Below, in pieces: positions 1-64,000 of a stretch of 64,000 nucleotides of DNA. Made by a program: the position numbers and the translations under genes. The notes under the pieces were generated by a model. That model ran no database searches, was not told where the DNA came from, and saw only the letters and a list, made by a program, of their open reading frames with translations. Positions within the stretch are counted from its first letter, which is position 1; every line of letters starts with the position of its first letter. The DNA is taken from assembly GCA_012032285.1 (NCBI GenBank), contig JAAURJ010000001.1:62001-126000 (forward strand). Reading direction: 5' to 3'. The DNA is from Sphingomonadales bacterium. GTDB taxonomy: Bacteria; Pseudomonadota; Alphaproteobacteria; Sphingomonadales; Sphingomonadaceae.

Positions 1-1
1 G

Positions 2-916
2 CAATGCTCCTCTGGCCTGATGGCAATTGCCACCGCATCCAAGCAAGTCGTGCACGACCGCATGGATGTTGTCGCCGCTGGTGGTCAGGAATCGATCAGC
101 CTGGTGCAAACCGCCGAGATGCGCGTCGCCCCCGACCGCGAATTGATCGCCATGCATAATGCCATTTATATGCCGATGCTGCAAACCGCCGAAACGGTTG
201 CTAAACGCTATAATATCGGCCGCGATCAAACCGATCCTTATTCGCTGCAATCGCAGCAGCGCACCGCCGCCGCACAGGCCGCCGGCCTGTTTGATGCAGA
301 GATTGTTCCTGTCACCACGATGATGAATGTGATGAACAAGGAAACCAAAGAGGTCAGCCAGCAGGAAGTGACCATAGCCAAGGACGAGGGCAACCGTCCC
401 GAAACCACATTGGAAGGTCTGCAATCACTCCAGCCTGTCATGGGTCCGGATATGACGATCACGGCGGGCAATGCCAGCCAACTGTCCGATGGTTCCTCGG
501 CCTGTATCGTTATGGAAAGCAAGCTGGCGGAGAAAAAAGGGCTCACCCCGCTTGGCCGCTATGTTGGTATGGCGGTGGCCGGGACCGAACCCGATGAAAT
601 GGGCATTGGCCCGGTTTTCGCCATCCCCAAGTTGCTTGAACGCTTCAACCTGAAAATGGATGATATCGGCCTTTGGGAACTGAACGAAGCTTTTGCCGTG
701 CAGGTCATTTATTGCCGCGATAAACTGGGCATTCCCGACGAGCTGCTCAACGTCAATGGCGGCTCGATCTCAATCGGCCATCCTTATGGCATGACGGGGG
801 CGCGGTGCACCGGCCATGCGCTGATCGAAGGCAAACGCCGCGGCGCCAAATATGCGGTTGTCACCATGTGCGTCGGCGGCGGTATGGGCGCGGCCGGATT
901 GTTCGAAATTTTATAG
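2..916 (+). CDS. acetyl-CoA acetyltransferase (thiolase), 5' end truncated by window edge
   Basis: Open frame from base 2 reads [15 protein letters not shown] (thiolase active-site Cys region); C-terminal [17 protein letters not shown] and [13 protein letters not shown] motifs. Confidence 0.95.
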
Positions 917-936
917 AATCTTCAAATATTTACACC

Positions 937-973
937 AAAACCTCGGTAAAGCCATGCTTTTCCGGGGTTTTTT
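937..973 (+). terminator. rho-independent terminator-like hairpin after thiolase
   Basis: aaaacctcgg ... ccggggtttttt: 10-nt arms with one G-T pair, followed by a T run. Confidence 0.6.
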
Positions 974-1109
974 GTGCGTGATCGTGGCCGCGGCCTGAAA
1001 ATCACTCACCCCGCCGCAAATGTCAGCCATCATGTCGCAGCCTTTATTGGCGGACGGTGCCAACGGCTGCATACATAATTTCAAATAAGAATCCGGGGTG
1101 AGGATCAAT

Positions 1110-1481
1110 ATGAAAATCATGACAGCTTTTGTGGCCACTGCGCTGCTGATGGGCGCTATGCCATTGCTGGCGCAGTCAGATGGCGGTGATCTGGGTAGCG
1201 GCATGGCCAGCTATTATGGCAAGGAACTGGCGGGAAACCGGACAGCCAATGGCGAACGTTTCGATCCAACAGGATTTACCGCCGCGCATCGCACCCTGCC
1301 CTTTGGTGCGCAGGTGCGCGTAACCAATCTGTCAAATGGCCGCGATGTTGTGGTCCGCGTCAATGACCGCGGCCCCTTTGCCCGGGGACGGATTATCGAC
1401 ATATCCCATGCCGCCGCAGTGGAGATTGGCATGGTGCGCAGCGGCCATGCGCGGGTCAAACTGGAAATGGTCGGCGGATAG
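1110..1481 (+). CDS. RlpA-like double-psi beta-barrel protein, secreted
   Basis: Signal peptide, then GMASYYGKELAGNRTANGERFDPTGFTAAHRTLPFGAQVRVTNL...VVRVNDRGPFARGRIIDIS. Confidence 0.9.
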   Translation: MKIMTAFVATALLMGAMPLLAQSDGGDLGSGMASYYGKELAGNRTANGERFDPTGFTAAHRTLPFGAQVRVTNLSNGRDVVVRVNDRGPFARGRIIDISHAAAVEIGMVRSGHARVKLEMVGG

Positions 1482-1490
1482 CCATTCTAT

Positions 1491-2984
1491 TCAAGGCAAG
1501 GGCGCAGGGGCATATTGTTTTAGGAATGCGCCATGGGCCGGCATTTGACCAACCGCCATCTTGATCCCTTGCCCCACATTCATCATTGCCTCCTCCAGCC
1601 GCCCTGGCGGCATCAGCGCCGCGACCGGATGATGGTTTTGCGGCATAATACCCTGACCCATTAACACCTGCACCCAGCTATCAACCCGAAACAAGTCATC
1701 GCTGCCTTGAAAAGCATGGCCCTGCTGCTCAAACAAGCTGAGCCGGTGCATCAGGCTATCGGGTATCGCCATATTCCGGCAATACTCCCATAGCGCCTCC
1801 GTTCGCTGCGTGACATGATAATGGGCGATGATAAAATCACGAACGCTTTCCATTTCCGCGCGAAAAACCTGATTATACCGGTCGGTCAAAGCGCTGGTCA
1901 CCCCGCCAAAGGGAAAAAGCTGGATCAGCCGCGTCACCGCGGTTTTGAACAAATGGATACTAGTCGATTCCAACGGTTCGACAAAACCGCTCGACAAACC
2001 CATGGCGATGACATTTTTATTCCAAGCTGTTTTGCGCATTCCTGTGGTGAAACGGATGATACGCGGATCGGTAATCATTTCGCCCTCAACCGCCCTTGTC
2101 AAAAGCGCGATGGCGGCGTCGTCCTCAAGAAAGCTGCTGGCATAGACAAAGCCATTACCGGTGCGGTGCTGCAAGGGAATTTGCCAGCGCCAGCCCGATT
2201 CATGGGCAATTGCGCGTGTATAGGGGACAGGGTCGCGACTGGACTGCGTCTGAACCGCCACCGCACTGTTTGCGGGCAGATAATGGCTCCAATCTTCAAA
2301 GCCGCTATTCAACGCCCCTTCGATCAACAGCGCCCTGAAACCGGTGCAGTCGATGAACAAATCGCCTTCAACAAGCTCGCCCGATTGCAGCTTTAATCCC
2401 GTGACATGGCCAGTTTCGCCATGCTGTAACACCTGTTCAATCTTGCCTTCGATCCGAACCGCACCTTCTTGTTCGGCGACGCTACGCAAATAGCGGGCGT
2501 AGCGCATGGCATCGAGATGATAGGCATAGCTCAGCTCCGCCTTTCCTTGCACTCCGGTTTCAAACCGGCCCGCTTTTGCGGCTTGCAATTCCAGACAGTA
2601 ATCGCTCAGATCACCGCCCGATCCCTGTTTTCGCGCATAGAGCCAGAAATGGTGGAAATCGCTCATCCATGTGGATTTGCCGATCTGGCCAAAGCTGTGG
2701 AAATAATCTTTACCCGGACGCTGCCAATTTTCAAATTGGATGCCCAATTTGAAGCTGGCCTGCGCCGCCGCCATGAATTCGCGTTCATCCAGCCCCAAAA
2801 AGCTATGGAATGTGCGCGATGTAGGGATTGTCGCCTCGCCTACGCCAACGGTACCAATATCATCGGATTCGATCAGGGTTACATCAATAATCTTGCCCAA
2901 ATGCCGCACCAATGCAGTCGCAGCGATCCATCCTGCGGTGCCGCCGCCCGCCACAATTACGCGTTTCACAGGCGGGCTATCCAT
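1491..2984 (-). CDS. flavin-dependent tryptophan halogenase family protein
   Basis: N-terminal VIVAGGGTAGWIAA (GxGxxG), VGVGEATIPTSRTFHSFLGLDE, and conserved halogenase C-terminal GFVEPLESTSIHLF. Confidence 0.93.
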   Translation of the reverse strand: MDSPPVKRVIVAGGGTAGWIAATALVRHLGKIIDVTLIESDDIGTVGVGEATIPTSRTFHSFLGLDEREFMAAAQASFKLGIQFENWQRPGKDYFHSFGQIGKSTWMSDFHHFWLYARKQGSGGDLSDYCLELQAAKAGRFETGVQGKAELSYAYHLDAMRYARYLRSVAEQEGAVRIEGKIEQVLQHGETGHVTGLKLQSGELVEGDLFIDCTGFRALLIEGALNSGFEDWSHYLPANSAVAVQTQSSRDPVPYTRAIAHESGWRWQIPLQHRTGNGFVYASSFLEDDAAIALLTRAVEGEMITDPRIIRFTTGMRKTAWNKNVIAMGLSSGFVEPLESTSIHLFKTAVTRLIQLFPFGGVTSALTDRYNQVFRAEMESVRDFIIAHYHVTQRTEALWEYCRNMAIPDSLMHRLSLFEQQGHAFQGSDDLFRVDSWVQVLMGQGIMPQNHHPVAALMPPGRLEEAMMNVGQGIKMAVGQMPAHGAFLKQYAPAPLP

Positions 2985-2999
2985 GCGCACTCTTCCCGG

Positions 3000-4037
3000 T
3001 CACCGGTTCAGCTTTGACAATAACATGGCGCGAAGCCGCCGGGCCGAGATATCCGTCATCGGGGCCAAAGGTCCGGCAATATGGTCCGGCAAATGGGCAG
3101 CCGCGCGGGCGCCATCTCCAAAGATATAATAATCAAACAGGTTTTTCCACGCCCGCTTTTCCTGCTCCGGCCGGTCGCGCAGGCTCAGAATCGCGTGCAA
3201 CAGGGTGTTCATCGGCGTATCGATATAGGCAGCGCTGTTATTCCACCAATAGTTGATCATGACATTAAAATCATCCTTCGCATCAACCTGATGCCACCAC
3301 AGCGCGGGGTAGAGCAATATATCACCCGGTTCCAAATCGGCGACCTGTGCCGCCGCCGCTGCTTTTGCAAAATCGGGATAGCGCACCAGATCGGGTGCGG
3401 CAAAATCCACCATGGTAACCACTTGTCCAGCCGGTGTCGGCTCCAACGGACCGGGGTAAAGATGCGCGATCTGATCAGGTGGGAACAGGGTGAAGCGCCG
3501 ATGCCCGACAAGATTACAGGCGATATTATTGCTATAGTCAAAATGCGCGGCCGCCGTCGTCCGGTTGCCAATCCATATGCTGACCATTGGCGGGTTTTGT
3601 GCAAAGATTTCTTCGCGCAGCGGCAGATCGTTTTCGTCCCTTAAGCCGGGGAGGAAATGATCGACATCGGTTGATCCGATATAATAGGATGGCGCCGCTT
3701 CATCACCTGCGCACGCCAATATCCGATCCAGGAATTCATCCAGAGGGTAACGCGAGGCCGAAAAATTCAGGCCTGTCATGTCGGCGTTATAGCCAAAACG
3801 CCCCTTAATCTCCGCTGCCCCGACAAAACCAGTTATGGGCCGCCCGTGATAATGATGTTTGAGATACGCGGCGGCGTCTTGCCTTGATTGCTGTCCTGCC
3901 TTCAGCAGCGGCCAATCATCTGCTGCGCCCTTGAAAATAACCGGATGCCCCGCCTCCAGCCAATCCGAAAAACAAATATCGGCGGCCTTCAAACCGGTTA
4001 CTTGCTTGGTCTTGTTCTGGGTAATGCATTCCGCCAT
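3000..4037 (-). CDS. cupin-like / JmjC-type domain protein
   Basis: [75 protein letters not shown]. Confidence 0.85.
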   Translation of the reverse strand: [345 protein letters not shown]

Positions 4038-4044
4038 TGGCGCT

Positions 4045-4761
4045 TTATGCCCCCATTTTCGTTTGTTTCAAAGCGATAAGCCGGTTTATATTTTCAAGCG
4101 AGGACAGCATCCACAAGGCCGCACCCAAAAATCCGGCGCGGTGCAGCCGCTCCAGCTCTGCGCCATGCATCTGCGCGAAACGCTGTGCGCTGACCGCGAA
4201 GACATCGGAAAAATCAATCCTGTCATCTTCGGATAAGCGAACCTGCAATTGCAACGGCGCGACCAATTGCAATTCCTGTAGCACCGCAAACATTGCATCA
4301 TTTTCGGCAGGGCCGTGATACACTATCTGCAAAGCAGCCATTATCTGGTTCAAATAGGGGCTGTTGCCGCCATGCGTCAGGAATAAAGGTAAGCCGCTAT
4401 CCCTGCCTATGCGCCCATCATCCATATCGATGAGTATCGCCGGTTCGCTCTGGCCGCCCGCCGCTTCGCCAAGCCCAATCGAAAACGGGCCGGTTTTGCT
4501 CATCGCCGGGATATAATGGCTGACCCATTGATCCTGCGCCAAAAACAGATTTTCATCTCGGTCAAAACCCAAAAGAGCGACAGAGAAAAAACGCCCTTCG
4601 TCATCTTTTCGGAACAAGATCGGAAATTCACGCTGTATCTCTTCAAATTCGGACGGGTAAATCAGCATCTGGTTCACCCCGCCGCCATGATCCGCGCCAT
4701 AAGCAGGGTTCAGCTTTACATCTTGATGCTCAACGTTATTCAACAGCGCGATTTTTGCCAT
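4045..4761 (-). CDS. SapC family protein
   Basis: MAKIALLNNVEHQDVKL...IYPSEFEEIQREFPILFRKD; position between the TonB receptor and cupin gene is typical. Confidence 0.85.
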   Translation of the reverse strand: MAKIALLNNVEHQDVKLNPAYGADHGGGVNQMLIYPSEFEEIQREFPILFRKDDEGRFFSVALLGFDRDENLFLAQDQWVSHYIPAMSKTGPFSIGLGEAAGGQSEPAILIDMDDGRIGRDSGLPLFLTHGGNSPYLNQIMAALQIVYHGPAENDAMFAVLQELQLVAPLQLQVRLSEDDRIDFSDVFAVSAQRFAQMHGAELERLHRAGFLGAALWMLSSLENINRLIALKQTKMGA

Positions 4762-4829
4762 AATACGCTCATTCTCTCTTTATATCCTACACCATGGCAT
4801 AGGTTCCTCCCATCCCGCTGTGAAGCAAA

Positions 4830-4860
4830 AAAGACCGCTGCAAACTGCGCAGCGGTCTTT
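4830..4860 (-). terminator. strong hairpin terminator between the TonB receptor and sapC
   Basis: AAAGACCGCTGC...GCAGCGGTCTTT perfect 12-nt arms; on the minus strand followed by TTTTTT. Confidence 0.75.
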
Positions 4861-4880
4861 CTTTTAAGCCTTATAAAGGC

Positions 4881-7800
4881 TTAGAATTTATAGCGCGCAC
4901 CCAATAGATAGCGGGGCTGTTGCTCCTGAGCAAACCATAGGTTGGACGGATCACGGCCAAAGCTGCGCACCGGTTCGGACAGGATGTTTATGGCTTCAAA
5001 TGACAGCGAAATATTATCGGTCAAATTATAACCCAAGCTTGCATCCAATGTTCCAAATGGTTCGAAAAAGACCGGGTTACGGCTGCTGCCCCTGTTGGTG
5101 CCGGCAAGGAATTCACCGCGCCAATTATAGGCGACACGGGCCGACAAAGGACCTTTTTCATAGATGCCAGTGATATTGAAGCTATCGCTCAAACCCACAA
5201 GCGCGAACACGTTCGCCGTCGGATCCGCACCTACATCAACACCAACATCGCCAAACACCTTGGTCAAGGAAGCCGAAATACCAAAGCCGGTTTCGCCTAG
5301 GAAATATTGGCCCTGCAATTCGAAACCATGGATATTTCCGCTGCGATTGTTGATCGGCGTTGCAACTGAGAAGTTGAACAGCGGATCGCTGGCATTGGCA
5401 ATAACATCGGTCCGGCCCAATACTGTATCGGCAAAGGCTTGGTTAATCTGTCCTGTGGCCGGGTTCAGGTTCGCCTGGAACTGCGTAGAGGCAGCGGCAA
5501 TATTGCCTGTTTCCACCAGCAGCGCGGTCATGGTGAACAGGCTGACATCGGTCACCTCTACGCCCAGACGGTTCAGCTCGGCAACCGCCTCACCCGAACG
5601 CGACCCTGCCGCGCCGGAGCTGGGATCACGCAGCCCGAATAGCGGTTGATCAACTTGACCGACGCCCACGAAATTCTTCACATTTTTATAGAAGAAGCCC
5701 GCCGAAATATAGCTGGACCGATCAAAATACCATTCCAGCGATACATCGAAATTGTCTGAAACCAGAGGCTTCAGGCCGGGGTTGCCCGACGAACCGGTGG
5801 CCACGCCGCCCAAAAAGGTGGGACGGTTTGGCGCATTGGCCGATTGCGATGCGAACAAATTACCATAATCGGGCCGGGCCAATGTCCGGCTATAGGATAC
5901 ACGCGCCACCAGATCATCTGCTGGTTCAATCTGGAAATCTATCGACGGCAGCAAGTTGGTATAATCGCCCTTTAGCGACACCGGCGCAATAGTGGCCGAT
6001 ACAACACGGCTAAAGTCATTGTCCGAATCCCATTCAATCCGGTCGGGCAAAGCGATCAGCGACGAAGAGGTCACTTTGGTGTTTTCAAAACGCACGCCTG
6101 CCACAATCTTTGCCGGACGGCCCATCATGTCGCCTGACCAATTAAGCTGCGCATAGGTAGACCAGATTTTTTCATTCACCTCGTCAAAATCATTGCCGGT
6201 CACATTGATCGGGTTACCCCGTGCCTCATAAGCGGCGGCAAAGGCCTGATACAATTCGACCGCATTGCCGCGGAACGCGATTTCAGCGCTGGTCGGGTTG
6301 TAACGGCTGAACTGACATTGCAGGCAATATTGTTGGATCAAATTACCGGCAATTTCCTGAACATCGCCGACGCGGGTAATGCCCCAATCGCCCAAAGTCT
6401 GCTGTGTCTGGGTCCGGGCACTGGTCATTTTGGAATCGATATAGGCTGCACCAAGGGCAAAATTACCGCCATTGCCAAAATCCCAGGCCAGATCAGCACT
6501 GATCTGATTCAAACGGTGGATTTGTGTAGAGGCGTTGGTCCGCTGCACCTGTGTACCTAGATCACCAATGTCAAGAACGCCATTACCATTGCCGCGCTCT
6601 GCATCATCCAAAACCCAGTTTTGCAGAGGGATTGGCCCACGATAATCAACCGAATGCGCGTCAACAACCGGCGCCCCAAAGCTGACCAGCGTGGAGCTGG
6701 CGCCATTGGCAGAATTAGGCGAGCTTTCCGAGCGCGAATGATTGCCGTCGACGCTGAATGTTAGGTTATCGGTCAGCTCCAGCGCGGCATTCAGGCCGAA
6801 TGAGGTCAATTCGGATTTGGTCGCGCGATATTGCTGTTCAAAGCCAATATCTTTCACAGCATAGCCTGCGCCCTCCGAAATTTGAACGGCGGTTGCAACC
6901 ACTGGATTGCCGTCAAAAGTAACGGTATCAAAGGGGCGGTTGAACCAGTTGGTTTGGTCCGAACGCGCTTCATCAACTTTGTTTTGCGCATAAATGGCAT
7001 CGGCCGTAACGGTCAAAGCCTCTGTCGGCTTGAATTGCAGCGTCAGCTGTCCGTTCAATCTTTCGCGTGAAGATTCCGAATAATGGTAACGGCTGTCATT
7101 GGGAACCGCAACCAACTGCGCCGGATCGTCGGGGCCATTGGTGACAACGGTGGAAGCGCCCACACCAGGCGCACTAGAAAATGGCCGGATATTCCAGTCA
7201 TTGGAGGTTGCACTGGCCGCGGCGCTATTGCGTTTCTGATACGAACCAAACAGCGAAATACCCAAATTATTTTCGGCATTGGACCAGCTTAACACGCCCG
7301 ATAATTCGGGGGTAATGTCTTTGAAATCGACGCTGCTATCATAGAGCAATTTTCCGCCGACACTGCCGCGCAGGCCATCGTCGCGGCCATCCAGCGGACG
7401 CTGAGTTACAATATTGATCGCGGCACCGATACCGCCCGAGGGGCTTGCGGCGCGGCCGGTTTTATATACTTCCAGCCGGCTGACACCTTCCGCAGCGAGA
7501 TTGGAGAAATCAAAGGAGCGGCTGGTCGCACGGCCAAAGTCGACATTTTGATCTCCGCCCACGGCATCCACGCTGGAAGTCGCGAGTTGACGGCCATTAA
7601 CAGTGACCAGATTGAAAGCCGGACCAAAGCCGCGCACGGTAACCTGCGATCCTTCGCCATTGACGCGGCTGATCGATACGCCGGGAATGCGTTGCAATGA
7701 ATCTGCAAGGTTGGTGTCTGGGAATTTACCGATATCTTCCGCTGAAATCGCATCAACAACGCCGTTCGATTCGCGTTTAATGTCCATGGCCCGCTCAAGC

Positions 7801-7952
7801 GAAGCACGAACCCCGGTAACAACGATTTCATCGCCCTCTGCTTCTGCGGCTGCATCCTGAGCATGGGCCGCGCCGGCGCTTAATAAAAATACGGAAATAG
7901 CCGCCGCAGACGCAGATCGGCCAAGCGCTGTCGCGCTCGTCATTCTTTTCAT
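4881..7952 (-). CDS. TonB-dependent receptor
   Basis: Signal peptide, EIVVTGVRASLERAMDIKRESNGVVDAISAEDIGKFPDTNLADSLQRIPGVSI plug, terminal GARYKF. Confidence 0.96.
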   Translation of the reverse strand: MKRMTSATALGRSASAAAISVFLLSAGAAHAQDAAAEAEGDEIVVTGVRASLERAMDIKRESNGVVDAISAEDIGKFPDTNLADSLQRIPGVSISRVNGEGSQVTVRGFGPAFNLVTVNGRQLATSSVDAVGGDQNVDFGRATSRSFDFSNLAAEGVSRLEVYKTGRAASPSGGIGAAINIVTQRPLDGRDDGLRGSVGGKLLYDSSVDFKDITPELSGVLSWSNAENNLGISLFGSYQKRNSAAASATSNDWNIRPFSSAPGVGASTVVTNGPDDPAQLVAVPNDSRYHYSESSRERLNGQLTLQFKPTEALTVTADAIYAQNKVDEARSDQTNWFNRPFDTVTFDGNPVVATAVQISEGAGYAVKDIGFEQQYRATKSELTSFGLNAALELTDNLTFSVDGNHSRSESSPNSANGASSTLVSFGAPVVDAHSVDYRGPIPLQNWVLDDAERGNGNGVLDIGDLGTQVQRTNASTQIHRLNQISADLAWDFGNGGNFALGAAYIDSKMTSARTQTQQTLGDWGITRVGDVQEIAGNLIQQYCLQCQFSRYNPTSAEIAFRGNAVELYQAFAAAYEARGNPINVTGNDFDEVNEKIWSTYAQLNWSGDMMGRPAKIVAGVRFENTKVTSSSLIALPDRIEWDSDNDFSRVVSATIAPVSLKGDYTNLLPSIDFQIEPADDLVARVSYSRTLARPDYGNLFASQSANAPNRPTFLGGVATGSSGNPGLKPLVSDNFDVSLEWYFDRSSYISAGFFYKNVKNFVGVGQVDQPLFGLRDPSSGAAGSRSGEAVAELNRLGVEVTDVSLFTMTALLVETGNIAAASTQFQANLNPATGQINQAFADTVLGRTDVIANASDPLFNFSVATPINNRSGNIHGFELQGQYFLGETGFGISASLTKVFGDVGVDVGADPTANVFALVGLSDSFNITGIYEKGPLSARVAYNWRGEFLAGTNRGSSRNPVFFEPFGTLDASLGYNLTDNISLSFEAINILSEPVRSFGRDPSNLWFAQEQQPRYLLGARYKF

Positions 7953-8036
7953 TATGTCTCTCCCTTATATGAAAGCCAGACCGCTTTCATTATCCGAACT
8001 ATGACCGCACCGAAACCAATCCATGCGACAATAGAA

Positions 8037-8069
8037 TGACAACGTTATCGCGGGCCAATGTCGTTGTCA
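8037..8069. promoter_or_regulatory. candidate operator upstream of TonB receptor/halogenase operon
   Basis: TGACAACG (8037-8044) and CGTTGTCA (8062-8069) perfect 8-nt inverted repeat, 85-117 bp upstream of the receptor start. Confidence 0.5.
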
Positions 8070-8159
8070 ATTATCTCATGTATTAAACGAATACTTATTG
8101 CGCAGATTGTTGTAATATTGTTACAATATAGGGCTGGTGTTCTAACTATTATTTGTTTC

Positions 8160-9008
8160 TCAGGCCCTTCCCGCCAATGCTTTGGCTTGCCAATCCGGCA
8201 GGTTCAATGCCTTCATATCCTCCACCCGCCGGTGCTCGACCGAAAGACCAAGTTCGGGATAAATAGCACGCTGCCGTTTCTCGTCGGCCTGATCCAGCGG
8301 CACCACCACCATATACCGGCTTATTTTTGACCGCCAGTTCATCCGCGCGGTATTTTCCTGCCCCACATAGCATCCTTTGGTAAAGCTGACCCCGTTCAGC
8401 TCAGCGGCATTTGCCTCCAGCCATAATATCTGCCCATCCCCCAATTCATTGCGCCCCTCGGTCACGCCGAGCGAGAGGCGAAGGGCATGATAGGCGGCGG
8501 CGACATCTTGATCCCCGGATAAATCTCCTGCTGGTTTTGGGGCGATCCAGCGCTGGCCTAGCGCTGCAAGCCTAGGGTCTGATGTGATTTTTGATATGCT
8601 GTCTGGCGTGCCCTGTGGTGCACCGGTCGCCATTTCCCCTGCCGCCCAATATACACCCAATGCATTATCCGGGACCATGGTGATCTTGCGGCGTAGGCGG
8701 TAAAGCGTCAGCCTTTTGACCAGCGCTTCCGCTGCTGCCGCCTCACAATCAAGCAGCAAATCTTCTGGCGCGTCGCTGTCTGCGAAAAGTATAAAATCAA
8801 AAAGCACCTTACCCTGAGGCGTCAGCAACCCTGCCCAAAGCGGCCTATCGGGGGCGACAAGGCTTGTATCCTGCGTCACCAGCCCTTGTAAAAACCCCCG
8901 GACATCCTCTGCACTGTCCGGCTGCGGCGAAAGGCGTATGACCATGCGGTCAAAAAGACGGCCATGACCCGCGCGTTCATCAAAATCTTTTGAGATATTC
9001 ATACGCAT
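8160..9008 (-). CDS. ygfZ: YgfZ/GcvT-domain folate-binding protein
   Basis: FLQGLVTQDTS, PQGKVLFDFILF, and YgfZ signature KGCYVGQENTARM. Confidence 0.92.
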   Translation of the reverse strand: MRMNISKDFDERAGHGRLFDRMVIRLSPQPDSAEDVRGFLQGLVTQDTSLVAPDRPLWAGLLTPQGKVLFDFILFADSDAPEDLLLDCEAAAAEALVKRLTLYRLRRKITMVPDNALGVYWAAGEMATGAPQGTPDSISKITSDPRLAALGQRWIAPKPAGDLSGDQDVAAAYHALRLSLGVTEGRNELGDGQILWLEANAAELNGVSFTKGCYVGQENTARMNWRSKISRYMVVVPLDQADEKRQRAIYPELGLSVEHRRVEDMKALNLPDWQAKALAGRA

Positions 9009-9065
9009 CAGTTAGGGACCGCATCACCCACGCACAAGAGTTATCCAAATAGGGCTTTGAACCAT

Positions 9066-10106
9066 ATGACCGATATTATTACCATCCGCCGCCCCGACGA
9101 TTGGCACCTGCATCTTCGTGATGGCGATATGATGCGGTCCGTCCTGCCCTTTACGGCCCGGCAATTCGCCCGCGCAATTGTCATGCCTAATGTGTCGCCG
9201 CCGGTTACCGATGTCCAAAAAACCATCGCCTACCGCGAACGCATATTGGATGCGGTGCCGGAGGGTATGGACTTTACCCCTCTGATGACCTGTTACCTGA
9301 CCGATACAACCGATCCCGACGATGTCGCCCGCGGACACGCCGAAGGGGTGTTTACCGCCGCAAAGCTCTACCCCGCCCATGCCACCACCGGCAGCGCACA
9401 TGGCGTAACAGACATATCCGCTATTTATCCGGTGCTCGAAAAAATGCAGGCTATTGCAATGCCGCTTTTAATCCATGGGGAGGTGACCGATAGCCATGTC
9501 GATATCTTCGACCGGGAATCGGTGTTTATCGAACGCACCTTATCCAAATTGGTTTGCGATTTTCCCGCGTTGAAAATTGTATTTGAACATATCACCACCC
9601 GCAATGCCGCCGATTTTGTGATGACCGGTCCCGATACGCTGGCCGCGACGATCACGCCGCAGCATTTGCATATCAACCGCAATGCGATATTTGCAGGCGG
9701 CATCCGCCCGCATATGTACTGCCTGCCTATTGCCAAGCGCGAAGAGCACCGGCTGCGTTTACGAGAAGTGGCGGTTTCGGGCAGTCCGAAATTCTTCCTT
9801 GGCACCGACAGCGCACCGCATACAGTCGGTGCCAAGGAATCGGCTTGTGGTTGTGCCGGAATTTTCGGCGCACCCTATGCAATTGAAAGCTATGCTGCGG
9901 TCTTTGAAGAGGAAAATGCACTGGACCGGTTTCAGGCATTTGCATCCGAAAACGGTCCGCGCTTTTACGGACTGCCGCTGAATGAAGCGACCATCACGCT
10001 CCGCCGCCAAAGCCATAGAGTGGAAGAAATATTAGAGGTCGCAGGCGAAAAGATCGTCCCCTTCCACGCCGGCGAAGCAATCGGCTGGCGCCTGATATTA
10101 GAATAA
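9066..10106 (+). CDS. pyrC: dihydroorotase
   Basis: ITIRRPDDWHLHLRDG, AKLYPAHATT, HGEVTD, FLGTDSAPH. Confidence 0.97.
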   Translation: MTDIITIRRPDDWHLHLRDGDMMRSVLPFTARQFARAIVMPNVSPPVTDVQKTIAYRERILDAVPEGMDFTPLMTCYLTDTTDPDDVARGHAEGVFTAAKLYPAHATTGSAHGVTDISAIYPVLEKMQAIAMPLLIHGEVTDSHVDIFDRESVFIERTLSKLVCDFPALKIVFEHITTRNAADFVMTGPDTLAATITPQHLHINRNAIFAGGIRPHMYCLPIAKREEHRLRLREVAVSGSPKFFLGTDSAPHTVGAKESACGCAGIFGAPYAIESYAAVFEEENALDRFQAFASENGPRFYGLPLNEATITLRRQSHRVEEILEVAGEKIVPFHAGEAIGWRLILE

Positions 10107-10223
10107 TCCGCCACCATGATATTTTGTTAAATATTGCTATACTCAGTATTTATGAAGCGCAGGATATGAAACCTTTTTATCAAAGTAAAACATCGACGTA
10201 ATGCAGATGCCATAAGATTTTGA

Positions 10224-11786
10224 TTACTCTTCATCCTCTTCCGCCTTGTCAAGCATACGTGTTAACTCTGCACTTGCATTTACAAAATCACCCGCATCTA
10301 TGTATTTGACACAGCGACCGATAAAGTCGTCTTCATCCTCCTTTTTACTGCGATCGGACTTTTCATCATCCGGGTCTTGGACAAGCGGCCCAAGAACATA
10401 GCGAGCAAGTTCACCCTTTCTCTCATTCAAAAATTGCCGTGCCAAAAGGATTCGTGAATAAGGATCATAGGGTGATAATTTATAACCTTTCTCTAAGCCC
10501 AGTATCGCCGATTCCGGTATCGTTTCACCTGCTTTATAATAGGAAAGATAGTTTAGGATGAGCGACAAAGCATTGTGATTATCTGCCTCAAATGCCTTAA
10601 CCAAATAGGGACGGGCCTCAGCATATTGCGCACTGTCCTTCTCTCCCATTTCAATACGGACCATACCTTTATAGAGCAAAGCCTTACTATTTTTAGCGTC
10701 AATAGCCAAAGCACGGTCTGCGGCTGCATCAGATGCGGTAAAATTTTTGGCATCAAATTCCGCTTCAATCAATGCGTCCAAAACAAATTTATCATCTGGA
10801 TATGTGGTTGCAACAGAGCGTATCCGTTCAGCAACGCTAGATGCGGTTGATTTTGTGACACCTCTGGAGGATTTAATAACATGGGGTATCGCCGCCTCTT
10901 CTGCGGCAGTCAGCTTTCTTGCCGATATGACAGGTTCCTGAAAATTATTCGGGACAAACTCAATCGCCCCCAAGGCCGTATCTTGATATTTGCGGACTTC
11001 TTGCGATAGTTTTTCCAAATCGCCAAAGGCTATCTCAGCTGCTGCCATACTTGTTTTGCCGCCATTGACCAATTTCAAATATTCGGTGAGTTGTCCGGGG
11101 CGTTTATCCGTAAAGGTCAGATAATGGGCCAACAGCCAACCAACAGAATAAAAGTGACGAGAATCACTTGGTTTCAATTTTGATGGCGGCGAGAATAATT
11201 TTTTTGCTGGGAAATTTTCATCATATAAAAACTGATTAGCTCTATGTGTCGCTGGTAAGCCTAAACGGAAAACACCTTTTGGCTGAATATCTACAGTGCC
11301 ATAGACCTCGGCATATGCCTCCACATACCAAGCCGGATAGTTAGCCGGGAAATTTTGCAGCATAAAATGATGCCCGTATTCGTGCGCCAATATGATTTCG
11401 GGATCAAGTCCCTGATCGTCATCGGAACGTGCGCCCAATCCTCTTGATCGCGGTTTTCGGGCGGGAATGAAAGCCACCGCACCATTGCTACTGGGCCGGT
11501 AAAAGCCTGCAACTCCCCGACTTCCTGCTAATCGGCCAATATCATCGGTATCGCCAAAACGGAAAATTGTGACTGGAACCGGATCTTCATCTTTTGGCAT
11601 ATTTTGCATTGCGCGCATCGCCATATCGACGCGCTCCATGCGCTGGGCCAACTCCAGTGCTTCTTGCTGCTTTCCTTCTGAAAATACGACGAAATGGTCC
11701 GACTCTGCTCGCCACCATTCTGCAAGTGCCGGTGAGGTAAATACCAAAGCGGAAACCGCTACAATTATTTTTACGGATGTACGCAT
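10224..11786 (-). CDS. secreted HEYGHH metallopeptidase-like protein with TPR-like repeats
   Basis: Signal peptide MRTSVKIIVAVSALVFTSPALA; EIILAHEYGHHFM zinc-binding motif; alanine-rich TPR-like C-terminal half. Confidence 0.7.
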   Translation of the reverse strand: MRTSVKIIVAVSALVFTSPALAEWWRAESDHFVVFSEGKQQEALELAQRMERVDMAMRAMQNMPKDEDPVPVTIFRFGDTDDIGRLAGSRGVAGFYRPSSNGAVAFIPARKPRSRGLGARSDDDQGLDPEIILAHEYGHHFMLQNFPANYPAWYVEAYAEVYGTVDIQPKGVFRLGLPATHRANQFLYDENFPAKKLFSPPSKLKPSDSRHFYSVGWLLAHYLTFTDKRPGQLTEYLKLVNGGKTSMAAAEIAFGDLEKLSQEVRKYQDTALGAIEFVPNNFQEPVISARKLTAAEEAAIPHVIKSSRGVTKSTASSVAERIRSVATTYPDDKFVLDALIEAEFDAKNFTASDAAADRALAIDAKNSKALLYKGMVRIEMGEKDSAQYAEARPYLVKAFEADNHNALSLILNYLSYYKAGETIPESAILGLEKGYKLSPYDPYSRILLARQFLNERKGELARYVLGPLVQDPDDEKSDRSKKEDEDDFIGRCVKYIDAGDFVNASAELTRMLDKAEEDEE

Positions 11787-11938
11787 AATTATCTCCCTAT
11801 CTTTGATAATTTTTTCACAAACATAATTCATGTTTTCGTGTTGGGGAAGCCCTCAATGAGCAAAGATATTGATAGCAAACTGTATGCAGAGGCAATTTCC
11901 CCATTGCACGCTAGGTGCGTTATGAGTATAATACACTC

Positions 11939-12160
11939 ATGGCCAATATATTTGCATTTGTTCTTGGCGGTATCGCGCTACTTTTTGCGATGATCGCCCT
12001 AATTCCGCTCCTTGGTTGGATGAATTGGTTTATAATCCCTATCGCTGGCATAGGGGCGATTGTCGGTGCCATTTCATCAAGCAACAGCGGGCGCAATTTC
12101 TGCATAATTGTCATGGCGATTTGCGCGGCCCGCCTCTGGATTGGTGGCGGCTTTTTTTAG
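11939..12160 (+). CDS. small integral membrane protein
   Basis: Short ORF with predicted hydrophobic helices. Confidence 0.5.
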   Translation: MANIFAFVLGGIALLFAMIALIPLLGWMNWFIIPIAGIGAIVGAISSSNSGRNFCIIVMAICAARLWIGGGFF

Positions 12161-12228
12161 TTTCATTCAGAAACCAAACGATATACTCAACCCGTCAATA
12201 TGCAAAAATTGCTGGGAGAGACAGGCAT

Positions 12229-12767
12229 ATGAGCAGCGGACCTTTTTTGATAACCCGGCGGTTGATCCTGCGTCCACCGTCGGCAGAGGATCTGGATGCG
12301 TGGGCGGCCTTTTGCGCTGATCCGCATGTTATGCAGTATCTGGGCGGACCACAAAGCCGGTCGGAGGCGTGGCGTAGCCTGTGCGGCGTGACAGGCGCTT
12401 GGCAAATACGCGGCTTTGCCATGTTTCGATGATCCGGCGCGACACAGGCGAATGGATTGGCCGCACCGGGCCGTGGCAACCCGAAGAATGGCCGGGCATG
12501 GAAATAGGATGGGGTGTCGCCCGTGCCTATACAGGACAAGGTTATGCCTATGAAGCCGCCGAAGCGTCCATGGACTATGTTTTTGAGGTGCTGCGCTGGG
12601 ACCGGGTGATCCACACCATCGCGCCCGATAACATCGCCTCGCAAAAATTGGCGGCACGGCTGGGTTCGGTTAATTTAGGACCATCGCGCCTGCCCGCGCC
12701 CTTTGCCGATGCCCCGGTTGATGCCTGGGGACAAAGCCGTCAGCAATGGCAGGAAAGGCGCAAATAG
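12229..12767 (+). pseudogene. GNAT N-acetyltransferase split by a frameshift near 12424-12427
   Basis: MSSGPFLITRRLILRPPSAEDLDAW...GFAMF in one frame continues as MIRRDTGEWIGRTGPWQPEEWPGMEIGWGVARAYTGQGYAYEA in another. Confidence 0.85.
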
Positions 12768-12894
12768 GGCGCAAGCAAAACGTTGTTTTCATCGCCGGTT
12801 CAGCTTATTTCTGCAAATGACCGCAAAATTCTTAACCCGCAAAGCCCATCATGCTATGCGAACGAGGATAGTATTCAACAGGGTGAATGATTTG

Positions 12895-14232
12895 ATGAAG
12901 AAAACCGGTTTAAAGTTCAGCGCCTCTGCCATGGCGGTTCTTTTGGGCATGGCCGCTGCGCCCGCGCTTGCGCAACAGCAAAGCGCTTCACCCGCCGCCG
13001 AACAAACCGTTCCGGATCAAGCCGCAGAATCAGACATTCCGCTGATCATTGCGGAACCCGTTTACGAACCGCAATGGAACGCCGCCCATGCCAATGCGCT
13101 TTTGGCCTTTATCAACGCGATAGGCGCCGAAGGGTTAAAGCCGTCCGATTATGCGCCCGAAAAACTGGCCGCCGCAATAGAAGGCGGTGAGGGTGAGGCT
13201 TTGGATACCGAATTTACACGCGCATTTACCTGGCTGGCCGAAGATTTGCGTGATGGCCGCACACCTATGAAAGCGCGCGTCGAATGGTATGTCGAAGATC
13301 CCGATGCCGATGCCGCCCCTATTTCAATGCTGTTGACCAAGGCGAAAGAAAGCGGCGATATTGCCGCTACGCTCCGTTCCTTGGAACCGGTTCATGCCGA
13401 CTATGCGGCGCTGCGCACCATGCTCGCCAAAACCCCGAAAACCGATATGGCGAAACGGCGGTTGATCATGGCCAATATGGACCGGTGGCGCTGGTTAAAA
13501 CGCGATTTGGGTAAGGACTATCTGCACACCAATGTGCCGGAATATAAGGTCCGCTATATTGTCAACAAACAACAGATTGTGAATTATCGCACTGTGGTTG
13601 GCAAGCCGGGCCGCAATGCCACGCCGCAGCTCGCCGAAATGGTGCAGGGTGTTATTTTCAATCCGACCTGGACCGTGCCGCAAAGCATCGTCAAGGGCGA
13701 AGGCCTGGGCGCACGGGTGCTTGCCAATCCCGCTTGGGCGCGTTCACAGGGGTATCAAGCAACCAAGGGCGCGAATGGCTATATCAATGTCGTGCAAAAG
13801 CCTGGACCGACCAATGCGCTGGGTTATATGAAGCTCGATATGCCCAACCGCCATGCGATTTTCCTGCACGACACTCCGTCGCGCCATTTGTTCCGCAATG
13901 CCGACCGGGCGCTTAGCCATGGCTGCATCCGAACCGAAAATGCGATGGAGTTGGCGATGGTCATTGCGCTGGTGCAGGGCGATGTGCCAACGGCGCGGTC
14001 CAATGAAATTATCAAATCATTCGAATATACCCGTGTGCCGGTGAAGCGGGAACTGCCTGTTTATATCACCTATTTCACCATGGCGAGCGATGTTGATGGC
14101 AATATGACCAATTTCCGCGACATTTACGCCCGCGATAAACCGGTGCTCGACGCATTGGCCGCCGCCCGTCCTGATCGGGCGGAAAAATTGGAAAAGAAAG
14201 ATTCAGCCGTTTCCGAGGAACGCAAGCTGTAA
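12895..14232 (+). CDS. L,D-transpeptidase (YkuD/YcbB-like)
   Basis: Signal peptide, GVIFNPTWTVPQSIVKGEG, HDTPSRHLFRNADRALSHGCIRTENAMELA (SHGCIR catalytic motif). Confidence 0.93.
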   Translation: MKKTGLKFSASAMAVLLGMAAAPALAQQQSASPAAEQTVPDQAAESDIPLIIAEPVYEPQWNAAHANALLAFINAIGAEGLKPSDYAPEKLAAAIEGGEGEALDTEFTRAFTWLAEDLRDGRTPMKARVEWYVEDPDADAAPISMLLTKAKESGDIAATLRSLEPVHADYAALRTMLAKTPKTDMAKRRLIMANMDRWRWLKRDLGKDYLHTNVPEYKVRYIVNKQQIVNYRTVVGKPGRNATPQLAEMVQGVIFNPTWTVPQSIVKGEGLGARVLANPAWARSQGYQATKGANGYINVVQKPGPTNALGYMKLDMPNRHAIFLHDTPSRHLFRNADRALSHGCIRTENAMELAMVIALVQGDVPTARSNEIIKSFEYTRVPVKRELPVYITYFTMASDVDGNMTNFRDIYARDKPVLDALAAARPDRAEKLEKKDSAVSEERKL

Positions 14233-14274
14233 CCTCTTAGGATTTGGCTTTAGGTCCTGACCCTAGGTCGTAAG

Positions 14275-15296
<1,022 letters not shown>

Positions 15297-15416
15297 CTAT
15301 GTCCAACTATCTTGTCTTTACCGGCATAAACATAGCATCAAAATAGGGGCTTGCCTTAGCCATAGGCCGCCGATTAAGTGGCGGCACAAAATCGAATATC
15401 AAGCTTGGAGCTGTTC

Positions 15417-15734
15417 ATGCCAAAAATTACTGTCATTACCCGCACCGGAGAATCCCGCGATGTCGATGCGGATAAGGATCTGTCTCTCATGGAGGTGATC
15501 CGCGACAATGGTTTTGATGAATTATTGGCCCTGTGCGGTGGATGCTGTTCCTGTGCGACTTGCCATGTGCATATTGATGCGGCTTATGCGGATAAATTGC
15601 CGCCCATGGGTGAGGATGAAAATGACCTTCTCGACAGCACCGAGCACCGCACGGCGCAATCCCGCTTATCCTGCCAGATTCCGGTGAGTGATGATCTTGA
15701 TGGGTTGATCGTTACAATCGCGCCCGAAGATTGA
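15417..15734 (+). CDS. 2Fe-2S ferredoxin
   Basis: [54 protein letters not shown]-x5-C-x2-C pattern. Confidence 0.95.
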
Positions 15735-15737
15735 TCC

Positions 15738-16572
15738 TTATCCGCGCAGCGCGGTATCCAGCATCTCTTCGGTGACCGGATAGCCATGGCGATTTGGAAT
15801 GCACAGATAACGCCCATCTGCACGTTCATCGATATAGGTCAACACGGTTTCCACCGGAAAACAGGCCGCATGGGATGCGGCCGCATCAAAGCTTTCAAAT
15901 TGCGCCAGCCGTTCCAGATTGCGGCGAGTGGGGAAGATAATCTTTACCCTGCCCATATCCGCCAGTTGCAATGTTTCGGCCGCGCTAGCCCAGAATAGCC
16001 GTTTATTCTCGGTCGCATCGGCCACAGCATTCAGCTGCGCTGCGCCCGCATCAAGCAAGTAGAATCGTGTGTCGAAAACCCGTGCCACATTTTCAAAAGC
16101 GGGCGGGCGCCAGCGCGCCCATGGAATCAGCCTGCCAAGGTCAGGCCGCCAGCCATGGGCGTTCAGCACATCACCCAAAACCGCTCCGTCATGCAAGGCG
16201 CGGCGGGCTTCTTTACAATCAGCCGGATCGCCAACCCCTTCCAGCCCCTAGCGCCAGCCCTGCCTCTTCTATCGTTTCACGGATCACCGCAAGCCGCGCT
16301 GCGACCTCTTCCAGATCAAGCCCCAATGTGCAGTCTGCGGATAAGGAAGCTGCATATTCGAAATCAGCCCTATCGACTTTCCCGCCTGGGAATACCGCTG
16401 CGCCGCTGGCAAAGGCCATGGACTGCATCCGTTCCATCATCAGCAATTTGGGCGAACCGCCACCGGGGTCATGGTGCATAATCACCATAGTGGCGGCTGG
16501 GGTTGGGGCCGGGTTTGGGGCTGGGGTTGCGCGTGCAACCTTAGGCGGGTTTGCTGTCATACCAGCAATCAA
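15738..16572 (-). pseudogene. NUDIX hydrolase, frameshift near 16245-16248
   Basis: GGKVDRADFEYA...VIRETIEEAGLALG (Nudix box) then shifted LEGVGDPADCKEARRALHDGAVLGDVLNAHGWRPD. Confidence 0.85.
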
Positions 16573-16656
16573 GCACGGAAAGCCATGATTGGCCAGATTA
16601 TTTCCACCTCTATTTGCGCGATAGCGTTTTTATGGCATGAAGCAGACAGGGGAGGC

Positions 16657-17268
16657 ATGAATATGGGCATAACGGAATTATTAGCCATAGCGGCGAGTGT
16701 TAGCCTTCTTTCGGGATGGCGGCTTTACCTGACCATATGCGCCACCGGCCTTGCCATGTATTTTGATATTGTCCCGCTGCCTGAAAATCTCGCCATGCTG
16801 GAGGCGTTGGGCAATCCATGGGTGATTGGCATTTCGGCAACCGGCGCATTGGCAGAATTTTTTGCGGATAAAGTCATGTGGTTAGACAGCCTTTGGGATG
16901 GGCTGCATATGATAATCCGGCCATTGGGCGGGGCGATGTTGGCACTGGCGGTGGTGGATAGCGGCGATCCGGTTTGGCAGGTTATTGTTTTCCTGCTTGG
17001 CGGCGGCGCGGCCTTTGCCAGCCATAGTGCCAAAGCCTCTGCCCGTGCGGTGGTCAACGCATCACCCGAACCGGTTAGCAATGTCGTTATATCCACCGGC
17101 GAAGATGTCGTGGCAGGCGGGCTATTATTCCTGATATTCGCGAATCCGGTCGCGGCGGCATTGGTGGCACTGCTTTTGCTTGCGCTATGCTTTTTCCTTC
17201 TGCAGGCCGCATATCGTATGTGGGGAAAACTGTTCGGCAAAAGCAAGGTGAAATATAAAGACCACTAG
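16657..17268 (+). CDS. DUF4126-like integral membrane protein
   Basis: MNMGITELLAIAASVSLLSGWRLYLTICATGLA... hydrophobic; preceded by GGGGAGG ribosome-binding site. Confidence 0.75.
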   Translation: MNMGITELLAIAASVSLLSGWRLYLTICATGLAMYFDIVPLPENLAMLEALGNPWVIGISATGALAEFFADKVMWLDSLWDGLHMIIRPLGGAMLALAVVDSGDPVWQVIVFLLGGGAAFASHSAKASARAVVNASPEPVSNVVISTGEDVVAGGLLFLIFANPVAAALVALLLLALCFFLLQAAYRMWGKLFGKSKVKYKDH

Positions 17269-17302
17269 TGTGGTGGATTTGAAATTCGCTAAACCACACT
17301 AG
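17265..17302. repeat. palindromic repeat unit A
   Basis: CTAGTGTGGT ... ACCACACTAG perfect 10-nt terminal arms; left arm overlaps the upstream stop codon. Confidence 0.8.
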
Positions 17303-17315
17303 AAACTAATAATAT

Positions 17316-17390
17316 CTAGTGCCCCTTATGAATCTGAAGTCCGCTGCGCGCTGGAATTTTAATGTGGTGGACTTCAGATTCGGGCACTAG
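17316..17390. repeat. palindromic repeat unit B (REP/MITE-like)
   Basis: CTAGTGCCCCTTATGAATCTGAAGTCC ... GGACTTCAGATTCGGGCACTAG inverted arms; tggtggacttcagattcg resembles tggtggatttgaaattcg of unit A. Confidence 0.8.
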
Positions 17391-17438
17391 GGACGGCCAA
17401 CTCAATCTGGGTTTGGTAATGCCAGGCTAAACAGGCTG

Positions 17439-18200
17439 TTAATTTGCCCGCTTCACCGGTGGCTGCGCCCGTGTGAAAACCAGTTCGGTTTCGCTGGAGG
17501 CCTTGGCATCGTAGGAATAGCCTTCTGCGGCAAAATCCTTCAGCCCTTCCGCCCGGTCAATACGGTTTTGCATGATCCACCGTGCCATCAGGCCGCGGGC
17601 GAATTTGACATGGTACATCAGCGCACGGGCTTTTCCGTCCTTTATATTGAGGAAATTTGCACCGATCACCCGAGCTTTGAGCGCCCCTGTGTCCACCGCC
17701 TTGAAATATTCGTTTGAAGCGAGGTTAACGACGGTTCGGTCTGCGTGGCTGTTAAGATCTCTGTTCAGGTTTTTGGCGATTTTGCTGCCCCAAAAATCAT
17801 AGAGCGTGCCGCCACGTGCATTGGCCATTTTGGTGCCCATTTCCAACCTATAGGGTTGGATCGCATCCATCGGGCGCAGCAGACCATATAATCCTGATAA
17901 AATCCGTAAATTATCCTGTGCATAGCTAAGCGCCTCTGCGTTCCATTGCCGCGCATCCAGCCCCCAATACACATCGCCGTCAAATGTCAGGGCAGCGGGC
18001 GCGGCGCTATTGCCTTTCCCGTCAAGGTCAAAGGCGCGGAAACGTCCGGCATTCAGCTCAGCCAGATTGTCGCTGATATGCATAAGCTTTTTCAGGTCGG
18101 CCGCCGTTTGGCGTTTGGCGACAGCCGCAATTTCGCGCATATCATCGGAAAGCTGCGGGCGGGTCATCTCCATGCCGTCTGTAAAGGAACCGAATTTCAA
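17439..18200 (-). CDS. yaaA: YaaA family peroxide stress protein
   Basis: AAPAALTFDGDVYWGLDA, LRILSGLYGLLRPMDAIQPYRLEMGTKM, VNLASNEYFKAV. Confidence 0.95.
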   Translation of the reverse strand: MKFGSFTDGMEMTRPQLSDDMREIAAVAKRQTAADLKKLMHISDNLAELNAGRFRAFDLDGKGNSAAPAALTFDGDVYWGLDARQWNAEALSYAQDNLRILSGLYGLLRPMDAIQPYRLEMGTKMANARGGTLYDFWGSKIAKNLNRDLNSHADRTVVNLASNEYFKAVDTGALKARVIGANFLNIKDGKARALMYHVKFARGLMARWIMQNRIDRAEGLKDFAAEGYSYDAKASSETELVFTRAQPPVKRAN

Positions 18201-18331
18201 TTTTTTGGCGGGCGAAAGCAGTGTGATTATGGCTCTGTCCTTTCCGGATGCGGGGCGGCGGATTGGCTTATCCGTTTGAATGAAGGTGAAACTCTATCCG
18301 CAAAGATAAGCCGACATCGCTATTTTGCAAG

Positions 18332-19557
18332 TCAGCTATCCCGTGCGATCAGGCTTTTCAGCTTTGCTAGCCGCGGCGTCACCATCGGAATGGTCAGCAT
18401 GGTTGACCCCACCGCCATCAACAGCAGCGCGGTGAAGCCCGTATTGCTGATAATTTGTTTGTCGAGAAGGACATTGGCAAAAATGATCATGATCAATGCC
18501 TTTGTTTGCAGCAACCAGCCGATAATCGCGGCCTCCCCCTTTTGCCATTTCAATATCCGCCCGGCCAGATGCACGCCTGCCAGCTTGCCCGCCACCGCAG
18601 CTACAAGCAGCGCCGCCGCCGCCGCAAATACCATCAATCCGCCGCCTTCTCCCCCGCTGCTTTCCCACTGCGTGCGCAGCCCCGTAGACAGGAAAAAACG
18701 GGCATGAAAGCAAGCAGGACAAAATGGCGAAACAAATCCATGCGTTCTTGATTGAACCAGCGTGCTTCCATCACCATTCCAGCCAGAAACGCGCCGACCA
18801 TGAAATGCAGCCCGCACCAATCTGCGCCAAAGGCGACCGCAGCAAGCCATATGAGGCTAATCGGCCAGCGGTCGCGTTCCTGCAATAGTACCATCAATTT
18901 GCGGATCAAAAAGGCAGCGGCCATGAAGGCGACAAGGAACACAGCCTGCCGCCCGATCCTTTCCCAATCGAGCAGGATTAGCGCCAACACTCCCCATATC
19001 GCAATGTCATCTAGGCTGGCATATCGCAATATCCGCTGCCCCAAAGGCGCCCGCAATATCTCCAGCTTCTCCATAAACAGGATGAGGATCGGCAAGGCTG
19101 TCACCGCGCAGGACATACCCAGGCCCAAAATCACCTGCACGCTATTGCCATTGCTGCCCGCCCAAATATCGCCGGTGTAAAGCAGCATTGCAGCGACCAG
19201 ACTGCCCAGCGCCATCGGGACCATCATCGCCAGCCCGGCGGTAACCGCTGTTTCGCGCACATTGGCCCATGCCTTGTTCAGTTCCAGCTCTATTCCTGCA
19301 ATCCATACAAATAACATGACCGCCCATGTCGCAAGGCCGGTCAGCATTTTGATCACATCTGGAGTGAAGACTGTTTGATAATAGGATGGGAATGCCGCGC
19401 CCAATACGCCTGGCCCCAACGCTATGCCCGCAACAATCTGCACCACCACCAAAGGCGCATAATATTCGGTCCGCCCCCACCGCCAGACAAGATAAGGCAG
19501 GCTATAAATGATGAGCATTGCCAATAGGAACAGCTCGGTCGTGGTAACGCTATGCAT
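18332..19557 (-). pseudogene. cation:proton antiporter (CPA2-like), frameshift at 18693-18698
   Basis: ORF 18634-19557 ends ...HFVLLAFMPVF; frame continues FLSTGLRTQWESSGGEGGG...LAKLKSLIARDS. Confidence 0.85.
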
Positions 19558-19718
19558 GGCCGCGCCATAAGTCGTGTGGGGCGGGTAAACAAGCGTTACT
19601 ATTTACCCCTGTCCCCGTCCCCATATAGGACGCTATCAATCAGGCGTGGTTAATGCGCTGGCTGTTATGCGCCCGCACATAGTATGTACTATGAGTGTCT
19701 ATAGTGAAGGTATACCCC

Positions 19719-20678
19719 ATGTCCAAATCCGCCTATATGATTGGATCGCTTGTCGGTCTGGCCGCATTGCTCGCATGGGCGCATGATGCCGCCGCACAGG
19801 CCGATCAAAATGCCCCCTTTCAAATTGCCGAAACCGGGCAGAAATTCCGGATATTGGATCAGGCGGTAAAAGCGATTGGCAATGGTCAGGGTACAATTTT
19901 GATCCGGCCCGGCCTGTATCAGCAATGCGCGGTGCAGGAAGAGGGCCGCATCGCTTACCGCGCTGCCGCCATCGGACAGGTGATCTTTGACCGGGCCACC
20001 TGCGAGGGCAAGGCCGCTTTGGTATTGCGGGGCCAGAGCGCAAGCGTGGACGGCATCATTTTTCAGGGCATGGCCGTGGCGGACGCCAATGGCGCCGGGA
20101 TCCGGCTTGAAAAAGGCGATCTGGTCGTCACCCGTTCGATTTTCCGCGACAGCGAACAGGGCATTTTGACCGCGCCCGATCCATCATCAAGCATTCGCAT
20201 TGACCAATCAACTTTTTCCGGGCTTGGCCGCTGCGACCGCGGATTGGACTGTGCGCATAGTATCTATATTGGCGATTATGGATCGCTGACCGTTACCAAT
20301 AGCCGTTTTGAACGCGGTAATGGCGGCCATTATGTGAAAAGCCGCGCAGCCCGTGTCGATATTCGCGACAATGCCTTTGACGATAGCCGCGGTCATACCA
20401 CCAATTATATGATCGACCTGCCCGGCGGAGCGACCGGCACGATCAGCGGCAATAAATTTGTGCAGGGCGAGGATAAGGAAAATTACAGCGCCTTCATTAC
20501 CGTCGCCCCCGAAGGCAAAAAACATAGCAGTGCGGGCCTGTCGATTGCCAATAATGACGCCCGAATCGGCCCTGGCATCAGCAGGAGCAGCACATTTCTG
20601 GCCGACTGGTCAGGGGACCAAATTGCATTGGGCGTCAACCGGCTTGGCCCCAATTTGAAACGATATGAACGGCGCTGA
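19719..20678 (+). CDS. secreted right-handed beta-helix repeat protein
   Basis: Signal peptide; repeated short beta-helix coils (GIRLEKGDLVVTRSIFRDSEQGILT, SIYIGDYGSLTVTNSRFERGNGGHYVKSRAARVDIRDNAFDD). Confidence 0.65.
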   Translation: MSKSAYMIGSLVGLAALLAWAHDAAAQADQNAPFQIAETGQKFRILDQAVKAIGNGQGTILIRPGLYQQCAVQEEGRIAYRAAAIGQVIFDRATCEGKAALVLRGQSASVDGIIFQGMAVADANGAGIRLEKGDLVVTRSIFRDSEQGILTAPDPSSSIRIDQSTFSGLGRCDRGLDCAHSIYIGDYGSLTVTNSRFERGNGGHYVKSRAARVDIRDNAFDDSRGHTTNYMIDLPGGATGTISGNKFVQGEDKENYSAFITVAPEGKKHSSAGLSIANNDARIGPGISRSSTFLADWSGDQIALGVNRLGPNLKRYERR

Positions 20679-20688
20679 TTACCGGTAA

Positions 20689-22107
20689 TCAAGGATCAGA
20701 CCCATAAACCGGTATCTCAATCTTCATCCGTGCATAAAGTTCATCAGGCGCGAATAATATTCTAGCGCTGCGGTTATGCAGATACAAGATTGCAGCATCC
20801 TGCGCCCCTGCCATTTCCTTTTCGGCAATAATGCTAAGTGTATCGCCGCGTTGCACCTCATAACTGCGCACGCGGTCGGGTGGACGTAGCGCCCGATTGT
20901 CCCATATCCCTTTTTTTTCCAGCGCCGCTTCGTCAACCTGAATATCCGCCGCAACCGGGCTGTCACGCAGCAGCGGGTACCATTGCTTCAACGGTGCCGG
21001 CCGATAGGGCTGCTTTTCGGGTAAATCCGCAGGGTTGCTATGAAAGCGGCGAATGACTAACGGATGGAATTCGGGCGTTTCCATATTGCTAAAGTCACGG
21101 TCGGCCAAGCGACCCGCCGCCTCCAGCAAATCGCCAAAGCTGTTTTTATATTTATCCTTCACATTGAATAAAGCGGCGCGGTGATCGGGCAACAATTCGA
21201 AGAGCGGGCTATGTTCATCAACGTCAAATCGCAGCTCCTCTTTCATCGCACCGCGCATCACCCATTCGAGCGCAGCATCCGACAGTCCTGTCACCAGCCC
21301 GCCGCCGCCTACAGAGCCATGATTGCCGGGAAACAGCATTTGTTGATAGCGTTTTGCCTCTGGCTCTGCGGCATTGAGTACATCTAGGTTCGACCATAGC
21401 GTCGGTTCAAATGTCGCACGCCTTTCATCAATCGCAACGGCGTGGCGGGCTCTTTTGACAGTCGATGACAGGCGTGTATCATGAAAACGGTATTTGCGGC
21501 GAAATCGGGAAAACAGGTTCAAATGCTTGGGCACACCCAGCGCCCCAACCGTATCCCATATCCCGACATAGCGGATATTGAGGTCGGTTGGCGCTTCATT
21601 ATCTTCATTGGGATATTGATCCTTGCGCCATTGCCGGTCGCCGGGCAGGCATAGCTCGCGGCAATGTTCAAATCGGAATTGCCGCGCGGCATCGCTGTCG
21701 GGCCGGGTATCTTCCTTTCGGCTTGTATACAGGTTTTTGGCCGCACCAATTTGATGCAGTGCGCGGCGCGACACTATTCCGCAATTGCGTACCATGCCGA
21801 CAAAGGAACGCGCACTAAACGCCCCGCGTGAAAAGCCGAAGACATAAATATCGTCACCCGGTTCATAATTAAGCACCAGAAAATGATATGCTTCGGCAAT
21901 ATTATCCTTCAGCCCCCATCCAAACATACCCGCCGGCATTTTCAGCCATTTGCTGTTCGTTCCAACACCCTCGTCATAGTGGATAAGCTGCGCATGGTCA
22001 TGCCTGTCCACGCGGCTGATTGCCTGTGCAATCCTGGCAACATTGGTGGGACTAGGACTGTCAATCCGGTTCCATGTGCCATCAAAGCAGAAAATCAGTT
22101 TCTTCAT
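20689..22107 (-). CDS. DUF2235 hydrolase/phospholipase-like protein with C-terminal LysM-like domain
   Basis: MKKLIFCFDGTWNRIDSPSPTNVARIAQAI, VFGFSRGAFSARSFVGMVRNCGI (GFSRG nucleophile elbow); C-term YEVQRGDTLSIIAEKEM. Confidence 0.88.
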   Translation of the reverse strand: MKKLIFCFDGTWNRIDSPSPTNVARIAQAISRVDRHDHAQLIHYDEGVGTNSKWLKMPAGMFGWGLKDNIAEAYHFLVLNYEPGDDIYVFGFSRGAFSARSFVGMVRNCGIVSRRALHQIGAAKNLYTSRKEDTRPDSDAARQFRFEHCRELCLPGDRQWRKDQYPNEDNEAPTDLNIRYVGIWDTVGALGVPKHLNLFSRFRRKYRFHDTRLSSTVKRARHAVAIDERRATFEPTLWSNLDVLNAAEPEAKRYQQMLFPGNHGSVGGGGLVTGLSDAALEWVMRGAMKEELRFDVDEHSPLFELLPDHRAALFNVKDKYKNSFGDLLEAAGRLADRDFSNMETPEFHPLVIRRFHSNPADLPEKQPYRPAPLKQWYPLLRDSPVAADIQVDEAALEKKGIWDNRALRPPDRVRSYEVQRGDTLSIIAEKEMAGAQDAAILYLHNRSARILFAPDELYARMKIEIPVYGSDP

Positions 22108-22212
22108 CGCATACCCCCTGTTTTGGTCGATATGCGGCCCGTTTTTCTTTTGGCTTATACACCAAAATCGGGTCAGAAAGAAGGATTAGCTTATATTATG
22201 CCAAGCAGCGGG

Positions 22213-24071
22213 TCAGCGGGGGCGGTTACCTTTTGCCTTATGCTTGACGCCATGTTTGGAATGCGGGCGGTCTTTGCCAAATCCGCCGCCTTTTTTCTTT
22301 GGTCCCTTGGGGCTTTCGCCGTCAAATTTTGCGGCTAGGGTCGGGCGTTTGTTCCTGCCGTCATCCTTGCCCTTATGCTCCTTGTCGCGCCGGTTTCCGC
22401 GCGGTTTTCCGGTGCTTCGTCCGCGCCCTTCATAATCCGGTTTGCCGCGTTTCCTGTTTTCCTTTGCCAAATCGCGCGGCGGAGCCTCTGACTGGGTGAT
22501 TTCGACATCGGCATCCTCGTCACGGCCCGGTTTTTGCACTTGTTTGGCAAAAGCCTTTGCGCTGTTCGCGGCAATCCCGACAAAAGTTTCGTTGGCGGCA
22601 ATGCGGATCGCGCCGACATCATTTTTGGTCACGCCGCCGCGCCGACAGATTAGCGGCAACAACCATTTGGGATCGGCGTTATTATTGCGCCCGACATTGA
22701 TCCGGAACCAGATAGCATCGTCAAATCCGTTTCGATGTGATTCTTTGCCAACCTCTGGCCGCTTACCATCGTCCAGCAATTCTTCGGCCGATGGCATTTC
22801 CGCGCGGTGCATGGCAACCAGCTTTGCCGCGATGTCCGCAGGGCTTAGCGTCTCCAGCAAGGTCGCGCCCAATGCCCGGTCACCATCATCAATGTCGGTA
22901 GGCGCAAGCAGTTTTTCAAGCAAACGCTCATGGTCCTTTGCCTTAATCTCTTCGGCGGTGGGAACCTTGATCCAATCGGGATTTATCTTCGCCCCGCGCA
23001 GCATGGATTCCACGCGCTTACGCCGCTGATAAGGAACGACCAGCACCGCCGTTCCTTTCCTACCGGCCCGGCCGGTGCGACCCGAACGGTGTTGCAGCGC
23101 CTCTGCATCACGCGGGATTTCGACATGGATGACAAGGGTGACACTGGGCAGGTCAATTCCCCGCGCCGCGACATCGGTGGCGACACAGATACGGGCGCGT
23201 TTGTTGCGCAGCGATTGCAACGCGGCGTTGCGTTCCTGCTGGCTGTGTTCGCCCGATAGCGCCACCGCGCTAAAACCTCTATTGGTCAGCTTTGCGTGCA
23301 GATGCCGCACACTTTCCCTTGTTGCACAAAACAGAATGGCGGTTTCCGCCTCATATAGGCGCAGCAGGTTTACGACAGCATTTTCAATATCGGGCGGCGC
23401 AACGGTAACGGCTTGATAGGCAATATCGCCGTGACCACGTTCTTCACCAATGGTGCTGATCCGCATCGCGTCATTCTGATACCGTTTGGCGAGCGCGGCA
23501 ATCGGTTTGGGCATGGTCGCCGAAAACATAAGCGTGCGGCGCCCGGTCGGGCTGGCGTTGAGCAGCTCCTCCAACTCTTCACGAAAACCCATGTCGAGCA
23601 TTTCATCGGCTTCATCCAGCACCGCAACTTTCAACTCCGACAGGTCGAGCGCCCCGCGCTCCAGATGGTCGCGCAGACGCCCAGGCGTCCCGACAACAAT
23701 TTGCGCCCCATTTTTCAAATTACGCCGTTCCTTGCTGGCGTCCATACCGCCAACACAAGTAGCGATGCGCACCCCTGCGCCCGCATAAAGCCAGCCCAGT
23801 TCGCGCGCGACCTGAAGCGCCAATTCGCGTGTCGGCGCGATAATCAACGCAGCAGGCAGCCCAGCCAAACTAACCAGCCCGCCATCCAAAATCTGCGGCG
23901 CCATGGCGAGACCAAAAGCCACGGTTTTGCCCGAACCCGTTTGTGCCGAAACGATCAAATCGCGGCCCGCCGCTTCGGGCACGACCACCGCAAGCTGGAC
24001 AGGGGTTAGCGCGGTATATTCACGTGCGGCAAGCGCCTCGCCGAGCAGCGGGTGTATATGGTCAATGACAT
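22213..24071 (-). pseudogene. DEAD/DEAH-box RNA helicase, likely frameshift just after the start codon (24064-24065)
   Basis: SAQTGSGKT, PTRELALQVA, LDEADEML, SATMP, HRSGRTGRAGRKG; upstream in-frame residues DHIHPLLGEALAAREYTALTPVQLAVV lack a start unless one base is restored (MSFDHIHPLL). Confidence 0.85.
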
Positions 24072-24188
24072 AGTGATTCCTTGGATAGTGGCGCCCTTTG
24101 CGCCTTATTTGTGCTAATGTCCATGCTGCACTGCAAAATAATTATTTTGCCCTTCGACATGGCTGCTGCTTCGCGCTATTCAAATGCC

Positions 24189-25852
24189 ATGACCGACTCT
24201 TCCAAATTGCCGCCCATCTTTGACCCGGATATGATGCCCGACATGATGAAAGCCTTTACAGCGCAAATGGCAGGCAGCACGCTTCCCGAAGGTAGCGACC
24301 CGCTGACCGGTTATAAGCACGCAATGGATGCATGGGGAAAAGTGCTTGAACCAATGGCGAAGGCGGGGCGGGATAAAGTCAATCCGGCGGACCGCCGGTT
24401 TAGGGGCGAGGCATGGGAGCATCCGGTATTCGACCTGATGCGGCAAGGCTATAGCGTGATGAGCGACTATATACTTGGTGCGGCAGAGCAGATGGATGGC
24501 ATTGATGCGGATCAAAAGGCAAAGTTGACCTTTGCCGTGCGGCAAGTTGTCGATGCGATGAGCCCGGCCAATAACGCCTTTACCAATCCGATTGCGCTGG
24601 ACCGGGCGATAGAAACCAAAGGAGCCAGCCTGATGAAGGGCATGGCGCATATGATGGCGGATATTCAAGCCGGCCAAATGACCCATACCGATCGTCAAGC
24701 GTTTCGTTTGGGCGAAAATATTGCGGCGACGCCTGGCAAGGTGGTGCATGAAACCCCGCTTTATCAGCTTGTGCAATATGCACCAACGACGGACAAGGTT
24801 TTGAAAATTCCGCTGGTGATTTTCCCGCCATGGATCAACCGTTTCTATATCCTCGACCTGACAGCGGAAAAAAGCTTTATCAAATGGTGCACGGATCAAG
24901 GGATAACTGTTTTTATCGCCAGCTGGAAATCCGCCGATGCGTCGATGAAGGATGTGGTGTGGGACGATTATATCGCCGCCGAAATTGACGCGGTGGATAC
25001 GATATGCGGCCTTTTGGATGTAAAGTCGGTGCATATAATCGGCTATTGTGTTGCGGGCACCACGCTGGCCGCCGCGCTGGCCGTTCTGGCCGCCAAGGGC
25101 GAAGCGGCAAAGGTCAAATCAGCGACTTTCTTTACGGCTCAAGTTGATTTCAGCGAAGCTGGCGACCTGCTTAGCTTCATCGACGATCATCAACTCAAGA
25201 TGATAGAGGCGCTTTCGGGCGAAGGTTATCTGGATGGCCGTTTCCTTGCGCTGACCTTCAACCTGTTGCGCGGTAATGATCTGATCTGGTCAACGGTGGT
25301 CAAAATTATCTTTTGGGCGATGATTATCCCGCCTTTGACCTGCTGCATTGGAATGGCGATGTCACCAACCTGCCGGCCAAATGGCATAAGGCCTATTTGT
25401 GCGACCTGTACCGCGATAACAAATTGATCGAGCCTGGGCGTTTATCGGCGCTGGGTGTTCCGATTGACCTGACTAAGGTGGAAACCCCCGCCTATATTCA
25501 AGCCGGACGGGAAGATCATATTGCCCCTGCGAAAAGCGTCTGGAAAATGCAACATCATTTCAAAGGACCAATGAAATTCGTGCTGGCAGGCAGCGGCCAT
25601 ATCGCTGGGGTCGTTAACCCACCGGTGCTGGGAAAATATCAATATTGGCTCAATGATGATGACAAGGCCGACAGCCTCGAAGCCTTTATTGCCGGAGCAA
25701 AGGAAACCAAAGGCAGCTGGTGGCCCGATTGGCTGTCTTGGCTGAAAACACATAGCGATAAAATGGTTAAGGCCGATGGTGGCCGTATGCCAGGTGAGGG
25801 CAAGCTAAAAGCAATTGAAGACGCGCCCGGCCGCTATGTGAAAACACGATAG
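24189..25852 (+). pseudogene. phaC: class I poly(3-hydroxyalkanoate) synthase, frameshift at 25302-25305
   Basis: IIGYCVAGTTLAAALAVLA (lipase-box-like with Cys), GNDLIWSTVVK then shifted NYLLGDDYPAFDLLHWNGDVTNLPAKWHKAYLCDLY...GSGHIAGVVNPP. Confidence 0.95.
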
Positions 25853-25892
25853 CTGCCGAATAGCCCCCGATGAATGCCAAGGTTCGGCGGGG

Positions 25893-26306
25893 TTATCGGA
25901 CCCCGTCCTCGCGCCGCTGGGCAAACCATTCGCGTAGCGCTTTGGCCTGACATCCGGTGAAACCATTGCTGCCAACCGCCGAACAGCTGTCCGGCCTTGC
26001 CATACGGGCAATATTATCCAAACTCTCTGTTGCGGCGGCAAGGCTACGGTCACCGCTATGTGGCAATTCCGGTTTCTGGTAAACAGTGGCAGGGATGCGG
26101 TACCGCTCACTTTCCGGGCGTTCGGCGCAAACCACAATTTCGCCTTCTTCGGCCAGTGGACAGCGTTCTTCGCCATATGTGATTAAAAAGGACCAGCGTT
26201 CGGGCGGTGCTTCTGTTTCCGGAACGCTTTTCGCAATTGCGCAATGCGGATTGATGGCCAAGGATGCGAATATTATTGCAACGCCAAAGAACATCAATCT
26301 TTTCAT
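25893..26306 (-). CDS. secreted hypothetical protein
   Basis: Signal peptide MKRLMFFGVAIIFASLAINPHCAIA; EEGEIVVCAERPESERYRIP. Confidence 0.6.
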   Translation of the reverse strand: MKRLMFFGVAIIFASLAINPHCAIAKSVPETEAPPERWSFLITYGEERCPLAEEGEIVVCAERPESERYRIPATVYQKPELPHSGDRSLAAATESLDNIARMARPDSCSAVGSNGFTGCQAKALREWFAQRREDGVR

Positions 26307-26473
26307 ATTTTTCTTTCTCCCTGTGTGCCGACGATAGTGATGCGGCCCGTTTTCTCGCTTGCAATGGATTGCATCCATAGGGGTTGACCTTTGATGAATC
26401 GCTTATTGCGCTCAAAAAATGGTAAAAATAAGGATGTCTGTTTCACGCAATAGGCATAAGGCAAAAACCTACC

Positions 26474-26491
26474 CTTTACGTAAACGTAAAG
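26474..26491. promoter_or_regulatory. palindromic operator at promoter of acyl-CoA dehydrogenase genes
   Basis: CTTTACGT-AA-ACGTAAAG perfect 8-nt arms; overlaps a plausible -35 (TTTACG 26475-26480) 17 bp from TATATT (26498-26503). Confidence 0.65.
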
Positions 26492-26531
26492 TAAGGCTAT
26501 ATTCCTTTTATAGCTTTTGAGGAGAATCGCC

Positions 26532-27725
26532 ATGGATATGGAATTTAGCGCCGAAGACATTGCTTTTCGGGAAGAAGTGCGCAGCTTCATCACCGAAAAC
26601 TACCCCGAATCATTACGGGCGGCGCAGGAAGAGGGAGAGGAAATGTCGAAGGAGAATTTCCTCAGTTGGCACCGCATCTTGGCGAAAAAGGGCTGGGTTG
26701 CGCCCGCATGGCCGGCGGAATATGGCGGTCCGGGCTGGACAGCGACGCAGCGTTTTATCTTTTCCGAAGAAATCGCTTCGGCCGACTGTGTGCAGATCAT
26801 GCCCTTTGGCATCAATATGGTCGGTCCTGTCATTTATACATTCGGCACGCCGGAACAAAAGGCCCATTTCCTGCCCCGCATATTATCGGGTGAGGATTGG
26901 TGGTGTCAGGGTTATTCTGAACCCGGCGCAGGCAGCGACCTTGCGTCCTTGCGCACCACAGCGGTGCGGGACGGTGATGATTATATCGTCAACGGGCAAA
27001 AGACTTGGACCACCATGGCGCAGCACGCCGACTGGGGTTTCTTCCTTGTCAAAACCGATAAGGAAGCCAAGGCGCAGGAAGCCATTTCTTTCCTTTTAAT
27101 TGACATGAAATCCCCCGGAGTCACGGTGCGCCCGATCATCACGCTGGGCGGCGAGCATGAGGTGAATGAGGTCTGGCTGGAGGATGTGCGCGTGCCAGTA
27201 TCGAATCGCGTCTATGAAGAGAATAAAGGTTGGACCTGTGCCAAATTCCTGTTGGCGCACGAACGCACTGGTATTGCCGGAGTTGCCCGGTCCAAGCGCG
27301 GGGTGGAAAAGATTAAATCCATCGCTCGTAATGAAGTGGATGGTGATAACCCGCTGCTCCAAAACCCGTTTTTCAAACGCAAGATTGCGCAGCTGGAAAT
27401 TGATCTGACCGCGCTGGAATTTACCGAATTGCGCTCGCTTGCCGGAGAAGCGGCAGGCAGGGGGCCAGGGCCGGAATCAAGCCTGCTCAAAATCAAAGGG
27501 TCTGAGATACAGCAGCGGATTACAGAATTGGCACTCGAAGCCGTCGGCCATTATGGCGCCCCTTATTTTCGCGGCTTTGGTGAAGGTGATAACGCGCATC
27601 CCATCGGCCCTGATTATGCCCACCGCGCCGCGCCGGTTTATTTCAACACCCGGAAAACCACCATCTATGGCGGATCCAACGAGATACAGCGCAACATCAT
27701 CGCAAAAATGGTGCTGGGGCTTTAA
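26532..27725 (+). CDS. acyl-CoA dehydrogenase
   Basis: GYSEPGAGSDLASLRTTAVRDGDDYIVNGQKTWTT; TTIYGGSNEIQRNIIAKMVLGL. Confidence 0.95.
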   Translation: MDMEFSAEDIAFREEVRSFITENYPESLRAAQEEGEEMSKENFLSWHRILAKKGWVAPAWPAEYGGPGWTATQRFIFSEEIASADCVQIMPFGINMVGPVIYTFGTPEQKAHFLPRILSGEDWWCQGYSEPGAGSDLASLRTTAVRDGDDYIVNGQKTWTTMAQHADWGFFLVKTDKEAKAQEAISFLLIDMKSPGVTVRPIITLGGEHEVNEVWLEDVRVPVSNRVYEENKGWTCAKFLLAHERTGIAGVARSKRGVEKIKSIARNEVDGDNPLLQNPFFKRKIAQLEIDLTALEFTELRSLAGEAAGRGPGPESSLLKIKGSEIQQRITELALEAVGHYGAPYFRGFGEGDNAHPIGPDYAHRAAPVYFNTRKTTIYGGSNEIQRNIIAKMVLGL

Positions 27726-27772
27726 CGCGCATTTTTTGCATAAGCGCGTAATATTATAATCGAGGAACGAAA

Positions 27773-28912
27773 ATGGATTTCACCTATACCGAAACGCAGG
27801 ACATGATCCGCGATACGCTGGCCCGGTTTTTGGCCGACACCTATGATTTCGACAAACGCCGCGCGATGATTGACAGCGATTTGGGCCGCGATCCTGGCAT
27901 ATGGACCGCATTGGCGCAGGAGCTGGGTATGTTGGGCGCAGCCTTTGCCGAAGAGCATGGCGGCCTTGGCGGCGGCCATTTGGAAAATGCGATCATCATG
28001 GAAGAATTGGGCAAGGTGATGGCGATTGAGCCTTATCTACAAACCGTTGTGCTTGGCGGCGGGGCGCTGAAGGCCGTGGGCGGCGCTCATGCTGATGCGA
28101 TGATCCCCGAAATAATCGCTGGCAATGCGATCATCGCCTTTGCCTATGCCGAACCGCAGGGGCGCTATAACCTCGCCAATGTGCAAACAAGCGCAAAGAA
28201 AAACGGCGGCGGCTATGTGCTCAATGGCCATAAATCGGTTGTCTATGCCGCGCCTTGGGCCACGCATCTGCTGGTCAGCGCCAGAACAGGCGGCGGGCAA
28301 AGCGAACGGGACGGCATTTCTCTGTTCCTGATTGATGCCACTCTATCCGGTATCGTTCGCCGCGATTATCCCACCGTCGACGGTTTTCGCGCGTCGGAGA
28401 TTTATTTTGAAAATGCCTCTATCCCAGCCGAAGCCTTGCTGGGCGAAGAAGGCGGTGCATTGCCGGTGATTGAGCAGATCGTTGATGAAGCGACCGTTGC
28501 GGTCTGCGCGGAGGCCATCGGCGTGACGGCAAAACTGCATGAAGGCACGCTGGACTATAGCAAGCAGCGCAAACAATTTGGTCAGGAAATCGGCCGTTTC
28601 CAAGTGCTGCAACACCGTATGGTCGATATGTTTATGGAGGTGGAGCAGGCCAAATCAATGACGATTATGGCCATGCTGCATCTGGACAAACCGGCGGATG
28701 AACGCATGGCAGCGGTGAGCGCAGCGAAGGCACGGATCAGCAGGGGCGCCAATTTTGTTGGTCAAAATGCGATCCAGACGCATGGCGGTATCGGTATCAC
28801 GCAGGAGCTTGCCATCGGTCATTATTTCAAACGCGCCACGATGATCGAGAATCAATTTGGTAGTGCAGACCATCATTTTGATCGGTATGAAGCTTTGACC
28901 CTGTCCGCATAA
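27773..28912 (+). CDS. acyl-CoA dehydrogenase (second subunit type)
   Basis: MDFTYTETQDMIRDTLARFLAD, GVTAKLHEGTLDYSKQRKQFGQEIGRFQVLQHRMVDM, QTHGGIGITQELAIGHYFKR. Confidence 0.93.
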   Translation: MDFTYTETQDMIRDTLARFLADTYDFDKRRAMIDSDLGRDPGIWTALAQELGMLGAAFAEEHGGLGGGHLENAIIMEELGKVMAIEPYLQTVVLGGGALKAVGGAHADAMIPEIIAGNAIIAFAYAEPQGRYNLANVQTSAKKNGGGYVLNGHKSVVYAAPWATHLLVSARTGGGQSERDGISLFLIDATLSGIVRRDYPTVDGFRASEIYFENASIPAEALLGEEGGALPVIEQIVDEATVAVCAEAIGVTAKLHEGTLDYSKQRKQFGQEIGRFQVLQHRMVDMFMEVEQAKSMTIMAMLHLDKPADERMAAVSAAKARISRGANFVGQNAIQTHGGIGITQELAIGHYFKRATMIENQFGSADHHFDRYEALTLSA

Positions 28913-28941
28913 CAGCGGGGAAGAATAATCGAATAAGGTTC

Positions 28942-29465
28942 GTGATGCCGATACAATATAGGGCGCCTGTGGCAGCCGATCTTGAAGCATTGGCCGGGCT
29001 GGGCCGGGAGACATTTTGCGATACTTTCGCCCATCTTTATGCGGCGGAGGATTTGTCTGCTTTTTTGGAACAGGTTTATTCTTTGCCTTCGGTGGAGGCT
29101 GATTTGAACAATCCGCGGCTGCATTATCAGATTGCGGAGGAGGACGGGCGGCTGGTTGGCTATTGCAAAATCGGCGAAGGGGTAACGCTCGACCATGATC
29201 CGCAGGGGCGCAGCGTTTTTGAACTGAAACAACTTTATCTTCGCTCCGGCTATTTTGGCGCAGGCATAGCCGATCGTTTGATACAATGGGCGCTGGAACA
29301 AGCGCAAAACCGCGGCGCGGATGATATGCTGCTTAGCGTATTCAGCGAAAATCCCCGTGCGCAACGTTTTTATAAAAATATGGATTCGCGCACATAGCGG
29401 ATACTATTTTCATGGTCGGAAATCACGAAGATCATGAATATATATATCTTAAAAAATTGAAATAA
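28942..29465 (+). pseudogene. GNAT N-acetyltransferase, frameshift at 29374-29378
   Basis: ORF reads ...ENPRAQRFYKN then MDSRT*; shifted frame continues KYGFAHIADTIFMVGNHEDHEYIYLKKLK*. Confidence 0.88.
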
Positions 29466-29516
29466 TACGGTAAATTAGTCATTTAGAAAATTTATTGTGC
29501 GCCGCACAAAAAATGC

Positions 29517-29555
29517 TTGACGTTGCAGTGCAGCATGGATATATTGCACTGCAAC
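29517..29555 (+). promoter_or_regulatory. sigma70-like promoter overlapped by perfect palindrome upstream of phasin
   Basis: TTGACG (29517-29522), 17-bp spacer, TATATT (29540-29545); GTTGCAGTGCA (29522-29532) ... TGCACTGCAAC (29545-29555), 11-nt perfect arms. Confidence 0.75.
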
Positions 29556-29576
29556 ACAACAATGATGGTGCAATTA

Positions 29577-30296
29577 ATGACTGATATAAAAACCCAAGCA
29601 GAAAAAACAGCGGCCCCAAAAGCCGCCCCAAAATCTGTGAAAGTTACAAAGCCAGCCGTTAAAGCAAAATCGGCCCCGAAAAAGCCCTCTCCCAAGAAAG
29701 TCGTGGCTGAAAAACCGCTGTCTATGTCACCTACAAAAGCTGTTGAAACAGCCGCAGTGGTCGCCGCACAGCCGGTAAAGGAAAAGCTGGTTAGCAAAAT
29801 CGTCGCTGTTGAAGAAACCTTTAATATTAAGAGTGGAGTTGAAAAAATGACTAAGACCGCAGAAACAACAGCTGAAAAAGTAACGGCAACTGCAAAAGGC
29901 TTTTTTGCCGATATGCAGGTTCGCGCAACCGAAGCCGCTGAAAAAGGCAAGAAACTGGCCATGGACACCGTTGAATTCCAAAAAGCCAATTTCGCCGCTA
30001 TCGTAGAAGCTGGTAAAATTGTTGCCAAAGGCGCACAGGATATGGGCAAAACCAATGTTGAATTTGCCAAGGCGAATTTTGCCGACCTGCAAGCTGCTGT
30101 AAAAGAAATCGCTGCTGTGCGTTCGCCTACTGACTTCGTTAAGGTTCAAACCGAATTGACGAAAAAAGCTTTCGATACTGCTGTATCGCAAGGTTCAAAG
30201 AACACCGAAGCGGCTGTTAAACTTGCCAGCGAAATGTTCCAGCCGATTTCGAACCGCTTTGCGGTTGCAACCGACCTTTTCAAAAAAGCCGCTTAA
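29577..30296 (+). CDS. phasin family protein with Lys/Ala/Pro-rich N-terminal extension
   Basis: Histone-H1-like K/A/P-rich N-term; C-term DTVEFQKANFAAIVEAGKIVAKGAQDMGKTNVEFAKANFADLQAAVKEIAAVRSPTDFVKVQTELTKKAFDTAV. Confidence 0.9.
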   Translation: MTDIKTQAEKTAAPKAAPKSVKVTKPAVKAKSAPKKPSPKKVVAEKPLSMSPTKAVETAAVVAAQPVKEKLVSKIVAVEETFNIKSGVEKMTKTAETTAEKVTATAKGFFADMQVRATEAAEKGKKLAMDTVEFQKANFAAIVEAGKIVAKGAQDMGKTNVEFAKANFADLQAAVKEIAAVRSPTDFVKVQTELTKKAFDTAVSQGSKNTEAAVKLASEMFQPISNRFAVATDLFKKAA

Positions 30297-30403
30297 TAGC
30301 CCGCTTTTTTTGAACACGCTGACCGGTTTGTAGCTAGCACCTGCCACCTCTCTCTCCTCCTCCCAGTGGTAGGAAGCAGTGGCATTCCGGTTAAGCCCAC
30401 AAA

Positions 30404-30440
30404 GAAACCGTCCTTTCCTTTTCTTGGAAAGGGCGGTTTC
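30404..30440 (+). terminator. rho-independent terminator-like hairpin after phasin
   Basis: GAAACCGTCCTTTCC ... GGAAAGGGCGGTTTC near-perfect 15-nt arms. Confidence 0.7.
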
Positions 30441-30526
30441 CTTGTTTATAGCCGTCAATTTTTCGGTGCCCTGAAATTATGCTGAACGCTCTTGCGAGCG
30501 GGCGGCGCATATCCTATTTTGGCAAT

Positions 30527-30871
30527 ATGAATGCAGTAATGAACCAGAATGAGGATGATGGCGATAATGGCGGACGGCCCGGCGTCGGCCTCGCCACACG
30601 CACCCGGCCTAAAGCAAAAAAGCCAAGCCAATATAAAGTATTGTTGCTCAATGACGATTATACGCCGATGGAATTTGTCGTCCATGTGCTAAAAGCTTTT
30701 TTCCAAATGGATACCGATCAGGCAACACAGGTGATGCTCCACGTCCATCAAAAGGGCGTCGGTGTGTGCGGTATATTCCCCTATGAAATTGCCGAAACCA
30801 AAGTGACACAGGTAATGGATTTCGCCAAAAAGGCGCAGCACCCCCTGCAATGCACGCTGGAAAAGGCTTAG
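30527..30871 (+). CDS. clpS: ATP-dependent Clp protease adaptor ClpS
   Basis: [62 protein letters not shown]. Confidence 0.97.
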
Positions 30872-30889
30872 GGTCAGGATCTAGGCTGT

Positions 30890-31747
30890 TTAGACCTGAT
30901 TGGCGGCAAGCATCATTGCGCCTGTTATTCCGCTATCTTCGCCTAGGCCCGGCGCGGCAATATGGTGCCGTGCAGTACCGGGGAGATAGCCCCTATTCAG
31001 CAGCGCTGCCTGTTCCCGCACCCTTGCCAGCAAGCCCGGCGCCTTGCTAACCCCGCCGCCCAATATAATCATCTCAACCGCCGATATTGCGTATAAACTA
31101 TGGCAAAGTTGCGCCAGATAGGCGGCAACCCGGTTATGCGCTTCATGGCCAAGGGGTAAGTCAGATAAAGATGCGCCCCAACGCGCGATGATCGCAGGGC
31201 CGCTTGCCAAACCTTCCAGACAGTCGCCATGATGCGGGCATATCCCTTGAAAAGCGGTGTCGTCTGCGGCCCGGCGCGGAACAATATGGCCCATTTCCGG
31301 GTGCGCCGCGCCATGCACCGCCTGGCCATTGAGAACCAGCCCGCCGCCAATACCCGTGCCAACTGTTATATAGGCAAGCGAAGCGCAATTTTTGCCTGCG
31401 CCCAAATGATATTCGGCCAAAGCCGCGCCATTGACATCGGTATCAAATCCGCATGGCACGGCCAAATGCCGGGCAAAATATCCGGCGATGTCACAACCGG
31501 ACCAACCGGCTTTGGGCGTGTTGGTGATATGACCCCATGTAAGAGATGTGCGGTTCAAATCAGCAGGACCAAAGCTGGCAATGCCCAGCGCCTTTATGCC
31601 TCCTTGCCCTGTGAACCATTGAACCGCCTCTGCCAATGTTTCCTGTGGTGAGCGGGTAGGGATGACATGACGGGCATGAATGTTTTCCGGTGATGTCCCC
31701 ACCGCCAGCACAAATTTGGTCCCGCCTGTCTCAACCCCGCCAATCAT
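30890..31747 (-). CDS. ROK family sugar kinase (probable fructokinase)
   Basis: MIGGVETGGTKFVLAVG, GFDTDVNGAALAEYHLGAGKNCASLAYITVGTGIGGGLVLNG, CPHHGDCLEGLASGPAI. Confidence 0.9.
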   Translation of the reverse strand: MIGGVETGGTKFVLAVGTSPENIHARHVIPTRSPQETLAEAVQWFTGQGGIKALGIASFGPADLNRTSLTWGHITNTPKAGWSGCDIAGYFARHLAVPCGFDTDVNGAALAEYHLGAGKNCASLAYITVGTGIGGGLVLNGQAVHGAAHPEMGHIVPRRAADDTAFQGICPHHGDCLEGLASGPAIIARWGASLSDLPLGHEAHNRVAAYLAQLCHSLYAISAVEMIILGGGVSKAPGLLARVREQAALLNRGYLPGTARHHIAAPGLGEDSGITGAMMLAANQV

Positions 31748-32859
31748 GCGTATACCGGCTCGTCCAAGGTGCAGCGCTCCCCTGACAGTTTCAATCGCAG
31801 CAACGGCGCAGGCACACCGCCGAAATAATGATTGGCCCGGTCCCTATCCGCAGGCAGCTCCGCGCCCTTCAATCCCCAAAAATCAACGAAGCTCGATACC
31901 TGCAAATCGCCGGTCACACACCAGCTATAGCTTTGCATTGGTTCATCCAGCGGATTGCGCAGCACCAGACCACAGCCATTGAGCGGGCGGTATTCACCCA
32001 AAAGATTATCGGCGACCATCCCGTACAGCCCATTGGGGGCGTGCCGCAATTCAGGCGCAAATGTTGATCCCTGCGTCGCCCAGAAGGCATAATATAATCC
32101 ATCATAAAATACGATATGCGCCCGTTCCAATTCATTATTCACCCCGTCGGCATGGATTAACGGCGGGAGCAATTGCCAACCTTCCTCTTCTTTGCGGGCA
32201 ATACCCACCGCGCCATTATAATCGCTTTGCGCACCGGCAAGCGACCCAGTGAAAATCAGATATTCCCCGCCATCGGCAGGATCGCGGAAATAGGCGGGGT
32301 CGCGGAAAGCCTTTATCCTGCCCGCTTCGCCTTCATGCGCGTCGGCGGACATATAATAGGATGATGCGCCGGTGATCGAGGGGTGAGGCGCGCTCCAAAT
32401 AAGCGGCAAGCCGCCTTCATTCAAAGAACCATGTGTTTCGTATAATTGTTGCTGGTAACCGCCCGGGCGGGCGCTGGTTCCTGCGGCGGTGAAATACAGG
32501 CTGATCCGGTTGCCGTCGGTGACCGCACTGCCCGCCCATTCGCGTTCATAGGCAATGGTAAAGTCCGGCAAGACATCGCCCAGATCAGCCCAGCCATTTT
32601 CCCGCCGTTCAAGCCAGCGTATCTTCGCCTCAAAATGCCGCTTGGCAGGATCGCCCCTGTCCGGCGCACTCAGCGCCATCCAATATTCGCGTCCCGCGAT
32701 TTTGACAGGGATGCCATTTTGATCCTGCACCGGCCACATATCCCAATAGATACGGCTTTCCCAAAGTCCCGCGCGGTTAACATGGGTGATAGGCGGAATA
32801 ATCGCCGCACGGGATATATCAATCCGGCGCACATCATCATCGGTCCAGGCGGTGGTCAT
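31744..32859 (-). CDS. glycoside hydrolase family 68 (levansucrase/beta-fructofuranosidase-like)
   Basis: IYWDMWPVQDQNG, IKAFRDPAYFRDP (RDP motif), NNELERAHIVFYDGLYYAFWATQ; no recognisable signal peptide. Confidence 0.85.
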   Translation of the reverse strand: MTTAWTDDDVRRIDISRAAIIPPITHVNRAGLWESRIYWDMWPVQDQNGIPVKIAGREYWMALSAPDRGDPAKRHFEAKIRWLERRENGWADLGDVLPDFTIAYEREWAGSAVTDGNRISLYFTAAGTSARPGGYQQQLYETHGSLNEGGLPLIWSAPHPSITGASSYYMSADAHEGEAGRIKAFRDPAYFRDPADGGEYLIFTGSLAGAQSDYNGAVGIARKEEEGWQLLPPLIHADGVNNELERAHIVFYDGLYYAFWATQGSTFAPELRHAPNGLYGMVADNLLGEYRPLNGCGLVLRNPLDEPMQSYSWCVTGDLQVSSFVDFWGLKGAELPADRDRANHYFGGVPAPLLRLKLSGERCTLDEPVYA

Positions 32860-32893
32860 GAACGCATCCTAACAATCTGGCCAAAAAGGAAAA

Positions 32894-32919
32894 GGGGCAG
32901 CGATGTCTCTCGCTGCCCC
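32894..32919 (-). terminator. rho-independent terminator downstream of the TonB receptor gene
   Basis: GGGGCAGCG...CGCTGCCCC, followed on the minus strand by TTTTCCTTTTT. Confidence 0.75.
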
Positions 32920-32927
32920 ATGGAGGA

Positions 32928-35386
32928 TCAAAAATCAAACCGTATCGAAGCCGATAGGGTGCGGCCATTGATCGAACGGGCGCGAATGAAGTTATTCACC
33001 CCGCTGGTAATCGATCCTTCCTCTGCCTCAGTGATACCGGTGACGTTGAACAGATTATTGGCGTTCAGCGACAATTCGATTCTGTCTACCGGCCGGAAAT
33101 TCACAAAGGCGTTCACCTGTGTATAGCCCGGGAAGATCAGTTGATTGCTGTCTTGAGCAAAGGATTTGGTCGTCCCGACAATATTGAATCCTGTCCGCAC
33201 TTTATCAAAATCCAGCGCCGGGGTGACCTGATAAACCAGATCGGCCTGACGGCGGGGTGTATTGCCTTGATTGGCAGGAGTGATGTTATCCTTTGATATT
33301 TTCGCATCGGTCCATGTTGCCCCGGCACGCAAATCGAAAACGCCTGATCTGTAAGCCGTTTCGAGCTCTATCCCTTTGGCGGTATAGGTGCGGTCAAAGA
33401 AACGTTGCGATGTGGCTTCGAAATTCTGTTCTTCGGTCCGTGCGTAAAAACCAGTGACAAAAAGGCCGAAACCGCCACTGCGATATTTTATGCCCAGTTC
33501 ATATTGATTGACAAAGTCGATTGCATCGGCCTTGCGCACAGAACCATCGGGTTGCACCACGCCAAAGAGCAAGCGGTCGGCATTGGCTCGTCCGCCGCGG
33601 CTTGCGCGGCCAAAGATCGCCGCATCATGCTAACGCGGAAGTTTGCTCCGATCGACCAAGACAGATAGCTGACATCATAATTGATCGGGCTTCTGACAGC
33701 GGTGTTGATCAAGGAAACACTTTGTTCAACAGGTTGAATATTGCCATCGCCGTCGACATCAAAATCGGCGGCCTGAAGCGTGCCAGCATAGCTGCCCCGC
33801 GCCGACACATTATCATAGCGGACGCTGGCATCAAAAGTCAGCCTGTCAAAATCAAGACCAAGGGCCAGATAGGGCGCGTTAATATCATAGCTGGCATCAT
33901 AGCTACGCTGGCAACAATTGCCCCAGAAAGGTACGCCATAGGCATAAAGGCCATTGCGCGTCAGTGTATCGCCGCTGACCGGATCGACCACATCGACAAG
34001 CGCCGCATTATCGCCGCGCACCTCCAACAGAAAACTGTCCCAGGTCCAATCCATATCAATATTTTGACGCGCTTTATAGAAACCCGCAGTCAGCGAGGCA
34101 TTCCCCAATTCCTTGGTCAGTTTCAGATCATTGGTGAAGCCGCCAAAATCATTGATTTCCGTGTTGAACAAATGGGTCCGCATCAACAGGCCGTTGCTGT
34201 TGTTAAAGGCTTGCCCGGCGTTGGGGCCATTGGCATAGACCAGATCATAATTTCCGGCTGTGCCAGTGAGCAATTCCCCAACCGAATTGCCGATCCCGGC
34301 CGCGGCGCCAACCTCTGAGGGGAATGGCGAGACAAAACGGCCCGACACATCCGACCAGCGGAAGCGTTCCTCCAAAGTCAAGCCATCGGCAATTTCAAAA
34401 ACCGCCTCCAATCCGACTGTAGTGACCAGCGGGTGCATCCCGTCGGTTATATCGGTAACACGGCGATTATTATTGCCGTCCAGCCCGGCAGCGCTGGTGA
34501 AAAAAGCGCTGTGCGGCGTGTCTGATAAAATATCAAAATTGGCAAAGGATTGGAAATTCGGATCGCCATTCGATCCGGTCACCAGCATCGGCATGGGCAG
34601 ATAGCCAATCGCGCGGTCATTCAAATGCTTCGCGTAAATCCGCACATAACCGCCATCAAATTCCTGTGTTAAATTGGCCTTGATCTGATAGCCACTATTA
34701 CCATTGTAACCGGCGTTACGTGGCCCCTCCCCTTCGCGCCAGAAACCGCCAATGTTGAATCTGGTATTTTCGCCAATGCTGGCTCCATAATTAAAGTCCA
34801 GTCGGTAATCTTCATAATCCAGTCCAACACTGGCCAATATGGTGCCGCCTTCTTTGCTGCCATCTTTTGATATAAAGTTGATTACGCCGCCAGGCGAGTT
34901 GGACGCCAAGGTAGAGGCTGATCCGCCGCGCACCGCTTGGATCGAACTGACCGTTTGATCGGCCCGCAGGAATATGTCGGCATTACCAAAGGCGATATCG
35001 CCAAATTGCAAAACCGGCAATCCGTCTTCCTGAAGCTGCAGGAATTTGGCGCCACCGGAGGCTACGGGAAGGCCGCGAACAGCGATGTTGGCATTGCCAT
35101 CACCGCCCGTTGCCTCAGACCGTATGCCCGGAATTTGCCGGAAAATTTCCGCTGTCGTGCGCGGGGCCGCATCGGCAATGGCTTCGCTGTCCAGCGCACT
35201 CACCGACACCGACGATTCGAGTTTATTGGTTGGCCGCGGCGATGCGGTGACCACAATTTCGTCAAAGCCGAGCGCGTCGTCATTGGCGGCTTCTTCGCCT
35301 GCTACCGGCGCTGCGTCCTGCGCCCATGTAGGGGTAGCAATAGCGGGCAATAGGGCACCAAAGGCCAAAATATGGCGATATTTCAT
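32928..35386 (-). pseudogene. TonB-dependent receptor (sugar locus), frameshift near 33629
   Basis: DEIVVTASPRPTNKLESSVSVSALDSE plug; ...SYLSWSIGANFRV then shifted DDAAIFGRASRGGRANADRLLFGVVQPDGS...SASIRFDF. Confidence 0.93.
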
Positions 35387-35444
35387 CTAAATTCTCCCTC
35401 TCTATCACGTGAGATACGCGATTCTCGCAATATGCATAACCCCA

Positions 35445-35482
35445 TTGCAAACGTTTGCAACAGAAAAATGCAAACGTTTGCA
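35445..35482. promoter_or_regulatory. two LacI-family operator palindromes between the divergent TonB receptor and MFS genes
   Basis: TTGCAAACGTTTGCAA (35445-35460) and TGCAAACGTTTGCA (35469-35482); both perfect palindromes centred on CG, about 23 bp apart. Confidence 0.88.
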
Positions 35483-35553
35483 AATTTTTATTTTCTGTGC
35501 CAGTCATAGTGTATGAACGGGCGGGAGGCCCTTTGGCGAGAGAGGGAAATATA

Positions 35554-36879
35554 ATGCAGACCGGCACAAAGCCGCGGCTTTCGCTGCTGCGAATCATTGA
35601 AATGAATATCGGATTTTTCGGCCTACAATTCAGCTTTGGCCTGCAACAGGCGAATATGGGGCCAATATATGGGTTCCTTGGTGCAGACGAAGCGACCATG
35701 CCGCTTTTATGGCTGGCAGGTCCGATGACCGGCCTCATCATACAGCCGATTGTCGGCGCGATGAGCGACAGGACATATTCGCGCTTTGGCCGCCGCACCC
35801 CCTATTTCCTGATTGGCGCGATACTCTGTTCCATCTGCCTCTTCCTGATGCCCTATTCGGCGGAGTTATGGATAGCAGCGTCGCTGTTATGGATTTTGGA
35901 TGCGGGCAATAATATAACCATGGAACCCTATCGCGCCTATGTTGCCGACCGGCTGGAGCCGCAGCAGCGGTCGGTGGGTTTCCTGACCCAAAGCGCCTTT
36001 ACCGGGCTTGCGCAAACCCTATCTTATCTTGCGCCCACCTTGCTGACATCCATCTTTGCCAAGGATATGATCGACGCCAATGGTATTCCGCATATCGTTC
36101 GCATCGCCTTCATCATCGGCGCGATCTTGTCGATCAGCACTATTGTCTGGTCAATATGGCGCGTCCCGGAATTACCGCTAAGCGATGCAGAACAGGCCGA
36201 GCTTATGGCCAAACCGATGACAGTGAAGGCGACATTTGGCGAGATTTTAAGCGCTATGCACGATATGCCCCGCCCCATGCGGCAGCTCGCGCTTGCCATG
36301 CTATGCCAATGGTATGCCATGTTCGCATATTGGCAATATATCACCTTTTCAGTCGGCCGGTCGATTTACAATACAAGCGATAAAAGCAGCGCCGCTTTTT
36401 TGGATGCGACCTTAACCACACAACAGGCCGGTGCGCTTTATAATTTCATCGCTTTTTTAGGGGCTTTACTGCTTATGCCAATCGTTACGCGGCTGGGCGC
36501 ACGGGTGGTCCATGCCTTTTGTCTGACTGCGTCGGGTGCCGCGATGCTGATGATACCGGGGGCAGAAACACCCATGGCGCTGTTCCTGTTAATGGGCGGG
36601 ATTGGCATTGGTTGGGCCGGGATGATGGGCAATACTTATGTTATGCTGGCCGATTCTATTCCGCCTGAACGCAATGGCATCTATATGGGGATATTCAATA
36701 TGTTCATTGTGATTCCCATGCTGATTCAGACGCTGACCATGCCGCTTATCTATAAACCGCTTCTTGGCGGCGATCCGCGCAATGTGTTGCTGATGGCTGG
36801 GATATTGATGATTGCAGGCGCAGCGGCGACATTGTTTGTTGATGCCGGGCACCGCGTGCGCGCGGCACAGGAGGAATAG
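35554..36879 (+). CDS. MFS sugar transporter, GPH/sucrose-permease-like
   Basis: IEMNIGFFGLQFSFGLQQANMGPIYGFLGA...GPMTGLIIQPIVGAMSDRTYSRFGRRTPYFLIGAIL. Confidence 0.88.
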   Translation: MQTGTKPRLSLLRIIEMNIGFFGLQFSFGLQQANMGPIYGFLGADEATMPLLWLAGPMTGLIIQPIVGAMSDRTYSRFGRRTPYFLIGAILCSICLFLMPYSAELWIAASLLWILDAGNNITMEPYRAYVADRLEPQQRSVGFLTQSAFTGLAQTLSYLAPTLLTSIFAKDMIDANGIPHIVRIAFIIGAILSISTIVWSIWRVPELPLSDAEQAELMAKPMTVKATFGEILSAMHDMPRPMRQLALAMLCQWYAMFAYWQYITFSVGRSIYNTSDKSSAAFLDATLTTQQAGALYNFIAFLGALLLMPIVTRLGARVVHAFCLTASGAAMLMIPGAETPMALFLLMGGIGIGWAGMMGNTYVMLADSIPPERNGIYMGIFNMFIVIPMLIQTLTMPLIYKPLLGGDPRNVLLMAGILMIAGAAATLFVDAGHRVRAAQEE

Positions 36880-36880
36880 C

Positions 36881-37915
36881 ATGAGCGGTGACGAAAAATC
36901 GGTAAGACCGGGCATTGCGCCGGTTCGCACGATAACCGATCTCGCGCTGCTCGCCGGGGTATCCCCCGGAACGGTTTCAAGAGCGCTAGCGGGTAAAAGC
37001 CTGGTCAATGCAAAAACCCGCGAGCGCATTCAGAAACTGGCCCGCAAACATGGTTTCCAGCTCAATCAAATGGCCAGCAATTTACGGCGGCAACGCACCG
37101 GCGTGGTTGGTGTTGCCATTCCGCTGGGCCATGACCGGCGGCAACAGATTTCGGATGGCTTCTTTATGACGCTGCTTGGATATTTGGCCGACGAGCTTAC
37201 CGAAAGAGGCTATGATCTGATGCTGCGCCGGGTGATCCCGGATCAAGATGGCGACTGGCTCGACCGGTTTATCGGTTCGGGCATGACCGACGGCTTGATC
37301 ATCATCGGACAATCAGACCAGTTTGACCGGATAGAAGATGTCGCCGACGGCTATTTGCCGATGGTGGTATGGGGCAATCATCAAGAGGGGCAACGCCATT
37401 GCGTCGTGGGTACCAATAACCGGCTGGGCGGAAAACTCGCCGCTGAACGGCTGATTGCGGCTGGAGCAACCAATATCGCATTTTTGGGGGATACCGATCC
37501 GATTGAATTTGCCGCTCGTTTTGCAGGGGCGCAGGAAGTGGCGTCGAAAATGAACGTTCCGATTGCGGCGCTATCCACCCATTTATCGCCCGACCGCACC
37601 GCCCGGGAAGTATCGGCCCATATCGCAAGATTTGGCGGACGCATTGACGGCATATTTGCTGCATCCGATATGATCGGTATCGCCTGTCTGAAGGAGCTGC
37701 GCGACCGGGCAATTTCAGTACCCGGCCAAATTCGCGTTATTGGTTTTGACGACTTGCCGATTGCAGAGCAGACCGTCCCGCCGCTCACCACCATCCATCA
37801 GGATATTTCGGCAGGGGCGCGGGCGCTGGTTGACCTGTTGATGCGGCGCATGGCGGGTGAGGATACCGAAAGCCTTGTACTGCCGCCGCATCTGATCGTA
37901 CGCGGAACAGCTTAA
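36881..37915 (+). CDS. LacI family transcriptional regulator
   Basis: TITDLALLAGVSPGTVSRALAGKSLVNAKTRERIQKLARKHGFQLNQMASNLRRQRTGVVGV. Confidence 0.95.
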   Translation: MSGDEKSVRPGIAPVRTITDLALLAGVSPGTVSRALAGKSLVNAKTRERIQKLARKHGFQLNQMASNLRRQRTGVVGVAIPLGHDRRQQISDGFFMTLLGYLADELTERGYDLMLRRVIPDQDGDWLDRFIGSGMTDGLIIIGQSDQFDRIEDVADGYLPMVVWGNHQEGQRHCVVGTNNRLGGKLAAERLIAAGATNIAFLGDTDPIEFAARFAGAQEVASKMNVPIAALSTHLSPDRTAREVSAHIARFGGRIDGIFAASDMIGIACLKELRDRAISVPGQIRVIGFDDLPIAEQTVPPLTTIHQDISAGARALVDLLMRRMAGEDTESLVLPPHLIVRGTA

Positions 37916-40352
37916 AGGATGTCAATCCTCGCTTTATCGCTTTGCCATGACCAATATATTTTCAACGTCCTTGCGGATTTTGAATAAGAGTAGCGGCGGG
38001 CTGCGCCATCCTTCCCGGCCCCCACCTTTTTGCCATTGATCATGACCCGGCTGGGCGCATTTTTCATATTATGAACGATTAGTTCAATCTGCCGTCCTGC
38101 GGGCTGTCCCTCATAGGCTTTGTGGCGTTCCCGGCTGAAGTCTAAACGCAATGCGCCTTGTGCATAAGCAGACCGGAAATCCAGCCGTTCATATAATCCC
38201 TTTTTTTCGGAATCAGGGGTTTTGCCATCATCATCATAGACTTCCCCAATGGACGCCGCCACGCTGTCATCATGATAATAATGGAGCGTCAGCTCATCGG
38301 TTTGGTAGTCGCGCGTCGTCATGATATCACCGACGGTTGGAATAAAAGCGCCGGCCCGGACAAAGACCGGGATATCAGCAATCGACACCGGTATGGAAAC
38401 TGACTGACCGCCCAGATATTTCTGACCCGTCCAATAATCGAACCAGATGCCAGTGGGTAACGGAACCGTTTTTTGAACGGCGGACTTTTCCGTCACCGGG
38501 GCGACCAGCATATCATTCCCCCACAAAAACGCCGATTGGTCGGTAAAGGCCTGTACGCTGTCATCGGCAAAGGCGAGCGGGCGCATCATCGGTATACCTG
38601 TCCGGCTATTCTGCCACGCGGCGGTATAAAGATAAGGAAGCAGGCGATAGCGAGCGCGAATATAACGGCGGACAATATCCTGTGTCTGTTCATCCTGAAA
38701 AACCGGCTCGGATGGAATTTGTTCCTGACTATGCGGACGGAATAGCGGCTGGAAAGCGCCAAATTGCAGCCAGCGAATATAAAGCTCCCTGTCAAAAGCA
38801 ACAGCCGTGACCCCGTCATCCACCACCGAATCCAGCGCCACAAATCCGCCCAGATCAGAATGGCTATATGCAAGGCCGACGACCCCCATTTGCAGTGCAA
38901 TTTCGACCTGCGCCTGCAAGGCTGGCCATGTCTTGCTGACATCCCCCGACCAGGGAATGATGCCGTAACGCTGTGTCCCGGCAAAGCCCGAACGCATCAT
39001 CAAAAACGGGCGGGATTGCGGAAAATCCCGTGCCCATTTCTCCGCCATCATCCGAGCCCATTGATGGCCATAAACATTATGAACATCATCGGCGGCCCAA
39101 TTGGGGTAGTGGATGATTTCCTTCGGATGCGCTTCCGGTTCGCCTAGGTCGCCCCAGATACCGGCTACGCCCTGATCCAAAAGGGCACGGTTCTTTTCCC
39201 AGAACCATGCGCTCGCCGCCGGGTCAAACATATCGATAAGGCCGCCATTGCCGAAATAAAAATCGAATGATTTCACCTCGCCCGAAGCATCGCGGGCCAG
39301 CGCCTGATTGGCAAGCGCCTCCTCCCAGCGGTCCGATGTGCGCAAGATAAAGGGTTCAGTGATCAAAATGGTGTTCACCCCCTTTTGCTTAAAATCGGCA
39401 ATCATGCCTTCAGGATCAGGGAAGGCGCGGCGATCCCAATCAAGGTTACCCATATGCCCTTTTATATCCGGCCCGAACCAGAACAGGTCCAATATCACCG
39501 CGTCCAAAGGAAAACCCTGATCGAAATGCCGGTCCACTACGCTGCGGGTTTCGGCCTCGGTGCGATACCCAAAGCGGGACGCCATATTGCCAAAGGCCCA
39601 GCGCGGTGGCAGCGGTTGATTACCGGTAATGCCGACATAATTTTGCACAATATCGCTATAGCTTTGCCCCGACACGACCACATAAGCGGCGCGGCCGCCC
39701 TGTGCCTTAACCTGAAGAATATCCGCTTCGCTTTTGCCCAAATCCATTTCACCGCGTGCGCTATTGTCGAATAGCAGCATATATTTGCGGTCTGAGATCA
39801 CGGCTGGGACGCCATAATACATGGCATCGCTCCGGTCAGAATAGCCATAGGCGCCGCGATTATCGAGCGGCAATATCTCGCCGCGCCGGTCCATGCCCAG
39901 CACGCGTTGCCCCCCGCCCCACAGCCGCTCAACTGATGTCAGGTTAAACCGGAAACCCCGGCTATTCTCGTCCGCAAAAAAACCTGTTTCTTCCGATAAT
40001 AATGGGCTTCCTTGTCGTTCATACCCTATGCGCAGCGGTGATTTCTCAATTGTCGCGCTCATCGCAGAGGTGATGAATTTGATGCTGTCTCCTGCATCTT
40101 CCACACGAACATCGGTCGGCGCTGTTTCGCCGGATAGCGCGAAGGAGGGAAATTGCGTATCATTCTTCACATCATAGACAATTTCAAACGCTTCGGCGCT
40201 CACCGCACGGATGGTGACATTGCCCTCGCTGGTCGTGATGGACAAAGTCTGTCCGTCCAGTTTGTGCTCGATATAATCGCGCGCAAATGCATCCGGTAAC
40301 AACAGAACATTAAGGCTGATCAGCCAGAAAAGATCGAACCAAAAATACGCAT
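37912..40352 (-). pseudogene. GH31 glycoside hydrolase (alpha-glucosidase-like), frameshift in signal peptide at 40328-40331
   Basis: GIWGDLGEPEAHP, RPFLMMRSGFAGTQRYGIIPWSGDVSKTWPAL, YSHSDLGGF; restored N-term MRIFGSIFFWLISLNVLLLPDAFARDY forms a signal peptide. Confidence 0.9.
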
Positions 40353-40497
40353 TGTCTCTCCACTCCCATTACCCATTAAGGTCTAGGGAGCAGCATCTGG
40401 CGGCGCAACACGCATTCGTATACATGGTTGCAAAGCCCGCGTCTCTTCGCACAACAATGGGCAGGAAACCTGTAGTTGAAACAGTGGAGGACATATA

Positions 40498-43080
40498 GTG
40501 AAAAAGCATCGGGCCATCATGGCGGCCTTATTCCTTTTCGGCCCAGCGTTTAGCGTGCACGCTGCGGAACAATCCGCAGATAATAAGGCTGCTGATATTT
40601 GTGAAGGGAAAGGCACACTGCACGTCCCGTCGCCCGACTGGCGGGATCAGATTGTATATTTCCTGATGCTCGACCGTTTTGATGATGGCGATCCATCGAA
40701 TAATGATCAGGGACTAGGCGAATATAACCCCGCCGACCATAGCCGCTATAGCGGCGGCGATATTAAAGGCGTGACATCCCGGCTTGACTATATCCAATCA
40801 TTAGGCGCGACCGCCGTTTGGACGACGCCGCCCGTCGCCAATCAATGGTGGTCAAATATAAGCGGCTATGGCGGCTATCACGGCTATTGGGCGCGCGATT
40901 TTACGGCGATTGACGAACATTATGGCGATAGGCGGGATTATCAAATCTTGTCTTGCGCGTTGCATAGACGGGATATGTATCTGATCATGGATATTGTGGT
41001 CAATCATATGGGCGATTTTTTTAATTATGAAAATGGTTATGACCCGGCAAATCCCGCGAAAGGATATGAGCCGGTCAATCCCGCCAGCCCTACATCTGCG
41101 CCTTCATCCTATCCCTTTAATCTCAATGATCCCCGCCGCGCAGAAGACCGCGAGGCCGGTATCTATAACTGGACCGGAGAGTTGAAAAACTATGGCAACC
41201 GTGAAACAGAATTGACGCAGCAGCTTTCAAAGCTCGACGATATCAATACCCAGAACCCGGTTGTCAGGACGGCATTTAAAGAAATTTTTGGGGACTGGAT
41301 CGCTCATGCCGGGGTCGACGCATTCCGCGTTGATACTGTCAAATATGTTGAACCGGCGTTTTTTGAAGATTTTTTCTATGGCGAAGACGGCATCATGGCG
41401 CGGGCGAAAAAAACCGGAAGGAATGATTTTTTTGTCTTTGGCGAGGTGAAAGAAAATGCCCCCGCTTATTCCCTATTAGCCGAAGCCAAAATGCAGGAAT
41501 ATTTTGGCTCCCGTCCGCTATTCCCTTCGCTGATCAACTTCCCCTTACAGGAAGAGATGCTGCGCGTTTTTGCACAAGGCCTGCCAAGTTCTGCGCTGAC
41601 CTATCGGCTGGGGGCCTTCATGAGAACCAATCCAGACCCCAGCCTTGCCGCCAATTTTGTCGATAATCATGATATGCCCCGTTTCCTGTCCCAAGGCAGC
41701 AAAGCCGGTTTCAAACAGGCATTGGCGATGATCTTTACCCTGCCCGGTGTGCCAATTATCTATCAGGGCAATGAACAGGGTGAGGCGGAGACGCGCGCCG
41801 CGATGTTCAAGGGCGGATATGGATCGGATAAAGACCATTTCGATACCGGTTCCGAACTTTATCTGTTCATCCAGAAACTGGCAAAGATCAGAACCGCCGA
41901 ACCCGCCTTGCGCCGCGGGGATTTGACCTTGCTCGCTGACAATAAAAACCTGCCGGGTGCCTTTGCCTATCGCCGCGATTGGAATGGCGAAAGTATTTTT
42001 GTCATCATCAATAGCGCCGATCATCCCACACTGCTCTCTGCTATGCCAACGGGGCTGGCTGCCGGGTCGCAAATGCCAGCGATCATGGGACCGGACAATC
42101 CGGCCATCACCGCAGAGGATGGCTCGCTCACCCTCAAACTGGCACCGCGCGAAATCCGGATATTGAAAATTCAGTCTGCACCCGGCGCTATACCGGCAAA
42201 ACCAAAGGCCGGGGCGCATATCATTATCGACACCCCGCTTCCCAGCCAGCCCATTGAGAAGGATTATAAGCTTTCGGGGCGCTGGAGCGGAAAGGATACA
42301 TCGCTCCTGCTGGTCACCGACGGCGATCTGGACAGTGCACAGACGATAAAGGTCGCACCGGGCGGACGCTGGAGCGCGATATTAAGCGCAAGCGATCTTG
42401 GCACGCATGATCATCTGGCGCAAATATATGCGCCGCTATCGGGCATAACCGGCCCTGACGTGCAATATAGCAGCAAACGAACGGCCGCCGATTGGCAGGC
42501 GGTATTTCGTGATCGAGAATTTGACGATCATGGCCCCGATGGCAGCTATAAAGCGCCCACCGATCCCGGTTTCAGGGGGCAACAGGATTTTGTCCGCGCC
42601 CGTTTGCGCACCGGCGGGGATATATTGGAGGTCGAATTGCAAATGCGGGCCACAGGGGCAGACTGGAACCCGGGTAATGGCTTTGACCATGTATCCTTCA
42701 CCAATTTCTTCGAACTGCCCGGACACGAAGGGCGGTCCCGGTCAGAAGATATAGAAGCACCAATGCCCCAGGGATTCCGCTGGTCTGCGGTCCATACTAT
42801 TTTCGGATGGGGCAATGGCATGACAATGCAGGATGGCCGGAAAGTCGGCCGCGCTCCCGGTGTTCAGGTGGACCATGAAAAACGCACGATCACCTTGTCC
42901 TACCGCGCAAGCAGCCTTGGCCTGAAAAGCTGGAAAGATGTGCGAATATATCTGACCACATTTGACCGCGAGGGCGAGGGCGGGTTTCGCCGTATGACCA
43001 AAGGAGGCGGCGCTATGATCATGAAGGGTGATCCCGCCGGACCAAAGATTATGGACGATATGTTGGTCGCCATTCCCTGA
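40498..43080 (+). CDS. GH13 alpha-amylase family protein with C-terminal beta domain; GTG start
   Basis: Signal peptide; DQIVYFLMLDRFDDGDPSNND, YLIMDIVVNHMGD, AGVDAFRVDTVKYV, FGEVKE, FVDNHDMPRF. Confidence 0.93.
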   Translation: MKKHRAIMAALFLFGPAFSVHAAEQSADNKAADICEGKGTLHVPSPDWRDQIVYFLMLDRFDDGDPSNNDQGLGEYNPADHSRYSGGDIKGVTSRLDYIQSLGATAVWTTPPVANQWWSNISGYGGYHGYWARDFTAIDEHYGDRRDYQILSCALHRRDMYLIMDIVVNHMGDFFNYENGYDPANPAKGYEPVNPASPTSAPSSYPFNLNDPRRAEDREAGIYNWTGELKNYGNRETELTQQLSKLDDINTQNPVVRTAFKEIFGDWIAHAGVDAFRVDTVKYVEPAFFEDFFYGEDGIMARAKKTGRNDFFVFGEVKENAPAYSLLAEAKMQEYFGSRPLFPSLINFPLQEEMLRVFAQGLPSSALTYRLGAFMRTNPDPSLAANFVDNHDMPRFLSQGSKAGFKQALAMIFTLPGVPIIYQGNEQGEAETRAAMFKGGYGSDKDHFDTGSELYLFIQKLAKIRTAEPALRRGDLTLLADNKNLPGAFAYRRDWNGESIFVIINSADHPTLLSAMPTGLAAGSQMPAIMGPDNPAITAEDGSLTLKLAPREIRILKIQSAPGAIPAKPKAGAHIIIDTPLPSQPIEKDYKLSGRWSGKDTSLLLVTDGDLDSAQTIKVAPGGRWSAILSASDLGTHDHLAQIYAPLSGITGPDVQYSSKRTAADWQAVFRDREFDDHGPDGSYKAPTDPGFRGQQDFVRARLRTGGDILEVELQMRATGADWNPGNGFDHVSFTNFFELPGHEGRSRSEDIEAPMPQGFRWSAVHTIFGWGNGMTMQDGRKVGRAPGVQVDHEKRTITLSYRASSLGLKSWKDVRIYLTTFDREGEGGFRRMTKGGGAMIMKGDPAGPKIMDDMLVAIP

Positions 43081-43092
43081 TGATAACCGCGA

Positions 43093-44202
43093 TTATAATG
43101 CCCAATAGGCGAAGCTGACGCTGGCGGCAAATGCGGTCAATGTCGCGGCGGCCACAGGGAGAAGCGCCCGCCAGCCATAGGATAAAATGGCATCCAGACG
43201 TGAATTCATTGCCGTTGCAATCACCGCAAGCAGCAGGAATGTCTTTGAAATAAGCAGTCCCGCCTCTGCAACAATGGTGGGCGCACTGATCATCGAATTG
43301 ACCGCGACAACCCCAAAAAAGGCAATGATGAACCATGGGAAATGCAAATAATCCCTAATCCGTTTCTTGCGGGCTTGTCCGGTGCCGCCTGTTCCGCCGG
43401 AAGTACTGATCACTACAGCGATAATCGCCACAATCGGGGCGAGCAGCGCCACTCGCGTCAGCTTTACAATTGTCGCCACCTGTCCGGCACCTTCGGAATA
43501 GCCATAGCCGGCACCCAGCGACTGCGCCACATCATGGATCGCCGCTCCCATCAAAAACCCTGCCTGACGGTCGGTGAAATGCAGCGTGTCGGCCAAAATC
43601 GGATAGGCAGACAAGGCGACCGCGCTCGCCACTGTTATCCCCACAAGCGAAAAGGTGAAGCGGTCATATTCGAGCCGTTCCTTGCCAATGATCGCATAAA
43701 TGGCAAGCGCCGCCGATGCACCGCAAATCGCGGTCGCACCGCCCGCCAATAAACCGATCAAACTGCCCTGCCCGCTCCATTTGGCGGCAAAAACGCCCGC
43801 CAATATCACCATCGCCATGATGGCCAGCAAGCCGAGCAGGGAAAGCGGACCCATGGCGGCAATTTGCCATAGGGTGATCTGCGTGCCGAGCAGGACAATG
43901 CCCCAGCGCAGCAGGCTGGTGCTGCACAGCTGAAACCCCTTTACCGTCTTTTCACTCGCCGAAACAAAATTGAGCGACAGGCCAAGCAGCAAACCGGCGA
44001 CGATCGCCGGTATGCCGTAATGTTCGGACAGCCATGTCGCCGCCGCCGCCGCCACGCCGGTAATGATAAGACCGGGAAAATAGGCGCTGATCCGCGTCCG
44101 AACCTTTGGCTGCGGCTTATCTTGTTCGGCCAGCCAGATTTCGCCATAAAGATCCCCTTGGACAATGGCGTTCAGGCTGGGTCCGCGCTCAACCATTTTC
44201 AA
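43093..44202 (-). CDS. YeiH/UPF0324 family putative sulfate/sulfite exporter
   Basis: YFPGLIITGVAAAAATWLSEHYGIPAIVAGLLLGLSLNFVS...LLRWGIVLLGTQITLWQI...GGATAICGASAALAI...AAIHDVAQSLGAGYGYSE. Confidence 0.88.
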   Translation of the reverse strand: MKMVERGPSLNAIVQGDLYGEIWLAEQDKPQPKVRTRISAYFPGLIITGVAAAAATWLSEHYGIPAIVAGLLLGLSLNFVSASEKTVKGFQLCSTSLLRWGIVLLGTQITLWQIAAMGPLSLLGLLAIMAMVILAGVFAAKWSGQGSLIGLLAGGATAICGASAALAIYAIIGKERLEYDRFTFSLVGITVASAVALSAYPILADTLHFTDRQAGFLMGAAIHDVAQSLGAGYGYSEGAGQVATIVKLTRVALLAPIVAIIAVVISTSGGTGGTGQARKKRIRDYLHFPWFIIAFFGVVAVNSMISAPTIVAEAGLLISKTFLLLAVIATAMNSRLDAILSYGWRALLPVAAATLTAFAASVSFAYWAL

Positions 44203-44809
44203 GAGTGCTTATATCTATTATCGGGACATGATGTGCGGCGGCAAATTCCTCCATATCCGGCGCACGGGCCATGCTGCCATCCTCACGCATGATCGCGCAC
44301 AACACGATACCTTCACCCAGATCATAACGGCGGCACAGCTCCAACCCTGCCTCCAGCGTCGATTTGCGCACGGCCAGACCGCCAGGATTGGCAATGAGCG
44401 GAAAGACATGGCCCGGTGTGACCAGATCGGCGGCGCGGGCATCGGGGGCAACGGCAACCGATATGGTATGGGCGCGATCATAGGCGGAAATGCCAGTGTC
44501 CACGCCGTGCCGCGCCTCGATCGACACGCCAAAGGGTCTGCCGCTGCTGGCATGGCTGCCACCATCTTGGCGGCCAATACCCAAATGCCATGCCCGCTCC
44601 TGACTGATGCCCAAGCAGATAAGACCGCGTCCATGCAGCGCCATGAAGTTGATGGCCTGCGCAGTTACCTTGCTTGCCGCCATGGCAAAATCCAGATCAC
44701 CATCGCGCAGTTCATCGCCCGACAATATGATCATCCCGCCTGCACCCAGATGCGCCGCCAGATCACCGCGCCAGACCGGAGAAGAAGAATTGCCCGCCCG
44801 CGCTGTCAT
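44189..44809 (-). CDS. ribB: 3,4-dihydroxy-2-butanone-4-phosphate synthase (RibB-like)
   Basis: GAGGMIILSGDELRDGDLDFAMAASKVTAQAINFMALHGRGLICLGIS, VDTGISAYDRAHTI, PGHVFPLIANPGGLAVRKSTLEAGLELCRR. Confidence 0.9.
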   Translation of the reverse strand: MTARAGNSSSPVWRGDLAAHLGAGGMIILSGDELRDGDLDFAMAASKVTAQAINFMALHGRGLICLGISQERAWHLGIGRQDGGSHASSGRPFGVSIEARHGVDTGISAYDRAHTISVAVAPDARAADLVTPGHVFPLIANPGGLAVRKSTLEAGLELCRRYDLGEGIVLCAIMREDGSMARAPDMEEFAAAHHVPIIDISTLENG

Positions 44810-45359
44810 TTGAATATACCCGACGCGTCCAGCACTTGCTGTCCAACCAGTTCCAACTGCATCCGGGCGCCGACATCGCGTATCTCGCCTGCTTCGTCAA
44901 AAGTTTCTGGCGTGGTGCGAATGGCGGCCCCAATGGGCGTCGGCCACCCGCGCAGTGCGTGGGTGATGGTGCGCAGCGTCACCAATGTGCTCATCGTTGC
45001 CTGATGCCCAAAGCGGTGGCAATCAAGCCGACGGGGCGGCCATGAAAATAGGGCCGTTCGTCATTGGCCAGATCCTCCGCATAATCAAGCGCATTTTTGA
45101 CCAGCCCCGATATGCTGCCATGATAGCCCGGCGATGCGATTATGATCCCGTCGGCACGGCGCAAATCTGCAACCATCTGTGCGCCTGCCTCCTTGCTATG
45201 TCCAGGTCCGCCATAAAAAGGCAGGCTTGCCATATAAGCCCCGTCATAGCGGCAGATTTCCGCGCCCCGATCCGCCGCCGCACGGCAAGAAATGGCCAGC
45301 GCCTTTTCCGTCGATGAATTGGGGCGCGGTGTGCCGCCCAATGCGACGATTATGGTCAT
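44806..45359 (-). pseudogene. NADPH-dependent FMN reductase (SmoA-like), frameshift at 45007-45009
   Basis: MTIIVALGGTPRPNSSTEKALAISCRAAADRGAE...ADGIIIASPGYHGSISGLVKNALDYAEDL...GLIATALG then shifted HQATMSTLVTLRTITHALRGWPTPIGAAI. Confidence 0.88.
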
Positions 45360-45412
45360 TCTTATCCTCCCGGTGCAGCGCACAAAAGCCTGCCTATTGC
45401 ATTATATCTGCC

Positions 45413-45443
45413 ATGGTTTATGTCTACCGCTGTCATAGACCAT
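45413..45443. promoter_or_regulatory. candidate operator in divergent FMN reductase/MFS promoter region
   Basis: ATGGTTTATG-N11-CATAGACCAT inverted repeat (9/10 pairs); contains tgtctaccgctgtcatagacc, similar to 49321-49341. Confidence 0.6.
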
Positions 45444-45541
45444 GATTAAGCGATTAGTTTCATCATTTGCAAGGGCAAATGTCTATTCATTTGCCTCTTG
45501 CTATCAGGCGAGGCAAACAGGGGCAAGAGTGAGGGATTTTT

Positions 45542-46810
45542 ATGGTAGAGGCAGACAAAAGCGGGGCGCCGCGTTCGCAAAAATGGATACGCTACGGCTT
45601 GATCGCGCTGATTTTTTTTGGCACCGCACTCAATTATCTCGACCGGCAAGTTCTGGCTCTGCTCAAACCGATGCTGCAGGCGGATTTCGGGTGGAGCGAC
45701 CGTGAATTTGCCCATTTTGGCAGCTCATTTCAATTGGCGGCAGCCGCAGCTTTATTAGGTGTCGGCTGGTTTATCGACAAGGTTGGTGTGCGCTTTGGCT
45801 ATGGTCTTGCGGTGGCGGTGTGGAGCCTTGCCGGAATGGCCCATGCAGCGGCGACCACGGTGCAGCAATTCGTTATGGCCCGGGTCTCGCTCGCCGTGGC
45901 GGAGGCGGTGAACACCCCGGCTGCAATTAAGGCCGCAGCGACCTATTTACCCGTAAAGGAACGCTCTATCGGTTTGGGCGTGATTAACAGCGCATCCAAC
46001 ATCGGTGCCATCCTCGCCCCGCTCGCAGTGCCTGCCATTGCGTTAGCGCTAGGCTGGCACGCGGCCTTTTTGATTACCGGTGCATTGGGTTTTGTCTGGC
46101 TGCTTTTCTGGTGGCTGGGTACGGCCAAGCTGGAGCCTGTTAAGACAATCGAAGCGGCCGTGAATGCCGAAAAAGCCGAAGGGTCGCCGCCTTGGAGTCA
46201 GCTGGTCAAAGATCGCCGGACATTAGCGGTCATCGGGGCCAAGACGCTGACCGATCTGGTGTGGTGGTTTGTGCTATTTTGGGCCCCCGATTTCTTCGCG
46301 CGGCAATTTAATCTGGGGCAGGGCGATATTGGCTATCCGACAGCCATAGTCTATGTGATGGCGGCCATCGGCGCATTGTCGAGCGGTTTTTTATTCCCGG
46401 CGCTGTTGGGCCGCGGCTTTACCGCAAACCGGGCGCGGAAAAGCTCTATGTTCGCTTATGCCCTGCTGATCCTGCCGCTGCCCTTGGCCCTGTTTGCGCC
46501 CAATCAGTGGGTGGCGGCGCTGATCATCGGGTTGGCGCTTTTTGCGCATCAGGGTTTTTCCACCAATATATTTGGTATGACCGCTGATATTGTCCCCGCC
46601 CGGCAAGTGGGCAGCGTGATCGCTATGGGCGCATTGGCGGGCAATTTATCCGGCGCGGCGATGCTGGAATTTACCGGATGGGCGCTCGACAGCGGGCTTG
46701 GCTATACGCCAATGTTCCTGATGTCAGCGTGCGCTTACTTACTGGCGCTGGCATGGATCCATGCGATGCAGCCGCAACTGGTCGTTGTGAACACCGATGA
46801 GGAGGGGTAA
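45542..46810 (+). CDS. MFS transporter, ACS (anion:cation symporter/hexuronate) type
   Basis: RYGLIALIFFGTALNYLDRQVLALLKPMLQADFGWSDREFAHFGSSFQLAAAAALLGVGWFIDKVGVRFGYGLAV...GLGVINSASNIGAILAPL. Confidence 0.88.
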   Translation: MVEADKSGAPRSQKWIRYGLIALIFFGTALNYLDRQVLALLKPMLQADFGWSDREFAHFGSSFQLAAAAALLGVGWFIDKVGVRFGYGLAVAVWSLAGMAHAAATTVQQFVMARVSLAVAEAVNTPAAIKAAATYLPVKERSIGLGVINSASNIGAILAPLAVPAIALALGWHAAFLITGALGFVWLLFWWLGTAKLEPVKTIEAAVNAEKAEGSPPWSQLVKDRRTLAVIGAKTLTDLVWWFVLFWAPDFFARQFNLGQGDIGYPTAIVYVMAAIGALSSGFLFPALLGRGFTANRARKSSMFAYALLILPLPLALFAPNQWVAALIIGLALFAHQGFSTNIFGMTADIVPARQVGSVIAMGALAGNLSGAAMLEFTGWALDSGLGYTPMFLMSACAYLLALAWIHAMQPQLVVVNTDEEG

Positions 46811-46835
46811 GCAGCTACAACGAACGTAAAATGAA

Positions 46836-46870
46836 AAAGGGCGCGGCGGCCATTTGGCAATCCGCGCCCT
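46836..46870. terminator. hairpin between convergent MFS and TonB receptor genes
   Basis: AAGGGCGCGG...CCGCGCCCTT perfect 10-nt arms flanked by A run. Confidence 0.65.
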
Positions 46871-46918
46871 TATCCTTGCGACCCAAGGGGTTGTATTCAG
46901 ACGGTTATAATTTGTGTG

Positions 46919-49225
46919 TCATCGTATTTTCGCGCTTAATGAGACACCAAAATACCGGTCGGCATCACGCGGGATTTGATAGCGTTGCCCGTTGCCGACA
47001 TTCAGCAAGGCATAGCTGCTATCGCCAATATTGCGGGCATGGAAGGTCAGCCGGTATTTGTCATCGCTATCGCCAAGGCCAATGCTGGCATTCCATATGC
47101 CATAGCTTTCCAATGGACCGCCCTCTCCCAGATCGGAAAATTGTGAGCCGACATGGTTGAAACCTGACGCCAGATAGAGTTTCATTGCACCCAGATCTGC
47201 CTCATAATCACCGCCCACATTCCAGCTCCATTTCGGAGCGAGCGGAAGGCGCGTACCGTTGCGTGCATCGGGGGCACCTGATGGAGAATCGTTAAATTTG
47301 CGCACTTTGGCATCCGCATAGGCAACGCTGCCATTAAAGCTAAGCCCCGTAAACGGCGCAAAAACCGCATCAACCTCAAACCCTTTGGTCCGGACCTGAC
47401 CCGCATTGGTCAAATTGGTGATGGTCGTGCCGTTTAACAAGATAAAGTTATTCGCCTGAAAACCATCATAAGTCGCTTGGAATAATGCAGTATTAAGCTG
47501 GATACGTCGGTCCCAAAATTGCGATTTCATCCCCACTTCAAATGCGTCCGATGTCTCCTCACCAATGGGCACCGCATTATTGGGCGCGGTGTGGTTGAAG
47601 AACACATTAAAGGCCGGCCCCTTATAACCGCGTGTAAAACTGCTGTAGAAAAGCAGATCGTCATTGGGTTCAAACTGCACCGACACCTTGCCCGATATAT
47701 TATTGTTGCTGCTGCTGCCAAAGGAGGTGTTGGTGCCATTGCCGCCGCTCGCTATCGTGCCGCCTGCAGGATTGCCGGAAACACCGGGACCGGATAACGG
47801 CAAGCCGGTCACCGCATTCACGCCCGGAGCGCGTGTATGGTTATAACTTAGCACATCGCGGGTCCAGCGCAGACCGCCTGTCAGGCTCAATTGATCGGTA
47901 AAGCGGTAAGTGGCTTGGCCGAAAAAGGCGAGGTTGGAGCTGTTGACATCGCTTGCCGATGTTGCGGTTGGCCGGGTAGTGTTGACATTGTCGGTTAAAT
48001 TGCACGGCACCGCCCCCGATGGCGTGGCGGGCAAGGTGGAACTGGCGCAGACAATATCGCGCCGGGTAAAATCCTGTTTGTTATCTGAATGCCAGATAAA
48101 GGCGCCGATTTGATAGAAGAACGACTTTGCCTGATCAGAGGCAAGCCGGATTTCCGCCGACATCTGGTCGGTTTTAACCAAGCCTTCGTCATGCAGCTCA
48201 GCCGTTCCGACAACCGCACGCGGCAGAAAATCCCCTTCACGAATTTCGGTATTCCGCCAATTGCGATAGCCCAAAATCACACTCAACACATGGTCGCTGA
48301 AAATATCCACGTCCAAATTGCTGGTCAAACTCCATTGCCGGTCGCGGGTTTCGGTGATCAGATTATGGTTGACGGTGCGCTGGTCAAGGCCAAGAGCCAC
48401 GGGAAAGCCCAGCTCACCATCAAGCGCCGCACCCCGGCTGACCCCGGTTATGTCGGCACAGCAATCATCATTGGCTTTAAAATAGTCCGCAATGATACGC
48501 AGCCTTGCACCATCGCCGTCATAATCAATAATTCCGCGGGCGCCATAATGTTCATAGCCATTGACTTTTGTGTTATAAAAAATGTTGGTTATATTGCCAT
48601 CATAATTGCCGTAAAATCCGGTCAGACGGGCGGATAGATTTTGCCCTAAAGGACCGGAGATTGAAGCCTTGGCACGGTATTCATCGCCTTCATAATATTC
48701 GGCGCGCAAATCCGCCTCCAAGCTTTCTGTCCCGCCCTTTGACACCATATTGACCAGACCCGCCGAAGCGTTCTTACCGAACAGCGTGCCCTGTGGCCCG
48801 CGCAGCACCTCGATACGTTCCAGATCGAGCAGGTCGGCAAAGGCCTGCCCCGAACGGCTTAACACAATGCCGTCTACAACAGTGGAAACGCTTGGCTCGG
48901 CAGCAACCGAAAAGGTGATCGTGCCAACACCGCGCATGATAATCGCGCTATTGGCGCTGGTCGTGCCTTTGCGAAAGGTAACGGACGGCACCAGCTTGCC
49001 AATATTTTCTAGGCTGACCGTGCCGGTTTCCGCTAACTTGTCGCCGGAAATGGCGGTAATGGCAATGGGAATATCCTGCACATTTTCTTCCACCTTTTGT
49101 GCGGTCACAACAATTTCTTCAACCTGAGCCTGTGCGGGTGCCGCCATGGTCAGCGCCAGCATCGCCACGCTGCTACTCACAAAAAGCGAACAAGTGATAT
49201 TGGATTTTATAACGAACTGTTTCAT
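46919..49225 (-). CDS. TonB-dependent receptor (sulfoquinovose locus)
   Basis: MKQFVIKSNITCSLFVSSSVAMLALTMAAPAQAQVEEIVVTAQKVEENVQDIPIAITAISGDKL...LFGKNASAGLVNMVSKG. Confidence 0.96.
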   Translation of the reverse strand: MKQFVIKSNITCSLFVSSSVAMLALTMAAPAQAQVEEIVVTAQKVEENVQDIPIAITAISGDKLAETGTVSLENIGKLVPSVTFRKGTTSANSAIIMRGVGTITFSVAAEPSVSTVVDGIVLSRSGQAFADLLDLERIEVLRGPQGTLFGKNASAGLVNMVSKGGTESLEADLRAEYYEGDEYRAKASISGPLGQNLSARLTGFYGNYDGNITNIFYNTKVNGYEHYGARGIIDYDGDGARLRIIADYFKANDDCCADITGVSRGAALDGELGFPVALGLDQRTVNHNLITETRDRQWSLTSNLDVDIFSDHVLSVILGYRNWRNTEIREGDFLPRAVVGTAELHDEGLVKTDQMSAEIRLASDQAKSFFYQIGAFIWHSDNKQDFTRRDIVCASSTLPATPSGAVPCNLTDNVNTTRPTATSASDVNSSNLAFFGQATYRFTDQLSLTGGLRWTRDVLSYNHTRAPGVNAVTGLPLSGPGVSGNPAGGTIASGGNGTNTSFGSSSNNNISGKVSVQFEPNDDLLFYSSFTRGYKGPAFNVFFNHTAPNNAVPIGEETSDAFEVGMKSQFWDRRIQLNTALFQATYDGFQANNFILLNGTTITNLTNAGQVRTKGFEVDAVFAPFTGLSFNGSVAYADAKVRKFNDSPSGAPDARNGTRLPLAPKWSWNVGGDYEADLGAMKLYLASGFNHVGSQFSDLGEGGPLESYGIWNASIGLGDSDDKYRLTFHARNIGDSSYALLNVGNGQRYQIPRDADRYFGVSLSAKIR

Positions 49226-49309
49226 AAAGACTTCCTCCCAAAATAGACAAGCCATATGACGGCACCTTCCCGGCGCTCTTGCGTCTATACTTGCGGAAGA
49301 GTGAAATAA

Positions 49310-49348
49310 AATAATTGCATTGTCAAGCGCTGTCATATACCGATTATT
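49310..49348. promoter_or_regulatory. candidate operator in divergent TonB receptor/sulfoquinovosidase promoter region
   Basis: tgtcaagcgctgtcatatacc (49321-49341), 18/21 identical to 45421-45441; outer AATAAT/ATTATT arms. Confidence 0.55.
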
Positions 49349-49384
49349 GCATCAACCTATAAGGCATTAGAGGTAGGGATTAGG

Positions 49385-51400
49385 GTGCATTTCACCGCCA
49401 AAACAGATGGATTTGATCTCACTATGAACGGCTTCACGCTGCTCAGGCACCGCGCGGATCAGCCTGCTTTTGCGGCATACCGGGGCGATCCTGCGATCAA
49501 AATGTATCGCGGTAATTATCAAATTGAAGACCATCTTTCCCCTCTGGCACTGCTGGGCGACCCCGAAATATCGGAGCGCAAAATCCTGTTTCGCGGCGAT
49601 GATGGCATGGTCACATTTTCGGCGGAATTGGAGGAGGCGCCGCATGGCTTTCGCCTGACCCTATCGGCGCCTGCGCCCTGTGACCGGATATTCCTGCACC
49701 TGACCGCGCAGCCAAATGAGCATATCTGGGGCGGCGGGGAACAGATGAGCTATTTGCGGCTTAATGGTCGCCGTTTCCCGATATGGACCAGCGAGCCTGG
49801 CGTTGGCCGTGACAAAACCCGCGAGCTAACGCAGATCATGGACAAAGAAGGCATGGCGGGCGGCGATTTTTGGACCACCAATTATCCGCAGCCGACTTTC
49901 CTGTCCTCTCATCATTATGCCGGCCACTATACCGGATCCGCCTATAGCGTGATGGATTTTAGCAAGGCCGGCCGGCATAGTTTTGAAATCTGGTCAAACC
50001 GCGCGGCATTTGATTTCATCTTCGCTGATGATCTGCTGCAGCTTGTAGGCCGGCTTTCGGACTATTTCGGGCGACCTGCGCAGCTGCCTGACTGGGTGTT
50101 TGACGGGGCAATCATCGGGCTGAAAGACGGTATGCGCAGCTTTGAACGGTTGGAGCATATTATCAGTGCAGGCACCGCCGTCACCGGCCTGTGGTGCGAG
50201 GATTGGATAGGTATAAGGCAAACCAGCTTTGGCAGGCGGCTGTTCTGGGACTGGTGCTGGTCGGACGTGCGTTATCCCGAACTGCCCTCACGGATTAGGG
50301 ATTTGCGGCGGCGCGGTATTCGTTTTTTGGGTTATGTAAACCCCTATCTCGCTATTGACGGGGGGCAATATCAGGAAGCAGCGCGGCTTGGCTATTTGGC
50401 GCTGCGGCTGGACAGTGACGAACCTTATATAGTTGATTTCGGTGAATTTGATTGCGGCATAGTCGATTTCACCAATCCCGAAGCGGCGCTATGGTTTGCG
50501 GACCGTGTGATTGGCCAGGAAATGCTGGATTTCGGCCTGTCGGGATGGATGGCGGATTTTGGCGAATATCTGCCCACCGATGTGCGGCTGTTTGACGGCA
50601 CAGACGGAATGCTCGCGCATAATATGTGGCCGGTGCTATGGGCAAAAGTGAATGCCGATGCGATTGCCCGGCGCAATAAGCAGAATGAGGCCCTGTTCTT
50701 TATGCGGGCCGGATATTCCGGTGTTCAGGCGCATTGCCCCCTGCTTTGGGCAGGCGATCAGTGCGTCGATTTTTCGCGCCATGACGGTATCGGCACAGTG
50801 ATCACCGCCGCCTTGTCGGCAGGGCTTGTCGGCAATGCGGTCAGCCATAGCGATACCGGCGGCTACACATCGCTGCACGGGGTGGTGCGTACGGCGGAAT
50901 TATTCATGCGCTGGACCGACATGGCGGCCTTTACGCCGGTTATGCGCACCCATGAAGGCAACCGGCCCGATGATAATTTACAAGTCGATAGCAGCGCTGA
51001 AATCCTAACTCATTTCGCTGTGATGAGCCAAATTCACGCGGCGCTTGCACCCTATTTACGCGCGCTCGCAGGTGAAGCGCAGGAAAGCGGCCTGCCCATG
51101 CAAAGGCCAATGTTTCTGCACTATCCGGGCGAAACAATGTTTGCCGCTTGTCAGGACCAATATATGCTTGGCCCCGATATGATCGTAGCGCCGGTCATAG
51201 AGGAGGGTGTCACCAGCCGCGATGTTATGATACCGCTGGACAATGATTGGATATATCTTTGGTCAGGACAGCAGATTGCACCTGGAATGCATAACATTGC
51301 CGCACCTGTTGGTGCCCCGCCAGTATATTACCGCGCGGACAGCGCATTTGCGCCGCTATTCCGCTCGCTTCGCGGTATCCGCGGAGATTTAATCCCATGA
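49385..51400 (+). CDS. smoI: GH31 sulfoquinovosidase (YihQ/SmoI-like)
   Basis: IIGLKDGMRSFERLEHIISAGTAVTGLWCEDWIGIRQTSFGRRLFWDW, GWMADFGEYLPTD (nucleophile Asp), LLWAGDQCVDF (acid/base Asp), HSDTGGYTSL, AFTPVMRTHEGNRPDDN. Confidence 0.92.
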   Translation: MHFTAKTDGFDLTMNGFTLLRHRADQPAFAAYRGDPAIKMYRGNYQIEDHLSPLALLGDPEISERKILFRGDDGMVTFSAELEEAPHGFRLTLSAPAPCDRIFLHLTAQPNEHIWGGGEQMSYLRLNGRRFPIWTSEPGVGRDKTRELTQIMDKEGMAGGDFWTTNYPQPTFLSSHHYAGHYTGSAYSVMDFSKAGRHSFEIWSNRAAFDFIFADDLLQLVGRLSDYFGRPAQLPDWVFDGAIIGLKDGMRSFERLEHIISAGTAVTGLWCEDWIGIRQTSFGRRLFWDWCWSDVRYPELPSRIRDLRRRGIRFLGYVNPYLAIDGGQYQEAARLGYLALRLDSDEPYIVDFGEFDCGIVDFTNPEAALWFADRVIGQEMLDFGLSGWMADFGEYLPTDVRLFDGTDGMLAHNMWPVLWAKVNADAIARRNKQNEALFFMRAGYSGVQAHCPLLWAGDQCVDFSRHDGIGTVITAALSAGLVGNAVSHSDTGGYTSLHGVVRTAELFMRWTDMAAFTPVMRTHEGNRPDDNLQVDSSAEILTHFAVMSQIHAALAPYLRALAGEAQESGLPMQRPMFLHYPGETMFAACQDQYMLGPDMIVAPVIEEGVTSRDVMIPLDNDWIYLWSGQQIAPGMHNIAAPVGAPPVYYRADSAFAPLFRSLRGIRGDLIP

Positions 51401-52425
51401 GCCAGCGCAGCAATATCGGCGATGTATCCCGGCGCGCCGGTGTATCTGTCAAAACCGTCAGCCGGGTGCTGAATAACCATCCTTATGTCAGCGACGCGAT
51501 GCGGGCTAAGGTCAATGCAGCGATGGAGGAGCTGAATTTTCGACCCAGTGTTGCCGCGCGGATATTGGCCGGAATCAAATCGGCGCAAATCGCGCTTATC
51601 TATGACAATCATTCGCCTTATTATATCAATCTGATCCAATCGGGATGCTGGGAACGCTGTCATGAGGACAATGTACGTTTATTGGGACAACCGGTGGATG
51701 TCGCCGATCCCGATATCGGCAATCAGGTGCGCGGTTTGATCAATGAAACCCATGTTGACGGCGTGGTGCTGTCATCGCCGGTGACCGATTGTGATCCGGT
51801 GCTGCGGGCGCTGGAAAGCATGAACATCCCCTTTGTTCGCATATCACCGGGCACCAATCACGCGATGACATCCTCTGTCTATATGGACGATGCACAGGCG
51901 GCCGATGATATGACCACCTATTTAATCAATTGTGGTCACCGCCGGATCGCCTTTATAAAGGGGCACCCCAACCATATGGCATCGGATGAACGGCTGTTCG
52001 GTTATCGCCGTGCGCTCGATCGGGCAGGGTTGCCGTTTGATCAGCGTTGGTATGCGGACGGGCTATTTGATTTTGAAAGCGGATTTGACGCAGCCGAAAA
52101 ATTCCTTGCCCTGACGGAACGACCTACGGCGATATTTGCCAGCAATGACGATATGGCTGCGGGGGTTCAGGCTGCTGCACATAAGGCAGGGCTGGATATT
52201 CCGGGCGATATATCGGTTGCAGGTTTTGACGATACCACTTTGGCCCGCATGGTCTGGCCGCCGCTCACTACTATTCGGCAACCGACATTTGAACTTGCCA
52301 AAACCGCCACTGACCTGCTGCTCAGCGGCCAAACCTTGGTGCATAGGCGGCTGGATCATAAACTCATCGAACGCCAAAGCGTTGCCAAGGTCGGCGCCGC
52401 ATTAGAAAATGAACAAACAGAGTAA
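51397..52425 (+). CDS. LacI family transcriptional regulator
   Basis: SNIGDVSRRAGVSVKTVSRVLNNHPYVSDAMRAKVNAAMEELNFRPSVAARILAG; 4-bp overlap with the GH31 gene. Confidence 0.95.
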   Translation: MSQRSNIGDVSRRAGVSVKTVSRVLNNHPYVSDAMRAKVNAAMEELNFRPSVAARILAGIKSAQIALIYDNHSPYYINLIQSGCWERCHEDNVRLLGQPVDVADPDIGNQVRGLINETHVDGVVLSSPVTDCDPVLRALESMNIPFVRISPGTNHAMTSSVYMDDAQAADDMTTYLINCGHRRIAFIKGHPNHMASDERLFGYRRALDRAGLPFDQRWYADGLFDFESGFDAAEKFLALTERPTAIFASNDDMAAGVQAAAHKAGLDIPGDISVAGFDDTTLARMVWPPLTTIRQPTFELAKTATDLLLSGQTLVHRRLDHKLIERQSVAKVGAALENEQTE

Positions 52426-52438
52426 TTGGAAAAATGAT

Positions 52439-53344
52439 ATGAGCCTTCTTCCCCTTCCCCCCCGCACCCGCAAATTGGGCGGCACCGATATTGAAATTTC
52501 TTCACTCGCATGGGGAATGTGGCGCTTTACCGATGTGGTAGAGGGCCATGCCGCCCTTGTGCACACCGCAATAGATAACGGTATGACTCTGCTCGACACC
52601 GCCGATATTTATGGTTTCAAGGGACCGGACGGCTTTGGCGATGCGGAAAAATTACTGGGGCAGGTTTTTGCGGCGGAACCCGGCCTTCGGGGAAAAATCA
52701 TTTTGGCTTCAAAAGGCGGAATTATGCCGCCGCTGCCCTATGATAGCAGCGCCGCCTATTTGGAAGGCGCAATTAACGCCTCGCTCATGCGGCTCAACAC
52801 CGATTATCTCGATCTGTGGCAAATTCACCGGCCCGATATTTTAACCCACCCTGCCGAAATTGCCGCAACGTTGGAAAAAGCGGTCAGCGCCGGTAAGGTC
52901 CGCAATATTGGCGTGTCCAATTGCACAGCGGCGCAGATTGACGCGCTGCAAAGCTTTTTGTCGGTCCCGATAGTCAGCACGCAGCCGGAATTTTCGCCGC
53001 TATGTATTGATACCATCAATGACGGGCAGCTGGACCATGCGATCCAGCATCGCCGCACCGTTTTTGCCTGGTCTCCTTTGGGCGGAGGGCGGCTGACAAA
53101 GCCAGAAAGCGAGCGCGATCATGCCGTCGCCGCCGCTTTGGACAAGGTCGCAGGCGAACAGGGCGTCGCCCGCGCATCCGCCGCCTATAGCTGGATCATG
53201 GCGCATCCGGCGGGTGCCATTCCCATTGTCGGAACGCAAAATCCAGCGCGTATTGCCGAAGCTGCGCAGGCTTATAAGGTGCAATGGAGCAGGCAGGACT
53301 GGTATGCCGTTCTGGTCGCCGCAAGAGGAGAAAATTTGCCATGA
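52439..53344 (+). CDS. smoB: aldo/keto reductase (candidate SmoB-like 6-oxo-glucose reductase)
   Basis: RKLGGTDIEISSLAWGMWRF, GMTLLDTADIYG, DYLDLWQIHRPD, RNIGVSNCTAAQ. Confidence 0.85.
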   Translation: MSLLPLPPRTRKLGGTDIEISSLAWGMWRFTDVVEGHAALVHTAIDNGMTLLDTADIYGFKGPDGFGDAEKLLGQVFAAEPGLRGKIILASKGGIMPPLPYDSSAAYLEGAINASLMRLNTDYLDLWQIHRPDILTHPAEIAATLEKAVSAGKVRNIGVSNCTAAQIDALQSFLSVPIVSTQPEFSPLCIDTINDGQLDHAIQHRRTVFAWSPLGGGRLTKPESERDHAVAAALDKVAGEQGVARASAAYSWIMAHPAGAIPIVGTQNPARIAEAAQAYKVQWSRQDWYAVLVAARGENLP

Positions 53345-54423
53345 CCGAAATAAAATCCCCCGATAAGCCATGCGAAGTCAGCTGGTTTTCAGCGTTATGT
53401 GATGATGATTATGAATTTTTGGGTCAGCCCGATCCCAGACTGCAATCCAGCTGGGAGCATTGCCGCAATATCGTGCTGACCGCTGAAAAAGGGGGGTTTG
53501 ACAATATATTGCTGCCATCGGGTTATCAGCTCGGACTCGACACCACCGTCTTTGCATCAGCTATTGCTCCCTTTTTGCGCACGATGCGCCTGCTTATGGC
53601 GGTGCGCATTGGGGAGGACTGGCCGCCGCAGCTTGCCCGGCGCATTGCCACGCTGGATCAGATATTGGGCGGACGGATGACCGTCAATATCATCTCTTCC
53701 GACCTGCCGGGGCAACAAATGGATAGCGATCCGCGCTATGCCCGCACGGTGGAGGTGATGAAAATCCTGAAGACCATGCTCAACGGACAGCCGCTCGACC
53801 ATCAAGGCGAATTTTACCAGCTAAAGCTTGACCCGCCGCGTATGAAAACCGTTTCAGGAAAGTGCCCGCCGCTGTATTTTGGCGGATTAAGCCCCGCCGC
53901 ACGCGAAGCCGCAGCCGAGGCGGCGGATGTCTATTTGATGTGGCCCGATACCATGGACAAGGTTCGCGAAGTCGTCGCAGACCTTACCGCGCGGGCGGCG
54001 GCCAAGGGACGCACATTGAAATTCGGATACCGCGCCCATGTGATCGTCCGCGAAACCGAGGCGGAGGCCCGCGCCTATGCGCAGCGGCTTTTGTCCAAGC
54101 TGGATGACGGGGCGGGCGAGGCGATTCGCAACAAATCGCTCGACACCAACACGGCCGGGGTCGGCAGGCAGAATGAACTGCGCGCATCGGCGCAGGAGGA
54201 TGGTTTTGTTGAGGATAATCTATGGACCGGCATTGGCCGTGCGCGGTCGGGGTGCGGCGCCGCGATTGTGGGCGACCCGGATCAGGTGCTGGCCAAAATC
54301 CGCGCTTATCAAGAGGCGGGCATGGAGGCGTTTATCCTATCTGGATACCCCCATGCGGCGGAATGCGACCTGTTCGCCCGCCATGTCCTGCCGCATATCA
54401 ACCATGGTCCGTTGATGCTATAA
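53341..54423 (+). CDS. smoC: LLM-class flavin-dependent monooxygenase, SsuD/SmoC-like (candidate sulfoquinovose monooxygenase)
   Basis: EVSWFSALCDDDYEFLG, TAEKGGFDNILLPSGYQLGLDTTVFASAIAP, LGGRMTVNIISSDLPGQQMDSDPRYART; ATGA overlap with the AKR gene. Confidence 0.87.
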   Translation: MTEIKSPDKPCEVSWFSALCDDDYEFLGQPDPRLQSSWEHCRNIVLTAEKGGFDNILLPSGYQLGLDTTVFASAIAPFLRTMRLLMAVRIGEDWPPQLARRIATLDQILGGRMTVNIISSDLPGQQMDSDPRYARTVEVMKILKTMLNGQPLDHQGEFYQLKLDPPRMKTVSGKCPPLYFGGLSPAAREAAAEAADVYLMWPDTMDKVREVVADLTARAAAKGRTLKFGYRAHVIVRETEAEARAYAQRLLSKLDDGAGEAIRNKSLDTNTAGVGRQNELRASAQEDGFVEDNLWTGIGRARSGCGAAIVGDPDQVLAKIRAYQEAGMEAFILSGYPHAAECDLFARHVLPHINHGPLML

Positions 54424-54431
54424 GCGTCCTG

Positions 54432-55714
54432 CTAGATACTCAAAAACAGCCCAGCCAAAGCAGCGCTCATCAAATTGGAAAGCGAACCTGCCGCCAGTGC
54501 CTTAATGCCAAGCCGCGCGATCACCGGTCGCTGGTTCGGAGCGAGGCTGCCGGTAATAGCAATCTGGATTGCTATCGAAAGGAAATTGGCAAAGCCGCAT
54601 AACGCAAAAGTCACAATAGCAACCGTCGTCTGTGACAGGTCTTTGGCAGCGCCAAGATCAATGAAGGCGACAAATTCATTGAGTACAATCTTTGTCCCAA
54701 AAAATCCGCCTGCGCGGGCGGCTTCATCCCATGGAACTCCAAGCAAAAACATGACGGGGGCAAATATCTGCCCCAATATAGCCTGAAAACTCAGGTCCGG
54801 ATAGCCAAACCATCCACCAATACCGCCCAACAATCCGTTGGCCAGCGCAACCAGTGCCACAAATGCAAGGACCATCGCACCGACGGCAACTGCAAGCTTT
54901 ACGCCTGTCTGCGCACCTTGCGAAGCGGCCATGATAATATTCACCGGTTTTTCCTCGCCATCCTGGAAATCCGGTTCAACCTCCGGGCTGGGATGCGGAT
55001 TTGTGAGCGTAGGTTCGCCATCGATCGGCGCTGGCGGTGGATCATCGGGCATAATCAGCTTCGCCATCAATATCCCGCCCGGTGCGCTCATGAAAGCGGC
55101 GGCGAGCAGATAATCGATGCGGATACCCATGCTGGCATAAGCGGCCAATATCGTTCCGGCGACGCCCGCCATGCCGACGCTCATTACACAGAAAAGCTGG
55201 CTTGGCGTTAATCCGGCAAGATAGGGACGGATGACCAAAGGCGATTCAGACTGCCGACAAAAATATTGGAAGCGGCGCACAGGCTTTCGACCTTTGATAT
55301 GCCGGTAACTTTTTGCAATCCGCCGCCGACCCAACGGATAACAAATTGCATAATGCCGAGATAATATAGAATTGAAATAAGGGCCGCGAAGAAAACGATC
55401 ACCGGCAAGGCGGCAATCGCAAAGCTGTTGCCACCGATTTCCGGGCTGGCAAGATTGCCAAACAGAAATTCCGTTCCCGCTTTTGAATAGCCTAGCAGAT
55501 TGGATACGCCCTGCGACGCGCCGTTCAGCAGGGCTTTCCCCCAAGGCACATAGAGCACCAACGCGGCAAGTCCGGCCTGAAGCGCAAAAGCGGCAAGCAC
55601 AACGCGCGGGCGAATGGCCCGGCAGTTGGATGATAGCGCCAACGCAATCAGAATGATCAGCGCCATACCCGCTAGGCTGGATAGAATAGACATGATCGAA
55701 ATTTCCCCGGACAT
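54432..55714 (-). pseudogene. NupC-type concentrative nucleoside transporter, frameshift at 55254-55255
   Basis: ...ESLCAASNIFVG then shifted QSESPLVIRPYLAGLTPSQLFCVMSVGMAGVAGTILAAYASMG; KIVLNEFVAFIDL. Confidence 0.93.
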
Positions 55715-55735
55715 TGCGATTTTGCCTTTGGTAGC

Positions 55736-56440
55736 GTGCTAGCGGCTCTTGCGCCAATGAAAATAGACGCTAACAGGATGGATATGACCGATCACAGCCC
55801 GCCATCCGGAATTCCGCGCTCGCTTTTCGCTTTTTCTGTCTTTTATGGCGGCATGGTATGTCTGGCAGGCGTGCTGGCCAATAAACAGGTCGCCTTTTTC
55901 GGGTTGGAGGTGGAGGCCGGAATTTTTGCCTTCATCCTGCTTGTCATGCTATCGAGCGCCGTTGCCGAACTACATGGCCGTGCGGTTGCCAACCGCTTGG
56001 TCGCCTTTGGCTTTGCACCGTTGATTTTTTCGATATTGCTTGCCCTGTTCGTGCTGTTCTTGCCCGCGCCTGCGCATATGCCGCCGGAACAATCCGCGAG
56101 GCTCGATGCGTTCAACATCATCATGTGGGCCACCCCGCGTATCTGGGCGGCGGGCATATTGGCCTATGGCGTGGGGCAGTTTTTGAATGTCTACATCTTC
56201 TCCCGCCTGACTGTGGCGACTGGCAAATTTGTGGCCGTGCGCGGCGTAATTGCGGGTGTTTTATCACAGATTGTCGATACGCTCATCTTTATCACCGTAT
56301 CATTCTATGGCGTATTTCCGATCACGGACCTGCTTTTGGGGCAGATGCTGGCAAAGGTCGTTCTGGCGGTGATCATCGTGCCCCTGATGATCGTGATTTT
56401 CGTCAAACTCGGCCGCTGGCTCGATGGAGAAGCGCAATGA
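55736..56440 (+). CDS. queuosine precursor transporter (YhhQ/VUT family)
   Basis: [95 protein letters not shown]. Confidence 0.88.
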
Positions 56441-57336
56441 GCGGCCATGTGATCGACCCCGCTATGCTTGCCAAAGCCGAAACGCTGACCGAGGCTTTGC
56501 CTTATTTACAGCGTTATGCGGGCAAAACCTTTGTCGTCAAATATGGCGGCCACGCCATGGGCGATGCGGCGCTGGCGCGGGATTTTGCGTCCGATATTGT
56601 CCTGTTAAAGGCAGTGGGCATCAATCCGGTGGTCGTTCATGGCGGCGGGCCGCAAATTGGTGCAATGTTGAAACGGGTTGGCGTCGAAAGCAATTTTATC
56701 GACGGTTTGCGTGTCACCACAAAAGAAACCGCTGAAATCGCCGAGATGGTGCTGTCAGGTGCGATCAACAAGGAACTGGTCGGCTGGATCAATGCCGCGG
56801 GCGGACGCGCGGTCGGCATATCGGGCAAGGATGGCGGCTTTGTCAGAGCGGCCAAGCTGCGCCGCACAAAAAAAGACCCCGACAGCAATATCGAACGGAT
56901 CATCGATCTGGGCTTTGTCGGCGAACCGGAAACCGTAGACCGCACCGTTATTGATACAATCAGCGGTGCAGGCATGATCCCCGTTATCGCCCCCATTGGC
57001 GTTGGCGATGATGGCCATACCTATAATATCAATGCCGATACGATGGCCGGTGCGGTGGCGGCGGCGCTGGGTGCAGCGCGGCTGTTGCTTTTGACCGATG
57101 TGGCGGGCGTGCTGGATAAATCGGGCCAGTTGCTGACCGATCTGGACCCTGTTAAAATCGCGGCATTGCAGGATGACGGCACCATTAGCGGCGGGATGAT
57201 CCCAAAGCTGGAAACCTGTGTCGCGGCGGTAAAGGCAAAGGTAGATGCTGCGGTCATATTGGATGGGCGGGTGCCTCATGCGATGCTGATCGAAATGTTC
57301 ACCGACAGCGGCGCGGGCACGCTGATCCACAAATGA
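56437..57336 (+). CDS. argB: acetylglutamate kinase
   Basis: [62 protein letters not shown] overlap with upstream gene. Confidence 0.97.
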
Positions 57337-57431
57337 TAGCATTGTTTCTTCTATCGCTTCACTGTTTTACCGGGTTGATACAGCTTGCCGCCTAGGCTAA
57401 CCGTATCTGTAACGCAAATTCGGAGATTGAA

Positions 57432-57734
57432 ATGCTTTTCGCCCTCATCCAAATAATCAGCTATCTTACGATGATCTTGGTCACTGTTGTGATCGTGCAA
57501 TTTGTGCTTAGCCTCGCCATCGCCTTTAACATTGTCAGCATGACAAATCCCTATGTCGCGGCGATATATCAAAGTTTGAATATGATATTGGACCCGTTCC
57601 TAAATCCCATTCGCAAAATCCTGCCCGATACCGGTATGATCGACTTTTCGCCTTTGGTTTTGATCGTTGGCCTGCGTGTTTTGCAAATGCTGCTGGGTGG
57701 GCTGGCCATGGATATGGCACAGGCCGGTGTATGA
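57432..57734 (+). CDS. YggT family membrane protein
   Basis: [67 protein letters not shown]. Confidence 0.93.
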
Positions 57735-58627
57735 CAACGGCATTGGTCATTGACGGTAAAGCTTTTGCCGCCGGTCTGCGCGACAGGATTGCGGCGGCGG
57801 TGCCAGCCTTTATGGAAGTCATGGGCCGTGCGCCCGGCCTGGCCGTTGTGCTGGTCGGTGATGATCCTGCCAGCGCGGTCTATGTCGGGTCAAAAGGCAA
57901 GGCGACGATCGCGGCTGGCATGGAAAGTTTTGAATATCGCCTGCCTGGAAATTGCACCCAAGCGGAAGTCGAGGCGCTGCTGCAAAAACTGAACGCCGAT
58001 GACAAGGTCGACGGCATATTGCTGCAATTGCCGCTGCCATCGCATCTGGACGAACAGTCCGCGGTGGGAGCCATTAATCCTGACAAGGATGTGGACGGCC
58101 TTACCCCGATCAGCGCGGGCCGCCTTGCCCTTGGTATAGAAGGGCTGGTCCCTTGCACCCCGCTGGGCAGTTTGATGCTTTTGCAAGAACAACTGGGCGA
58201 TTTATCGGGGCTGGAGGCGGTGGTGATTGGCCGGTCTATTCTGGTCGGCAAGCCGATGGCCCAATTGCTGCTTGGTGCCAATTGCACGGTTACATTAGCG
58301 CATAGCCGGACCAAGGATTTGCCCGATATTGTGCGCCGCGCCGATATTGTCGTGGCGGCAGTGGGCCGGGCGGAAATGGTGAAGGGCGACTGGTTGAAAC
58401 CCGGTGCGGTGGTCATAGATGTCGGTATCAACCGTCTTGCCCCTGCGGAAGAAGGGGCTAAGGGGCGTCTTGTCGGTGATGTCGATTATGGCAGCGCACA
58501 GGCCCATGTGCGGGCCATCACGCCGGTGCCCGGCGGCGTTGGACCCATGACAATTGCCTGCCTGCTGCGCAACACTTTGGTCGCCGCCCACCGCCGGGCG
58601 GGCCTATCCGATCCGGAAGGGATTTGA
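57731..58627 (+). CDS. folD: methylenetetrahydrofolate dehydrogenase/cyclohydrolase
   Basis: [56 protein letters not shown]. Confidence 0.97.
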
Positions 58628-59311
58628 ATGAAAAAGCTGTTTTTCGCCGCGCTGCTGCCTGCCATCATCTTGTCTGCCTGTGCCGGGCCGCAGCAGCGCG
58701 GCCCGAAACGACCGCTAAAACTGGATGCAAACCCCAGCGCATTGTTGGCGCTGGAAATTGCGATGGAACAATTGGGCAATGAAAAAGGCCGCAGCGAAGG
58801 GCTGCGCAGCTATGCCGCGCCCGATGCGGTAATGTTTGTGCCCGATCTGGTCATGGCACCTGCTTGGCTGAAAAACAATAAAGCCCTGCCGTCAATTGAT
58901 CTGGATGTGTACAGAGTGATCATGTCGTGCGACGGCAAAACCGGTGTCACCACGGGTGCATGGACGGCTTCGGATAGTCTGAAGGGCTATTTCACCACTG
59001 TTTGGCAATGGTATGAACGGCGCGATGGCAGCGGCGAGTGGCGATGGGTGCTGACCCATGATGACCGCCTGACAACGCCGCGCAAAGCCCCCGAATTCAT
59101 CCAGACCGAAACCGCCAGTTGCAAGGGCAAAGCGCCCGCAACCCTGATTGCACCGGATGAAGGCGTGCAGATGAAACAAGGGCTGTCGCGCGATCAATCG
59201 CTTAGCTGGACCTGGCAATATCGGGCGGATAAATCACGCAGCCTGACCGTCGCCCTATGGGACGGGGAGAAAAACAATACCGTTTTGCAGGATGATGTTG
59301 CGGCGAAATGA
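58628..59311 (+). CDS. putative lipoprotein
   Basis: MKKLFFAALLPAIILSACAG lipobox. Confidence 0.75.
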   Translation: MKKLFFAALLPAIILSACAGPQQRGPKRPLKLDANPSALLALEIAMEQLGNEKGRSEGLRSYAAPDAVMFVPDLVMAPAWLKNNKALPSIDLDVYRVIMSCDGKTGVTTGAWTASDSLKGYFTTVWQWYERRDGSGEWRWVLTHDDRLTTPRKAPEFIQTETASCKGKAPATLIAPDEGVQMKQGLSRDQSLSWTWQYRADKSRSLTVALWDGEKNNTVLQDDVAAK

Positions 59312-59931
59312 CAGAGCTGTTCCTCTCCGCCTTCATTACCTTTTTTGTCGTCATCGACCCACCGGGCTGTGCGCCCATCTATGCCAGCCTGACCAGCGAT
59401 GCGGATAAGGCGCAGCGCCGTTCAATGGCGCTGCGCGCAGTGTTTGTTGCGATATTGATCCTGCTGGTTTTCGGCCTTTTTGGAGAGCAATTGTTAAAAG
59501 CCTTGGGGATCAGCCTTGATAGTTTCCGAATTGCAGGCGGTATCATGCTGTTCCTGATCGCGCTAGAAATGGTGTTTGAAAAACGCACCGAACGCCGCGA
59601 GGCCCGGGCGCAGGAGATTATCGAAACACCAGAGGTTGAAGATGTATCCGTCTTTCCTATGGCGATGCCGATGATTGCGGGGCCGGGATCCATTGCAACA
59701 TTGATGCTATTAATGAGCCGGAATGACGGCTTGGAAAGCTCTTTGGTGATATTGGGAGCATTGGCACTGGTCCTTATACTCACGCTATTTTCCTTGCTTG
59801 CTGCGGGGCCGTTGATGAAGCTATTGGGCGCAAAGATTGAGGCAGTGATAACCCGCGTTTTGGGCGTGCTGCTCGCCGCGCTTGCCGCGCAATTTGTGAT
59901 TGACGGCTTACGCACAAGTTTTGCGGGATAG
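59308..59931 (+). CDS. MarC family integral membrane protein
   Basis: FLSAFITFFVVIDPPGCAPIYASLT...SFRIAGGIMLFLIALEMVF...FPMAMPMIAGPGSIATLMLLM. Confidence 0.92.
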   Translation: MTELFLSAFITFFVVIDPPGCAPIYASLTSDADKAQRRSMALRAVFVAILILLVFGLFGEQLLKALGISLDSFRIAGGIMLFLIALEMVFEKRTERREARAQEIIETPEVEDVSVFPMAMPMIAGPGSIATLMLLMSRNDGLESSLVILGALALVLILTLFSLLAAGPLMKLLGAKIEAVITRVLGVLLAALAAQFVIDGLRTSFAG

Positions 59932-60693
59932 CGGCGCTTTCATTACCTGTTTGTCTGCACGATGCGCCATGGCTTCTCCAATAAGCAGTAAGGCAGGACC
60001 GCAGCCCAAAGCGGTTTTGGCGGTTAGCGGCAACAAATCGAGCCGCGTAAAAAATTGCCGTTCGCCCGGCAGGCTGGCATTTTCAATCAAGCAAACCGGC
60101 GTATCTGCCGCCAACCCCGCCGCCATTAATTCGCGGGCGACCATATCGGCGGATGATTTGCCCATATAGACAGCAAGTGTCGCCTCCGGATCGGCAAGCG
60201 CCCGCCAATTGATCGACAATGGTTCATCGCCTCTGGCATGGGCGGTCACAAAAGTCAGCTTCCTTGCCAATCCGCGCAGGGTAAGCGATTTACCGATGCT
60301 GGCTGCCGCGGCGCTGGCCGCTGTTATGCCGGGACATATGGCATAGGGAATGGAATGCATGGCAAGCGCCTCCATCTCTTCGTTCGCGCGGCCGAAAATC
60401 GAGGGGTCACCCCCCTTTAACCGCACCACCCGTTCACCCGCCAGCGCGGCTTCGACGATCAGGTCATTGATGCTGCGCTGGTCCTTGCTATGGCGGCCCG
60501 AACGTTTACCGACGCAAACGCGGATGATATGCGGCGGAATCAGGTCCAAAACGCCATCACCGACCAACGCATCATAAAACACCACGCTTGCGCTGCGGAT
60601 CAGCTTTTCCGCCTTGCGCGTCAACAGATCGGGATCTCCAGGCCCTGCACCGACGAGCCAGACGGTGCCGGCTGCTATCATGTTGTCATTCAT
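59908..60693 (-). CDS. cobA: uroporphyrinogen-III C-methyltransferase
   Basis: GTVWLVGAGPGDPDLLTRKAEKLI, VVRLKGGDPSIFGRANEE, YMGKSSADM. Confidence 0.95.
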   Translation of the reverse strand: MNDNMIAAGTVWLVGAGPGDPDLLTRKAEKLIRSASVVFYDALVGDGVLDLIPPHIIRVCVGKRSGRHSKDQRSINDLIVEAALAGERVVRLKGGDPSIFGRANEEMEALAMHSIPYAICPGITAASAAAASIGKSLTLRGLARKLTFVTAHARGDEPLSINWRALADPEATLAVYMGKSSADMVARELMAAGLAADTPVCLIENASLPGERQFFTRLDLLPLTAKTALGCGPALLLIGEAMAHRADKQVMKAPLSRKTCA

Positions 60694-63306
60694 TCGGCGG
60701 CCTCCTTTATGTTTGCATCGGTGCTATTCTGCACCTCCGCGATCAGTTTAGCGATAGCCGGACGCAGCTGCCGCAATTGGTTCCGGCATTCAGCGCGGCA
60801 CCGACAGCTTCGACCGTGTAAATACCCTGCTGCGTTACAGCCTGCAAAATTTGTTTTGCACCCACATCAAAGCAGACGCAAACAATCGCGCCCTTATCCG
60901 GCGCGGGATTGCGGGGCCGGGCGGCGAGCAAAGAGGGACTATCTGCCTCATCCCCGCTCACCAGCTGCGCCGCGATCCAGTCGCGCGAAGGCAAATGGCC
61001 ACTGCGCGTCAGGAACAGGGCGGCGCAAAGCGTGCCATCTGCGTCCTGCACCGCGATCCGGCGCATTCCGCGCTTCATATCCACCGCCTCCATCCGCTGC
61101 CCTTGCGGTAAAAGCTGATCGAGATCAATATGACCTGTGCCGGCCATTTCGGTAAGCCAGCCGCCCGCCACACGCGATTTGCTCCAATATAACAAAGTAG
61201 GCAAGATCGGCGCGGCGCGGCTGACCAGAAAGGCCCGCCATTCGGGCTGCACAGGTTCAATTGCCACCGCGTTATTCTTAAAGCCCGGCTGATGCGATAC
61301 CGGATCGACGGCGCTGTCCACCATCCGGTTGCTGCGGCCGCCAAGCGCATATTGATCGGTCCAGTGCATGGGCACAAAAATCTCTCCGCGCCGCTGGGCG
61401 TCGGTAACCATGGCCCGGAAACCGAATGCCCGTCCGCCGATTGCACCCGGGCCAATGCGCCCTGTTTTATGCCATATAGCACCGCATCATCGGGGTGGAT
61501 TTCGATCAACGCCTCACGCCGGTACTGCGACAGGCGGGCGCTAAGCCCGGTGCGTGTCATTGTGTGCCATTGGTCCCGGTAGCGCCCGGTATTGAGCGTG
61601 AGCGGATAGGCCGGATCACGCTTCGCCGTCATGGGAGGCCGCGCCATTACCAGCCTTGCCCGCCCGCCCTTATGGGTGAAGCCGCCGTTGGCAAAGGGAG
61701 ATGATCCGTCCCCGCTATTGCCCCACGGTTGCGGCTCCCACGCCTCATATTCCGCATCGCTTATGTCCGACCATGCGCCGAGATCCAGTTTTCGTTGTCC
61801 GTCATTGCGAAACGCGGTTTGCCCGGCATATTCACGAAACACTGCCGCCGGGCCATCAAAGCGGAAAGCATCGGTAAAGCCCATATGCTTTGCGACTTCG
61901 GCCAGCGCCCACCAATCTGGTTTCGCCTCTCCGGGAGGCGCGAACAGGCCGCGCTGGCGGCTCATCACCCGTTCGCTATTGGTTACCATGCCCGCTTTTT
62001 CACCCCAAGCCAATGCAGGCAGTTTGACATCGGCATAGGCGGCCGTATCCCCTTGCGCCAACACCTCGCTGACCACCAGAAATTCACATTTTTCAAGAGC
62101 TTCGCGCACAAAACCGGCATCGGGCATCGACACGGCGGGGTTGGTGCCCATCACCCATAGCGCCTTGATCCGGCCATCATGCACCGCGCGGAACATATCT
62201 ACCGCCTTCAACCCCGGCGCACGGGCGATGGCGGGGCTTTGCCAATAATCCTGCGCGGCGGCGCATTCTTCGTCGCTAAAACCCATATGCACGGCCAACA
62301 TGGAGGCAAGCCCGCCCACTTCGCGCCCACCCATTGCATTGGGCTGCCCGGTCATGCTGAACGGGCCTGCGCCGGGCTTAGCAATGCGGCCCGTGGCGAG
62401 ATGCAGGTTGATGATCGCATTGGCCTTGTCGGTGCCGCTTACCGACTGGTTCACGCCCATGGAGAAGAGCGTGACCATTTTGGGGTGCTTGGCAACCAGG
62501 TCGGCGAGCTGACTGAAATCAGCTTCTGTAATTCCGGCGCTGCTATGGTCACCGCTTAGCCTATCCCAAAAATCATCCGGCACATCGACATGATCGGCGA
62601 GATAGCCCGCATCCACCAAGCCCCTCGCCCGCATTTCAGCCAGCAAGCCGCCAAACAACGCGACATCACCATCGGGCGCCACCGCAATATGCAGGTCGGC
62701 ACATTCCGCCGTTTCGGTGCGGCGCGGATCGATGACCACCAGCTTTGCGCCATTTTTTGCGCGTGCCGCTTCCATACGCTGCCAGATAACCGGGTGGCAC
62801 CATGCGGTGTTGGAGCCAACCAGCAGGATCAGCTCCGCTTCCTCCAGATCGCTATAACGGACCGGAACGACATCCTCACCAAAGGCGCGGTTATGGGCGG
62901 CAACCGCGCTGGCCATGCACAGGCGGCTGTTGGTGTCGATATTGGCGCTACCGATAAACCCTTTCATCAGCTTATTGGCGACATAATAATCTTCGGTCAG
63001 TATCTGCCCCGATACGTAAAAGGCAACGCTATCGGGGCCATGATCGCGCACGGCATCGGCAAAGCGGGAAGCGATGAGCGTGAGCGCTTCCTCCCATTCC
63101 ACCCTGTCACCGCCAATTTCGGGATAGAGCAAGCGCCCTTCAAGCCCTACGGTATCGCCCAAATGCGTGCCTTTGGAACAAAGCCTGCCGCCATTGGCCG
63201 GATGCGCCGTATCACCCTTTATGATGGCGGTGCGCTGTCCGGTCACCTGTGCCTTGATACCGCAGCCAACCCCGCAATAGGGGCAGGTTGTGCGCACAGT
63301 TTTCAT
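60690..63306 (-). pseudogene. nasA: assimilatory nitrate reductase catalytic subunit with C-terminal BFD [2Fe-2S] domain; frameshifts at 61419-61421 and near 60764
   Basis: RTTCPYCGVGCGIKAQV, GGRLCSKGTHLGDTVGLEGRLLYPEI, NSRLCMASAV; C-term IVCVCFDVGAKQILQAV...GTNCGSC then shifted RPAIAKLIAEVQNSTDANIKEAAE*. Confidence 0.95.
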
Positions 63307-63638
63307 GCGGCGGCATCCGCCTTAGTCAGGCTGATGTGGATCACATCGCCGATAATTTTTACAGGGATGACCGGCGTACAACCCTTATCCTCTCCCAGCG
63401 CCTGTCCGGTTTCCAAGCTGATCCGCCAATTATGCAGTGGGCAGGCAACAGCATTGCCGTGAACAATGCCCTGGCTCAGCGGGCCATGTTTGTGCGGACA
63501 ACGGTTTTCAAGTGCGAAAATCCGGTCATCCAGCGTGCGGAACACGCCAATATCCGGACCATTTTTGCGGCCCACTGTGCGTGCGCCCTGCCGCGGAATA
63601 TCAGTGATCCGGCCTATTTCAATCCAATTATCTTCCAT
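63303..63638 (-). CDS. nirD: nitrite reductase small subunit (Rieske-type)
   Basis: FALENRCPHKHGPLSQGIVHGNAVACPLHNWRISLETGQALG. Confidence 0.95.
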   Translation of the reverse strand: MEDNWIEIGRITDIPRQGARTVGRKNGPDIGVFRTLDDRIFALENRCPHKHGPLSQGIVHGNAVACPLHNWRISLETGQALGEDKGCTPVIPVKIIGDVIHISLTKADAAA

Positions 63639-63643
63639 CTTGA

Positions 63644-64000
63644 TCAATCCACTTCGGCCAGTAAAGGGGCGTGGAGATGCGCGTCTTCGCCTTTGGCCCG
63701 TTTTTCCCAAGGATCATGCTGGCTATAATTTTGGCTGAAATAGAAACGCTGCGCTAGGTCGGCGCGATTATCACCATCTTCGACTATTTTCTGCTTGATC
63801 AAGTCCAGCCCGACCCGCTCCACCCATGGCGCCGTGCGTTCCAGATACCAGGCATCTTCGCGGTAATATTGCACAAAGGCGGCGGCATATTCGAGCGCTT
63901 CCTGCTCGGTTTCCACTTTGCAAAGCAAATCGGTGCCGCGCAAATGGATACCACCATTTCCGCCAATATGCAGCTCATAACCGCTATCGACACAGATCAC
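63644..64000 (-). CDS. nirB: nitrite reductase large subunit, C-terminal part (runs off window)
   Basis: VDSGYELHIGGNGGIHLRGTDLLCKVETEQEALEYAAAFVQYYREDAWYLERTAPWVERVGLDLIK. Confidence 0.93.
   Translation of the reverse strand: MICVDSGYELHIGGNGGIHLRGTDLLCKVETEQEALEYAAAFVQYYREDAWYLERTAPWVERVGLDLIKQKIVEDGDNRADLAQRFYFSQNYSQHDPWEKRAKGEDAHLHAPLLAEVD

Follow-up and report, generated by a model that had tools for sequence, protein, structure and literature searches.

Clusters for sulfoquinovose (SQ) breakdown in sphingomonads can carry, directly behind a flavin reductase gene, a gene for a protein that keeps the fold of DHBP synthase (RibB) and has its catalytic residues substituted. We call this pseudo-RibB pRibB. 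Its invariable position behind the reductase in these clusters suggests that it has a new, non-riboflavin job in the pathway. We give an even chance to the reading that pRibB, as a pseudoenzyme, holds some phosphorylated ligand and assists at the step of the flavin reductase and the SQ monooxygenase; the last part of that reading is the one we infer.

Gene layout in the window

The window, by which we mean the whole stretch of 64,000 nucleotides analysed, contains an SQ cluster with the features collected in Table 1. The LLM monooxygenase and aldo-keto reductase genes lie side by side, as in sulfo-SMO/ASMO clusters. The best NCBIfam match of the monooxygenase was TIGR03565 with 256 bits, below the SsuD equivalog cut-off of 518, a score compatible with a distinct SquD, the identity being taken from family profiles. 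The reductase matched PF03358 and missed the SsuE/MsuE equivalog cut-offs, as its intact relatives also did. The MFS transporter has a copy 83-85% identical beside the operon in three other loci (L042, L044, L216), and the true start of the TonB-dependent receptor is probably an internal Met near 49225. No riboflavin gene was seen in the SQ cluster beyond the RibB-like gene.

Table 1. Features of the SQ cluster and of the adjoining pRibB operon, in window positions
Feature	Position	Strand	Basis
YeiH-family membrane protein, putative sulfite-relief transporter	43093..44196	-	PF03601 1.1e-48
pRibB: DHBP-synthase-fold protein, catalytic residues substituted (pseudo-RibB)	44189..44809	-	PF00926, AF2 model, residue census
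NAD(P)H:FMN reductase family protein	44806..45359	-	PF03358 6.5e-21 on 5' part; tblastn pieces 45350-45006 and 45012-44830
Operator-like motif TGTCTACCGCTGTCATA	45421..45437	+	between divergent reductase operon and MFS gene; perfect match to TGTCNNNCGNTGTCATA
MFS transporter, divergent from reductase operon	45542..46810	+	PF07690
TonB-dependent receptor of SQ cluster	46919..49336	-	PF00593/PF07715
Operator-like motif TGTCAAGCGCTGTCATA	49321..49337	+	between divergent TonB receptor and sulfoquinovosidase genes; perfect match
GH31 sulfoquinovosidase (YihQ type)	49385..51400	+	PRK10426 841 bits, cut-off 553
LacI-family regulator	51397..52425	+	reading frame and LacI-type sequence; adjoins SQase in pRibB clusters
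Aldo-keto reductase (SquF/SmoB-like 6-dehydroglucose reductase)	52409..53344	+	PF00248 3.9e-53
LLM flavin-dependent monooxygenase (SquD/SmoC-like SQ monooxygenase)	53341..54423	+	PF00296 3.4e-51

The reductase gene starts with the ATG at 45359, which is preceded by GGGAGG, and in this assembly its frame is broken once, at about 44991-45012. In the downstream frame the TGA stop (44808-44806) overlaps the ATG of pRibB (44809-44807). Allowing for the single break, we confirmed the ATGA overlap at 44806-44809 given in the preliminary description, and likewise the overlap of the RibB-like and YeiH-family frames at 44189-44202 (YeiH ORF 43093-44202). The YeiH-family gene more likely starts at the ATG at 44196 than at 44202, since its relatives begin at the same point. 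The three genes, described earlier as co-transcribed, form one overlapping unit, a layout read from the sequence. Overlap of the reductase stop with the pRibB start, of the ATGA/GTGA or TGATG type, was found again in nearly all relatives, which argues that the arrangement is not due to chance. The reductase is intact in relatives, including L216, a close relative with the same gene order, and this draft of 96 contigs has a similar frame break in the essential housekeeping ribBA gene, on another contig (C51). The break in the reductase gene is therefore probably an assembly error, a real mutation being the alternative.

A 279-aa antisense ORF at 44165-45004 on the forward strand had no Pfam match and was set aside as an artefact. 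Some relatives have long open frames at pRibB that looked like possible reductase-RibB fusions; these proved to be unrelated reading frames that contain no reductase sequence. A scan for sigma-70 promoters and terminators gave no signals clearly above shuffles.

The YeiH-family protein scored 166 bits against PF03601 (cut-off 24.5) and 98.9 bits against TIGR00698, below the cut-off of 232.6. YeiH of the same Pfam family is a sulfite-resistance membrane protein of Salmonella (PMC12880088), and the setting, in which sulfite is released, is alike in both cases. However, the window protein is divergent, with no YeiE-type gene recognised adjacent to its own gene, and transport is putative for both proteins. 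By analogy, a role as a sulfite-relief transporter is plausible. The export route proposed earlier for sulfite or sulfate thus fits as sulfite relief, but it is not universal: only some SQ clusters carry a YeiH gene, so YeiH is not an obligate partner.

Among the SQ genes at 46919-54423, the SquD is 87-88% identical to that of a different genus (G075, G143, G196, G273) and only about 76% identical to that of the window's own genus (G139, G194, G271). This closer relationship to another genus suggests horizontal transfer of the SQ cluster. Elsewhere in the window the palindrome TGCAAACGTTTGCA occurs twice at 35445-35485, ahead of an MFS/LacI pair that adjoins GH31 and GH13 genes (the latter an alpha-amylase with a glucodextranase-type C-domain); this is an alpha-glucan locus with a likely LacI operator, situated beside the SQ cluster. 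A GH68 levansucrase/invertase gene (31744-32859) lies near a TonB receptor gene (33488-35386).

pRibB and its genomic partners

We found pRibB in 25 of 301 Sphingomonadaceae genomes, all 25 of which also carried SquD. SquD was present in 80 of the 301, and since 55 of these 80 were without pRibB, SQ breakdown in itself does not require it. The co-occurrence has a P value of 1.7e-16 (hypergeometric, assuming independence), which overstates the case because pRibB tracks one SquD clade and the genomes are not independent. The scores of our search profile (A1) give no clean separation from canonical RibBA; hence, the listed pRibB loci were assigned by motifs.

Altogether 36 loci, the window included, came from the 301-genome set, nine genomes found later, Novosphingobium sp. 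SG707 (L061) and a plasmid of N. humi G5 (L186). In every one of them pRibB lay in an SQ (sulfo-SMO/ASMO) cluster, directly behind the reductase, so that the combination of a ribB paralog with smo-like genes recurs beyond the window. The nine later genomes, one of them from another family of the order, served as an out-of-sample check, and all nine keep the reductase-pRibB arrangement. The surroundings differ: pRibB may be part of the SQase operon, following GlpD, or of a distinct operon with the order YeiH-GlpD-reductase-pRibB, or of one divergent from the MFS gene, or it may lie behind the receptor gene. GlpD, GlpK and YeiH are variably present and the reductase is the invariant partner. Judged from these gene orders, the reductase-pRibB pair moves as a unit. 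One of the SQ clusters (L038, in G008) has many frame breaks, with the receptor, SQase and MFS genes in pieces, as is typical of a low-quality assembly.

Beside reductase orthologues outside SQ clusters (G128, G129, G266, G107), pRibB was absent; the occurrence of the reductase clade in these four genomes without pRibB indicates that the reductase can do without it. In G183, which has SquD of the clade that pRibB tracks, both reductase and pRibB were missing. Outside Sphingomonadales, a search of 386 class-level and 379 phylum-level genomes found no pRibB, and a contig search gave no further one among the best matches listed, apart from that of Novosphingobium sp. SG707. In three of the loci without an SQ monooxygenase or pRibB (L142, L143 and L144, in G128, G266 and G107), a reductase of the same type lies directly behind GlpD, and in L143 a YeiH gene adjoins the pair. 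These GlpD-reductase pairs may be remnants of an SQ cluster or may have a separate role in glycerol metabolism.

The pRibB clusters have SQase, LacI, aldo-keto reductase, LLM monooxygenase, flavin reductase and transporter genes in common with the sulfo-SMO/ASMO clusters of Agrobacterium tumefaciens (smo) and Novosphingobium aromaticivorans (squ). They differ in adding pRibB, in most loci also GlpD/GlpK and in some also YeiH, and in a reductase that scores far below the SsuE/MsuE cut-offs. According to one review, the N. aromaticivorans SQ cluster is without SsuE, and riboflavin genes are unmentioned in two SQ reviews (PMC9594981, PMC12890257). Our reading of the SQ literature, which covered work other than the primary pathway papers (Sharma 2022; Liu 2021), found no mention of RibB or riboflavin.

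The pRibB clusters also share an operator-like motif. The motif TGTCNNNCGNTGTCA lies ahead of the sulfoquinovosidase/receptor genes and, where it is separate, of the reductase-pRibB operon: TGTCAAGCGgTGTCAtA is common to the receptor/SQase divergent promoter regions, and this element, its centre varying, also precedes the reductase operon wherever that operon stands apart. All 36 loci have at least one exact copy of the core (two in 16 loci, one in the other 20). Allowing up to two mismatches, the window contains six matches where 1.1 would be expected, and 100 shuffles never gave as many. These figures are a guide only, because the motif was derived from these same sequences. Its recurrence in the nine later loci is a better test than the shuffles. 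The motif was absent from loci with the reductase and without SQ genes (L141-L144). The LacI-family regulator encoded next to the SQase is a candidate reader of the motif. Both the co-occurrence and the shared motif bear out the earlier assignment of the RibB-like operon to the SQ programme. A second element in the divergent promoter region, the perfect palindrome CATTTGCAAGGGCAAATG at 45464-45481, was rejected as an operator, as it is not conserved in relatives.

Substitutions in the active site of pRibB

Besides the RibB-like gene, a PF00926 search of the genome returned a single further locus, which lies on contig C51. There a ribBA gene with canonical motifs (DDEDRENEGD, RAGHTEA and VICEI), split by a frame break (G000 contig C51, about 7018-7594; L037), is followed by a lumazine-synthase-like frame (ribH). 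The presence of this canonical ribBA-ribH pair rules out that the RibB-like gene is just the housekeeping copy.

Membership of pRibB in the family is clear (PF00926, E = 7.6e-53, 179 bits, cut-off 26.4), and its score is below the equivalog-domain cut-off of NCBIfam TIGR00506 for ribB (137.7 versus 177.45 bits). The AF2 model has a mean pLDDT of 88.6, and the significant Foldseek matches were all DHBPS, with E values down to 3.5e-21. pRibB shares the fold of canonical RibB (TM about 0.84 to 6mnz and to RibB of E. coli, V. cholerae and Y. pestis; up to 43% identity in the Foldseek comparison), together with the GISAxDRA and PGHxFPL motifs. The roles of the catalytic Glu and the acidic-loop Asp are established for the DHBPS family. 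A census of 25 pRibB and 112 canonical RibB/RibBA sequences showed that in canonical sequences the catalytic Glu and the first Asp of the acidic loop are kept in 112/112, and that the metal-binding His is Gln in 11. In all 25 pRibB sequences, by contrast, the acidic-loop Asp is Gly (G31 in the window protein), the catalytic Glu of the VICE motif is Ser or Ala (A172), and the Thr beside the metal His is Ala, Leu or Val. The two protein ligands of the catalytic Mg2+, E35 and H150 in ZtDHBPS (PMC12268802), are likewise replaced in 25/25, the Glu by Asp, Gly or Arg (D36 in the window) and the His by Ala or Thr (T151). What is retained in all 25 is the phosphate-binding Arg pair R35/R148 and the substrate residues H134 and D40, which correspond to R34, R147, H133 and D39 of ZtDHBPS, positions that touch the inhibitor phosphonothrixin in a recently described structure of DHBPS (PMC12268802). 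G31, D38 and R91-P92 are newly invariant in pRibB. The gene differs from canonical ribB in its setting as well, as it stands alone behind a flavin reductase gene in a catabolic operon.

Because both protein ligands of Mg2+ and the catalytic Glu are gone in every member, pRibB should not make DHBP, and going by these residues we consider it very probable that it has no DHBPS activity. The dedicated flavin-supply step proposed in the preliminary description is not supported, given these replacements and given that no other rib gene was seen in the cluster. The pRibB clade is monophyletic (support 1.0) with a long stem (0.64) and ordinary tip branches, and its dN/dS of 0.05-0.25 indicates purifying selection. 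By this sequence evidence, pRibB is not decaying: it is either maintained as a pseudoenzyme or has been repurposed as an enzyme.

Possible roles of pRibB

In the mechanism that we propose, a duplicate of DHBP synthase would have lost the metal centre and the catalytic base, kept the two phosphate-holding arginines, and been recruited into the SQ regulon of Sphingomonadales. There pRibB would be made together with the FMN reductase, probably via translational coupling. A fold once used for ribulose 5-phosphate could accommodate the ribityl-phosphate of FMN; pRibB may hold FMN/FMNH2 in this way, or another phosphorylated ligand, and may stabilise or gate the reduced flavin that the reductase makes, or pass it on to the SQ monooxygenase. 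This is the reading that we prefer. We place pRibB at the FMNH2-supply step because the reductase is its invariant partner and translation of the two appears coupled. That it works with the reductase or the monooxygenase seems to us evenly poised, and that its ligand is a flavin is a tentative suggestion, rather doubtful at present. It is possible but rather unlikely that pRibB is a non-catalytic third subunit of the two-component monooxygenase system, one that takes FMN/FMNH2 over from the reductase and delivers it to the SQ monooxygenase. We know of no flavin-handling role for the DHBP-synthase fold.

In the main rival reading, pRibB has been neofunctionalised for SQ catabolism: with its Ru5P pocket reshaped, it would work without a metal as an isomerase, a lyase or a mutarotase-like enzyme, and an intermediate that is a sugar or sulfosugar (SQ, 6-dehydroglucose) would be its substrate. 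Since polar pocket residues remain (C65, H134, D38, D40, R35), the protein might carry out another kind of chemistry. These residues and R148 are invariant, as is the new R91-P92; the SQ sulfonate could use the phosphate-binding arginines, and both the purifying selection and the constant location in SQ clusters would be expected. However, the described pathway is complete without pRibB, with SQase, SquD, reductase and SquF all in the clusters, most genomes with SquD are without pRibB, and it is always coupled to the reductase, not to SquF or the SQase. We regard this rival as possible but somewhat unlikely. The pseudoenzyme signature and the retained phosphate site would also suit a role in sensing or allosteric regulation, in which pRibB would bind a pentose or sugar phosphate and adjust either the SQ operon or central metabolism, with no connection to the reductase; we find this improbable, as the LacI regulator and the operator-like motif already explain control, a DNA-binding part was not found in pRibB, and the strict coupling to the reductase would be left unexplained.

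In lux-rib operons, riboflavin genes accompany bacterial luciferase, likewise an FMNH2-dependent LLM monooxygenase, and the lux-linked rib genes code for active biosynthetic enzymes. pRibB could similarly have retained a DHBP synthesis, slow or altered in rate, that boosts flavin for the SQ monooxygenase, and its PF00926 membership, overall fold, retained phosphate-binding residues and link to a flavin reductase are in line with this. Unlike the lux-linked enzymes, pRibB looks inactive, with residues that are (nearly) invariant in the 112 canonical sequences replaced in 25/25; other rib genes were not seen in the cluster, and a canonical ribBA-ribH pair is present elsewhere, which makes continued DHBP synthesis very improbable. 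That the gene is a decaying duplicate heading for loss, as the missing catalytic residues and the broken frame of the neighbouring reductase in this assembly might hint, is scarcely credible, as the dN/dS values strongly contradict it and pRibB has its own invariant residues and is kept with the reductase in 36 loci of several arrangements.

What seems new here, judged by the SQ papers covered, is the RibB-derived component; the SQ pathway itself was already known. The pRibB clade is one that automatic annotation would label as active RibB, and its description also provides a flavin-reductase candidate for sphingomonad SQ clusters and a regulon motif. Few organosulfur compounds are as abundant as sulfoquinovose, a plant sulfosugar. 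In a freshwater isotope-probing study, Novosphingobium belonged to the predominant SQ degraders (PMC13372026). If pRibB is indeed a dedicated, translationally coupled third protein, it would make the question of flavin hand-over testable. How reduced flavin is delivered to two-component monooxygenases, by diffusion or by protein hand-over, is a long-standing question.
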